Of a stretch of 64,000 bases of DNA, positions 1-64,000 are shown one piece after another. How positions within the stretch are numbered: position 1 is the stretch's first letter; each line of letters begins with the position of its first letter. The notes beneath the pieces were generated by a model, which was not told the origin of the DNA, made no database searches, and saw only the letters and a program-made list of their open reading frames with translations. Location of the stretch: assembly GCA_947184155.2 (NCBI GenBank), contig CAMXCT020006223.1:769501-833500 (forward strand). Direction: 5' to 3'. The DNA is from Cladocopium goreaui (lineage: Eukaryota > Sar > Dinophyceae > Suessiales > Symbiodiniaceae). The translations under genes were made by a program, and so were the position numbers.

Positions 1-2447
1 TATATGACTTTTAGTTATTCCCATTTCTTTTCTTCTTTCATTTTGAAAGTATGAGGTTTAATGCTATTTACTATTTTTGTAAAATTGAATTTTGCTTCTT
101 CAATATCATATTTCATATCTTTTTGCGATGTATCCACTAAATCGCCTTCTAATGTATAAGGTGCTGGAACAGAAACTTTTGATGGCGTGACGAAAAGTCT
201 TACACTACCATTAGCACAAAATCTTATGTCTCCGTTAGGGTCTTCGTTGTATAACTTGAAATGATTAACACCTGTATTTTCATTAAATATATAACTATTC
301 TTACCAGTTTCTTTGTGAAAATATGCCTTTTTGTCTTGATTGATGTATATATATATATCTTGAACAATTAACATCTTCATCTGCTTTTCTATATCTCATA
401 TATTCTACTAAACCGTCATCTGTTGTATTACTGCCTTGAAAAACCATATCAGCACCGGCATTTCTATGGATAAACAAGTATCCATAAATATATTGAGACG
501 ACAGCGCCCTACCTGTTGATACATCAATAATATTTTTAGTGCCATCTAATGTAAAGAAATTAACACCACCCCTTTTAAATACTACATTAGTAGGAGTGGC
601 ACTATCAATTACATCAAACTTACCACTTGCAGCAAGTAATGATATACCTGTATTTACTTCTACATTACCATTTCTAAAATACATAAAATCTATGGTGTTC
701 CTTCTAAAACTGTCATCAGCATTACCGATACTATCATATGTGTTTGATTTAGCACCCTTTGTTAGTTCCACTGCTTGTTGTGTTCCTTCAAACTTCATAT
801 ATTCAACATCACCTCTTGTAAAAACCAAATGAACATCAGTAGCATTTTTTGTATTGATGACATCAGTTTGCAATTCGGTATGACATACGACATCTACATT
901 AAAATACGCCTGTGTGTGTTTGATAATTGATACTTTAAGTGTTGAGGAAACGGACTACCACCAACATAAAACCGATGCAATCCACCAGCACCAAAAATAC
1001 AATAATCATAACCAGTATTGCCACTTCCTAAATTAATAGACCGGATATAACCTTTACCAGTCCCTAAAGCAATTGACCCTCCAAGGACTAATTCTATACC
1101 TGAAAGAAAATAAGAAGTTCCATTAACCGTTAAATCAAAACTTCCAAATTGAGCCCCTCCACCTATGACTAAATCGCCTTCTATTGTCTGTAATGTCTCA
1201 CCTGTATATTTTACTAAATTAGTATCATCAACGCCACCTCCACCTCCAATATCTGGACTTGTAGGCTTGTGAAATGTAATTAAATTGTTTTGTAATGTCA
1301 TAACTAAATTAGTTGTAGCATCTGGCACTGTGGGGCTTCCAACATAAAATTTAATTTCACCCGTGCTCTCGTTCATTACATAATTCATCACGGTAGAGGC
1401 GTTTTTACTTTCAACATAATCACATAAAATGTTATTAACACATTCTATGTTATTTGAAACGTATGAAGCACCATTGACAGTTAATACATTGCTTCCGTTT
1501 TTAGCACCATTAACACCAACAGTTCCTGCTACTTGTTGGTCGGTTTCTCCTGTCAGTTTTAAGCAGTTTGAGGTGTCGCCTGATAAATCTAAATTGGTAG
1601 GTTTATTAAATTCAACAATCCCGTTTTTAAAATGTCATTATTAAATTGGTTGTTGTATCGGGGACTATCGGACTGCCTACATAGAATTTCATTTCTCCGG
1701 TGCTTTCGTTCATAATATGGTTTATGATTGTTGATGTATTTTTGCTTTCAAAATTATCACATACAATAAAATTTTCACATTGAGTTTTAGTATTCAATAC
1801 TGTTAGATTTTCTTGAAGTTCAATCATACTGACATTGTTTCTTTTTATGAAAAAATCTAATGGTGCTACGGTGTCTATCTCTTGTGTTTTAAGATTGCCT
1901 CCACATTGTAGTAATTTACTTGCTACGATTTTACTTGCTGAAACATCATATTGTAAGTAAGTATCGCTGTTGCTTTGAAAAAGTATATCATTGGTATTGA
2001 GGGCATTGAATGTATTTGACTGAATATTAGAACCTTTGATATAACCGCTACTGTCCAAAGATGCTACTAAATGATTTCCCAGAATTTGACTATCTCCATT
2101 CACATAAAACGACTTATCAGAAGAACCAGCATTTAGGATTATTTTAGAAGTGCCATTAATATACCCGAGTCTCATTGTCCCTTCTATGTCTTGGGGATTG
2201 TTGATATTCAGTTTGTCATTGAGTAATGTATCTGTCTCTGATTTATTGTATTTATTATTCAGTAATGTATCTGTCTCTGATTTATTATACTAATTTGTTA
2301 AGTCAGCACCACCTCCACCACCACCTCCTCCATTGATGATTGCTGTATTGACATAACTTTCCGTTGCTAAATTTGAAGACCCTGTGTGTAGTATCTTGAC
2401 AGTTCGTCAGTTCCGATGTATCTGATTGAACCATTTAATGAAACCAT
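1..2447 (-). pseudogene. Virus/phage-type fibre protein with S74 chaperone start, decayed
   Basis: One reading direction from an ATG at 2447 to the window edge, broken by a frameshift near 2390, an in-frame TAG near 2290 and frameshifts near 1635, 885, 380 and 25. The N-terminal part has a glycine run and two copies of YNKSETDTLL (about 2210-2290), typical of trimeric phage and viral tail fibres. The middle holds repeated modules: MNESTGE.KFYVGSP occurs at about 1340-1385 and 1670-1715, followed by KPT..D and a KYTGET/KLTGET segment. The last piece (15-380) contains DTSQKDMKYDIEEA and IVNSIKPHTFK, resembling the start of the self-cleaving endosialidase chaperone (peptidase S74). A shift of frame near 25 would continue it as MGITKSHI past the window start. 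Such fibres recognise host surfaces. The many breaks say this copy is dead. Confidence is good for a fibre and moderate for S74. Confidence 0.7.
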
Positions 2448-2458
2448 TAATATAAATA

Positions 2459-3085
2459 TTATACATTATAATTTATATCATTTTTTTTAGTTTTTGAAGA
2501 AAACATATTCATACATACATTGTTGTATTTTTCTTGCTTTTGTTTTATGAATTGTTGTTGTAATACCAAATAGTGTTGAGCCATAGCATCAACTGGGTTG
2601 ATGGGTTGAACCGGAACTGGTTGCTTTTTCTTTATTAAAGGTTGGGTTGGTTGTTCTTCTTCTTCTTCATCGCTGTAATATATTTGGGGAGGTGGTTTAG
2701 GTTTAGGTTTTGCTGTTTGTTTTGCTTTGGGTTTTGCTTGTTTCTTGACCGGTGGTGGTTCTGGTGAGCATTTATGACTGTAGCGTAGATTTTTATATGT
2801 CATAGACCTTGAGCAGTCAGGACATTGGACTATATCACTTGCTCTTGGTTTTGCTTTGGGTAAAGGGCGTTGCCCTCCAGCACTTTCACTTTGTGAAAGT
2901 GGTTTGGGTTTAGGTTTGATTTCTTCTTCTTTGGGTTCTTTTGTAGGTTCTTCATTTTTTTCTTCAACAACTTCATTTGCTATTTCTGGAGTTTCAACAG
3001 GTTTGGGTTCTTCTTCAATTGTTTCCAGTGCTGGTGGTTCTTCTTTTGCTTCTTCATTTTGTAAATCAACTACTTTAATAGACAT
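2459..3085 (-). CDS. Low-complexity acidic/basic protein with one zinc-binding motif
   Basis: Intact 208-codon frame starting at ATG 3085. Residues 10-60 are Glu/Pro-rich and acidic, residues 57-85 and 110-135 are Lys/Pro-rich. Between them a single C-x2-C-x12-H-x-C motif (C88, C91, H104, C106) is likely to bind zinc. An acidic DEEEEEQ patch follows and the C-terminus is Gln/Lys-rich, possibly helical. No enzyme motif is visible. It sits upstream of the fibre gene on the same strand and is divergent from the polymerase/helicase gene, with about 130 bases between the starts. I do not recognise a named family. In this context an accessory or structural virus protein is the simplest reading. It is the only uninterrupted gene in the viral block. 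Confidence 0.6.
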   Translation of the reverse strand: MSIKVVDLQNEEAKEEPPALETIEEEPKPVETPEIANEVVEEKNEEPTKEPKEEEIKPKPKPLSQSESAGGQRPLPKAKPRASDIVQCPDCSRSMTYKNLRYSHKCSPEPPPVKKQAKPKAKQTAKPKPKPPPQIYYSDEEEEEQPTQPLIKKKQPVPVQPINPVDAMAQHYLVLQQQFIKQKQEKYNNVCMNMFSSKTKKNDINYNV

Positions 3086-3216
3086 ATATAAAAGTGGATA
3101 TATTTTTCTTAATATTTTCTTTTTATTTTTTTTTCAAGAAAACATTGAGAAATTAATAGTTAGGACTTGAAAAAAGTAATGTAAATTATGAAGAGAGAGA
3201 CAAGTTGAAGAAAAAA
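3086..3216. promoter_or_regulatory. Divergent AT-rich intergenic region of the viral block
   Basis: This 131-base gap separates two divergently oriented genes. It is dominated by A and T, with T-runs at about 3117-3134 and an A-run just before the ATG at 3217. A shared promoter is inferred from position alone; no defined motif can be named. Confidence 0.3.
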
Positions 3217-4886
3217 ATGATTGCTTGTATCAACATTGGTCTATTAGAAAAACAAACTAACACTGCTAAAAAGTCAATAGTGTTTTCAAAAATGGTTGAT
3301 GCCTTTTACTATCAAGAAACATACGGTGGTGATATAAATATTATTACTGAAACTACATATGACCGCTATTTCAATGATGGTTATGATGATGATGATGATG
3401 ATGATGATGATATGCTGATTGAAAAGGATGATAAGGGACATGTCATTGAGAATATTGAGAATGAAGTTGATAATGATATTCCTAAAAAGATAGATGAGTG
3501 TCAGTGTAAGCATTATGTGCTGAATATTTCTGATACAAAAACTGTAATGAACGGATATAGGTTTATCAAAGAACTAATTTTACAACATCATAACTTTGAT
3601 ATGAATGAGGCTTATGACACACTTATGAGGGATGGTGTCAAGGTGTATTCAGTAAAAACTGATGCCTTTGTGATTGATAAATGTAATTTAGGTCAGGCAA
3701 AGGAGGTGTTGAAATTTGGTAGTGAGATTGGAAACTGGAGGTGGTCTGATAAATTCAATTTTCCTACCAAGGCATTTTGTAAGCAACCCAGTGTTTTATG
3801 TGATATAACTGAATATCAAAATAAAACCGGTATGGTGAAGGATGAATGGAACACTGATGAAATCATAGATGAACATATTTTGAATAATAAACGGTTGATG
3901 ATTACAGGTGATGTGCCTGGAACAGGTAAGAGTTATATATGTCAGCACTTACAGAATAGAAACTATAAAGTCTTGTTCGTAGTCCCCACTAATAATTTGA
4001 AACAAGAGTGTGGAGCAGAAGCAATGACAATAAACAAGTTTTTTGGTATATCTTATGGTGATGAGAGGCTTGAGAAGTTTGATTATTCTGGTGTTGATGT
4101 CATAGTTTTTGATGAAATCATTTTTCATAATGTGGGTAAGTGGGCTTTGATATGGGACTTCTGTAAGAACAACCCTGACAAAATTGTAGTGGCAACTGGA
4201 GACACTAACCAGTTCAAAAACCCAGAGAGGGTAAGCAATGTAATGTCATTTGAGAAATATGCTGACCATTGTATTGATTTGATTTTTGAAAACAATATTA
4301 TGCTTTATGAATGTAAGAGGTTGAAGACTGAAGAAGACGGAAAGAAACTTTATGATATTAAGGCTATGATTGTGAACAATGCGCCTATACTTAATGTCAT
4401 TGAAAAACACTTTGGATGGAGTGAAGGGCAATGAGATATGTGAAAACAACATTGCTTATACAATTAAAACTTGTAGGGAAGTGAGCAATAAAATTAGAAA
4501 AATGAAAGGCATAGAACATGAATATGTGATAGGTGAGGAGGTCATCTGTAGAAAATATATTAAGACCAAAGGTAAGAAATTTAATGTAAATTTTAAATTG
4601 TTTAATTGTAAAAATTGTTGGTAATGATGTGGTTTTACAAAATGTGGCTACTAATGAGAAGCAAAATATAGAAATGAAATTATTGAGAAAGCATTTCATA
4701 TATGCTTACTGCTACACCTGTCATAGTAAGCAAGGCTGTAGTGTGGATGATGACATTGTGATATATGATTGGAGCAAATGGTATTGCAGTAAGAACTGGT
4801 ATTGGACAGCAATTACCAGAGCAAGAGATTTAAATAGAATTAAGTTTTATAAGTATCATGCTGATGAGAAGGATATGAGTAAATAG
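3217..4886 (+). pseudogene. Polymerase-palm-like / SF1 helicase, frameshifted
   Basis: Three frames join into one protein. Frame 1 (ATG 3217 to 4434) has an Asp run (about 3385-3410), then YRFIKELILQHHNF and VYSVKTDAFVI, which resemble the last palm motif of a B-family-like polymerase. A helicase follows: Walker A GDVPGTGKS (3907-3933), Walker B VIVFDEI (near 4100) and motif III ATGDTNQ (near 4192). The frame shifts near 4430 into KGNEICENN and again near 4610. The last piece carries the helicase C-terminal signatures YCYTCHSKQG and WTAITRARDL (4700-4840), as in superfamily 1 (Pif1/UvrD-like) enzymes. The N-terminus begins in mid-fold, so an upstream polymerase part may have been lost. Function would be viral DNA replication. 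Helicase identity is strong; the polymerase part is tentative. Confidence 0.75.
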
Positions 4887-4926
4887 AGATGTAGAAGATG
4901 GGGGTTATGTTGATGTAGATTTTTTG

Positions 4927-5112
4927 ATGAACCTGATGAATACCCAGTGTGAAAATTGTAATGAACCATTAGTGATAGATTTTGAAGATGGCAAGGTTTC
5001 ATCAAATATTAGTTGCCAAAGGGTTAATAATGATATTGCGCACTTCAAGGATAATTGTATAGGCTTGTGTGTTCAATGTAATTGTGCTTTTTCAAATAAA
5101 ATATCATTGTAA
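4927..5112 (+). pseudogene. HNH-like Cys-rich fragment
   Basis: Short frame of about 61 residues with CENC near its start and then SCQRVNNDIAHFKDNC followed by LCVQCNCAFSNK. The order R-x-N-N...H-x-x-D-N-C...C-x-x-C-N matches the core of HNH/endonuclease VII-like folds. Just upstream, another frame reads DVDFFDEPDEYPV, which looks like the acidic tail of the helicase, so this may be the C-terminal domain of the helicase gene cut off by a further frameshift. It ends shortly before the integrase start. Confidence is moderate for the fold and low for independent gene status. Confidence 0.45.
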
Positions 5113-5116
5113 ATAT

Positions 5117-5983
5117 ATGAGTAATAAGCAGACGATTATTAGTGATATTTATTTTGATAGAAGTGGTTATGGGAGCAAGGCTACAACTTTAAAAGATGCC
5201 AGAGAAAAAGATAAAACTATTGCTATGAAAGATGTTGAAGATTTTTTTAGAATGAATGTTGAGATTAAGAGAAAGCAAAGGGGTCAGAACAGTTTTGTAG
5301 CCCCCCACAACAACCACACTTTTCAACTTGATTTGTTTTTCATTTCAAAAAATGATATAGAAGCAACACAAAAGCTTAGAGCTGGGTTGGTAATGATTGA
5401 TGTATTAAGTAAATATGCTGTAGTAGTCCCTATTAAAAGCAAAAGCCCAGCCGATGTCAGCGCTGGAACAATGGAAGGGCTGGAGAAGATGAAGGCAAAA
5501 CCAAAAATCATATACACTGATGATGAAGGTAGTATAAGTGGTGCTGACTTCAAGCAACTAGTTGAAGATGAAGGGATTGAACTTTATAGAACTAGAGGTC
5601 ATCCAGCCTTCGCTGAAAGATTTATTAGGACATTTAAAGATAAACTCTTCAAAAGGGTTGAGAATGATGAGAAGAAAGGAAAAAATATCATTCAATGGAT
5701 AGATTACATAACCGAGATTTTACTAACATACAACAACAAAGACGTCCATAGTGCTACTGGACTAACTCCAAATGAAGCAAGGAAAGAAAGGAATGAGTTT
5801 AGAGCAAAACTTAATGTTTCAGTAAAAGCAAAGAAGGAAAGACTATACCCTTCTTTAGAAGTAGGAGACCGAGTAAAGATAATGAGAAAGAAAGCAATTA
5901 GGACCCAGAGGCAGATCACTGGCGGACATGCCCTGGAGGTCAGGCATTATGCGGCGGACACAGCCAACTATGCAGTGACCTGA
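5117..5983 (+). pseudogene. DDE (retroviral/Polinton-type) integrase, 3' truncated
   Basis: ATG at 5117 (MSNKQTI) is preferred over an upstream non-ATG extension. The rve catalytic core is clear: first Asp in FQLDLFF (residue about 72), second in IYTDDEG (about 135), Glu in PAFAERFIRTFKD (about 167). It is followed by WIDYITEILLTYNN and ATGLTPNEA, and by the start of the small C-terminal barrel, VGDRVKIMRKKAI. From about 5900 the base composition turns GC-rich and the residues (RTQRQITGG onward) no longer fit the family. The open frame runs to a TGA at 5981-5983 in foreign sequence. This enzyme would insert the element into host DNA. All three catalytic residues are present, but the missing C-terminus makes activity unlikely. 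Confidence 0.85.
5895..5915. other. Junction of viral block and host DNA
   Basis: Composition and codon use change abruptly inside the integrase frame: A-rich codons up to AAAGCAATTAGG, then GC-rich sequence (CAGAGGCAGATCACTGGCGG). The element therefore ends by truncation here rather than at a recognisable terminal inverted repeat. The exact base cannot be fixed without the intact relative. Confidence 0.55.
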
Positions 5984-6226
5984 GCAGTAGATCAAGAAAT
6001 GAGGAAACTGAGGAAACTGAAAGACTCAAATGACTTAAAGATACTTAAAGACTGTGACATTTGAATGACGCGTTCACCGCTTACGAAGTGACGCATCGGC
6101 TGAGGCGCATGACCTGGAGTTCTTTGCCAGACAGTCAGAGGCTGATGTCGCTGAGGTTTGGTCAGCCAACAGGCAGCGCACTTCTGCAGAGTACGGTAGT
6201 ATTGCCCCATATTGCCTCCAAGTACA

Positions 6227-6341
6227 TGTATATATATAATATTATATTATATAATATAATATAATATTATATTATATTATATGATATCATATCATATTAT
6301 ATTGTATTGTATTGTATTATATTATATTATATTATATTATA
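6227..6341. repeat. AT-rich simple repeat
   Basis: Units of TATAT, ATAAT, TATTA and TATTG alternate without interruption over about 115 bases. Confidence 0.85.
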
Positions 6342-9300
6342 CTTGGAAACAAGTGTTCACTCTGGACAGAACAGGGGTCTTGAATGGTCTTGATATCTTC
6401 CTTTTTGGAGGATTTCAAACATCACAATAACTGGTGGTTTGTTCTGGTGAGACACTCATTGCTAGCCATCCCCAAAAGGTCATGATGGAGGAGAGATCAG
6501 CAATATTCTCACAGGATGGTGACCTTTTTTCTGGGTGAAGTTCCCAAATTTTCACAGTTTAATATGGTTTCTACCCCTTTTTTGGGGGGTTGAATCCACC
6601 ATTGAACTGGGTTGAAGCCCTGCAGCCAATGAGGCTTGGCTTGGCGTTCAAGATGCCAACAGGGGTCGATAGCTCAGAAGATGAGATTGATGGTCGAAGG
6701 GCGGAATGAAACTACAGATTCACTAGGGTACTGAGAAGAAAACCAGATGCAATGCGATCATGAACAAGGGATCGGGAGATGAACATGTTCAAAAGATGTT
6801 TGGGCTAGTTGGACAAAAGTGTTGCATGACATTCCTCATTTGATACTGCCGGAGGTGTACGCGTTAGGAGCCTCAGATTGCAGCGGAAGTGTGTGCAAGT
6901 TCATGGCATAAAGTCATTGACCCACCTGGAGAATTGATGAGAGTTGGCTGTTTTGGGCACACTACAACAAACTCGCAAATAACACCAAATCAAACCATCA
7001 GGAAGACATGTTACTGATTTCGTCGGACAGGAAGCATGCGAAAAGAGCCCCTCTTTGGATGAGATCATGGGAGATCCAAAACTGGGTGGTTCAATCGGGA
7101 GACCTCATCCAAGGGAACCAAGCGGTGAAACCCTCAGCCATCATTTGACCAGGCCGTACCTTCCTTTGGACATGGATGCAATGCCAGATCCAGCATTGAT
7201 TGCATCGTGGCTTGGCATGAAAACACCATAAAACACCCAAGCCATTCCTTGATTGGCATCCTTTGGAAGGGTTTTCATACGGTTGTGTGAGTGAAATCTC
7301 TTCCAGAATGGTGATTACACCTTCTTTTGGGGGCAACGATAGATCTTCAGGCTGTTCGCGGTGAGCGCCGTCGGTGCCCCAGTGCTGGTGATTTGAACCA
7401 TTTGTTTTAGCTTAGTGACGCAGCGGGTGACATGAAAATTACCTTGGTTTGCTTCCGCCTAGTTTTGGTATTTTGCCAAAAGTCAACCAATCAACTCTTC
7501 AAGGCTTACACTACTTGAATTTCCTTGAATATATATATACATACAGTATATATATAGTATAATAATAATATTAATAGTATAACATACATATATATATATG
7601 TAGTATAATAATGTTATTAATAGTAATAATCATAGTGATTACAACTATAATAACAATACTGATGATAATAATAGTTATATAATATTTAATAACAATATAT
7701 ACATATATCATATACATGTATTATGGCTAAGTCTCACCATTTCAACCGGTCCAAGTGAATTATTTTGCTCACGCCTCCGAGGCGCCTGGAAACATACCAA
7801 GGTTTTGATCCTCAGTGGGGACCGGAGGCACAAAAAAAAGTGTATATACAGCATCCATGTGGATTCTGAAAATAAAGGAACAAAGCTAGCACTAAAGCAG
7901 ATTTCTTTTTTTCTGGGTGTCTATGACATTCTATGACAATGGATAAGAGATTACATACTTATAAAGGACACAAGACTGGCGAAGGCTTGAGTGACGGTAT
8001 CCTATCAATAGAAATCCTGAGAATCCCTCAGGACAAGCTGTGCATCATGCAGAAGTGCTTATGGTGCAGAAGTTTCTCCCAAATACACAAGGGGAGCTGT
8101 CCAAGCTAAGATGGTTTCCCATGCTGGTGCAAACCAAATTAAATGTGATCATTTGGCTCCCACGGTTGAACTTCCGGAAGCAAGGTATATTGAAACAAAC
8201 TCGGGCGCGGCACATGAAAGAATTGTGTCCTCCTACGTCCTACCCCTGTTTTTTTTGGGAGGGCTATTTGTTTAGGATATACATGGATATACAGTATACA
8301 GAACATTAGAAAACGATGTCACATCTCATGGCATGTCAAGATACAAATCAACATTTTGGATATTCACAAATCGTCATAAATGAATCTCCACATAATCCAT
8401 CATTCAAACGCACTAAAATCTTCGGGCATGAACTTCGGGCTTTGAGGCCTGGCAGCTTCCTGTGAGATGAGCGCTCACTGGGCAAAAAGATACAACATGG
8501 GCGTCGGATCATTTGTGTCTGAAAATATCTGGGAACAAACGAGGAAAGCACCACAAGACACCCGTGAAATCCATTGAAATCCTTGAACGAAGAGAATGTG
8601 AGCACTGCCTCCATTGTGTCAAAAGGCCATACTTAATGAGATACACAGTTACGTGGGCGCATCTTATTTTTTGGACGACCGCACATGAGGACACTGGGAC
8701 ATGGTTTCTGGGTAGTGATGAATCCATGATTCATGATGATATATGTTTATTGAAATTGTTGATATTTGTGGATATCGATTGTAAGATATTATTGGCATTG
8801 ATTCTTGTTTGCGGAGACATGATGCTGATGCTTATGGACACTTGTTTTATTTGCTCTGAAATCGTTTCTTTTTTGATGTTTATTGAGATCAAACATAAAT
8901 CAATCCCTCTTGATAGAATGACGCAGACGTAAGTTTATGGATATGTTTCATTTCCTTCTTTTGTGAAAAGGACTTGGTGACTTTTTAGTTTGAACAGAAG
9001 AATTTCTTGATGATGTGACCAGACGTTGCGCTCATGAAGACCAGAATATGGCGCTTGATTGATCATAATGTGGTAAACCCAATGCCATCAATATCAAATT
9101 TTGAATGGATTCACATTCATACATTTATACAATACAATACCACACATTTCTGGTAAAAATGGGGTTTATGGCAGGTTTACCACATTCATCAGGGATCTCA
9201 ACCAAAGCTAGTGCGCTTAGTCGGTGATGCCGTTGCGCTTGGTCTTGCTCTCAGGGCCGATATGGGATGATCTCAGGGATGATTGATGTTCGGCGGTTGA

Positions 9301-10229
9301 AGAATGTCATTCCCCGAAAAACAAAGAACTAATGAGTCCATTCATGTCCCAATTTTGACCCCCAGCTGTGCATGAAACTCCAACAGGACCAAATCCACCC
9401 CCTTTGTCTCCATTCTCAATGTGTAGCCCTCCATAAGAACATATAAAAAAGACACTGAACCGGACCATTTCAACATGGCAGGGCAATGTTAAAAGTTACT
9501 TAGAAGTACCCTGCATGCCTGCATGTTGAAGTTGTTTCTTGGTGTCTTCACCCCCAACGCCGTGGGATTGCTAGTGCGACGTTGTGAGGTGGTCTTCGAT
9601 TTCGCGAGGGACTCGGGCAAAGCCATCCGCGACCACCAAAAACCCAAAGAATCGAAAAGAGCTCACGGCTCCAAACGGCTGCAACCCTTCAAGAACGCCT
9701 TTGGTTCAACGTGGTTTGACATGGTTTAGTGTGGTTTAACACTGTTTAACAAGGCTTAATCTGGTCTGTATAAATGCTATTCTGAATACATATGATCTTT
9801 GACTTTGAAGGGGAAATCGATGGTTTTGCTGCCCAAGTTGGCACAGGGTCCTTTGATCCCAGCAAAGGCTGCCTGATGGGATTCGACCACGATGAAGTTC
9901 AACCATGTTAAGACAAGATCCAGGTTTACCATGTGGGAAAAAGGATTGGAAAACGATTCCAGCCACATGGACATTAGGGGTCGTCAAAACTCAAAATCCA
10001 CTGACTCGACCCATCCCCATTTTGTAAGGACCAGACTTTGAGTGTGGTTCATGTCTACAATTCCATAGTGCGACACTCGGAAGTCATGATGGCTGCAAAA
10101 TTTCTTTGACCTTGCAGCAATGGGGCGTCATCGGGTTCTTGGGTGAATTGAACGGAGAAAAATGGCAGTCTTTATCTGTACCAGTTCATACGAGTTCTGG
10201 CAGTGGCAATCTTGATGTTTCCAGCTCGT

Positions 10230-10392
10230 TCTGTTTGCTGCCCACACACTCAGCTTCTTCAGCCACTATCCCAGCTATCTGAGGCTGGTGGCAGAGAGGT
10301 GTGGCAACTACCTGCACCACATGCCTGTAGCGAGGCAGGGCAGTGTGGACCCTCAGGTGACTGTGGCAACGCTGGAACTGGCTGGAAGTCGC
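10230..10392 (+). CDS. Possible exon, unrecognised
   Basis: A GC-rich stretch is open in one + frame reading FFSHYPSYLRLVAERCGNY followed by LHHMPVARQ and ending near TLELAG. Composition is like that of the confirmed exons, but no family is recognised and the other strand is also open. It could be an upstream exon of the HAD-like gene that follows. Confidence 0.2.
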
Positions 10393-11127
10393 CAAGGATC
10401 AGGTTCGGAAGGTTGCAATTCCAGCAGGAATCTGAAGGAACTTGGAGGGCTTCAAAAACTGGGGAACCCAAAGCCACATGAAACCCACCGTGTTTGTTGT
10501 TAGGAGAAAACAAACAGATACAGGTCCCTTCCCAGCATTTTTGGACAGCTCGACTGGGCCACTCCCGACCTCCAACATATCAACATATTCATTCGTTTCC
10601 ACAACTGCCAAGGTTGGCTCGTATTGTCGGCCTAGATCGACACCCTCAGCTGCAGCAACAAGGCCTTGATGTGTGACGGGCCCTTCATGCCAAACTGACC
10701 TTCGACATGCCAAACGTTGTTCTGTCGACATGCCTCTGTTTGGACGCAGAATGGAACATAGTAAATCGGACAATAGAAACGCACCGTCAACATGCCAACC
10801 GAAGACACGCCACCATCCCCAACTTTCACTTTACAATTTGCTGTCATTTTCAATCATCGACGATTATTCCAATTGGCTTGAATTGCTGGTCGGAATTATT
10901 GGTAAATGTTCCCTGTTGGGAATTTCGAATATTGTTGAGCATCACCCAAACAGACGCTTGTCAGTGGCGATTCCCCGTTTCTGAGCTATGGAACTGTGGA
11001 TCATGGGATCATGAACTGGATCATGAAGTGAGATGATCGCTATGATTCGCTATGGATTACTAAATATTACTAAAACAAACTGAAGTTCCTTGGACCACAT
11101 CCTAAAAACTGTCGGAGCCGGAGGTGG

Positions 11128-11757
11128 CTTTGCCATGGCTGCCTTTGGTGGTGCAGAGCGTGTGCAACGCCTTGCAGGGATGTTGGAGCGGGGGATGGGA
11201 CAGGGGTCACCCACAGCTTCTGCGAAGATTCCCGAACCAATCTGTAATTGAATTGAAACTGATTTGAAACTGTTGAAACTGTCAGAGGCACTGGCGCGCA
11301 AGGTGAAGTTTTACGAGTTGAAGTCGCCATAGACTACCGGAGCTCCAGCCAACCTGGCCAGGAGCAGCTTCGACAGGCTGGTGTTGAGTGCATCATTTGC
11401 TCCAGAGGCGCCCAGCCGTTTCTCCTCATTTGTTCTGGAAGCTAGGCCATATACCTAATGGTTGGGTGATGTTCAATGGGGACATTTAATGACCCATGTT
11501 TTTTTGGAAGGTATTTTTCAGACTTGCCGGCTCCCTTTATGGAAATTCATGGAAATTCTTAGCCACTGCACCTCAAAACTCAAAACTGGGTAGAGTAATG
11601 TGGTGTTTCTGTGAGGCAAAAAAACCTGGGGTCCCAGCTCAACATCGCACCTGGTGGCAGGTTTGGTGGGTCCCATCCAAAAGCTCTTGGATCAGCTGGG
11701 ACTGCTGCGCTACTTCTCAGAGGTCTATGGCAACATCGGGGACGCTTATGGCCAGAC
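11128..11757 (+). CDS. HAD-like hydrolase, two 5' exons
   Basis: Exon at about 11,128-11,212 reads AFGGAERVQRLAGMLERGMG, and exon 11,661-11,757 (after AG) reads GPIQKLLDQLGLLRYFSEVY followed by GNIGDAYGQT. Together they resemble the middle of HAD-superfamily proteins, where a helix-rich F-G-G-x-x-R segment is followed by a K-L-L-x-x-L-G-L-x-x-Y-F...V-Y-G-N stretch. The N-terminal DxDxT nucleophile exon was not found. The gene does not continue before gene A starts at 12,049; exons that fit the next part of the same protein lie at 46,711-47,394. Identity is by motif memory only. Confidence 0.45.
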
Positions 11758-12033
11758 GAGTTGGATCCTCAGGGGATCTGGCCCCAGTTGAACCTGGATT
11801 CCCATGGGTAAAACAATAATAAACCATCCCCCAAATCACCCTGAATAGGTGGTGTAAACCCTTCCCCAATGGCTAGTTTATTATTGTTTAAACCACATTA
11901 CCAGGTTTCCAGCACCTTTGCATTTTTCACTCCAAATCCTGGATTGTCATGGATTTTCCCCATTTTCCCCATGGATAGTCGTTGAATATGGTGGCCCCGC
12001 AGCATCTTGCAGCGCGTAGCCAGTGCAGCACAG

Positions 12034-12048
12034 CTTGCGCGGTGACAC
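12034..12048 (+). promoter_or_regulatory. Candidate trans-splice acceptor/short leader of gene A
   Basis: An AG (12,032-12,033) lies 15 bases before the ATG of gene A. Dinoflagellate mRNAs receive a spliced leader at such sites. The assignment is inference from position. Confidence 0.3.
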
Positions 12049-14278
12049 ATGGCCTCTTCCAGTAAGCGAGCGCGCACTGGCAATGAGTCCTACTACCGAA
12101 ACTTGGGATTTTCCAAGCTGTTGGGAGCAGAAGGATCTATGATATCTGGATTAAAATATATTTAAATACATGATACATTAATTTTCTCGACCCCAACTTT
12201 GATCTGTAAAGTTTAGATTTAACATGATTTCCCCCCCAAACCAGTGATTTTTGGACAATTTGGTTATAGTCATAGTATCGATCAAAATTAGCAACCACCA
12301 AAACGATCAAAATGGATGCTTTGATATGATATAAAAGGTCTAATTGTGCGGATCCACTCGTACGCCTTTGACCCGATATGGTACTCAGATTCCTACAGAT
12401 CCGTGTGCGCTCCAGTTTCTCTCCATTTCTTTGCCCCCTTTTTATCCATTCTTTAGGGATATCCCGGATATCCCAATGCCTTTTCGCCGGGTGAAGCCAC
12501 GCTGGTCAGGACACGTGGATGGCGTGAAATGTGACCGGGCCTTGTTGGAAGCTGCTGAGCGAGTGGCCAGCAATGGCCCCATTGGTTTGGTTGATGCCAT
12601 GGATCTCTGGGACAAAGCAAAGGATGGTGTGCGGCTCAGATCGTTTTTGGAGCTGTTTATAGTCCCCATTATATTGGATAGATTTGGAGAGTATGACATT
12701 AGTATAACCCCTATATGATATCATCAAGATAATCAAGATGGGTTTGGAACACTGCTCATTTAGTGCTGGGGAGGTATTTAAAAAAAACTGGTGGTAGGCT
12801 GCAGTCCTTTTCTGAGTTGGAATGTCCCAAGTTGAAGTTGATGCACTGTACACCGTACTGCCAGTGAGGCAACAGGATCACGGAAGTGGAGAGACATACC
12901 TTGGGCTGCCGGGTGCAGATTTTGGTTATTTCTATGCGCATCCTTGATTGATGTAAACCTGTGATAATCTGACAACCTGTGTACTGTTGGCAACCGTTCA
13001 CGGGGGTATACACAGCCGCTACGTGAGTGTATCGCTGACGTCCTTCGGAAGCCCATTTTTGGGGGGTATGAAACCGATCCTGTCCAGGTTTACTTTGTGT
13101 TGAGTTGATTTGGCCCATGATACTTTCAGTACTTGCAAGATACCAACCAACTGCCTAGGAATGTTGGCTTTGGTGGGCCAGCTTACGTTTAATTCTCAAT
13201 TGTAGTACGCTGCTTAGTTCCAAACTTGGACTTAATTTGGATGGTTTGACTTTAATAGGTTTTGATTCCAAACATATCCAAGAATGGCGCTGCAAACAGG
13301 CCAGCCATTTTCAGATGGCCAATGCCCTAGCCATTTCACCCAGCATTTGAGGCTGGGTGGTTGAGCACCTGGAGTTCACGGAAAAGGGGAGGGCATTTAT
13401 GGAGCAGCAGCTGCTAGATGGCTACTTGGTTCAAGTCCTGAGGAAAACTAAGACTTCCAACTTAAAGGAAGTTTACTGAAGATCCAAGAACCCACCGATT
13501 TTACTACACGAAGAATGTGGGTTTTGAGTCATTTGGGTCATGTTCAATCTCAATCATTTTCCCAGTTTTGCAAAGACTTGGCCACCGAAGGATCTTACTA
13601 CACGAGCATTGGACGCACCAAGTACAGCCGCGCATTGCTGCAGCGGGCTGAAACATTCTCTGCTGAGCAAAGCATCTCACAACAACAGGCGATGGCCGAA
13701 AGATACGGAAAGGATTGGGGGTTTGATCTGGTGCCGTGGTGGTGGGATTATTACTATATGTAATCGTTGTTCTCCCCAGCAGGCAGTGGATCTTTGGCAA
13801 TTGGCCCTGGATGGCGAACGTTTGGGCGACTGCGAGCGGCGCACGCTCCGGTGCCTAAGCTGCACAATTGGACACTGCTTGTTCGTTCCAAAGGACATTT
13901 TTTGGAGAGTTTCTACAAAACACGAGTGTGTTTTTCGATGGAAACGGATGGTTTTTGAAACTCCATGTCACAAAACAATGAATTTTGAATTTCACTGAAG
14001 GATGTTGAAGGACATGTTTACTTTCTGGTTTCCGTATGAGGAATATTGTCACCAAAGGCAACCCCTGTATGCACCACTTCGCAACAGTTGACAGGGCTAA
14101 CATGTTCTTGACTGTTGCTTATGAAGATATGTGGACATGCATGTTTCTACTGCTGCTTGCTGTACCCCTGTGCCATGGGTGTGCTTGCGCAGGTACGTCC
14201 TACAGAATTTGAATGCAACCACTGGTGCAAGGAAATTTCTGCTGGCTAAGCATTTTGGCAGAACAATTATCACGAAAG
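12049..14278 (+). CDS. Gene A: two-domain DGVKYDR-family protein
   Basis: Seven exons join in frame: 12049-12106, 12510-12626, 12869-12904, 13352-13420, 13591-13688, 13783-13850, 14193-14278. The start MASSSKRARTGNESYYRN matches the start of gene B. Domain 1 reads HVDGVKCDRALLEAAE, then DAMDLWDKAKDG, ITEVERHTLGWVVEHLEFTE and AFMEQQL. Domain 2 reads YYTSIGRTKYSRALLQRAE, QAVDLWQLALDG, DCERRTLRYVLQNLN and ARKFLLAKHF. The consensus (DGVKYDR.LLE.A, LW..A.DG, E..TL.YV) resembles a small domain of unknown function that I recall from dinoflagellates and some marine bacteria. Donors are GA, GT, GC, GC, GC, GT. Exon lengths 58, 98 and 68 are identical to the matching exons of gene B. The 3' end after 14,278 (GT donor) was not found, so the gene may be incomplete. 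Confidence 0.75.
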
Positions 14279-14417
14279 GTAGCGTCAGCTACCTGAGTTC
14301 TCCGTGCTTCAGCACAATCATAGGGGGTATTGGGGGGCCAGCCCGTGCAAATCGTGGAATTCTCGACGATATCAATTATAAGGGGAGCCCCCCCCGAGAG
14401 ATGGACTGTTAGGAACT

Positions 14418-14570
14418 ATGCGACAAAAGGCCTTTAACAGAAATGATCTGGAGAGAGAGAAGAAACATTCATCCTCAGGTTATAGCTCATCTTCAATCAT
14501 AACTTGCTGCTACGCTTTGGCTCTTCACTTGTACTTAAGCACACACTTGCTTCTCTGGATAAAGCTTTTG
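14418..14570 (+). repeat. Dispersed 150-bp repeat, copy 1
   Basis: Starts ATGCGACAAAAGGCCTTTAA and runs through TTGCTGCTACGCTTTGGCTC to a TTCTCT..AAAG end. It matches 22,920-23,070 in the same orientation with scattered changes. Both copies are followed within about 130 bases by A/C-rich simple sequence (AAGAAC here), as in retroposon tails. The second copy sits just after the transposase-like gene, so it may instead be the end of that element. Confidence 0.7.
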
Positions 14571-14679
14571 CAGCAGCATTTGACAACATGTTTCTTGCTA
14601 GTGTATACTCTTGTCCACTGCATTTGCAAAAGCCCTTCAAACAAAATTATCAAGACACATCAGGTAACCATATTAGATA

Positions 14680-14848
14680 ACCACAAGAACAAGAACAACA
14701 GCAAGAAAAAAGAACAAGAAGAGAACACAAACATAAAAAGACCCACGACAAGAAGAAAAAGGAGAACAAGAAGAAAAGGGACAAGAAGAACAAGATGAAC
14801 AACAACAGCAGGAGCGCAGCAGGGAGAGGCGACGATGACGACGACGAT
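14680..14848 (+). repeat. AAGAAC/GACGA simple sequence
   Basis: Degenerate AAGAACAAGAAC and AAGAAGAA tracts, then a GACGATGACG tract at about 14,830-14,850. Confidence 0.7.
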
Positions 14849-14854
14849 GACCTA

Positions 14855-16262
14855 GGCTCTCTGAACCATCTCGCTAATTTGCATCTAGGTGGCTCCCTGA
14901 GGCATCTGGTCTTTTCAATGTCATCTGAACCTACGTGTGGCTCTCTAGGCCATCTTGCCTGTTGCAATGTCATCTGTCTCTAGGTGGCTCTCTGGGCCAT
15001 CTTCTCTGTTACAAGGTCATTTGTCTCTAGGTGGCTCCCTGGGCCATCTTGTCTGTTACAATATCATCTGTCTCTAGGTGGCTCTCTGGGTCATCTTGTC
15101 TGCTACAATGTCATCTGTCTCTAGGTGGCTCTCTGGGCCATCTTGTCTGTTACAATGTCATCTGTCTCTAGGTGGCTCTCTGGGCCATCTTGCCTGTTAC
15201 AATGTCATCTGTCTCTAGGTGGCTCTCTGGTCCATCTTGCCTGTTACAATGTCATCTGTCTCTGGGTGGCTCTCTGGGCCATCTTGTCTGTTACAAGGTC
15301 ATTTGTCTCTAGGTGGCTCCCTGGGCCATCTTGTCTGTTACAATATCATCTGTCTCTAGGTGGCTCTCTGGGTCATCTTGTCTGCTACAATGTCATCTGT
15401 CTCTAGGTGGCTCTCTGGGCCATCTTGTCTGTTACAATGTCATCTGTCTCTGGGTGGCTCTCTGGGCCATCTTGCCTGTTACAATGTCATCTGTCTCTAG
15501 GTGGCTCTCTGGGCCATCTTGCCTGTTACAATGTCATCTGTCTCTAGGTGGCTCTCTGGGCCATCTTGCCTGTTACAATGTCATCTGGCTCTGGGTGGCT
15601 CTCTGGGCCATCTTGTCTGTTATAATGTCATCTGTCTCCAGGTGGCTCTCTGGGCCATCTTGCCTGCTACACACTCATCTGTCTCTAGGTGGCTCTCTGG
15701 GCCATAGTGTCTACAGCCTCATCCTTGTCTGCTACACACTCATCTGTACCTAGGTGGCTCTCTGGGCCATCTTGTCTGCTAAAAATGTCATCTGTCTCTA
15801 GGTGGCTCCTTGGGCCATCTTGCCTGTTGCAATGTCATCTGTCTCTAGGTGGCTCTCTGGGCCATCTTGCCTGTTACAATGTCATCTGTCTCTGGGTCGC
15901 TCTCTGGGCCATCTTGCCTGTTACAATGTCATCTGTCTCTAGGTGGCTCTCTGGGCCATCTTGCCTGTTACAATGTCATTTGGCTCTAGGTGGCTCTCTG
16001 GTCCATCTTGCCTGTTACAATGTCATCTGTCTCTGGGTGGCTCTCTGGGCCATCTTGTCTGTTATAATGTCATCTGTCTCCAGGTGGCTCTCTGGGCCAT
16101 CTTGCCTGCTACACACTCATCTGTCTCTAGGTGGCTCTCTGGGCCATAGTGTCTACAGCCTCATCCTTGTCTGCTACACACTCATCTGTACCTAGGTGGC
16201 TCTCTGGGCCATCTTGTCTGCTAAAAATGTCATTTGTCTCTAGGTGGCTCTCTGGGCCATCA
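14855..16262 (+). repeat. 47-bp minisatellite with higher-order repeats
   Basis: About 28-30 head-to-tail units of 47 bases, each with CTAGGTGGCTCTCTGGGCCA, a TCTTG(C/T)CTGTTACAATG part and TCATCTGTCT. Two higher-order duplications are visible. A six-unit block repeats at 282 bases (variant ACAAGGTCATTTG at 15,011 and 15,293). A larger block repeats at 442 bases (variant TCTACAGCCTCATCC at 15,711 and 16,153). Open frames across it are by-products of a unit whose stops are rare in one frame. Confidence 0.95.
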
Positions 16263-17384
16263 TGTTTGCAACCATCTCAAAGGCCCTCACATTTCTCACG
16301 GCAGAGTTTGGCGCATTCACCGGATCTGTTTGTCTTTCAAGGATCAGAAAAGGTAGCAAGGCTTCAGTATTTATTTTTCTGCAGGTCATGTATGCATGCA
16401 TGGCAAGAAACCACAGCACACGCAAGCATGAATTTCATGATTGAATTGAATCACTTGTTTTTCCACAGGTTTTGCTTGTACCTTCCATTATGGATGCTTT
16501 CTTGGAACAGTACGATCGACAGAGGGCATTGGCTGAATCCGATGACTCAGTTCTGCAGGCGAGGCATCCAGACCTCGATGTCGACCAGACATTCGATTTG
16601 TCTCAGGCGTCAACTCAGCCGTTGATGCCTTCTGAAGCGAACCATGCCCTCCTAAATTTAAGACTTCCGGGATGTGGCAAAAGCTGCCAGACCCAATATT
16701 ATTTCTTAGTGTTTTTCTAGTGGTTTTGGAGCGTTTCAGATTAGTGGTGTATAAGAGGGTTTCCTGGAGGTGGGAGAGTGGGAGTGGGCAGGGGAAAAGT
16801 AACCAGCAAAATTGTCAACTGTGGAGTGGTTTGAGACACTTTTTTTCATAAGAATGCTGTCCTTTTTGTGGAATCTCCTTTGAAGAGCCACTGCTTGAAC
16901 CATTTTAGATTGAAGCCTAAGCTACTAGTCACTAGTCACTACTATATAGTCCCTGATACCCCTCAACACCAACATCTTTCGCTCTCAACGGCTTGGCGAA
17001 ATCCACGACAGCAATTTCAAGTTTTCGATCAAATCAAGCAAGCAAACCAAACGGAAAGACAAACAATGAATATTGTTATAATATATAGTGACTATATATA
17101 ATATAGTGTAAATTGTATTGTCAGAATCATATATCGTATATATTACATTGTACATACTTTGGAAATATCGTTCCTCTCTAACAGGACCCACTAAGACATA
17201 GAGGAATAGCACCATCAATCAGGTACAGAGATACCAAAATAAGTTGAACAGACAGATTCTCTTTCACCAACTGAAATCAGACAACTCAAATTTACAATCT
17301 ACAAGTTGCTTGGCCTGCTGCGATCCAAAAAGAGTAGCTAAATCAGAGACTTCATGAACCCTTTTGGAAACATGCTATTTCGAA
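16263..17384. other. Spacer with one possible exon
   Basis: After the minisatellite a stretch at 16,467-16,700 opens after TTTTTCCACAG and reads MDAFLEQYDRQRALAESDDS, then QTFDLSQASTQP. The acceptor and GC-rich composition are exon-like, but no family is recognised. The remainder is AT-rich with no motif. Confidence 0.3.
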
Positions 17385-18445
17385 ACGCTATTTCAAAACG
17401 CTAGAAAAACCCTAGAAAAACGCTAAAACTCGAGGTTTTAGCGTTTTTCTAGCCTTTTTGGAGCAAATTACCTTAGGAACCCGAAAAACGCTAGAAAAAC
17501 GCTAGAAAAACACTAAAACTCGAGGTTTTAGCGTTTTTTTTTGCGTTTTTGGAGCAAATTACCTTAGGGATCGAAAAACGCTAGAAAAACGCTAAAAAAA
17601 CGCTAAAAAAACACTAAAACTCGAGGTTTTAGCGTTTTTCTAGCGTTTTTGGAGCAAATTACCTTAGGAGCCCGAAAAACGCTAGAAAAACACTAAAAAA
17701 ACGCTAAAAAAACACTAAAACTCGAGGTTTTAGCGTTTTTCTAGCGTTTTTCGGGTTCCTAAGGTAATTTGCTCCAAAAACGCTAGAAAAACGCTAAAAC
17801 CTCGAGTTTTAGTGTTTTTTTTGCGTTTTTTTAGCGTTTTTCTAGCGTTTTTCGGGCTCCTAAGGTAATTTGCTCCAAAAACGCTAGAAAAACGCTAAAA
17901 CCTCGAGTTTTAGCGTTTTTTTAGCGTTTTTCTAGCGTTTTTCGATCCCTAAGGTAATTTGCTCCAAAAACGCAAAAAAAAAACGCTAAAACCTCGAGTT
18001 TTAGTGTTTTTCTAGCGTTTTTCTAGCGTTTTTCGGGCTCCTAAGGTAATTTGCTCCAAAAACGCTAGAAAAACGCTAAAACCTCGAGTTTTAGTGTTTT
18101 TCTAGCGTTTTTTTTATGTTTTTCTAGCGTTTTTCGGGCTCCTAAGGTAATTTGCTCCAAAAACGCTAGAAAACCGCTAAAAGCTCGAGTTTTAGTGTTT
18201 TTTTAGCGTTTTTTTAGCGTTTTTCTAGCGTTTTTCGATCCCTAAGGTAATTTGCTCCAAAAACGCAAAAAAAAACGCTAAAACCTCGAGTTTTAGTGTT
18301 TTTCTAGCGTTTCGAAATAGCGTTTTTCTCGGGGTCCTAGGTAATTTGCTCCAAAAACGCTAAAACCTCGAGTTTTAGTGTTTTTCTAGCGTTTTTCTAG
18401 CGTTTCGAAATAGCGTTTCGAAATAGCGTTTCGAAATAGCGTGGG
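17385..18445. repeat. Mirrored array of CTCGAG-centred hairpins
   Basis: Eleven CTCGAG sites at 17,429, 17,519, 17,620, 17,721, 17,801, 17,902, 17,993, 18,083, 18,184, 18,285 and 18,367 (spacing 80-101). Each sits in a hairpin built from AACGCTAGAAA / TTTCTAGCGTT blocks. Between hairpins lies a non-palindromic spacer GGAGCAAATTACCTTAGG. The first four units have the spacer in that orientation and read AAAACTCGAGGTTTT; the other seven have the reverse complement (AAAACCTCGAGTTTT). Orientation flips in the spacer near 17,765. Spacer-end variants (AACCC, AGCCC, GATCG) are mirrored around the centre for two units on each side. Single-stranded DNA or RNA from this stretch would fold strongly. The right edge has three CGAAATAGCGTTT units. 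Confidence 0.9.
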
Positions 18446-20334
18446 CTTTTGGAATCGTGATGCTGTTTGTTCAGGCGGCATTCGGCTTTTCTGAAATTCT
18501 CACAATCACGAACCAATCCTTTTGGTTTCACAGTGGTTCCTGTTCCTTGATTTTGATGATGCATCCAAGTTGCACATCAGTCAGAAACAGAGTCAGTACC
18601 ATCATGATTGGTTGACCAGCCCAGCAATTGTTTCATCCAGTAGCAGTTCAGTAGTGGCAATGCAGCAATGACTCAAGTTCAGTAACAGAACACCTTTCAT
18701 TCTAAATATCCTAACTAAGAGTTACAGATTCTAAAGTTGTCACATTTTCTAAAACCTTTGGGATACAGTCTAGAGTCTAGAGTCTAGAGGGTTCCAGATA
18801 TCGAACAACATAGATATTGAAGCTTGGCTAAGCAGACGAATAGTATTTACTGACCATCCTTTCTTGACTTAAATTTAAACTCACGCATTGTCATACATTC
18901 CAACAGGGCCCCTTGCCTGAACTGTGAACTTAGAAATCTATATTTTCCTTTCAATATTGAAGTACTTTCTATGATGGGTTCCAGTATGAGTAGGGTAGTT
19001 CCAATATTTGTCAGAACCCACACCCAAAGATTGACAACAAGTTTTCTTTCAGCGTTCCCCAAGCAACTTGCCTCTGCTTGTGAGCAAAACGGTGGACACA
19101 ACACAAGGAACTGAGCAAACCAAACCGCAATCACCTTAAATCTGTGGACAAAAAAATGGAAAGCCAAAACATTAACAAAATAAACGCTAATCAGACACGC
19201 TAGAGAAATACTAAATAATCACTAAAAAATAAATTTTGATACCCAACAGTGTTTCCCACTTCTGGGAGTCTTAATCCTAAATGAAGTCTTGACAGCTTGG
19301 ATGCCTCTCGCCATGAACCAAGACTACGGGCCTGGTCGGGAGGGCTCGTGGGAATTTCATGCAGACAAAGAACATCTCCCGGCTGGACTTGCAGAGCAGA
19401 TGGATTTGCTGCGTGAAAAGATTGATGACCTATTTGCTGCACCTGGGTCGTTTCGCTCTAAAAGGGAACGGGAGCGACTGGTGCGAAAAAAAAATGCAAG
19501 AAGTCGCGTAAGAATCGCAGCAACTATTGGCAGTAAAACCATTGGTTTCCTTGGCAACCACTTCTGCATTCCATCATCCCTTGTACGTTCAAGACTCCTA
19601 TCAAACCATTCGTCCGGCCTTATTGCCACAGTTACTTGATATCAGTTAAAGGCATCAAAAAAGGCAAATTGCCAATCTATTCTAGCAGCTATGGGGATAA
19701 ATATTGTCTTGTCCAAAGGTGGTGGCCAATGACAGCCAAAGTGTTGCCACAACTCAAAAAACTGCGATCGGCCGATGAAAAAGGGCAAGCCTAGCGTGAA
19801 CTCATGGGTTGCAAAGTATTGGAGCCAATCAGTCACACAACATTATACGCCAATCATGTCAATGGTCTACCGCACACGGTTATTCTAATTATCTAAAAAA
19901 CAGCACGAGTTTGTTGCTCCTTTCGTGCTTGCTGCCACCATGTTTCACCCGGCTTTGTGCCAGAGAGATTCAGAGAAGACTTTAGCACAGCTGTGTTGTC
20001 TAAACCTACTTGTCTTTCGGAGACCAATTCACCCCTGTTTCTTCGTGGCCCCCCCTCCCGATAAGAATCTTCCTTGGTTGTAGATGTTTTCCTTGGTTCT
20101 CTTCCCTCTGCAACTTTGTCTCCGTGCTCCTGTGGCCTTGTTGCTTCAAGCTTCATCGCAGTAAACATGTTCCCTGTGTCTTTCTGTCAAGTCCTTTTCC
20201 TTTCACACACATGGACAGCCTAGCCTTCCGATTTTCTTGTTACATATGCAATGCAAACACCGCATAGCCACCCTTCCCAATCAGTTCGCACATCAACCTT
20301 GCACTTCTACCAATATCTCCCTCAGCCACGCTTC
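18446..20334. other. Region with no firm gene
   Basis: A stretch at 19,310-19,520 reads AGLAEQMDLLREKIDDLF then RSKRERERLVRKKNARSRVR, which looks like a basic helical segment and could belong to the transposable element that follows. Nothing else supports a gene. Confidence 0.3.
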
Positions 20335-20637
20335 ATGGCAGCCAATGCCCCCGATGATGAGGATGAAGGCATTGGAGAGCTCATCGTCTCTGAGGTTATC
20401 CGGCTGGTTGAAGAGGAGATACAACGATATATTGCAACTTTGCAGAATCAGCGAGAACCTGCCCAAGAAGGAAATGATTGCAAGCTGTGCCCATTTCGAA
20501 AATTTCCTCGCAGAGACCGCTTGTTGCAGCACGTGCAGAAATACCATTGCAAAGATAGGCTGTTCACAGCCAATGGGCGCAGCCAAGCTCAATGGAACAT
20601 CCTCTTAGCATTGTTTGAGCAAGAACAGGCGGGATAA
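20335..20637 (+). CDS. Small C2H2 zinc-finger protein of the transposase-like unit
   Basis: 100 codons from ATG 20,335 to the stop at 20,637. The N-terminus is acidic (DDEDEG) and a helix follows (ELIVSEVIRLVEEEIQRY). A C2H2 finger spans residues 49-71 (C49, C52, H66, H71; CKLCPFRKFPRRD..QH...H). It precedes the transposase-like frames on the same strand and could be their N-terminal DNA-binding part, since a finger before a DDE core is common in transposases. Confidence 0.5.
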   Translation: MAANAPDDEDEGIGELIVSEVIRLVEEEIQRYIATLQNQREPAQEGNDCKLCPFRKFPRRDRLLQHVQKYHCKDRLFTANGRSQAQWNILLALFEQEQAG

Positions 20638-20842
20638 CCCCATATTTCAAAGTCAAAACCTCACATAACCGTGCTCTTGGTTGCCAGGTCGAATGCAGCA
20701 CGAATGGGGCCATGTTTCATCGCTTAATTGCTTTCGCCCAAGAAGAAACAAACTCTTTCAGCTACGTAGATTTGAAGGGTAGCCACACGCTGACCCTAAT
20801 AACATCGGTCGACAACTTTCTCTGCCACAGGTCTCTTGCCCA

Positions 20843-22824
20843 TTGCAGCCCCCTCAGCTCCAGAGCAAGCTGCTTCATACATCTGCAACCATGTTGCGAC
20901 AATGGATTTCGCCCGACGCTGCCACGCAAAGATACTTGGCCACTCACAATGGCTTCGACTTGGTGCAGTGCCTCACATCCACAGGTATGCGATATCTTCT
21001 CAAAGCACAGACAGTAAACTCCCGGCGACTTCACAAGAAGCTGTACTATGATCATACTCTGGTCAATGTCCTCCTCCCGACCATGCTCAAGCACGCTGGC
21101 AAATCCGAGCCGACCTTTCTGGAACTCACACGACATTTTGTTCTAAGTGGATCTCCCTGTGCTCTCCTTGGCTTACGCAACCGTTTGACGCGGAGACGAC
21201 TTATGGAAGATTTATGGACGCTAGAGCCTATCACTAGTCTTCGCCGAAAGTGTATCAACAAGTGCACGAAGCAAGGTGAGTGGACAGTCTTGTCGCACGA
21301 TGCAACCTTCAAAAGCTTGTTTTCAGTACTGGGGCAGGACAAGATGTCACAGAAAGCAGGGGAATCCACGCAGTGCACTCCATCCTGGGCAAAAGTGGTG
21401 CACTGCCTGGCCTCTGTGCGCAACACACAGAGGGCAAAACATGCTTCCGGAATGCTTCTGAAACCTTGCTACCTCCTGACGCGCGACAAACAACACGATG
21501 GATTTTCTCAGACACACCGAAAACAATCTTGGCAGCAGCTGCAGATTTGTATCCAAGTCTCATTGGGGTGGCTGAAGATCCAATACATCTGGTCTTCCGC
21601 GTCGAAGCCTGCTTTGGAGAACGCAGAACACCACGCTCTCGCTTATGTTTGCATATACAGAAGAAGTTTACAATCCCTGCGCCTGGATCCATCTATGATG
21701 GTGAAAGCAGTCATGAGCTTTCGCAAGGCCCCTGCTTTGTTCCAACGTTGCCCTTTTTAAAAGCTTACTTCCCATCAATTCACACTTCCCGTCAATACAT
21801 CATGTCTCCCTTTCGACCTGTCATTTGCAGGACGATGGAAAGCCGCACAAATACAGCCGCGTCATGTAGATCGAGATTGGACACAATATTCCCAAGCAGC
21901 TTATCAACATCACCAGGACTACATCGACGACATCCAAGAAGTGTGTCTTCGGCATCCCAGTGAAATGAACCGCCGGAATTCCAGCGGACAGACACTGAGG
22001 CAAATCTTAGTCAATGGGGCAGGTTTCGAACATTTTGCTTTCTTGCTGAACGGAAGTCGAGCCATCCATGATCTTACCAGTGAAGACCGATGCATCTTGG
22101 CCACAGGAACGACTGCAAACGAGGCTTTACACAGTCAGTTCAACGCTTGTCAACGTGCTACCGTTCAGCAACACCAAGAAAGTGTCGATGTCATCCTGCA
22201 AGCCTTCTCTATGGCGAAGCTGTTGGCGCATCAGCCTCTTGCTGTCAGAGCTCATGTAATTTTATTCCTTTTGCAAGAAAAAAGTTGCGCCAACCATTAA
22301 ATTCCCTAGAGAAGGCCTTATGCATCCCTATTCATTGAAAGACAAGCATCCATATCACATAGCTTGTGCCCTTTTTGTTCCCGCCAAGGTCTGCTGCCTA
22401 CAACCCAATGATTGCGCAGAGATCGCAAGGTCAGCTTCTTGCTCTGCTGGAGGGCATCCTTGGCTTGGAGTTTTGTCAGCCATTTGGGGAACAGGCTGCG
22501 CTTCCAGCCACCAACAGAGCAGCCATTGTGCGCCCTGTGCATGGAGCTGACCCGCAAAAACTCCGGCACTTTAAGACTGTGGCGGCGGTGCAAAGACGGC
22601 AATGGGCAAAGCATGTGGAAAAACGAAAGTCCCGCAACAATGCCGGGCGAATCAAGCGCACAGTTTTCACGAAACGCAAGGAACGCAAGCCTCGACGACC
22701 AATAAAAACAGCTGCTTGCACTGCAGTCTTCCTTGTCACTTTCGACCATGTCACCTTCAAAGTTAGAAACGGCATTCATGAGTCATGTTGCACTCGCATT
22801 CTTGCTCATGGCTGTCCACATTGA
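20843..22824 (+). pseudogene. Decayed DDE transposase-like gene of a dinoflagellate repeat family
   Basis: Frame 2 (20,843 to about 21,350) reads MLRQWISPDAATQRYLATHN and ends in WTVLSHDATFKSLFSVLGQD, where the Asp would be the first catalytic residue. Frame 1 then carries GIHAVHSILGKSGALPGLC, IFSDTPKTIL (second Asp) and GVAEDPIHLVFRVE up to about 21,690. Frame 2 resumes near 21,800 with WTQYSQAAYQHHQDYIDDIQ and LATGTTANEALHSQFNACQR; Glu in NEALH may be the third acid. The last frame (22,366-22,824) is strongly basic, with IKRTVFTKRKERKPRR. I recall a family in Symbiodiniaceae with a GTTSNEALHAE motif and a basic tail, present in many copies. Frame changes could be introns or decay; there are at least two. 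Confidence 0.55.
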
Positions 22825-22919
22825 TCTTACAACTCTAAGATTCTAAACTACCTTCTGCGCGGGTCATTATGTTCAAAATGTTAAGCCACTAGCTTCACAC
22901 TTCCTTGTGCGAGATCAAT

Positions 22920-23070
22920 ATGCGACTAAAGGCCTTTAACAAAAATGACCTGGAGAGATAAGGAACAGCTATCCTCAGGGTTTTAGCTCATCTTGCATGA
23001 ATTCTTGCTGCTACGCTTTGGCTCTTCACTTGTATTTAAGCACGCACTTGCTTCTCTGCTAAAGTTTTTT
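22920..23070 (+). repeat. Dispersed 150-bp repeat, copy 2
   Basis: Matches 14,418-14,570 in the same orientation (ATGCGACTAAAGGCCTTTAA; TTGCTGCTACGCTTTGGCTC). It lies about 100 bases after the last transposase-like frame and is followed by a CAA/CAG-rich tract. Confidence 0.7.
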
Positions 23071-23143
23071 ACAGTACCGTAGCATTGTCCAACCTGTTTT
23101 TTGGGCTATTCTATGATCATACTCTGGTCCTCTTCGACAATTG

Positions 23144-23250
23144 ACAACGACAACGACAACAACAACAACAACAACAACCACAACCACAACCACAACCTCA
23201 ACCTCCAAAACAACAGCAGCAGCAACAGCAACAGCAGCAGCAACAAGAAC
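23144..23250 (+). repeat. CAA/CAG simple repeat
   Basis: ACAACGACAACAACAAC, then CAACCACAACCACAACC, then CAGCAGCAACAGCAACAG units without interruption. Confidence 0.85.
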
Positions 23251-23699
23251 ATAACTAATCAATAGTAGCCAACAATACACCAGCTGAAACCACGATATTG
23301 GCATCTTAAAAACGGATTTTGGATAGCCTGATCACACCTGCTTCCGAGATCGCAGCAAGGCAAGATCACATCTTGACGCAAGGTGTTCCTCAACGCTACA
23401 AAACATCATTTAAATCGAAAACCCTGTTTCACAAGAAGCACAACCCCGCCAACTTCAACTTGAACACAAACTGCCGCTGGCTTCTACGGCATAAACTTTT
23501 CCCCCCACATTTCCCTAAACGCTTCTCTGCGCACTATAGACTTCCATTTGCATTTGCACAAGCACTGAGTTTGTTAATGTGAATTTACTTCGAAGCCTTA
23601 AATCAAAGTTCGAACCTATTTGATTTGAAGTTCGACCATGTTTAACGTCAATTAGCGTTTCTGGCAATCAAGGTTTCAATGTACCAAAGCAGAAACAAA

Positions 23700-23949
23700 G
23701 ATGATGATGTCGGAGATGATGTCGGAGATGTTGATGACGATGTGGGTGATGTAGGTGGTGTCATTTGTGGATGCGGATCATGATGATGATCATAATCTTG
23801 AATCATGGTGACGATGATGGCAAATTGTGTTGTTGTTGTTGTTGATGATGATGAAGATGATGATGCAGATGAAGATGAACATAATGATGATGATAATGAT
23901 GATGATGATGGTGATGATGATCATGATGATCATGATGATGATGGCAGTG

Positions 23950-23981
<32 letters not shown>

Positions 23982-23989
23982 GATGACAC

Positions 23990-24023
<34 letters not shown>

Positions 24024-24219
24024 CATGATCATGATGATGCTATGATGATGAGATGATGATGGTGATGATGATGATGACGATGATGATGATGAGGATGATG
24101 ATGATGAGGATGATGATGATGATGGTGATGATGATGATGATATAATGATGATGATGATATGATGATGATATGATGATGATGGTGATGATGATGATGATGA
24201 TGATGACGATGACGATGAC

Positions 24220-24256
<37 letters not shown>
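23700..24256 (+). repeat. GAT trinucleotide microsatellite
   Basis: More than 500 bases of GAT with scattered variants (GGT, CAT, GAC). It gives long Asp, Met, His or Ser open frames that are not genes. Confidence 0.95.
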
Positions 24257-24325
24257 CTGTACCCCGCCAACCCCGCCAACCCCGCGAACCCCGCGAACCC
24301 CGCCAACCCCGCCAACCCCGCGTGC
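24257..24325 (+). repeat. 9-bp tandem repeat
   Basis: About seven copies of CCCCGCCAA / CCCCGCGAA directly abutting the GAT repeat. Confidence 0.9.
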
Positions 24326-24639
24326 TTCTCTGTATACGTATGCATACGTATGAATGCATGCCTGTATGGGTTTTTCTATGTCTGTATCTATGCATGTATG
24401 CATTTAGTTAGTATGTCATTATGTATGGTTGTGTATGTTATGTTATGTGTTGTTATGTAATCTAACGTAACGAAAAGTAAGGTAATGTAATCTTATGTAT
24501 GTATGTCTATACATACACATGTATTTTGATCCATGTATGATAAGCATTTATAAACATAATACTTGGACTTATGCATGCATGTTTCATTAATAGACGGCTC
24601 TATTTCTTCACAAGCGCAGCCGTCACATAGAACGGAACA

Positions 24640-24832
24640 GTCCAAGCCACCCCCCCCCTAAAATGGTCATGGGTTCAATTCCCACGCGTGACGCGGTCAC
24701 GGTCCGCCACAGTAGAGGCACACTCTCCATGAGGGAGATGTCCCTGTAGTCCAGCATAATTGGTTTGCTTCAGCCTCAATAACAGTTGCTGCAAGGGGTC
24801 TTAAAAAGGGGTTTTAAATAAACCCCTTTTCG
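24640..24832 (+). repeat. Possible tRNA-derived SINE remnant with terminal hairpin
   Basis: GGGTTCAATTCCCA at 24,670-24,683 is a good T-arm/box B, including the paired flanks. No D-arm, anticodon arm or box A fits upstream at the right distance, so this is not a full tRNA. Downstream, AAAAGGGGTTTTAAATAAAC followed by CCCTTTT (24,805-24,831) forms a hairpin. A SINE remnant is one reading; chance box B is the alternative. Confidence 0.3.
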
Positions 24833-24835
24833 TGC

Positions 24836-25599
24836 ATCATTTCACGCTGCACAAGACACTGTATCATGCAGTCATGCTCTGGATGAAAATCTTCTTAGAC
24901 TGCGCAAAAACGTTTTTGGTGTATCATCTTAGGGGCGCAGCATTTTGACACCACTCCTCTCCCACTACACTACCTTTCGTCCGCCTCCGCCTGCTCTCAA
25001 GTCTTATTTTTGCAGGCCTGGATCAATTGTTGTGCTGTTATGTGCTGTTTCTTCTTTCGGCCTTATTACTTGACATTTCGCTTGCGGATCATCATGCCCT
25101 TTTCTTTGTTCTTTCCAGTTTTCGGGCAAAAACACTTTGGCTGACTTTGATGTTGTCGCATACCTGAACTCCATTTTTGTGGCATGATGGTTCCCATTCA
25201 AATTCTGACTTGAAAGAAAAAACAAAGTTAATTCACATCAACATTCACATGACACTTCCCATTGATTATAGGATTGATTAGCTATAGGAAATCATCATTA
25301 AAGGTCCCTTTAGATTTCTTATAAAATGATCACATGTTCGTTCCTCATTCCCATTGCATAGAGGGAATATAATATAGGATTAGAATTCCATTTCCTATCA
25401 GGTTTTTCAAATTGTCAGCTTAAACCCATTGATATTTCCCACAGGACTATTCCCAATATTCAAAATGTCCTATCAGTTGATGATTCTCAAAATTTCCCTC
25501 TGCTAATCAACTGTGGCAAAGTTGTCCATCTTTCATGGATAGAGTTGATTTTCCTAGCTATAAACCTCCATTTGTCGAGGATTTCATGGGATTTCCCAG
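24836..25599. other. Spacer, nothing recognised
   Basis: Mixed-composition sequence with no repeat and no exon-like stretch that could be supported on either strand. Confidence 0.4.
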
Positions 25600-25728
25600 G
25601 CCATGAGACACCGAGGCTGGACCCTGCCGTGACGCCGGACGAGTCTCAGCTGCCCAGATCCAAATCGTTGACATCGCCCGCCGTCAGATCCAGGCGAGCT
25701 ATGGATGAACTCAACGGAAAATGCTGTG
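25600..25728 (+). CDS. Possible exon, unrecognised
   Basis: After TTTCCCAG a GC-rich stretch opens in the phase seen at most local splice sites (AG|GC) and reads HETPRLDPAVTPDESQLPRS then VRSRRAMDELNGK, closing near a GT at 25,727. The Ser/Pro/Arg-rich sequence has no known motif. It stands alone; no neighbouring exon could be joined. Confidence 0.3.
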
Positions 25729-25821
25729 GGTATATAGTATGATATAGTATGATTCTGATATATCACATGGGACATACTATAGAGACTACACATGTAGATA
25801 TTATATGTACGTATATATACG

Positions 25822-26740
25822 TATAATATATATATACATACATACATCCATCCATACATCCATACATACATACATCCATAGATACATACATACATCCATA
25901 CATACATCCATCCATACATCCATCCATCCATCCATACATACATACATCCATCCATACATACATACATACATCCATCCATACATCCATCCATCCATACATA
26001 CATACATCCATACATACATCCATCCATGCATACATACATACATACATCCATCCATACATCCATCCATACATACATACATACATCCATACATACATCCATA
26101 CATACATACATACATCCATACATCCATCCATCCATACATACATACATCCATACATACATACATACATCCATACATCCATCCATCCATACATCCATCCATA
26201 CATACATACATACATCCATACATACATACATCCATACATACATACATCCATCCATACATCCATCCATACATACATACATCCATACATACATACATACATC
26301 CATACATACATACATCCATACATCCATCCATCCATCCATACATACATACATCCATCCATACATCCATCCATACATACATACATCCATCCATACATCCATC
26401 CATCCATACATACATACATACATCCATACATACATGCATACATACATACATGCATACATGCATACATGCAGACACATGCAGAGACATGCAGAGACATGCA
26501 GAGACATGCAGAGACATGCAGAGACATGCAGAGACATGCAGAGACATGCAGAGACATGCAGAGACATGCAGAGACATGCAGACATGCAGACATACAGACA
26601 TACATACATACAGACAGACATATGTACATACATACATGCATACATGCATACATGCATACATACATACATGCATGCATACATGCATGCATACATGCATACA
26701 TGCATACATGCATACATGCATACATATTATTTACTGTATA
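25822..26740 (+). repeat. CATA/CATC microsatellite with an internal 10-bp array
   Basis: About 640 bases of CATA and CATC tetramers. A clean block of about eleven ACATGCAGAG-type 10-mers (26,465-26,585) follows, then CATA/CATG tetramers. Long open frames on both strands are repeats, not genes. Confidence 0.95.
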
Positions 26741-27857
26741 TATATATATAACATATATATATAATTATATCGTATACGAATACTACATATATATATATAT
26801 ATACACGCATACATCAATACTACGTCTTAATACTATATGTAAATACAGTATATAACATACATACTTTTTACACATCATATTATATATTTAAATATAATGA
26901 GTATAATGAGTGATATATGGCCCATGTTTTTCTGCCAGGGTAGAGCAGGTCGAAAGAGACAAATTGCCATTTGTAGAGGTCACTGGAACGTGAGCTGGTA
27001 ACGTCCATTCTACCAATCATTGGGGATTAGAAGCCTTAGTTAGAATACTTTCAGATGGCACCAACCAATGGTTTCCAACTCAAATAGGTTGCGAACATCA
27101 TGAATCATTTTGGTTTTACCTGCAAGGGCACACACACACACACCTTCCATCCCCATCCATCTTCCCCAACCAGTGCCTATCACATGACCCAGGGGTGCTC
27201 CCATCCTCTCGGCTGAGTGGATTTTGTCCTTTGTCGGCAGCTTGTTATTTGTGATCTTCTGCAATTCCGCCCCGCGCAGATGATGCGATCACTTGGACAG
27301 GGCCTCCATGAGCCACAAAGAACTGGCTTAGAGGATCAAAAAACCGGAAGGATCGAAAAGTGGCCCAGAGTTTCTCCGCAACTTTTATCACAATTGGCTG
27401 GTGAAGCGGCAAAATTGATAAAAATTGCATGAACTGTAGAGCCACACCCTGGTATCCATCGGCAGAAGTGTATGTTGGATGAACTCTGCTGCTGACTACT
27501 TGAATAGCCATTCATTTTTCAAGAGCTGCCGAATGACTAGGAACATCTCATGGTTTTCTGCTGCCAAAAAGCAAAATACGCTAATGGACCGTCGTCTACT
27601 AATAAGACGGTACCAGGAGAGAAGATGGTCTCACTGCAACCAAAAGCGAGCTTCAAAGCAGCTGAATCAGCTTGGCCAAGACTGTTGCCCAAATGCAGAA
27701 GTTTTAACGACCGATAACTCAACAAAAACCCAAGTTGCTAACCCTGGAACCCTTTGGGGGATTCCATATATGCTTCCATCATTTCAATTCATGTTCTTTT
27801 CCAAGTTAGGGACATCACCTGCCCCCTTTGAAAAAAAGTCGTGCCCTGGCTTTTCAG
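26741..27857. other. Spacer upstream of gene B
   Basis: AT dinucleotide tracts at 26,735-26,810, otherwise unremarkable sequence. No exon could be supported. It presumably holds the gene B promoter, but no TATA-like element can be named (dinoflagellates often lack one). Confidence 0.35.
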
Positions 27858-27869
27858 CGCCGGGACGCC
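27850..27869 (+). promoter_or_regulatory. Candidate trans-splice acceptor of gene B
   Basis: The pyrimidine-rich stretch CTTTTCAG ends at 27,857, twelve bases before the ATG. This fits a spliced-leader acceptor. Inference from position. Confidence 0.4.
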
Positions 27870-30800
27870 ATGGCCAGCCCTGCCAAGCGGGCCAAGACGG
27901 GGGAGGAACCCTTGTACCGTCCCTCAGGTTGCAGGATGGAGGAACCAATGGGTGTGTAGCGGAAAGATGGGGATTTACGACAGTTTACCAACAACAATTG
28001 GAACTCCACAACAAATTGTGGGAATAAAGGCAAGAATGAGAATTTGACAACAGATTGTGGGGGTGTACATATGAGGGTACTATTCACCAACCATCATGTG
28101 AAGACTAGCCCAAAAAGAACGGAAATGTCCAATCAAACCAATCTTCTGATCAACAAGTCCGCAAATGTGAGAGAGCCCTGGGTGCCATTTTAACTCGTAT
28201 GCTCACCGTGGTATGTCCAATTGGTGTGAACTGTGTGTTTTCAATCCAGGTTGACAGTTTTTTCTTGGGATGTGTTGAAACACGTTGAAAACACCGACCG
28301 ATGTGCACGTTTGCTGTTGGTTTCCATTGACCTTTTCGTCCGCCTCTGTCCTCAGGCACCATCGATGGTGTGAAATACGACCGACTTCTGTTGGAGACGG
28401 CTGAGAGTGCAGCGGCCAGAAATTCTGGGCAACTGAGTCTTGCGGATGTGGCAGCCATTTGGGATGATGCCAGTGATGGTGCCTCATCATAACGAGCCCC
28501 GTCCGAACCCGAAGTCGAACCTCCCCCACCCCCCCCTCAAAAAAAAAAGTTTGCTGGGATATGCTTAACGAACCCGAAGCCGAACCCGCAGTCGAACCTC
28601 CCCAACCCCCCCTCGACAAAAAAAAACAGTTTGATGGGATGATGCACCAGGATTTGTGCAGATATTGCTCGCAATGACCACCGAACCCGAAGCCGAACCC
28701 GAAGTCGAACCTCCCCCACCCCCCTCAAAAAAAAAACGGTTTGCTGGGATGATGCACCGGGCTTTGTACAGACATTGCTCGGAACGACCACCGAACCCGA
28801 AGCCGAACCCGAAGTCGAACTTTCCCAACCCCCCATCGACAAAAAAACGGTCTGCTGCGATGATGCACCGGCCTTTGTCCGAAAATTGCTCGCAATGCCC
28901 AACGAACCCGAAGCCGAACCCGAAGTCGAACCTCCCCAACCCCCCCTCGACAAAAAAAACAGTTTGATGGGATGATGCACCAGGATTTGAGCAGATATTG
29001 CTCGCAATGACCACCGAACCCGAAGCCGAACCCGACGTCGAACCTCCCCCACCCCTTCCGGCCTTTGTACGAAAATTGCTCGCAATGCCCAACGAACCCG
29101 AAGCCGAACCCGAAGTCGAACCTCCCCAACCCCCCCTCGACAAAAAAAAACAGTTTGATGGGATGATGCACCAGGATTTGTGCAGATATTGCTCGCAATG
29201 ACCACCGAACCCGAAGCCGAACCCGAAGTCGAACCTCCCCCACCCCCCCTCAAAAAAAAAAACGGTTTGCTGGGTTTTGCACGGAAATTGTTCGCAATGC
29301 CTAACGAACCCGAAGCCGAACCCGAAGTCGAACCTCCCCAACCCCCACCCTCCACAAAAAAACCCGCTTGATAAGATGATGCACGAGGCTTTATGCAGGA
29401 ATTCCTTGCAATGCCTACCGACCCCGCAGCCGAATCCGAAGTCGAACCTCCCCAGCCCCTTCCTCTATAACAAAAAATGATGGGATGATGCACGATCGAG
29501 GCTTTGTGCAGACCCCCGATATCCCCAGTCCGTGCTATGACAACGCCACAAAGGTGGATGATACGGCCAACCGACGATGCCCCTGATGACTGTTGTCATA
29601 GCTTTTTCCCCTTGGACTGGCCCATAGAAGACCAAACCCCTCTGGCAACTTGGCCTGTGGTTTCGGACGGTCATGGTGCGCCAATGTGAGACGGTGTCGG
29701 ATACACCCCTTGCGGCGGCAATGCTGGGCCGCTGTTCCACTGCTCTCTGGCCATGCGTGCACAAAACTATTGCAATTAACTGACCTGTCAAGACCCCTGC
29801 TGTGACAACGCCACACCTCCTATATCCCCAGTCCGTGCTGTGACAACGCCACAAAGGTGGATGATAAGGCCCACCCACGATGCCCCTGATGACTGTTGTC
29901 ATAGCTTTTTCCCCTTGGACTGGCCCATAGAAGACCAACCCCCCTCTGGCAACCTGGCGCTGCTGGCATGTGGCTTCGGGCGGTCATGGTGCGCCAATGT
30001 GAGACGGTGTCGGATACACCCCTCGCAGCGGCAATCCTGGGCCACTGTTCCACTGCTCTCTCGCCATGTGTGCGCCAAAATTGTTGCCATTAACTGACCT
30101 GTCATTGCTACCTGCTTTGCTTCCGTGCCGTGACAACGCCACACAGGTGGATGATAAGGCCCACCCACGATGCCCCTGATGACTGTTGTCATAGCTTTTT
30201 CCCCTTGGACTGGCCCATAGAAGACCAACCCGCAACCTGGCCCTGCTGGCATGTGGTTTCGGGCGATCCTGGTGCGCCAATGTGAGACGGTGTCGGATAC
30301 ACCCCTCGCGGCGGCAATCCTCGGCCGCTGTTCCACTGCTCTCTGGCCATGCGTGCACAAAACTACTGCAATCAACTGACCTGTCATTACTGCCTGCTTT
30401 GCTTCCGTGCTGTGACACAACGCCACAATGGTGGATGCTAAGGCCCACCTACTATATCCCCAGTATATGTAGGGCGCCCCTCTATCAGACTTTGCCTGCT
30501 TTGCGTCCGTGCTGTGACAACGCCACAAAGGTGGATGATAAGGCCCACCTACAATATCCCTCATCAATATCCTAATATTCATATCATATAATCCTCTGTT
30601 GAATATAGCTGCGGCCTTCTCTTTCACGAAGCGACAAACACCCGACCTGCCGCAACTGCCTGCTTTGCTCCTGCTCATGAGAAGACCCGCGCGAAGAAGA
30701 ACGAACATTGCAGAGGTGCACGCTAGGGCATCTCCGGCGAACATACAGGAACAGGAGGCGAAGGAGAAGCAGGAGCAGTAGAGGGCGGCTAAAAAAGCGG

Positions 30801-33800
30801 CGCCCTGCCCCCGCAAAGCTTTCCATTGCAGCGACAACAGCAGCATCAACGCAACAACCAGAAAACAGGAAGAAGAAGACGAAAAAGAAGCAGAAGAAGA
30901 CGACGAAGAAGAACAAGAAGACAAAGACGTCACCAGCGAACAGACATGAGGAGGAGGAGGACGAGGAGGAGGGGAAGGAGGAGGAGGAGGAGAGGGGCGG
31001 CTAAAAAAGCTAAGGCCCATCCACGATGCCCCTGATGACTGTTGTCATAGCTTTTTCCCCTTGGACTGGCCCATAGAAGACCAACCCCCTCTGGCAACCT
31101 GGCCCTGCTGGCATGTGGTTTCGGGCGGTCCTGGTGCGCCAATGTGAGACGGTGTCGGATACACCCCTCGCGGCAGCAATCCTCGGCCGCTATTCCACTG
31201 CTCTCTGGCCATGCGTGCACAAAACTACTGCAATTAACTGACCTGTCATTACTGCCTGCTTTGCTTCCGTGCTGCGACAAAACGCCACAATGGTGGATGC
31301 GAAGGCGGCCCACCTACTGTATCCCCAGTATATGTAGGGCGCCCCTCTATCAGACTTTGCCTGCTTTGCGTCCGTGCTGTGACAACGCCACAAAGGTGGA
31401 TGATAAGGCCCTAATATCCCTCATCAATTCGTGATATTCATATAAGCCTCTGTTGAATATAGCTGCGACCTTCTCTTTCAACACCCGACCTGCCGCAACT
31501 GCCTGCTTTGCTCCTGCTCATGAGAGGACCCGCGCGAAGAAGAACGAACATTGCAGAGGTGCACGCTAGGGCATCTCCGGCGAACATACAGGAACAGGAG
31601 GCGAAGGAGGAGAAGGAGCAGTAGAGGGCGGCTAAAAAAGCGGCGCCCTGCCCCCGCAAAGCTTTCCATTGCAGCGACAACAGCAGCATCAACGCAACAA
31701 CCAGAAAACAGGAAGAAGAACACGAAAAAGAAGCAGAAGAAGACGACGACGAAGAACAAGGAGACAAAGACGTCACCGGCGAACAGACATGACGAGGAGG
31801 AGGACGAGGAGGAGGGGAAGGAGGAGGGGCGACTAAAAAAGCGGGTGGGGCAAAGCGTTCCATTGCAGCAACGACAGCCAACACAACAACAAAAACAAGC
31901 CGGAAGAAAAAACGGAAAAACATGAAAACGACGAAGAATAGGACGAAGAAGGAGAAGAATAAAACGACGTCACTATAGTGAGCATACCTGCCATGACCTG
32001 CCACAACTGCCTGCTTTGCTTCCGTGCTGTGACAACGCCACAATGGTGGATGCTAAGGCCCACCTACTATATCCCCAGTATATGTAGGGCGCCCCTCTAT
32101 CAGACTTTGCCTGCTTTGCTTCCGTGCTGTGACAACGCCACCAAACCCCTTCGCCACCCGAAGTCGAACCAATACACAGGGAAATCAAAGATGAGACTCT
32201 CATAGGGTAACTGCAAAGCACTTGTGCAAGAGCCATGTCTGCGTATTTATGGATCCAGGTCTCTTTTCTTACAATATTCCATTTTTGTAGATCCTCTACA
32301 CAACTCTTGTGCAAGATCCATGTCTCGGATCCTCTACAAGATCCATTTCTCAGGAACCTACAGGATCCATGCCGAAGCCGAAGTCGAAGTCGATCGTTCC
32401 GCACCCCCTCTCCAATGTCACTCCCGAAGCCGAACCCGAACCCGAAGTCGAAGTCGAACCAGTTAGGCAACGGGCGGGGTACTTACTGTGCCTCATATGA
32501 ACATAAAAGCGTTGAGTTGAGGCATGCTTCCGGATCCCACTTGTTTTGGCACAGCCAGTAGAGAAAACCACTTAGCACGTGAGTGTCAAAGGGTCATCTG
32601 TGGGATGATGTATGGTGCTGCTATGTTCTCCAGCTGCTCAGACCGCAGCCCTTCAGCCTTGCTCCAAGGCAGTCTCACAGCCTTGGAGAAAGAGACGCTG
32701 TCCTATGTCTTGGAGCATTTCAACGTCTCCCAAAAGGCCAGCAGATACCTCGAATCCAAATTGCATCCCAGGAAACCTGGTGCCTTGGCTGCATGAAACT
32801 CATTGGAACTCATTGAAACTCATTGGAACTCCATGTAGCTTCATGGAATTTGCTGATGCAGCATGTACTGCATTTTTGCTTTGTTTAGGAGCCTGGGTCT
32901 ATTGACATGGCAGCCAAGTCACTGGCTGGTTCGAAGGATGATTGAATTGTGCTGGGTTTGGGGTGCAAGGGGCGCTCAATGGGAGATTGAATCGGGCACT
33001 GTGGATTTAGCCAGCACACATGAGAATTTTTATCACTATTTTACCACTATTTCCAGTGATGTTAAACAGTGCCAAAATGGGAATGGCCGTGCCCAATTTG
33101 TGGTTTTGCATGAGAGCCTTCAACCTCAATGGTTGATCAAAAGTTTCTTCCAATTTTTGTTTTCATGACTTATTACGAAAGCCAGCTAGCTGGCTAGTTG
33201 CTGTTTGCGAACGAAGTGAGAATAGGGGGTGTGGGGGGGGGTGGTTGCCGAAAGGGAACGAAATCTCGCCGTGCCCCTGTGTTGAGCGCGAGAAAACGGA
33301 GCATTTTGCTGGATTATGTACCACTAGGCAATTTGCTGACGGTGGGGTATCGATTCCCCCTAGGTCCGCCTTTTTGGTGGCCGGAGAGACCATGAGGATG
33401 TATTGGAAAATACAATGAAACTGCAGGAAAACATGATAACGATCAGAGGAAATCATACAAAATCCCCTGGAAAACGGACGAAAACGGAGCGAATGCTAGG
33501 AACAAACCATTGAAAATCCCTTGGAAAATGGAGGAAACCGGAGCGAATGCTAGGCGCAAACCATGACGATACAGTAAACATGCTGGAAAAATACAGTGAA
33601 AGTGCAGGAAAATGTGATAACAACGAGAGGAAATGGTGCAAAAAGGATCGGAAAATGAAGGAGACAGGTAAAACTCTTGGATTAATATTAATATTGAAAA
33701 GGTATGAAAATGCAGGAAACCAGAGGAAATGGTGCAAAAACCTATGGAGGAAAGAGGTGAAAATGATAGGAAACATGTAGTAAAAAAATGCTGGACAAAA

Positions 33801-36800
33801 CATATTGAAAACCCACGAAGAGGATGTATTGGAAAATACAATGAAACTTGAGGAAAACATGATAACGATCAGAGGAAAATGCTAGGAACAAACCATGCAA
33901 AATCTGTTGGAACATGGAGGAAACCGGAGTGACTGCTAGGAACAAATTATGACGATGCAGTAAACATGTTGGAAAAAGACAGTGAAAGTGCAGGAAAATG
34001 CGATAACAACCAGAGGAAATGGTGCAAAAACGATCGGAAAATGAAGGAGACGGGTAAAACTCTTGGAAAAATACATTGAAAATGCAGCAAACCAGAGGAA
34101 ATGGTGCAAAAAGGAGATGGGTAAAAATCTTGGAAAACTAGATTAAAAATGCATGAGCAGACTGAAAACCCACGAAGAGGATATAGAAACTGCAGGAAAA
34201 CATGATAACAATCAGAGGAAATCGTGCAAAATCCACTGGAAAATGCTGGAAAGATACAGTGAAGGAAAATGTGATAACAACCTGGCAGGAAAATGTGATA
34301 ACAACCAGAATAAAGGGTGCAAAATCTGTTGGAACATGGAGGAAACCGGAGCGACTGCTAGGAACAAACTATGACGATGCAGTAAACATGCTGGAAAAAT
34401 ACAGTGAAAGTGCAGGAAAATGCGATAACAACCAGAGGAAATGGTGCAAAAACGATCGGAAACTGAAGGAGACGGGTAAAACTCTTGGAAAAATATATTG
34501 AAAATGCATGAAATGCAGGAAACGAGAGGAAATGGTACAAAAAGCCATAGAGGAAAGCGGTGAAAATGGTAGGAAGCATGTAATAAAAAAAGCTGGACAA
34601 AACACAGTGAAAACCTACAAAAGAGAAGAAAGTAACCACAGGAAACGGTAGAAAAAGCAGTGGAAACTGGAAGAAAAGTTGTGACAATATTAGGAAAACG
34701 GTGTACAAGCTAGGAAATGCTTGTAACAACTAGAGGAAACGATGTAGAAAACAGTACAACATGGAGGACACGCGTGAACATGCTAGGAGGCATGTAACAT
34801 GTTAGAAAAATACAGTGAAAACCTAGGAAAATGTTATAACTAAAAAATGCTTTAAAAAATATAGTGAAAACCAAGACAATGTCAACGAGCGGAAACGTTG
34901 AGCAGGAAATCCGATTTGGTTTCTGTAGATAATGTTAGATGATGAGCAATGTAGTTTGGTGATAGGAAATAGTGGCTGACTCGCGTACAAGACATTGCCA
35001 TGAAACCTTGGAGCAAGATGCGGATGGTATAGGAAAAAAGATGTATGAGTTGTAAGATTTTAGGAGTTGCATGGGAAAATTGGTTTCATGGTAATCTGTG
35101 TGAAGTTAGAAAAGTGTGATTTCGTTCACAGAGTAAGAAAAATAAATACAATCTGCAGATTAGAGTATTTATAATGCTTAAAGCTGTTTGACGTTTTTTG
35201 GTGCCTCCCTGATTCTGGTAGTTTTGTGATAAGAACTACAAAAACGATCTACTGGTAAACGGAAGGAATAGTCTTTCCGGTTTAGAACTGAGTCGACTGT
35301 CAAGTGATGCATAGGCTCCAGGCCTCTGGTTATTGTCACAAAGCATTGGAATGAAGATTGCGCCCAGGAGCCACCTAGGTTAGGAGACAAATGCTGTAAT
35401 ATCATTGTAAGAGGCCGTACTGAGAAGGCTGAAACAGAACTAAAAGTGAATCTTGTACTAAAACATCGAGAAAGAATTTGAATCTTCTAATGGCAATGAC
35501 GGGAATGATATGCATCTGTACGTCCGTGATAGTATGTGTGCCTTTTAAAAGGGATGTTTGGCGAGTGTGATAGCTGAGAAGATTTTCCGGGATGCCAAAC
35601 AATTATCTCTATCGATGTCAGGGATGATGCTATTCCGCGACATTTCCTGTAAAATACCTATTTTCCAGACCCTTGGGGGGGGGGGGGGGTACCCAGGTCT
35701 GTAAATGGCCTAAATATATATACTTTTGATTTGGACTGCATGTTCGCCACTGTTCTATATTTCCCGTGGGTTTTGCATTGTTTTCCTCGATTTTCATTCG
35801 TTCTTATACCCTTTCTTACGTATGTTATAATATTGTCTTGGGTTTGCACTGCCCATTTTGCGAGTAGAGCTATGTTTTGATTTCTCACCGTACGGCCAAA
35901 ATGTTGCGGAACTTCGCGGAGAAGCATGGACCACGATTCTGGGGAGAAAACAATTTAGACTTTGAGAGGTCACATGACCACTGTTCACACAAAAAAGCGG
36001 GTATTATTTATCTACAATAGGTGGGAGCAAACTTGCGCTGTTTTAAGATAAATGAGCAACCAAAGGCGGATTTACGGAACTTGAGATAGAACTTTTCACA
36101 ATGCCGCAGTACATTGTAGGAAACATATTTGGATATAGAAGTTACAAAATCGTGGAGTTTACCCTAAAAAGGTCCATTTAATGATTGGAAAATTATGACC
36201 CGATAGCAATTGTTGATGTTGGGGCGCTTCATGTTTGAGCCATGCCATATGGATGAGGTGGAGTTTCACGCGCCCCCGCGCGAGTCAAAAAGCAAGCGCT
36301 GGCTTTCGTTCCACCCCTTCTCAGGTTCTGTTTATATCATGTTTATATCATGTTTATATCACCATTTTTAATGGGAAAACCACCATTTTTAATGGGAAAA
36401 CGACCATTTCGTGGTCATGTTTCCCTTTCTCTCTCCAATTCTCTCCATCTACCGAGGCGGTTTCTTCAAAACCGTGGACCGCGTGAAGTGCGACCGCGAA
36501 CTCCTGGAGAAGGCCCAAGGCTTCGCAGATGAGGGCAACATCTCTGAGGAGCAGGCAGGTGGAATGGGAGATGCTGACTGTCGGTGATATTTGTTAAATG
36601 TCACCTAATACATATAGATATAGTACTATACATGTATTATAATATATATATATATTATACGTACCGTATATATATATATATATGCACATGTATAATAATT
36701 GCTATTGTGTATATATATATATACACACACATGTAGGTTTCACATCATAGGTTGATAATGGTGTTTTGCCGTTTTTGATGGTGTTGATATGTTCTAAGAG

Positions 36801-39800
36801 TGTTGGATTAGTAACTTAGCAACCACTCAAAGCCTGGGTTCAGAAACTCAGATGGCAAGAAGATGCACAGGCCGTCTCAAAAAGAGATGGACAGGTCAGT
36901 TGAGTCAAGGTTTCTTCAAATTTGGAACCTTCAAATCCCATGGTTTATCAATTTTTTCCTCATTTTAAGTGCAAACAACTGGGGTATCACTATGTATCAC
37001 GTGTTTTGAGACGAACCCCAAACATGGTAATCCTGTCAGCCCAAGACCCAAGATCAACTGAAAACCATTTTGCCCACAACGCTGTCGCATGCTGTATTCC
37101 AAGTATACCAATATAGATGAGTTGGCTGGGACTTTCTGCTAACCAGTTGATTTCTAGTTCTGATACTCCAGAATGTTTCTATCACTATCATCACTTTGGA
37201 TTTATTTACACTTTGGACAAAGGGTGTCCATTTGCTACTTTTGTCGACAGCTTGAACGTGCAGACAAATCAAACCGTTTCCAGCTATGTCTGCAGGTCAT
37301 TTGCAAATCATTCTGCAATGTCCGGCAGAACTCCATGCAGAAACCAGGCGTTTTAATGAAAGAGACAGATATAACTGATAAAACTCAGAAATGATTTTCC
37401 ATTTTTCCATGTTCCTACATTTCCAATACATTTCCAATACATTTCCAATACATTTCCAATACATTTCCAATACATTTCCAATACATTTCCAATACATTTC
37501 CAATACATTTCCAATACATTTCCAATACATTTCCAATACATTGGTTTTTTCTGCACATGGTTTATCCCAAAACTCGTTTTGTATGGATCACCGGGGAACA
37601 GGCCATGGAGTTGTGGGCTGATGCTACTGATGGCGGTCCCATCATTGATTGTGAAGTGAGAAGTTTGCAGCAACTGGGAACGCATGAAACCTAGGGTTTA
37701 TGGTAGGTTCATGGTGTGTAATATCATGCATAGTGGATCTAATGGGGATATGCTGGGGATATAACATGATATAACCCCATTGATGTAGGCTGTACGCAGA
37801 TGAGGACATAACTATGCAACACAGAAGTTGGAGGTTAGGAGGGAGACAAAGTTCGTGAGAAACACCAACTACGGTAGATCCACAGATTTGGGATAAAAGG
37901 CTTGTTTTGAAATGTAGATCTGTACGTTCCCTACTTGTTTGAGGCACAGACAAAAGTACACTTGGAGAGTCTTTCAATTCATCAAGCCAACATCATTGAC
38001 TTTCGTGTTACCTCGTTGCGGAGTTTGATGTGTTTGCCGTCAATCTACGCTGCTTTCAATGATGTCATCCCATTGCTACAGACAGCACATGACTATTTGC
38101 ATCCCCAAGCAATCACTTTCATATTGAGAACACAATTCTGCCCTTTGTGAGAGATGGCTTTGAAATCAGAGGTTGTGTTCGAAGTTGCCTAGCAACCATT
38201 TCCAACTGCTAGTCTCCTGGTCGGTAGATAGGCTCATCAATGGCGCCCAGCGGTGAGGATCCAACAGCCGAGGTACATTTTGGAGAACCTGTCAGTCACG
38301 GTCGGCGCTGAGACGTATTTACGGTCAGAGTAGCTGAGCTATGCAGAGCTGCAGCCAGTCAAGGGAGGGCAAATGGGTCAAAATGCATGATGATGGATGT
38401 TTTCTTGAAGGTTGTACTATAGGGATCAAAAGGGAAAAGGTTATACAATGGCTGGGGGTTATAGATTGGTATTAGATTGGTTGCTGTATTCCTGTCAACA
38501 CCCTGAACCAACCAGAGCAACAGTGTTCAACAGTTCAGCCTCTCCAAAGATTCCAATGTTTGATTGTGCCGTTCGAAGAGTCTCAGAGCATCAACATTCG
38601 ATCGACATGAGTCATTCCCAAAATTGGAGAAGTTTCTTGCTTTTGAGTGTCCATCTTGAAGTCCTTTTTGAAAGCCAAACGTCCAAAAATGTCAGGCTGA
38701 AGGCTGCAGCTGCAGATGAAGTGGCCGATGCCCCAGATGTGGTCTCGCCCAACTTCACCCCACCAGCTGCTTCCGGAGCCTCGCCCCGTGCCTCAGCCTC
38801 CCGGCGTTCCGCAGCCTCCACAGTGCCGGAGACGGCTTCAGAGCTGGCCACGCCCAAGGCCAAGGCGAAGGCCATGCCGCTGTCGCCCAAGGCCAGCCCC
38901 AAGGCCAGCCCCAAGGCCAGCCCCAAGGCAGCGAAGGCCGCAGCGAAGGCCGCAGCGAAGGCGGCAGTGAGTCCAAAGGTTTCGAGTCCAGCTCCTTCAG
39001 CTGCGGTTTCAGTTGCGTCCGTTGCTTCACCCAAGGCAACACCAAAAGCAGCCACCCCAAAGGTAGCCACTCCCAAGGCAAAGCCCAAGTCACCAGCGCC
39101 CAAAGCAGCAACGCCCAAAGCACCAGAAACGGCTTCCTCACCTACAGCACCTAAAACAATCGCTTCCCCAGCACCAAAAGCAACAGCCTCCCCTCCAGCC
39201 CCAACTCCAGCAGCATCTCCAGCTCCAACCCCAGCCCCGACCCCCGCATCTTCAGCATCTCCAGCTGCATCTCCAGCAGCATCTCCAGCCCCAAAGGCTG
39301 CACCTGAACCCAGACCGGCAAGTCCTGAAGCTCCAAGGACGAGAATCAGAGAAAAGTCGCCGCCTCCACCAGCACCAGCTGCGCCGCAGCCCTCACCACC
39401 CAGGGAGCCAACTCCCAAGGCTGCAAGTGCAAAGAAGGCGGAGCCACAAGCTGAGCCAGCACAGAAGGCACCTTGGGGATCCTTGGGGTGCAATTTATGT
39501 TTTATGAACATGGGGGTGTAGGTAGGCCTGCTCTTGAATAGATCCATGTTGCTCTGGTCAGGCGCAAAGCCCTGCCAAAGAACAGGTGCGGCAGGGGGAC
39601 AAGAAGGAAGAGCAAGGGCTGAGATGAATTTGGGGAAGATGTAGCAAACGGAGCCAACTAAATTACCGTGACCAAGCAGCAACTATATCAAGACATTTGA
39701 TCAAGTGCGAATGTAGTATGAATCCGTTTGTTATCCATTTTCATCATGCACCTACGGATATCATACCTCATAATTCCTAAATCTTTGTATACAGAAATGA

Positions 39801-42730
39801 TTATCATCATAGAAAATCCACATCCCTGTTTTACATCTATGGTCTATGGTAAGACTATCTGGAATTTACACGCCATCCACCCAGCCATGGCCAGGACCCG
39901 CTGGGTGCCTGCCTGCAACGCGAGCAGAGTGCCTCGATGGCGCTGGAGAAGGCGAAAGCGGCCGAGCAGCGGCTGCCAGCCTTGGAGCAGGATGGCAGTG
40001 TATGGGGCTTGGGGGTTGGATGGGGTGCTTCACCCACCATTGATCCATTGGGGTTCACCGCTCCAAGCATTTTTGATCCATTTTTGTATGGGTGAACCCA
40101 CCATAACCAAGCATTTTTATGGGATAGAATCGGACAATATGGAGAATGTTGGATCATATGGAACATGAATGGAGCATGATACAAAATGGTGGCGGAAGGT
40201 TCAAGACGTATTTAGTGAGATTGGGCTTGGGCGGCTTGGGATTGGAAAAACAATTTTTTTGTGAAACATGATGGGATAAGAAGTCAATGTTGGAAGGTGG
40301 GAAACCACCCCAGACAATGCTCATAATTAGTCGAAATGCGTTGACCGTTGGCGTCTTTCTTTTTCCAGTTTTTTTTCCTGGGGGTTGTGGATGATTTTTG
40401 AACACTTGCCACATCTTGCCACCACATTGTTCCAAAACAATTTTCGTTCATCTTCAGCTGGTTCCTGTCGGCCAGGAGATTGTGAAGCTTCAGAGTAGCT
40501 TCGATAGGGCCACCGCAGCAGCCGACAAGGCCAGGTTGAGGTGAGACACTTCTGGGGGGCAATACTGGGGGATCACCTTAATGTGTGGAGGTCTCACCAA
40601 AAGACACCACTGGTTCAGACATTGTAGTTCATTCACGGTGTTCGTTTTTCTAGGATGATCGTGGATGTTCACCATTTGATTGGTTTGTATTGGCCAGAAC
40701 AATGGACCGCCGCACTGCATTGCTGTGCACATCCAAGGCAGAAGTCATCCAAGAGATTCTTTTGAAATGGGTCGAACATCCCCACCGTTGTTGAATAGTT
40801 GAATCCCCACTTTCTCGATCCATAGACGTGTCAGACCCAATTCTATATGGAAACATCAATCGGAAAATGATCATAAACCACGGGATCACCTGGTTAAAGC
40901 GAGCGCACCCAAGGTTTACTGTTTACCCAATTTTTGGAAGCTTCATCATCCATGTTGCAAAGGCCCGTGCGGCCGCGCAGTCAGCGCAGACGGCGGCGGA
41001 GAGGGCCGGGAAGGAGCAGCACATTTTGGAACAAACGCTGCAGGCAGGGAATGGATGGTGGGCTTTGATGGGGAAATGGCAGAATTTTCATTATAATTCC
41101 ATTGTTTTTGGCAGTTTTGATATCGTTGATTCTACATTTTGTTTGAAGATATAAGTCAGGAGATAATGATGGAACAAGAGGACCGTGAAACCACTGGAAA
41201 CGGAGGAAGACACAAAATTACGAGAAAGAACTAGCAAATCTGGGCTTTTTAAAAAGAACCTGCGGACGAAACCAATAAACAGAACAACAAGCGTGGGTGG
41301 AAGACCAAGCAAGAGAGAAAGAGGTTGGATTATCAATCCTTAATTGTTGTTTTACATGTAAAAAACATCATAAATCATTCTGCAAATTCTTCATGTTCAA
41401 AACCGATTCAAAAATCAAATCCATGGCGTCCCAGTCCCAGCCCAGGCCAAGAAGCAGGAAGCAGGAGAAGCGGCCAAAGAGGCAGGTCATATGACGGTCA
41501 TAGGGCCATAGTTTGTTTCCGGCAGCCCGGCAGCCTTTCGATTTGCTACGTTTGGTCTCACATTCCATCCAGTGTCCTGATATGTCCTGATTCTTTCCAG
41601 ATCGACAAAAAACTGACAGTTCTGGATGATTGGTGCATGACCATATGCTGTAGAGATTTGCTCTTGCAGGTTCAGAGAAAGACCGAGCTTGAGAAAGCCC
41701 TGGCAGAGGCCCTTGCGGATGAAAGGGAACTTTTTAATCTTTAACCCAATCCGAACCCAAAATGCGTTTAGGACATATTAGCCTCACATAGAAGCTATCA
41801 GAAACCTGGTGATAAACGGTCCCAATGACAATGACTTCAGCATCAGCTTGAGGCCAAGCTGCAGAGGGAGAAAGCTGAGGCTCGGAGCCCAGAAGTTGGT
41901 GATAGAACCGGTGAAGTTTGGTGAATATGTTACGATATGTTACGATGTGCTTCAAACATCTTCAGACTTTAAACATCTTCAAACATCTTCAAACATCTTC
42001 AAACATCTTCAAACATCTTCAAACATCTTCAAACGGTTTTGGCATGTTCCTCAGGCTACAGATCCCAATTTACAAAGTTTTGGAGTGGGCCTCAGGCTGA
42101 AAAAGCAAAGACTGCGATGCCCAAAGCGGCCGCAAAGGACCCGGTACACTGGAGGGGGGTAAGGCGAGGTGCTGTTGAGTGCTGAGTGTTGAGTTAAGAT
42201 CAGCACTTATATACATAGTAGTAGTTGGCTGGGCGCACGTAGAAGGCCGCGTAACGAAACATTATTTTTGCTTTATCACGTGTTTGCCGTCACAGCGGGA
42301 GCGCTTTTTTGTAAATTTTGACCATCTCGACGCAACGAAACGCACATTTTCTTCTTTTTTTGGTGTTTTTTTTGGTTTGGGGTTTGGGGCGGGGTGGGGG
42401 GTAATAACGTTCCTTGGCACGCGCATACATGTTGCCACGTGAGACGTGTGGGGGGTTGGGGTGGGGTGGGGGGCAATAACGTTCCTTGGCGCTGGACGTC
42501 CATGTTTTTTCGACGGTGGTGGTACGACTTGGTATCAGCAATGTAAGCAAATCTTGCAGTGTGTTCACAGTGACAACTCTTTGCCAGTTCAGTTGTTGCC
42601 CCCAATAGACCTCATAGAATTTAGAATTTGCAGATCAAACATATGTCTTTCTGCTGATCTGAAGGCAGTGCCATGTCGCCAGGAGGCTTCTACACCAAAA
42701 CGCCGTGGAAGACCTCCGAAGACGACATAG
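27870..42730 (+). CDS. Gene B: DGVKYDR domains + Pro/Ala/Lys-rich tail + coiled coil + AT-hook
   Basis: Fourteen exons join in one frame of 551 codons: 27870-27927, 28356-28478, 32669-32779, 36457-36554, 37602-37669, 38696-39467, 39925-39990, 40476-40529, 40963-41043, 41446-41481, 41670-41708, 41847-41879, 42096-42143, 42665-42730. Start: MASPAKRAKTGEEPLYR. Domain 1 has TIDGVKYDRLLLETAE, DDASDG and LEKETLSYVLEHFN. Domain 2 has KTVDRVKCDRELLEKAQ and AMELWADATDG and stops after CEVRSLQ, lacking its last helix. The 772-base exon encodes a Pro/Ala/Lys tail (SPKASPKASPKA, histone H1-like). Seven short phase-0 exons then encode Ala/Glu/Lys coiled coil (EIVKLQSSFDRATAAADK). The last exon ends KRRGRPPKTT, an AT-hook, then TAG. 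A chromatin or DNA-binding role is inferred. The exon ends from 41,708 on are the least sure. Confidence 0.65.
28490..29490 (+). repeat. About 115-bp tandem repeat inside gene B intron 2
   Basis: Nine or so units of CGAACCCGAAGCCGAACCCG, a GAAGTCGAACCTCCCC part, a C-run, an A-run and GATGATGCACC...TTGCTCGCAATG. Units differ by small deletions. Fragments of the same motif reappear at 32,155-32,170 and 32,370-32,460. Confidence 0.9.
29500..32140 (+). repeat. Nested tandem and segmental duplications inside gene B intron 2
   Basis: A unit of about 290 bases (GTGCTGTGACAACGCCAC, GATGACTGTTGTCATAGC, TTTTTCCCCTTGGACTGGCC, GTGAGACGGTGTCGGATAC) occurs near 29,530, 29,830, 30,125 and 31,010. A second block of about 550 bases (30,420-30,960, with CTCCTGCTCATGAGA and a GAAGAAGA-rich end) is repeated about 858 bases downstream (31,280-31,830). 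GTGACAACGCCAC also recurs near 32,028 and 32,130. Lys/Arg-rich and Phe/Val-rich open frames on the two strands come from the GA-rich tract. Confidence 0.9.
33400..34910 (+). repeat. Purine-rich degenerate repeat inside gene B intron 3
   Basis: Blocks containing CAGTGAAAGTGCAGGAAAAT, GATAACAAC.AGAGGAAATGG and GAAGGAGACGGGTAAAACTC recur near 33,590, 33,980 and 34,400 (spacing about 390-420). A shorter GCAGGAAAACATGATAAC motif is scattered through. Strand asymmetry is strong (A and G rich on +). Confidence 0.85.
34911..36456. other. Remainder of gene B intron 3
   Basis: Unremarkable sequence with a run of 12 G at about 35,677-35,688 and repeated TTTATATCATG (36,329-36,360) and CACCATTTTTAATGGGAAAA units (about 36,361-36,400) just upstream of the next exon. 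Confidence 0.5.
37421..37545 (+). repeat. 11-bp tandem repeat in gene B intron 4
   Basis: About eleven perfect copies of ATTTCCAATAC, ending about 55 bases before the acceptor of exon 37,602. Confidence 0.95.
41950..42032 (+). repeat. 10-bp tandem repeat in a gene B intron
   Basis: Eight to nine copies of AAACATCTTC, the first slightly altered. Confidence 0.9.
42375..42492 (+). repeat. G-rich duplicated segment
   Basis: The segment GGGGTGGGGGG followed by (T/C)AATAACGTTCCTTGGC occurs twice, about 68 bases apart (near 42,391 and 42,459), within the intron before the last gene B exon. Confidence 0.7.
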
Positions 42731-43428
42731 GAAATAGGCAGGATCCAGCGCCAGTGTGATCTCAGTGTCCCTCAGATCCAACATCAGCACGACCGCAGGC
42801 TTTCCGAAAGCCACGGAAGCTGAGAGCAAAGCAGTGAGAGAACACTGCTGTTGCACAGGGGGGATATGAAGCATCAGGTGAGAGTTTTTGATTTTGATGA
42901 AAAAAATACTTCTGGAGCTTGGAAGCTGTTCTTGCTGCAACCAAGACACATGGCAGAACTCAGGACATGTCACAAAATCTGTTGCTGATGTCCTTGCTTT
43001 GCGCAATGTGTACATTACTTAGAGCCTCAAATTGGGTGCTTCGCAACGGGATCGTTGTGCATAGCTGCAGGGGGGTGCAGTCCAACGATGGCCAAAAAGT
43101 GGCTGTGCGACCATGATTCACCATAAGCTGGGGTCAATCATGACCTTGGCCCTCAAAATTAGGTTTGACAGATGATGTATTACGAGTGAAACCAGCATTG
43201 TCATTATCCGCACATAATAAATCCTCAACTGGGTAGTAAGCTGCCTTAGGTATTTATCACTGTCCCATGGTTGTGGTATGCCGGCGTCACACTGAGGCTA
43301 TGACAGCCAGGTGAGACGATCCAACCTCGGAGATGATGTGAAGTATCTGGTGCGCTGGGGGCAATGGCGGGAGCAATGGCTGGCAATCCCAATAATGAAC
43401 CATACCCTGTACATACGGTTGATATATA

Positions 43429-44294
43429 TATATACACACATACATACATACATACATACATACATACATACATACATACATACATACATACATACATACA
43501 TACATACATACATACATACATACATAATCATACATAATCATACATAATCATACATAATCATACATAATCATACATAATCATACATAATCATACATAATCA
43601 TACATAATCATACATAGTCATACATAATCATACATAATCATACATAATCATACATAATCATACATAATCATACATAATCATACATAATCATACATAATCA
43701 TACATAATCATACATAATCATACATAATCATACATAATCATACATAATCATACATAATCATACATAATCATACATAAACATACATAATCATACATAATCA
43801 TACATAATCATACATAATCATACATAATCATACATAATCATACATAATCATACATAATCATACATAGTCATACATAATCATACATAATCATACATAATCA
43901 TACATAATCATACATAATCATACATAATCATACATAATCATACATAATCATACATAATCATACATACATACATACATAATCATACATAATCATACATACA
44001 TACATACATAATCATACATACATACATACATACATAATCATACATAATCATACATAATCATACATAATCATACATAATCATACATAATCATACATAATCA
44101 TACATAATCATACATAATCATACATAATCATACATAATCATACATAATCATACATAATCATACATAATCATACATAATCATACATAATCATACATACATA
44201 CATACATACATACATACATACATACATACATACATACATACATACATACATACATACATACATACATACATACATACATACATACATACATACA

Positions 44295-44328
<34 letters not shown>

Positions 44329-45935
44329 CATAATCATACATAGTCATACATAATCTTACATGATCATACATAATCATACATGATCATACATAACCATACA
44401 TAATCATAGATAATCATACATAAGCATACATAATCACACACAATCATACACAATCATACACAATCGTCCATACTCAACCATGCTCATACATACTCATACT
44501 CATTCATACTCATACATACTCATGCATAATCATACATATTCATACATACTCATACATACTCATACATACTCATACATACTCATACATACTCATACATACT
44601 CATACATACTCATACATACTCATACATACTCATACATACTCATACATACTCATACATACTCATACATACTCATACATACTCATACATACTCATACATGCT
44701 CATACATACTCATACATACTCATACATACTCATACATACTCATACATACTCATACATACTCATACATACTCATACATACTCATACATACTCATACATACT
44801 CGTACATACTCGTACATATTCATACATACTCATACATACTCATACATACTCATACAAACTCATACATACTCATACATACTCATACATACTCATACATACT
44901 CATACATACTCATACATACTCATACATACTCATACATACTCATACATACTCATACATACTCATACATACTCATACATACTCATACATACTCATACATACT
45001 CATACATACTCATACATACATACATACATATCAGAAATAAGAGACAGAACCAGACATAATCATACATAAGCATCATAATCATACATATTTAATCATAATC
45101 AAAATAATAATACATAATCATACATAATCATACATAATCAACATAATAATTACGAATCATACAGAAATCAACAGAATCATACAGAATCCTACACAATTCA
45201 TACACAATCATACACAATCATAACAATCATAATAATCATCCATAATCCTACATAATCATGCCTAATCATGCACAATCTGCACATCAGGCACAATCAGACA
45301 CCACAATCATACATAATCATACATAAGCATACAGAAATATACATAATCATACATAACAGACGTAATCATACGTAATCATACCTGAATCATACATAATCAG
45401 ACATCAATATACATAATCATACATAACATAGATTAATGCATGATAATCATAGATAATCATAGATAATCATAGATAATTCATAGACAATCATAGACAACTA
45501 GATAATCATAGAGAATCTACAACAATCATACATAAGCATACATAAGCATACATAAGCATACATAAACATACATAAACATACATAAACATACATAAACATA
45601 CATAAACATACATACATACATAAACATACATACATACATAAACATACATAAACATACATACATACATACATACATACATACATACATACATACATACATA
45701 AACATACATACATACATACATACATACATAAACATACATACATACATACATACATACATACATACATACATACATACATACATACATACATACATACATA
45801 CATACATACATACATACATACATAAACATACATACATTACATTACATTACATTACATTACATTACATTACATTACATTACATTACATTACATTACATACA
45901 TACATACATACATACATGTATACATGTATACATGT
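43429..45935 (+). repeat. 2.5-kb compound satellite
   Basis: Blocks in order: CATA tetramers (43,437-43,525); roughly 75-80 copies of TACATAATCA (43,525-44,190, with CATA islands near 43,965-44,035); CATA (44,190-44,320); a decayed stretch; about 50 copies of TACATACTCA (44,500-45,010); decayed TACATAATCA (45,040-45,530); AAACATACAT and CATA (45,540-45,835); about twelve ATTAC pentamers (45,835-45,895); CATA/CATG end. The two 10-mers differ by one base. Confidence 0.95.
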
Positions 45936-46288
45936 ATACATATGTACATGTTACAGATTCACATATAATATATATACACATTAAATCTACTGTACGTAGA
46001 TTAGAAATATGTATGCCCAAGAACAAAAACCAATCGTGGTCAGTAACAAAGATACGTCCAACAAGGGCTTGATGATGGGGTTGCAGGGACTATGGCACTC
46101 AATAACTCTATCATTTTTCAATATGAATGGGGGATGAACATCCACTTACCAACAATTTTGATCTTCTCCAGGGTGCGGTGTTTTCATCCACAGTTGTCAT
46201 CAATTATCCACGGCCCAATCGAGATGTGAAGCCCCACTTCTGGCATTGACATGCATTGACCACTGATAGGGTTTTCAACTGTCATATA
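45936..46288. other. Spacer, nothing recognised
   Basis: Short AT-rich start, then unremarkable sequence without exon-like stretches. Confidence 0.4.
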
Positions 46289-46419
46289 TATATATATCTG
46301 GGTAAATTATAACGACCTCACTGCGACCTCACTGGAATCATAGTTAGTAAGGGGAATCATCCCAAAATGGCCCTAAAATTCAGGTTAGTGAAATATTAGA
46401 ATTTACCCAGATATATATA
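46289..46419. mobile_element. Candidate 131-bp MITE/foldback element
   Basis: Ends are perfect inverted repeats of 20 bases: TATATATATCTGGGTAAATT at 46,289-46,308 and its complement at 46,400-46,419. The interior is non-coding. The right end abuts a run of 16 T. Target duplication cannot be judged because the flanks are TA-rich. Confidence 0.6.
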
Positions 46420-46710
46420 GTTTTTTTTTTTTTTTTATGTCCATTGAAACGAGGCGCCGGGCAAGCCTTCCTCTCATAATCTCTCAGTTGGTTTCAAAAA
46501 GATGCAATGATGCCATCGATCCTGGCCAGGGCACACGGCAACAGTCCGAGTGGGGCCTGAAGCCTAGCTGTAATGGTGAACAAGATCAGGATGACCATGC
46601 TCACGATGATTCACAAATTCAAGCTGTTCTTGATCTATGAACTATAGTTATCTATAGTTGACTATAACATACTATAACTAAATCTATACCTATATTGGAG
46701 TGTTCCGCAG

Positions 46711-47394
46711 GTTCCAAGCGCGATGTCATGGAAAAGTTGATCCTCTCGCGTGGTATTCGTCCCGATGAGGTCATAGAGGGCTGGTGGAGCTGGTGCTCTC
46801 CATTGGATTGTTCGTGGTTGTTCTGTTGTTCTCAGATTGTTCTTATCATATCATTTTTGATGTCCTGAAATCATCTGAGATCCTCGGTTGCTGTGGTGAT
46901 GTCACGGTCTACAACATCATCATTTCTGGTTGCACGCCCATTCTTGTTGGTTCCCTCGGTTGTTCACAGTTGCTGGATGTTGCTCCTTGAACATTTCCAA
47001 CTATTTAGTCAAAAAATGTCAAAAATGTTCTCATCCATCTCGTAGGATCTCTTTTTGTTTTGTTCACTGAAGACGATAATTTTCTCAGGGAGTTTCGCCG
47101 TTCAGCTTAAGCAGCACAGCTGAAAGATCAAAAACAGAGGAAATGGCATCATATGGCCACACTTTGTCAATTAGCGCTTTTTCGTTGCTTGAGTATCATA
47201 TATAATATTATATATAATGATACATAGTGACTTAGTGGTCAGTGGATATAATATGTAATATGTAACTCTTATTACAGAAATCCCTTAAATTTCCATTGGA
47301 TTTCCTGCTGTTTCCTCAATCCCATGAGGCGATCTTCGTGGATGATCAGTCGCATGAGATCAAGGCCATGCACGGCGCATGTCGGACTTTGCAG
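46711..47394 (+). CDS. HAD-like hydrolase, two 3' exons
   Basis: Exon 46,711-46,769 (after CCGCAG) reads SKRDVMEKLILSRGIRPDE with a GT donor. Exon 47,329-47,394 (after CATGAG) continues in frame as AIFVDDQSHEIKAMHGACRT then LQ, with a GC donor. The joined GIRPDEAIFVDDQ...I is the HAD motif IV region (hydrophobic strand followed by DD), preceded by the usual K-x-x-x-(L/I) helix with the motif III lysine probably in SKRDV. ATGAGG stands at both splice sites. No upstream exons were found between 42.7 and 46.7 kb; fitting ones lie at 11.1-11.8 kb. The C-terminal exon was not found. Confidence 0.55.
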
Positions 47395-50300
47395 GCGGGA
47401 GGCACCAAGCTCGCCATGATTTTGTTATGGGTAGCTTAAAAAAATCAAACAATTTTTCAGCATATTGATAAAGAATGATAAAGATGGATCATGATGGATC
47501 TTAGGGGAAATGATTTCAGAAATAGAAAGGGTGGCCTTTGTTCGGCCTTTGTTCGCTCGACAGGTCTATCCTCCTTGCGGGATCGAACAACCGCACATGA
47601 ACGAGTTGTTGTGTGGACCTGAGCTTCATTTGGCCTGTGGCAAGAGTACAAACATGTTGGAAGTACGGATGGGTCATGATGGGTCATGATGGGTCCTAGT
47701 ATTTCCGAATTCTTGGGATGAAACGGATGAAACATCATTCTTTGCCCAAAATGTCCTAAATACCTTCCATACTCTTTCATATCCTTTCATCAGAAATATT
47801 GGATACTTCATAAGATATATCCTTCTGAAATAGATCCCCGACAGCATCCCCTACACTCTGCATGGTTTTCCAACGTTTAGCCGGTCCATCTAGCCATCTC
47901 CAACGTTTCACCTTGGAGGCGCCACGCTCCCCGACGGTCCATGGGAACCATGCCAGCAAGTCCTGGCCGGGGGTTTCAGATATCTTCAGATTGTATCAGA
48001 TGGAGCAACTCGAAGTATTTCCAAAACATCCAGGGCATGACCTGTCCGAACTGCCTTCCGGAGTGATGCGGCACATCTGTCTAAGTGTCGGTGTATTTCA
48101 ACTACATTTCAAAGTTCCGAACATGTCGCCACGATACGTTCCAAGGTGACTCTAGATTCATGTGGATCACTGTCAGATTCAGTATCGAAGTTTGACTGCC
48201 AGTGGCAACTTTGCATCTTCGGTGTTCCAAGGATTTGTATCGCCGACGGGTGTTGCACCAGCCCTTGAGAGACGACCTTCCAGGCAGGACTGGGTGGCGA
48301 CTGGGTGGCTTGACAGTTCAAGGCGCGCAAAGTTCCGACCAACAATGGTGGTTTTTGTTGGTGGGATATCAGCCGTTTGGCATACTTTAGTTACTTTAGT
48401 TGATTTTCACATATTTTCACATACTTAATTTTGGGCCTAGGACCTAGGATATATTGGGGTAGGATTCCACATGATTCCAGAAAATCGATGGAGATTTCCC
48501 AACAAATGTCGGCCGCGCAGGGGCTCGGGACGTTGGCCACCTGGCTCCATGGCACCCGAGGTGCAGCTGAAAAACTTGGATGATTTTGGATAATTTTGAA
48601 TGGAACCTGGTATAAATCAAGGCTAAATGGAAATGAGATTGAAATGAGATGATTCAATTCATTCTCAGGGATGGCATAAGATGGCATAAGGACCTTTTAA
48701 AAAAAAACATCTGGTGATGCCAACAACAGACTTCCACTTTCGATCAGGCGCAGCGGCCTCAGCAGGAGAGCTTCTTGGCATATGCCAAGCCCACCACTGC
48801 AGGCAGTGGCCCAGGCACAGCTGAAGGGATGACTTTCGTCTTTGATGTTTTAGGAACAAGAAATCGAAGAATGAAATTGAAATGAGAGTTGAACCACCTA
48901 GATTGCTAGTTTGGATCCATCAGGCAAATTTTGGACATTTCATGAGGGATGCTGGGATGTTGTTTGTTTTTTACGTGGTGGAGATGGGCAAAAGGAGTAA
49001 TCTGGTTTCGATGTTGTAGGGTGCTCTGTTTCAGGAGTGGCAGGGCTTCTAAAGGGTGATTGGCAAGATCTGGCGAAGAAATACTTCTTTCAACTGCAGA
49101 TTATGTGACCTACAAGTTGCTTTGCTGTAAGTTTGTTGGTATTTGCTTCAAAGAGGGTGAGGCCAGATATTAGATGATATTAGAATATCATCAGAATATC
49201 ATCAGAAGATCTAATATCATCTAATATCTGGTGATATTTTAATATCATCAGAATATCAATATTTTGGGGCAGTTGGTCACATCCATCTCTCCTGCCCCCA
49301 GGGCGCAGAGATGCATCCAAGGGCAAGTGGTCAGGGTGCCCAAGGGATCCCAAGGGATTGGTGAGTCGTTTGAGTTGGGCAAGTGGCTCTCAATGGGGCT
49401 TGTAGATTGAAGTGCCATTTGGGGATGGGTCAAAACCCTATACCCATGGTGAACACCAATTCATAGCTGGGATTTATGGATGTTCATCCCACTATAGTAA
49501 TGTATCTATAGGTATTGACCCATACCCATTTCTGTAGATTGAAGTGCCAATCATTTTTGCAGGTGAAGTAATTTTTGGGTATCTTTATGGCACTTGACAG
49601 CAATATTTAGCCAGTCGGCCATGGATAGAAATTGTTGACCACCAACACAGAATGGTTTTAGTTCCGAACCCGAATCAAACTTTGAGGCTTATTGGGTCCC
49701 CAAGTTTGAAGTCATCATGGAGTGCCAAGCTGAATCCTTGTCCAACCATGTCCAACCCAACATCTCCAGGTTGCCTTCCATTTCGAATGGTCGACAGGTG
49801 CACCTTTTTGTGGGTCCACAAAAGGCCCAGCAACACCAAAGGTTTTGGGGTAGCCTGACATCCCCCCCCAAACAGGAGGCAACCATGTACACTGTACACA
49901 AATGAATTCAAGTACTGGTCCCCAGCAAGAAATGGGGTGCACTGTCCCCAGAATGATCTCCTTTGACTCGCAGGAGAAAACGAATCGTCTCCTTCGAAGC
50001 ATTTGGTGTTGCCAGTCCTGAGCCAGTCCTCAGCGCCAGTATGGCGGACCGGATCGAATCATAGCATGGAGGCAGACAGGAATGCTTCCATTGGGAGGTG
50101 GTTTGTGGATTGCAGGGATATGCTGGGATGATGTTCAAAAGACACTTCACAATACATCATAGCACAAACATGCACAAACTATATTTCGTGATATGGGTCC
50201 TAATCACAGCTTTTGAATGTGAGCAACTAGTAGCTGCTTCAAGTTTTGGCGGATGCGCTGACCGTGCATTGTTGAATAGCATCCCATACTCCCACGCCTT

Positions 50301-52598
50301 GTTTGGCTCATACAGAGTTTCTGACTGTGCAATGTTAGCCATGCATCTAATTTCTTTAATTCAATTATGTCCAGTCCATAGACAGAGGATCCCTGTTTGG
50401 TCTTCTATCCTTTGTCCTTTCTTGTCCCCATGATGTTTCCATATTACCTCCACTTTCTACAACATCCATAGCTCAAGGGCCGCCCAAAGGTCTTCAACTG
50501 GGCTTCCAGTGGAATCCAACAAACTGCCATTTGTCAGCGCTTGTTTCGTTGAGACGAAGTCACAGCTGGACAGCGCTGCTGCTAACGGTTAGAGCCGCCA
50601 GCCTCCTGGGAAAGCCCTGAGGCGGAAGGATGGGAGAAGTGAGCAATGTCCAGTTCAGCCCAGAAGTTGGTTGACGCGTTTTTCAATTGGGGGTTTAGCA
50701 CCAAACCCTGGCGATATCAACCAGAAAGCATGATAGAACGGAATGCCAGACTAAGTAGGTTGTAGATATCGCCTTTGGGCAAAAACTCACGGGGAACTGG
50801 CCATGCTTTTTTCGCCATCGCTGCCATGGCTGATTACAAAGTTCTTCAGTCATGGCTCTGCATCTTGGGCGGAGAGGCGAAGAACATGGTGCACTCCAAT
50901 GGAAGCTGCTGCTGATTTTTCATTTTGGAACCTTTCTGCAGTCCAGTAACTGGTCGAACATGGTCCGATGCAAAGCACCGAAGCACGGTTAAACATCAGC
51001 AGTTTCAGTTTCAGTGTTTCAAGAGCTGAATTCCAGGCCACCATGTCTTGGTCCATTGCAGGAAACCATTAATTTCAGTTTCGCCAAAGGATGGTTGAGT
51101 TCCTCCAGTGTGCCAGTCGCTGCTGTGTGGGCTGGTAGAATTCAGAAGTCCCATGCACCGCGCGCTCACAAGCAAGAGGCGACGTGGTGGAGGTGTTGAG
51201 ACATGCCAGTCCACTGATTATGGAAGTGGATTGTGATTTCAAATTTGTTTTCCTCTGGAATGGATTTTGGAACTTGTGGAACTTGTTTTTTTTTGAGATC
51301 TGGTTCGACCACCGAGCAAAGAAGTAATGATTTCATGTGTTTCTTTGAGGTGCGATGAGTCTCTAATTCAGCAACTTGAGGATTGGGCAAGTGCAGGTGT
51401 TTCAGAAGGTCTCTTCATGCAAGACATCTTCAACCTCCTCACGCTTGCTCTTTGACCTGCACAACTGGTCAGGGGAGCTGTTAATTCTTTGGCTTCCCTG
51501 GTGGTATTCAGCTCTTTCTGCAGGCAGGGACCTGAACAAATTGACCTGACAATCATTGACCAGGGTGCCCACGTGACATCTGGTGACAGGCAACAACAGA
51601 CCAGTGGTCCTTAAACAAACAGAAAGAGAAACAACGATGGACTGGTGAAGGGATCATGTGAGGCGCGGTTGCGAGATCAGGCCCTTCACTGCGATGTCTG
51701 AGGACTGCTACATTGTGCCTGGCGACATCTGTATAATCGGTGGTGGAAGGCATCTAAAATTGTATATATGCAATATGACATGTTCTATATACACAATTAT
51801 ACAATATTACATAATAATTATATAATATTATATATAATCATATTCATTCACTATAAATTATACACATATATAAATATATATGTATATATATATACACATT
51901 ATTACTATACGCATTGTTGCGGATGCCAATGACAACCGCCGAGTCTTTCAGCCTGGATGCCCGGAGGAGCTGCGGCCCAGCAAACGGATACGTCTTACCG
52001 ATGAGCCCTGCATTGTTGCCATGCGTCTTGGACTGACCATGGGGTTGAAAGATGTTGAAAGTAGAAACCCGATGTAGGGGATATACGGGTTCATGTCGGG
52101 GTCTCTTCTTGGACGTATTCAAGCAAGGATGGGATTAAATATACTATACAAGTATACATGTGTTTGGATGACCATATAAGTTATCAACTCAATCGCACCT
52201 TTTATACGTAACATTTCACTTTTTCCTTGGGCCATAAACATAATTCAACAGCTTAGCGCGTCTCGTTCTGTAACATTTGTCATATTCATTGAATATCATT
52301 TCTTGAAGAGTGGATGAAAATGGTCTTCCAAATCTCATGGTTTATCATCATTTTCCCAATGAAATTGCAATTGTGGGCATTCCCCCATTGTAGTAGATCA
52401 TATCATCCAATATACCATCAACATTAGCATTAAATCATAGTATGGGGTACACACACATATATATATAGTGTTTATCTACATATGTAATCATATGTATATA
52501 TATATATACACATACACATCCATCCCCATTATACCAGCAATATCACCATTAGATACCAATTTTGACCCATCTCTTATGTATCCTCAAAAGACTGCCAG
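47395..52598. other. Region with only weak exon candidates
   Basis: Exon-like GC-rich stretches occur at about 48,497-48,572 (QMSAAQGLGTLATWLHGTRG), 48,747-48,830 (AQRPQQESFLAYAKPTTAGS) and 51,927-52,060, each next to plausible AG sites, but none can be assigned or joined. Repeated GAATATCATCAG (about 49,190-49,255) and AT-rich tracts (51,755-51,900, 52,455-52,510) are also present. The first exon of the aminotransferase must lie somewhere here. Confidence 0.35.
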
Positions 52599-55500
52599 GC
52601 AGCGCATGCTACGTGGCAAGGAGGGCATCATGTCCCTGGCCCAGGGCATTGTGCACTGGGCACCACCTGCAGCAGCCCTGGAGGCGGGTCGCTCTAGTCT
52701 ACTGGCAATTGATGCAAGAAGATCCTTTATTTCACCTTGTTGTGAATGGGTGGTGCCAATATGTGCCAATCATTGGCTGAGGAATTGACGACGTGCTCTC
52801 TCAAAAACTTGAAGTGATTGGACCTGCTCAAAATTTCAGGCAGCGCGGAAGGCAGCAGAAGAGCCTGATACCAACTCTTATGGCCTGGCCCTCAAGAAAT
52901 TGAGCAGAGACAAACTGAGAGACCACGGGCTTGAGATGACTTCTGAAAGTGAATCTGGGTGCTCCCAAGATATACTTGGATATACCTGGATACCTCAAAC
53001 TCTTCGTTTTCATCCCCTGAAGATTTGAGAGTTCGTTGATTTTGGGCAGCGCCCAGAAATTGGTGAAATTGGTGAGATTCCCATGTTACATATTGTTATA
53101 ATGGTTTTGCCTACCGCGGCTGTTGGTGATATGTGTTTGTCTCAAAATGTCGGATACCCCCAAATCCTGGTAGACCATGGTATGGTGAGGTGGTTTCCAC
53201 AGAATTTGTTGAGCCGAATAGGCGCAGATGATGGCTTGCCAAAGTTTCGCGAAGCCTTGAAGGCGGACCTGTTGGGGATCGGGCCAAAGTGGTTGAACCT
53301 TGTGGACAAACTGCAGGAAGATTTACCAATTTTTTGGTTCATTTTTTGGCTAAACAAATATTATTACTGTAATTTATGACGAAGCCACAGTTTCAAGTTT
53401 GAACCATGAAGTTCCCTGAAATCAGCTCAGTGCCTATGACACCCTCCTGGGTGGATTTACTTTCAGGAGAAATTGAAGAAAGAGAACGGCCTGGAGGGTG
53501 TTGAGGCATGGCATAGCGCGAGAGTTACCTGTTGTTTGGCGCCTTCAAATATTTTACTCGCATGCCTGGTGATATTTAACTACAACTATGTTTTTAGTAA
53601 TCCCAAATATAGAGGAGCACAACTACATATCTTTTTGTAACCTACAAACTTGGGGATCTCACAATCATTTGACCGGGATATGATACATATTCTGCAACCA
53701 CGTATATCAAGTACATATGTGGTTGATTTCCGGCCAGCAACTAATTACTGTCATGATCCAATTCCATCCAAATTCAGTTTCATGTCTTTCCGGGGCCGGC
53801 TGGGTTCAACCATGTTGAACCTATAAGCAGATGATCATACAGGTCATGGTGACGGCTGGAGCTAATCAAGCCTACACCAATTTGGTGTGCACCCTATTGG
53901 ACGAGAAGGACAGGAACCGCTGAGCAACTGAGAATCATGGGTCGATGGGGACCAGAAGCAGCATGATTCCCGATCTTATGATCGCTTTGTGGTGCTAATA
54001 TGCCAGTAATTAGCAGCAACCATGACATACACATCAACAGCACTACAGGAACACGTCCCCATGTCCCTGTCCGAGCCAGGATTCAGCAGTTCTGTTCAGA
54101 CCATTCTACTTCAACCACCGGTGGGCAGCTCAGCACTGCGAGACCAGTTTCCAGTGAAGTTGGGTTTCCAACACATATCCAGTGACGATGCAAGTTCTCA
54201 GGAGGTTTTAAAAACCACAAGATAACTTGCAGGTAGTTGTTGTTTTAGTTGTTTTTGAATGATAGGACTTTCATCGAAACTTGGTCCTGACAGGATGGCG
54301 CTGCAGATGACAGGCGGCCATGCCAATGTGGTCCTGGCGCCGTCGACCAAGGATGGGCCCATGGGGTCAGTCCAATGACCAGCATTATGGGCCTGGAATG
54401 GCCTCGAAGTCTGTGAACGGCAGGATTATCTTCCAGATGTGGAGTGGCTGGAGAAGAGGCCATGTCGGCCATGTGTTATTTGGATCGACATGAACAGTCA
54501 AGCTGCCTTGGAACCCCCCAACACATCCTTGAAATTTGGGGGATCTTCGCATGACCAGTTCGAGATAAGTAACATTGAGTGACCCACCTGATGGCCATCA
54601 ACCTTGCCAACACCGTGGCGCTATGGCACCCGCAACCGGTGGAGGTTATCACAAGCCAATGGTGAGAGGATACGGATGGTCACAATCGCCAGGGGCTCAG
54701 CTTTGGTGATTTTGGTGGCTGGGAAGCCCCACAAGTTAGATTTTGATTTTATTCATCGCCAAGCTGTTGGCTTGCGGTTGGATTTGACCTGTGCCCGACC
54801 CAATTTTGATGCCAAGGCTTGCTTGAGATGTATCAAGTCCATGTGTGATTCCACGGCGCATGATCTATCTTGTAAAAGCGGAATGGTGGTGGTTGGTGGA
54901 TGTGGGGCCTTGCCTTTGTCTAGTGTTGATGCCTTCCATTCCTGATTTGTACTCAGTACTCGTTATCTTTAAGCATGACTTCTGTCTGAAACATTGAAAG
55001 CTTGGAGGTGAACCCTGGCAATCCAACTGGCGTGATCCTTCCAAAAGACTTGCCCGGCAACACAGTGGTGGATTTGGTGGCAAAGCCAATAATCATAAGC
55101 CCCAATTGAGTATGATTTACTCTGACATATGGTTGGAATTTATTGGATATGATCGGGTTTAACCACATTCACTGGAAGCCAAGTATTCTTTTGCTCACTA
55201 GTTTCCCTGATTTTCCCTGGTTCATGTGCCCGGAAGGCTTGAACGATTTTCTGCCGCATGCCAGCGGCACCAAGTATGGATGGTGGTTGACAACACCTAT
55301 GAACACTTCACGTATGAGGAGGTGGGATCCAGCTCTGAAGATATCCTTTTCTGGACCATCAAAACGACATCTTTCCTATGCAGGAAGGGCACGCTCCCCA
55401 CTGTTGCGTCAGTGGTGACCACGTGGTGAACGTTTTCTCCTTCAGCAAAGCCTTCGGCATGATGGGCTGGAGAATAGGCACTTGGGCTAAAGTTGGCCAA

Positions 55501-57974
55501 AGGTTGGAGGGCCAGAAAGGGGCAGTGGGCTGTTTTCATTGAACACCCAGGTGTTTTTTTTCTGCATGTTTCCAACCATACCAATATTAGCATGAGTTTA
55601 GGGGCAACTCAGTAATGAGCCGACTTTCTGTGGGATGAGCTGAGGCTACCTGGACTGAACCTCAGACTGTTGGGACGGGAATCAAAGATTGGAAAGAGTC
55701 AAAGATCAAGACAAGTCATAGCTGACCCATGGAAATGGACTGAGTATGACTGAGTTTACCATTTCTTCATATTCTTTGACTACTTTCATTTGGGGCCCTC
55801 GAGCTTTTGTGTTTGATTCGCAATGAACTTCGCAGTGATTGGCCAGTCAAATCCTGACCGTCCAAAACTACGCCTGGGAAAATTGGGAAGACGTCAGCCG
55901 TGTCCGAGGCGTTTCCCCCCAGCCTTGGTCCTGAGCTGATGAAGGCCCACAGACCGGTCATGGCGAAGCAAAAAAATACACGGACAAGATTTTTCCGATG
56001 GTGTTTCCGGACCTATGTCCAAACTAATGAGTTTTTTTAAAACTACATTATCCCCATGATTTTCCCCATATGTTTCCATCGTTTTTTGAACTTGTCCTGT
56101 GAATTTATCCTAACTCCGTGTTCTGACGAATCTGCCCAGGTGCAGGATACCATTGCCATTTGCCCAGCCGTGGCTTCGCAGAAAGTGGCCATGGCTGCGT
56201 TGGAAAGTGGACGCCAGTGGGTGTGGGGAAACTCAGCCGGGGTTGGTAAGTCCCAGGCTGTGGATGGAAATGTGGTGCCTTTTTTTGGGGGTTGGAATTT
56301 CGAAACATCACCCTGAAGAGACTGTAACTAGATATGATCCACTTGGATGTTGAGTGGTGTTCGAAAGGAAACGCGTCACTACACCTGATTCTGGTCTTAC
56401 TTACGTCTAAAAGAACGGACTTTTGTACTGATTTCTCTTGGCCGGTCCTGATCTTGTCTGGTTTACATCCACAAGATTCCACAAGGTTTAATTTTAGTTC
56501 TTCAAGATTTGATTTGAATCATTTCTTCCCAAGAATTTGCCGCAGATCTCCCACAGCCCGGATCATGCCCTTGCGCATCCTTTTCGGCCGAGGAAAGATC
56601 ACGTCACAGGGCTGAAAGAGAACCGTCGCCTGGTCGTGGCCGCTGTAGAGGAGACCTTGGGGAAAGGTGCCGTGGCAGGCGCGGCCAAAAGCTCACAGCT
56701 TTCTGATTTGGGAGTTTTGACATTCATCATCTTCAGTCATAAAACGGTGAGTTTTCTACCTGAAAGAACACCGTGTAAGTCCATGGAAGTCATGTAACTA
56801 AGAAGAAACCATTCCAAGACATCAAAACCCAAAGTGGGCTGGAAGGTGGGTCTGGTGCCATCTATTTGATGGTGAAGTTGCCAGCTGGATTTGAAAATGT
56901 TTCCTGGCTCAAGGATGTGTGGTGTCCTGCGTGTTTGTTTGGTCAATCAAGGCCTAAGGTACTGTTCGAGATTTGAGACGGGCTAAGTGAAGGTTTGGAC
57001 AGCTACAAACTCTCGGAGACGAGGGATTAAAAACCGTTCATTTGAGGGATTCGCAACATAATGAGCAAGCTTCATTTCCCAATACTGATTCAGTGGTTAA
57101 TGCTGGATCATGATCCTGGACTTTGAATTCAGCGTGGGGCAATTTTTTGTGCCACGCACTTCCGAGGACACCCGTGTGGTGGAATGGTTGAGTGAGAAGC
57201 GGTGGCCTTAGGATTGTGGAGACCTTGAGAAGTTTGAGATTGTGTTCGATGATCATGATGATGCTTACTTATTACTTATTACATCATCTTATTACTAGTA
57301 CTGGTATTGTAAACTGTCTCATTTGTAATTATCCATATTATCCATTATTATCCTGTAAACCAAATGGCTCTTTCTCAAAGTTCCATAAGTTACCATTATT
57401 CCCTACCCAATGAGACTGCATACTGTGCTGGATGAAGGGACCAGGCTGGCTCTGAGGCACAAGGTCTGCGCAATTCCTGGATCTGCTTGTGGCTCCCTGG
57501 CAGCAGGAATAGATGACATTTTTTGATGAGGTTGTAATCTCCCTCAAGTAGTTTTTGGAGGTTTTTGGCATGTTTTTTGATATTATTTCACCATATTTCA
57601 CCATCCAGAGCTGCACACCAGGTTGCCCAGGTTGCACAGGTGGCCCATGGTGGCCCATGGTGGGTGGCCCGATGTCAGGTGCTCCGGGCGAACTGCGGCT
57701 GTGCTATGCCAACCTGCCTTCAGCCCAGTGCTCTGTGGCGGCCGAGCGTTTGAAGGTGTGGAGGCCCAGCGATACTGACATCAACGAGTGATCAAAAAAT
57801 GGATGAAAATGGATGAAAACAACATGCAACATGGAACTTTGATGAAATTTGGCTGTCTTGAGAAATGAGAGGAATTGATTGAATCGATATGGTTATTTCA
57901 TGTTATTTCAGCAGTCTGCTGAGGCTGGTTTGGCTGAGCTGCAGAAGAACGGCCCGGCCGTACTGGAGAAATGA
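52599..57974 (+). CDS. PLP-dependent class I/II aminotransferase, ISS1/VAS1-like (5' end missing)
   Basis: About 19 exons follow the family order: 52599-52683 (GIMSLAQGIVHWAPP), 52840-52882, 53222-53262 (DDGLPKFREAL), 53467-53499, about 53843-53913 (VMVTAGANQAYTNLV), 54087-54120 (VLFRPFYFNHR), 54294-54351 (ALQMTGGHANVVLAP), 54424-54458 (YLPDVEWLEK), about 55008-55050 (VNPGNPTGVILPKDL), 55237-55321 (VWMVVDNTYEHFTYEE), 55384-55485 (VVNVFSFSKAFGMMGWRIG), 55909-55944, 56140-56245 (VQDTIAICPAVASQKVAMAA), 56610-56678, 56846-56892 (SGAIYLMVKLPAG), 57167-57201, 57457-57491 (VCAIPGSACG), 57679-57755 (LRLCYANLP), 57912-57974 to TGA. The PLP lysine is AAA at 55,447. The plant ISS1/VAS1 enzymes of this group transaminate aromatic amino acids and methionine. 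Seven or more donors are GC. The join 55,050/55,237 and the piece near 54,640 remain unsettled. Confidence 0.9.
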
Positions 57975-60900
57975 GCAAGATCAGCTGCTAGCGCTTCTCA
58001 GACATTTTAGCTGGATGCTTTGGAGGACAAAAGAGGATAACACAGTCCTCATTTTCCAGCATCCCTTAGAAGTTGAGCGGTGATAAATGCACCGTGGCAT
58101 CCCGTGGCTGGTCCAGCCTTGCCTCTGTCTCCGTTTCGAGATTTGTGGCCGTCAATAATAACTTGCTGACCTCGCGCAGAAAGTGCTTTCAGGTACTCAA
58201 TTGATTGTTGGTAGAATTGCAACACGATGTGATCACGAATGATCAAGATGCGATTGTGAATTGGGTAACAACCCTGCTGGATGTACCTGGTTTGTAACAT
58301 GCTGCAACCATGGTCACATACTCAAGTTGTTTATTATGACTCAGCACTAATGAAGTACACATCAAGATTGCAGCTTCCCAAGAATTTCGCAAATCAGGCA
58401 ACGGAGTCCTTGGCTGAAACCATCGGAAGTTGTGCCTGTTAGTGCAGCTAGAGCTGTTGGATCCTAAAACGAGGGCAAAACGGCAGAGAGTTATCGATGT
58501 AGATTTAAAAGGACCATGAAAACTGTGGTTGCTGGAAAGGTGTTGACGCACTGGTGTGCCAAGGCTATGTACATGTGGAATTTCTAACAGGTGTAGGGTA
58601 CGCTTGCTGGGTACGCTTGCTTGGTACGCTTGCTTGGTACGCTTGCTTGGTACGCTTGCTTGGTACAGGTACGCCTAAGTGTAAGTAGGTAGCCAGGTGT
58701 GTCAAGTAATTAACGGATAGTTTACTTTAGTCTACTTTAATCCAGATTCCACGATATGAGCTTCTTGATTCCACGATAAATAGAAGTCTTGATTCCACGA
58801 TGTGGTTGGCATTTGCAGGTCAGTTCGCATTAGGTCAGGTCTGGAATTTATTGCTGGCAGAATGCTAAAGCTGCCAAGCTCAGTTCCGAAGCTGTATAGA
58901 AGCTGTATTGTAAACCTGTAAGCCCAAACATGGATGCATCGCACTGGATTGTGTTGAGCATTGGATCACAGCCCATCACAGCCCACTTTGTTAACATGTT
59001 GTGGCCACAGGTACGGCTCCAATCATTCGCTGCAACTTAGCATTCATGAAATACAACTTGCTGCAGCTGTTTTCTAGTCATTTGCTTTAAACTGTAACAG
59101 GCTCATGCCACATTGGGTGAAAACAGGCTTGACCATGTCTGTACGCATTCAGGCAATGTCCTTACATTTTTTCCAACATCAAACTCTTTGACAACTTGCA
59201 TACATGGCGTGCCTGAACGCAATTTGTTAGGAGCCTGCAGCCTAGCTGGCAGAGGCTTGTTTTGTTGGATGCTGCAACAACCTACAGATATGCAATTTGT
59301 ATCAATTTGTGCTAAGGTCACGGTTTCTGCTCATTCACTTTCGCATACTTATTTATTCTGCAAATGCCTTCACTCAGTTCCGAACTGCAAGGGAGCTGTA
59401 GGGTAAAACCTGTATATCCAAACGTTAATGCAACGCATTTAGTTGTGTTTAGCATTGGATGACAACCCCAGTTAGCACCTTGTAATTTGTGTAGCCGTTG
59501 CCACACGCAACTCCGTTGCCACACGCAACTCCCATTGCACCGGGCCGAAACGTACGACCCATGGTTGTGGCTTCCACATCGTTGGCATCTCAGAGACTCA
59601 ACACATGACAGAGTCGCAATTGATTCGCCAAAAAACCTGGTGGGGATGAATATGCGCAGCTTTACAACCCGCACAGATTGCCGAGGCCTCAAATTACGTC
59701 AGGGCCTACCTATTTAATTTATTGTATTTACTCTCAGAGTCGTGCAGTTCTGCATCAAAGTATGGAGTTGTTGGCAACGAACAAAAACTTGACATGTTTT
59801 TTGACACATTTTCACCCTGTTTCTTTCACCAAGCAGTAGAAAGAGATCCGAAACGGATTGTTTGACACTGGCACATACTGGCACACGCTTCAACCCTGAT
59901 CCCAGACGTGAGGCCGGACTAGCAGTACTTGGTGTGTCCCGCAATTCCACTGGTGTATCGCTTGTCCAATTTTCCAACTTGTCTGCAGCCTCAGCGACTG
60001 CAAATGACTGCAATGGTGGAGGGCTGATCTTGGGGTGGCATCGCCACAGGACCCGTTTCTGAATGAAAGTCAAAGGAAATAAAGGAAACATAAGGAAGTA
60101 CATCAAGTTAAATATGGATCAATGGATCGATGGATTAATGTTGAGACTTTTTTTTAGACTTGATACATCTTGATACTATGATCTGTATCATCAAACTAGG
60201 GTCACCACCCAAACGATGGATGCTGTCTCCGCAGGTCCACCTACACGACTTCGCGACCTATCAGGCTTCACAGTATCTTGGCCACAGAATGTGATGCACA
60301 GAATGACCAGGATGAGGAAGTTCTTTTCATGAAGAACTCAAACAAAACAAAGGCTTGAAAATGCTTGAAATAATAATAATATGACATAATTATACGTTCT
60401 TGAAGGATACCCTTACGCAATCGGAACAGATTCTGGCTTTGACCACTTCTTCGATATAGGCTTGCCTGGCACTTTCACTGCCAAGGATGCGCACGTCTCA
60501 GCGATGACGGTGGACAACTGGCGTGCAGCGGGCTCGGCTAGTGACAACAGTACAACCCAGCATCTGATTCGAAGCTTGCGGCTCTTCCCGGACTCATTGC
60601 GGTGGTGTCCAAAGAATCCGAAGAATGGGGCACACATGGGCATACCTGGGCCTCCGTTTTTCCCCGATGGAAATGGATTATTCAAGTGGTTTCAGTGGAC
60701 ACCCTAAGATTCCTATATCATCCTATATCATTTTGCGAATTTTGCGGAGATACTCATGGGCTTCAGGAGATGTGTGTCCAATTTGATCATTTTTTCAAAG
60801 CTTCAAATTGACAACAGCTGTAGCTGGAGATCCTGAGGCTAGTTACAGATAGTTACAGAGATTTCCTCAACGAGGCTGGATCAGTTTCGACCCCTGCAGC

Positions 60901-61346
60901 AGATTTTTGCGAATGAGAGGAGAATGAGGATGAGCATGACTCAGCATGACAAAGGTTGGTGATCATGACAGGGATGATGGGGATGAATGGGGATGAATGG
61001 GGAGGGGGCTGGAGCAAGCGAGATCAGGGCTACAACTACAATGGTACTACAACGTGTCACACTTTTCGGGCGGTGACCCCACCCTTCGTCTTTCCAAGGC
61101 GCGGTAGCCGGAGTTGGTGGCTGGGAGTGTCCAGTCCGATGTCACCACATGATTCAAGCTGGGCGATGGGCACAGTGTTACTTCATGATACTTCATCAGG
61201 TTTTGATATCTTTTAACAACATGGTAACCAGATCATTTGGCGGGTGCGGTATGTGAATTTCTTGACATCTACTGAAAACTGAATCATTTCCGTCGTTACC
61301 GTTCACTGCCAGAGTGAATGCCCACAGCTTGGCTCAACCAGCAACC
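57975..61346. other. Spacer with weak exon candidates
   Basis: Nothing firm. A stretch at 60,409-60,620 is open for about 70 codons (GFDHFFDIGLPGTFTAKDAH, then VDNWRAAGSAS) after TTGAAG, but the - strand is open as well and no family is recognised. CGTTGCCACACGCAACTC is duplicated at 59,495-59,531. Confidence 0.35.
58597..58670 (+). repeat. 13-bp minisatellite
   Basis: Five head-to-tail copies of GGTACGCTTGCTT (first copy slightly different), then GGTACAGGTACGCC. Confidence 0.9.
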
Positions 61347-63136
61347 ATGGTGCTTTTTGGCTTGACTGTGGGAACGACGATGGGTTGCTGCTGGGCAAGG
61401 ATTCGTTCTTTTGATGACACACCCCGGCTGCGCCATGTCTTACTGGTGTCCTTCCGGCCAGAGACGACCATCAATCAGGAGATCGAGATGATGAAGACTT
61501 TGAGTTCACTGCCGCAGATACTTGGGATGACGACCAAGACTATGCTGTACTATGCTTTACTATGATATGATGTGATATGATATGATGTGACGGGGTATGA
61601 TGGGTTTGTTCAACACCTATTTTTTTGGTAGATTTAAACATCCATATTGGGGTTTGAACCACCACTGCTAGGCTATTGAGCCGTTCATTATGAGGTTGAC
61701 ACCAGCCACATATCTGGGATGGATTGGGATGGTACATTGTGAATCATCCAAGTGACAGGTATATTACAATATTGTTTTATAATGTTTTATATTATATTAA
61801 TGGATTATAATGGATTATTTATATATATATATATTTGTTTTATATTATATTAATATATATTTATATATTTGTGTGATTAGTGGACAGCAAAGGATAAATC
61901 GCCTACACGATCCTCGCCACATCTGTAGACTTCGATAGAGAAAGTCTTGGACCAGCAACACCTTTGCTCTCGCAATTTTCAGATGTTTCTTTTCCCGCGA
62001 AAACATGGGTTTTGACACTTCCGCGTGGGTGTTTGGGTTGTCGCACCCAACTCGCAGTTTAGTAACACGTATATTTTGAGTATATTTGGATAGGGAAAAT
62101 GATGATCATCCAGTGGTTTTAGGGGTAACCCTATATAAGGCAAAGCTATGGTGCAGTTGCCAAGCTGAGGATATTTCCTCAGGTCTTGCGCAGCTATGTC
62201 TATCCAGACCTGCGACTGGCAGGTGGCCTGGCACGGGCAGACTTCCTGCCGAAACTTGCACCTTGAAAAAGGGAAATTCGAATCTCTAAACCGGAAAATT
62301 TTTGTCCATTGCCATGAAGGATTGCCATGTTTTTACCATATCATTTTTTCTTTGAATGTTTAACCTGTTTCTATTGAAACATGTCCAGGGTAGATGACAG
62401 CACTAGCATTGCTGGGTTCTTTTGCCATGGCCTTGGAGGATCAACCTGGGTCAATCCCTAGGACAACAGATTGTCCTTTTAGGCATTGATAGGGATGGAA
62501 CTTGATGGAACATGATCTGATTTTTGAATACTTACAAAATCCACAGAACTTGGAGCAACCTCGATAAAAACTCTGCTAGAAAAACCCGAACAAATCACTG
62601 CAGTGGTTTGTTCAAAGGCCACATACCAGGGATATTTATCAACAACCATGGGGAGCGTGACGCAGCATGACACATATTAAAAAATAACATCATGCCGGCG
62701 AATATGTGTTTGTCAATGTCCCCTATGATTTGCGGCGAAATATCCTTGCTGACCACCTGTGAAACTTCCATCAAACTCCCCCCAAAACAGGTGTTTTTCG
62801 AGTCCTTGGGGTACCCCAAACACCACCCTTGGTTTCCCAAAACACGACCAGCTTGACTTGGATGATAGAATGGGGCCCGTATGACTGAAAAAAGCATCAC
62901 CTGCAAGGTGCCCCCCAGTGATGTTTTTTAAGGATTATCAAGCCATCCAACTAGAGAGATAGCTGCCAGATGCCAGGAAATCCTGCTAAAGCTTCTGAAT
63001 CAACTTAGCTGAGTCAGCTGGCTATGGGGCACTTCACCTCACCTGTCACCTGGCAGGTGGGCAATCGCATCCGGCCGGGAAAAATCGGGGCCTCGTGTGG
63101 ATGGCCGACTTTAGATCCAGGGCCGACTTCGAGGCC
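61347..63136 (+). CDS. Dabb (stress-responsive A/B barrel) domain protein, 5' part
   Basis: ATG at 61,347 opens a frame with a short hydrophobic start (MVLFGLTVGTTMGCCWARIR) and then RLRHVLLVSFRPETTINQ and MMKTLSSLPQ, matching strand 1 and helix 1 of Dabb domains (H-V-L-L-x-x-F-x-P-x-T). The exon probably ends near 61,527. A second exon at about 63,060-63,136 (after TGGCAG) reads HPAGKNRGLVWMADFRSRAD then FEAK, which fits strand 2-3 of the same fold (N-R-G-x-V-x-x-A-D-F-x-S). An AG five bases before the ATG could take a spliced leader. Dabb proteins are small dimeric barrels of varied function. The remainder would lie beyond 63,136, perhaps past the window. Confidence 0.55.
61755..61875. repeat. 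AT-rich tract in the Dabb gene intron
   Basis: TATATT/ATATAT sequence with ATGTTTTATATTATATTAAT and TTGTTTTATATTATATTAAT repeated about 50 bases apart. Confidence 0.75.
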
Positions 63137-64000
63137 AAGGGGAACTTGGGATGGGAGGACGAAATGGCCCTGGAAGCAGATGGATGAGTAGAGACAGTAG
63201 AGATATGAAAAAATACTATGACTATATATAATTATATATATATATATGTAAATCTACTAACAGAGTCAATGAAATTCAATGTATATATTATTAATTACTA
63301 ATAATCATACATATATATATATATCATATAGGTGATTGTATGCAACTCATATCTACTGAAGTGCCAGAGCGGATGGACACCAGAAAAATCACGTGGACAC
63401 AACTTGCCCTCAACATTTGGGTTTTCCAAGGCCTTTGAGCATGACGAACAGCAGATGAAAATGATGATCGCTTTCGAAAGCCTCATGGAGCCTGGTAGCC
63501 GTGCGACTCTGCAGTGTCCTGGTGGATGATTTGGTTCGATATTTCATTTATTTTCATTTCGGAGGGATGTGATGTTTTCTGTGATGTTGTGTTTTTTTGT
63601 TTTTTTTTGCAGGTTCACAAGGTCTTTTTTAGTTTTGGCTGGTGATAGAGATGTGACTTTGAAAGTACTCAAGAGGGGCAGTTCCATATCTTCAAATATT
63701 GCTCATCTTGAGGTATGCTGATCCCTTGCCCATGATTGAAGGTTGGAGGGGTGGATTTTGCCTCCTGACCACGGGACCACTTTTCATTGGATGGTCCAGT
63801 GCATGCCCGGGATGGATCAAACACCTATAGCCACTCATATGGGGGATGAACGTCCAGAGCTAGTGCAGCTAGTAGCGATTTTGACCTCTGAAAAAACCAG
63901 GGGATTACTTGGGAGTTCTTGGTCATTCTCCCATGTTTTGGTGGTAAACTCTCCATCTTTGTCTGTTTCCCCAGATGCAGGGGCTCACCACATCGTCATG
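63137..64000. other. End of window, no assigned exon
   Basis: AT-rich tract at 63,210-63,330. A stretch at 63,425-63,525 reads EHDEQQMKMMIAFESLMEPG and could be an exon of the Dabb gene, as Dabb folds have a similar F-E-S motif, but no splice sites fit well. Nothing else is supported. Confidence 0.3.

Follow-up and report, generated by a model that had tools for sequence, protein, structure and literature searches.

The left part of the window (the whole stretch of 64,000 nucleotides of the Cladocopium goreaui genome that was analysed) holds the decayed remains of an integrated polinton-like virus (PLV). This reading is supported, with corrections to the first description of the stretch (hereafter, the initial annotation), which had proposed an endogenous PLV relic in a dinoflagellate genome. 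Related copies carry genes for the major capsid protein (MCP) and the packaging ATPase, and the integrase stands apart from the LTR-type integrases from this genome with which it was compared. The relic is very probably one copy of a high-copy endogenous PLV family, with fuller relatives elsewhere in the same genome.

The whole relic (C5826:765269-775400) is about 10.1 kb long. DNA alignment with sibling copies places its start about 4.2 kb to the left of the window, at approximately -4231 in window coordinates, and the same alignments, together with a drop in GC content, delimit the in-window part as positions 1..5900, without assignment to a strand. The block had been described as spanning 1..5905; its start thus lies much further left and its right end is at 5900. 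The claim that it is AT-rich is borne out by a GC content of 0.31-0.36 over positions 1-6000 vs. 0.39-0.51 over positions 6001-16000. The right breakpoint (5900..5901, no strand), where viral sequence gives way to other DNA, was set by sibling alignments: with the query extended to 7000, all 31 fetched loci that align across position 5300 end at 5898-5900. For the left edge, a position of about 6440 on the flanking sequence L009, read from GC content, was discarded in favour of 5769, where alignment with the copies puts it. Besides the end of the fibre gene, the part of the relic on L009 comprises a terminal inverted repeat (TIR)-like arm, a C5 DNA methyltransferase, a coiled coil, a Zn-ribbon protein and a packaging-ATPase-like gene. 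This left arm is the only TIR found for the relic, and neither a right TIR nor a target duplication is visible. Searches for Rfam families and tRNA genes returned 0 matches each, as did a search of the window for the dinoflagellate spliced-leader motif; a dinoflagellate host is indicated by the relatives, the copy numbers and the size of the genome.

Among the relatives, C5435 is a copy of 23.1 kb bounded by TIRs of 220 identical bases, with its MCP gene at L045:2254-3819. We scored 83 MCP matches in the genome, of which 65 contain no stop in the matched stretch and 57 have both an ATPase match and an integrase match within 25 kb. The MCP yielded no match in Pfam, PHROGs or PDB sequences; it is predicted, with modest confidence, to adopt a double-jelly-roll fold, based on a model of the 97% identical homologue P0241 (mean pLDDT 58). 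Three of the listed MCP homologues, at 68-70% identity, carry the label Skav, which we take to denote Symbiodinium kawagutii. On the minus strand of C5435, L046:9420-9998 has no Pfam or PHROG match and may encode the C-terminal part of a minor capsid (penton) protein. At the sensitivity used, IMG/VR contained no relative of the helicase piece, the integrase, the MCP alignment or the integrase alignment. The combination of MCP, ATPase, RVE integrase and TIRs is a module that virophages and Mavericks share, and mavirus-like MCPs in two Symbiodinium genomes are reported in Bellas 2023 (PMC10120064); nevertheless, a virophage or a narrow-sense Maverick/Polinton is in our view a very unlikely alternative to a member of the dinoflagellate PLV group.

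The genes of the relic are split between the strands as initially described, with the fibre and the Zn-motif protein on the minus strand, and the helicase and the integrase on the plus strand. The fibre is broken into pieces that together cover 18-2289. The piece near the C-terminus (18..395, minus strand), which runs on into L009:9755-10000, includes the start of an S74-like chaperone domain; of the fibre with a chaperone domain claimed initially, the fibre is confirmed, and S74 is matched in the window only below the cut-off (Pfam E = 0.029). It is followed by stop-to-stop pieces at 304..954 (in another frame) and 897..1634, both on the minus strand and both delineated from open reading frames and alignment with C5435, and by one at 1630..2289 (minus strand) that contains short repeats of the YNKSETDTLLN type and shows 86% DNA identity to the relative C5511 (L062). 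Positions 1-1214 of the window share 90% DNA identity with the C5435 region that holds its 882-aa fibre frame, and positions 1215-1837 have no in-place alignment with that copy. The C-terminus of the unbroken fibre frame of C5435 matches phage long-tail-fibre families (PHROG E = 1.7 × 10−10). The predicted Zn-motif protein is likewise present, as a K/P-rich open frame at 2462..3133 (minus strand) with one Zn-binding-type motif (CPDC...H...C) and a homologue at L046:8769-9416.

The initial annotation also placed capsid and ATPase genes to the left of the window. The packaging ATPase is indeed there (L009:8741-9493), with a PHROG match to the terminase large subunit (E = 8.9 × 10−12), no Pfam family and no noteworthy hit among PDB sequences; its P-loop, SASQGGKG, is the same in all 9 aligned sequences, the relic's included. 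The MCP was not found: when the 120 listed sequences out of 354 relatives of the MCP were searched by tblastn against L009-L012 and the window, no credible match emerged either in the window or in the 40 kb on its left side (best E = 0.064).

The plus-strand helicase region begins with the 3' part of a large replication protein (3188..4434), which contains an SF1 helicase core with Walker A (Pfam Viral_helicase1, E = 1.1 × 10−5) and for which Pif1 is the nearest structure in Foldseek. We found 222 relatives of this helicase, the best full-length one at 97% identity, which is beyond chance. The frame continues on the plus strand in a second frame at 4376..4624, recognised from open reading frames and the C5435 alignment, and in a third at 4590..4886, a UvrD_C_2/Dda-like end (Pfam E = 0.0061, below the cut-off) with PHROG matches to exonuclease V (E = 2.6 × 10−4) and a Dda-like helicase (E = 3.9 × 10−4). 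What had been taken for a separate HNH-like piece (4879..5112, plus strand) is the Cys-rich C-terminal part of the helicase protein, given that in C5435 it lies in one frame with the helicase (L045:7557-9842); positions 4884-5263 share 89% DNA identity with that copy. A nuclease in this piece is unconfirmed, the best PHROG match having E = 0.096. The initial reading of a polymerase-palm-like/SF1 helicase therefore holds for the helicase, and the palm is unconfirmed: Pfam, PDB sequences, PHROGs, a genome search with Pfam PF03175 (polymerase B 2) and hhalign against one sequence confirmed no replicative polymerase in the PLV family. PF03175 matched six places elsewhere in the genome, the C5435 copy not being among them (91 of 232 candidates scored). 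Aligning the polymerase-like stretches by hhalign with L073, one of the PF03175 matches, gave nothing, and PDB sequences gave nothing of note for either the helicase piece or the polymerase-like stretch.

Comparison with C5435 shows that about 8.4 kb of that copy is missing at the junction 3187..3188 (no strand), where L046:9451 is joined to L045:7891. In C5435, the missing block comprises 8,439 bp and includes the MCP gene, a homing-endonuclease gene and others, and its absence from 3187|3188 explains why the relic has no MCP. Not one of the other 39 matches that were scored (40 of 211 candidates scored) crosses the junction, which hence appears to be private to the relic. It might instead be a fusion of two PLV copies, by nested insertion or recombination, which would make the relic a chimera. 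The nearest relatives do differ between the halves, with the ATPase closest to the C535 group (95% aa identity) and the integrase closest to C5936, C958 and C419 (90-92%, vs. 62% to C535), and fragments of PLVs do come together in this genome, as in L014 and L021, where a TIR arm abuts or lies near a truncated family helicase or integrase. Against a fusion, the genes to either side of 3187|3188 have the order and strands seen in C5435, the missing 8,439 bp explains the short distance from ATPase to integrase, and C5511 is 84-86% similar on both sides (ATPase, Zn-motif region and integrase); moreover, the same mosaic would be expected from recombination between PLVs before integration. We therefore regard a chimera as unlikely and an internal deletion as the preferred reading. 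As to L021 (C1318) and L014 (C5936) themselves, we do not take them for TIR-keeping deletion derivatives, as the orientation suggests abutting insertions.

The DDE integrase claimed on the plus strand was recovered at 5117..5899 as an RVE integrase (codons 1-261 of about 306), identified by Pfam rve, relatives and sibling alignments. The Pfam match has E = 3.3 × 10−5, yet scores 24.5 bits vs. a cut-off of 32.6; the integrase has 874 relatives, a search of the phage collection gave none, and PDB sequences of retroviral integrases are weakly matched (best E = 0.013). This is not the "one intact gene" of the initial annotation: the frame is viral only to residue 261, and the last ~45 codons have been replaced by other DNA. 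Of the 11 aligned relatives, 9 are 303-322 aa long, and the remaining two (292 and 445 aa) end in aberrant tails. The rve domain is common to retroelements, and it is abundant in this genome inside frames of 1,000-2,800 aa, which are probably of LTR type, so that the block could in principle be what is left of an LTR retrotransposon or of another non-viral transposon with an RVE integrase. However, a scan of 18 stop-to-stop frames, with E values of up to 1 allowed, found no Pfam family of reverse transcriptase or Gag, and the ATPase, the fibre and the MCP-bearing relatives speak against a retrotransposon. In a tree of 20 integrases (11 PLV, seven LTR-type from this genome and two IS; L003, in a wrong frame, and L071, with a very long branch, were left out), a branch with support 100/98 (98% of 200 bootstraps) separates all 11 PLV integrases from the LTR-type and IS integrases; the 22-row tree that includes L003 and L071 has the same split with weaker support (79/80). 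A non-viral origin is thus extremely improbable.

Taken together with the preceding comparisons, these findings suggest that a PLV some 20-23 kb long inserted itself by means of its own RVE integrase, which would have acted on the TIRs. Later, the internal ~8.4 kb, which held the MCP gene and the 5' portion of the replication protein gene, would have been lost, the right end would have disappeared together with the right TIR and the tail of the integrase, and the frames of the fibre, helicase and methyltransferase would have broken, possibly in another order. Some of the broken frames may be assembly errors, a point on which Bellas 2023 (PMC10120064, section 'Are Virus Insertions Degraded Elements?') urges caution. 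Lacking a capsid gene and a whole integrase, the relic should neither form particles nor move by itself. A broader possibility, which we put forward tentatively and hold to be rather doubtful, is that the lineage has been active recently, as the identical TIR arms of one copy and the 65 of 83 MCP matches free of stops might suggest. Its replication protein would then unite, in a single chain, a strongly diverged polymerase with an SF1 helicase and a Cys-rich end, and the lineage would be undergoing taming copy by copy via private internal deletions like that of the relic.

The relic is a new degraded member of the already published endogenous PLVs of dinoflagellates. According to Bellas 2023 (PMC10120064), these form their own 'Dino' MCP cluster, Polarella glacialis has 2,535 MCPs, and the legend of Fig. 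3 lists MCP, mCP, helicase, RVE integrase, MTase, HNH, TIRs and a GC shift for insertions in other protists. Compared by description, the 'Dino' PLVs and the family of the relic are alike in their dinoflagellate genomes, high copy number and MCP-bearing insertions, whereas the relic itself is cut to 10.1 kb and has no capsid genes. It shows the decay of a PLV copy (capsid block and one end gone, frames broken) beside fuller sister copies, such that a capsid-less copy needs to be judged together with its relatives, and it adds to the published group an assembled dinoflagellate example for which TIRs, copy counts and the order of the genes are documented. OmPLV of Oxyrrhis marina (PMC12721341) is also a low-GC endogenous dinoflagellate PLV with broken genes, TIRs, an A32-like ATPase and an SF1 helicase in a large replication protein, but it has a tyrosine recombinase instead of an RVE integrase, its helicase precedes the polymerase whereas here the helicase lies towards the C-terminal end, and its MCP falls outside the 'Dino' clade. 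In Tlr1 of Tetrahymena, as described in PMC12721341, the SF1 helicase likewise sits on the C-terminal side of a large replication protein and is followed by another domain; that end is GIY-YIG in Tlr1 and Cys-rich here, where an N-terminal polymerase is unconfirmed. Finally, the Maverick/Polinton elements of Breviolum minutum (PMC11071213), likened here by description, are presented as a dinoflagellate repeat class, typically 15-40 kb long and often with capsid genes, that is enriched for 5-hmU and at dinoTAD borders.

Base composition indicates that the AT-rich block of window 1-5900, the right-hand part of a degraded polinton-like virus (PLV) copy, continues leftward into the directly adjoining locus L009 (C5826:759501-769500, the window itself being C5826:769501-833500; window coordinate = L009 coordinate minus 10000). 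From left to right, this added part of the relic comprises an arm resembling a terminal inverted repeat (TIR) as its leftmost feature (L009:5769-5986), a C5 DNA methyltransferase on the minus strand (L009:6667-7206; Pfam E = 1.9e-6; 180 aa vs. a 220-aa frame in the fuller copy on contig C5435), a coiled-coil-type frame, a Zn-ribbon-type protein (minus strand, L009:7746-8204), a packaging-ATPase-like gene (plus strand, L009:8741-9493), and the C-terminal end of the fibre (minus strand, L009:9755-10000). The initial annotation had forecast an ATPase gene left of the window, and the ATPase-like gene bears this out. The P-loop of this ATPase reads SASQGGKG, lacking the usual Ser/Thr after Lys, in all 9 aligned sequences (L009:8741-9493 and its relatives at L049 and L051-L057). 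The outer left edge, L009:5769, is placed by a single match in DNA alignment, to locus L021 on contig C1318, and the right end lies at window 5900, as alignments stop at 5898-5900 in 31 of the 31 fetched loci that align across position 5300 (query to 7000). The two edges therefore give the relic a length of ~10,132 bp, at whose right end no TIR was found.

The relative on C5435 (loci L058, L046, L045 and L047) is bounded by TIR arms of 220 identical bases each and spans ~23.1 kb from TIR end to TIR end, with CTTAG, read by eye, as a candidate duplication. Its genes are, in left-to-right order, a 640-aa open frame (plus strand, L046:213-2132) following the left TIR; the methyltransferase, coiled coil and Zn ribbon (all minus); the ATPase (plus, with a broken frame); the fibre, the Zn-motif protein and a 193-aa frame (all minus); and then, all on the plus strand, a 294-aa frame that we take to be lipase-like, a homing endonuclease (PHROG E = 1e-9; GIY-YIG PHROG E = 4.1e-4), the major capsid protein (MCP), a 408-aa frame, the replication protein (split over two frames), the integrase, and three further frames that are Cys-rich or of no assigned kind. 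This copy, like the relic, contains broken frames, here in the ATPase and the replication protein. The 640-aa frame is GC-rich inside an otherwise AT-rich copy, and may be an insertion or captured cargo.

Comparison of the two copies by DNA alignment shows that window 1838-3187 aligns with L046:8072-9451 and window 3188-4848 with L045:7891-9516, so that segments adjoining in the relic between positions 3187 and 3188 are separated by 8,439 bp in the C5435 copy, a block that the relic has probably lost by deletion. Adding this block to the ATPase-to-integrase gap of the relic (6,376) gives 14,815, vs. 14,800 in the C5435 copy (measured from the first ATPase piece). A search of the assembly (1.17 Gb, 6,202 contigs) with window 2600-3600 yielded 40 scored matches among 211 candidates, of which 33 end at or before query base 588, 6 begin at base 589, and 1 is the relic; among these 40, no match other than the relic itself crosses the junction. 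Alternatively, the relic may have arisen when PLVs recombined or when two copies were joined, and in favour of this the nearest kin differ between its halves: the ATPase is closest to that of contig C535 (95% aa), where the integrase is only 62% alike, and the relic integrase is closest to those of C5936, C958 and C419 (90-92%). Elsewhere in the family, a PLV TIR arm abuts or is near a truncated helicase or integrase (L014:3546-3720 on C5936 and L021:2286-2470), as if PLV copies had inserted beside or into one another.

Genome searches, whose counts are lower bounds, identified at least 135 integrase relatives (matches scored of 948 candidates), at least 155 ATPase relatives (of 281 candidates; 150 listed) and at least 83 MCP relatives (matches scored of 299 candidates). 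The matched stretch is free of stops in 65 of the 83 MCP matches, counted by eye and with some matches partial. Within a 25-kb radius and among the ATPase and integrase matches listed, an ATPase match accompanies 71 of the 83 MCP matches, an integrase match 65, and both 57, where random placement would give 0.7% for MCP-ATPase and 0.6% for MCP-integrase proximity. Among the same matches, MCP and ATPase share a strand in 73 of 74 pairs, as do MCP and integrase in 59 of 67.

Grouping of the integrase with LTR retrotransposons had been named in the initial annotation as a test of its PLV reading. In a tree built from 20 integrase rows, of which 11 are PLV-type, 7 LTR-type and 2 IS (the last two labels being inferred from frame length and contig), a branch with support 100/98 sets the 11 PLV-type integrases apart from the LTR-type and IS rows; the tree, which covers these three classes, speaks to the split between PLV-type and LTR-type/IS only. 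In the first tree (22 rows), support for the PLV-type branch was 79/80. The 22 best rve matches of the genome search all fall on contig C1 (7,377,000 bases), and 15 of the 22 have identical scores and frames of 383 aa. By these features C1 resembles a bacterial chromosome included in the assembly.

Bellas 2023 (PMC10120064) places dinoflagellate MCPs mostly in one cluster, 'Dino', and states that copies of such elements reach thousands and that stop codons within them are often assembly artefacts. A second paper (PMC12721341) describes OmPLV, another dinoflagellate PLV with an MCP of another clade and a helicase-polymerase fusion, and depicts, in its Fig. 1, a polinton from the dinoflagellate S. 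kawagutii; OmPLV carries a tyrosine recombinase, whereas the relic has a DDE integrase of the RVE type. Since dinoflagellate PLVs are in print, the kind is known, and the relic adds a new, degraded copy to it. A polymerase was not confirmed in the PLV family of the relic by Pfam, PDB sequences, PHROGs, a genome search with PF03175, or hhalign against one sequence. Polymerase B (PF03175) matches occur on six contigs, at C218:128046-129404 and five other places; these contigs are absent among the integrase, ATPase and MCP matches listed, and the six places possibly represent a second polinton-type lineage.

Elsewhere in the window, a repeated unit of 47 bases makes up an array at 14884-16147 (two adjoining rows, with 17.5 and 8.7 copies), and simple repeats of the ATAC/CATACATAAT type form another, 2.5 kb long, at 43424-45949, where GC skew is extreme (-0.92 in window 44001-45000).
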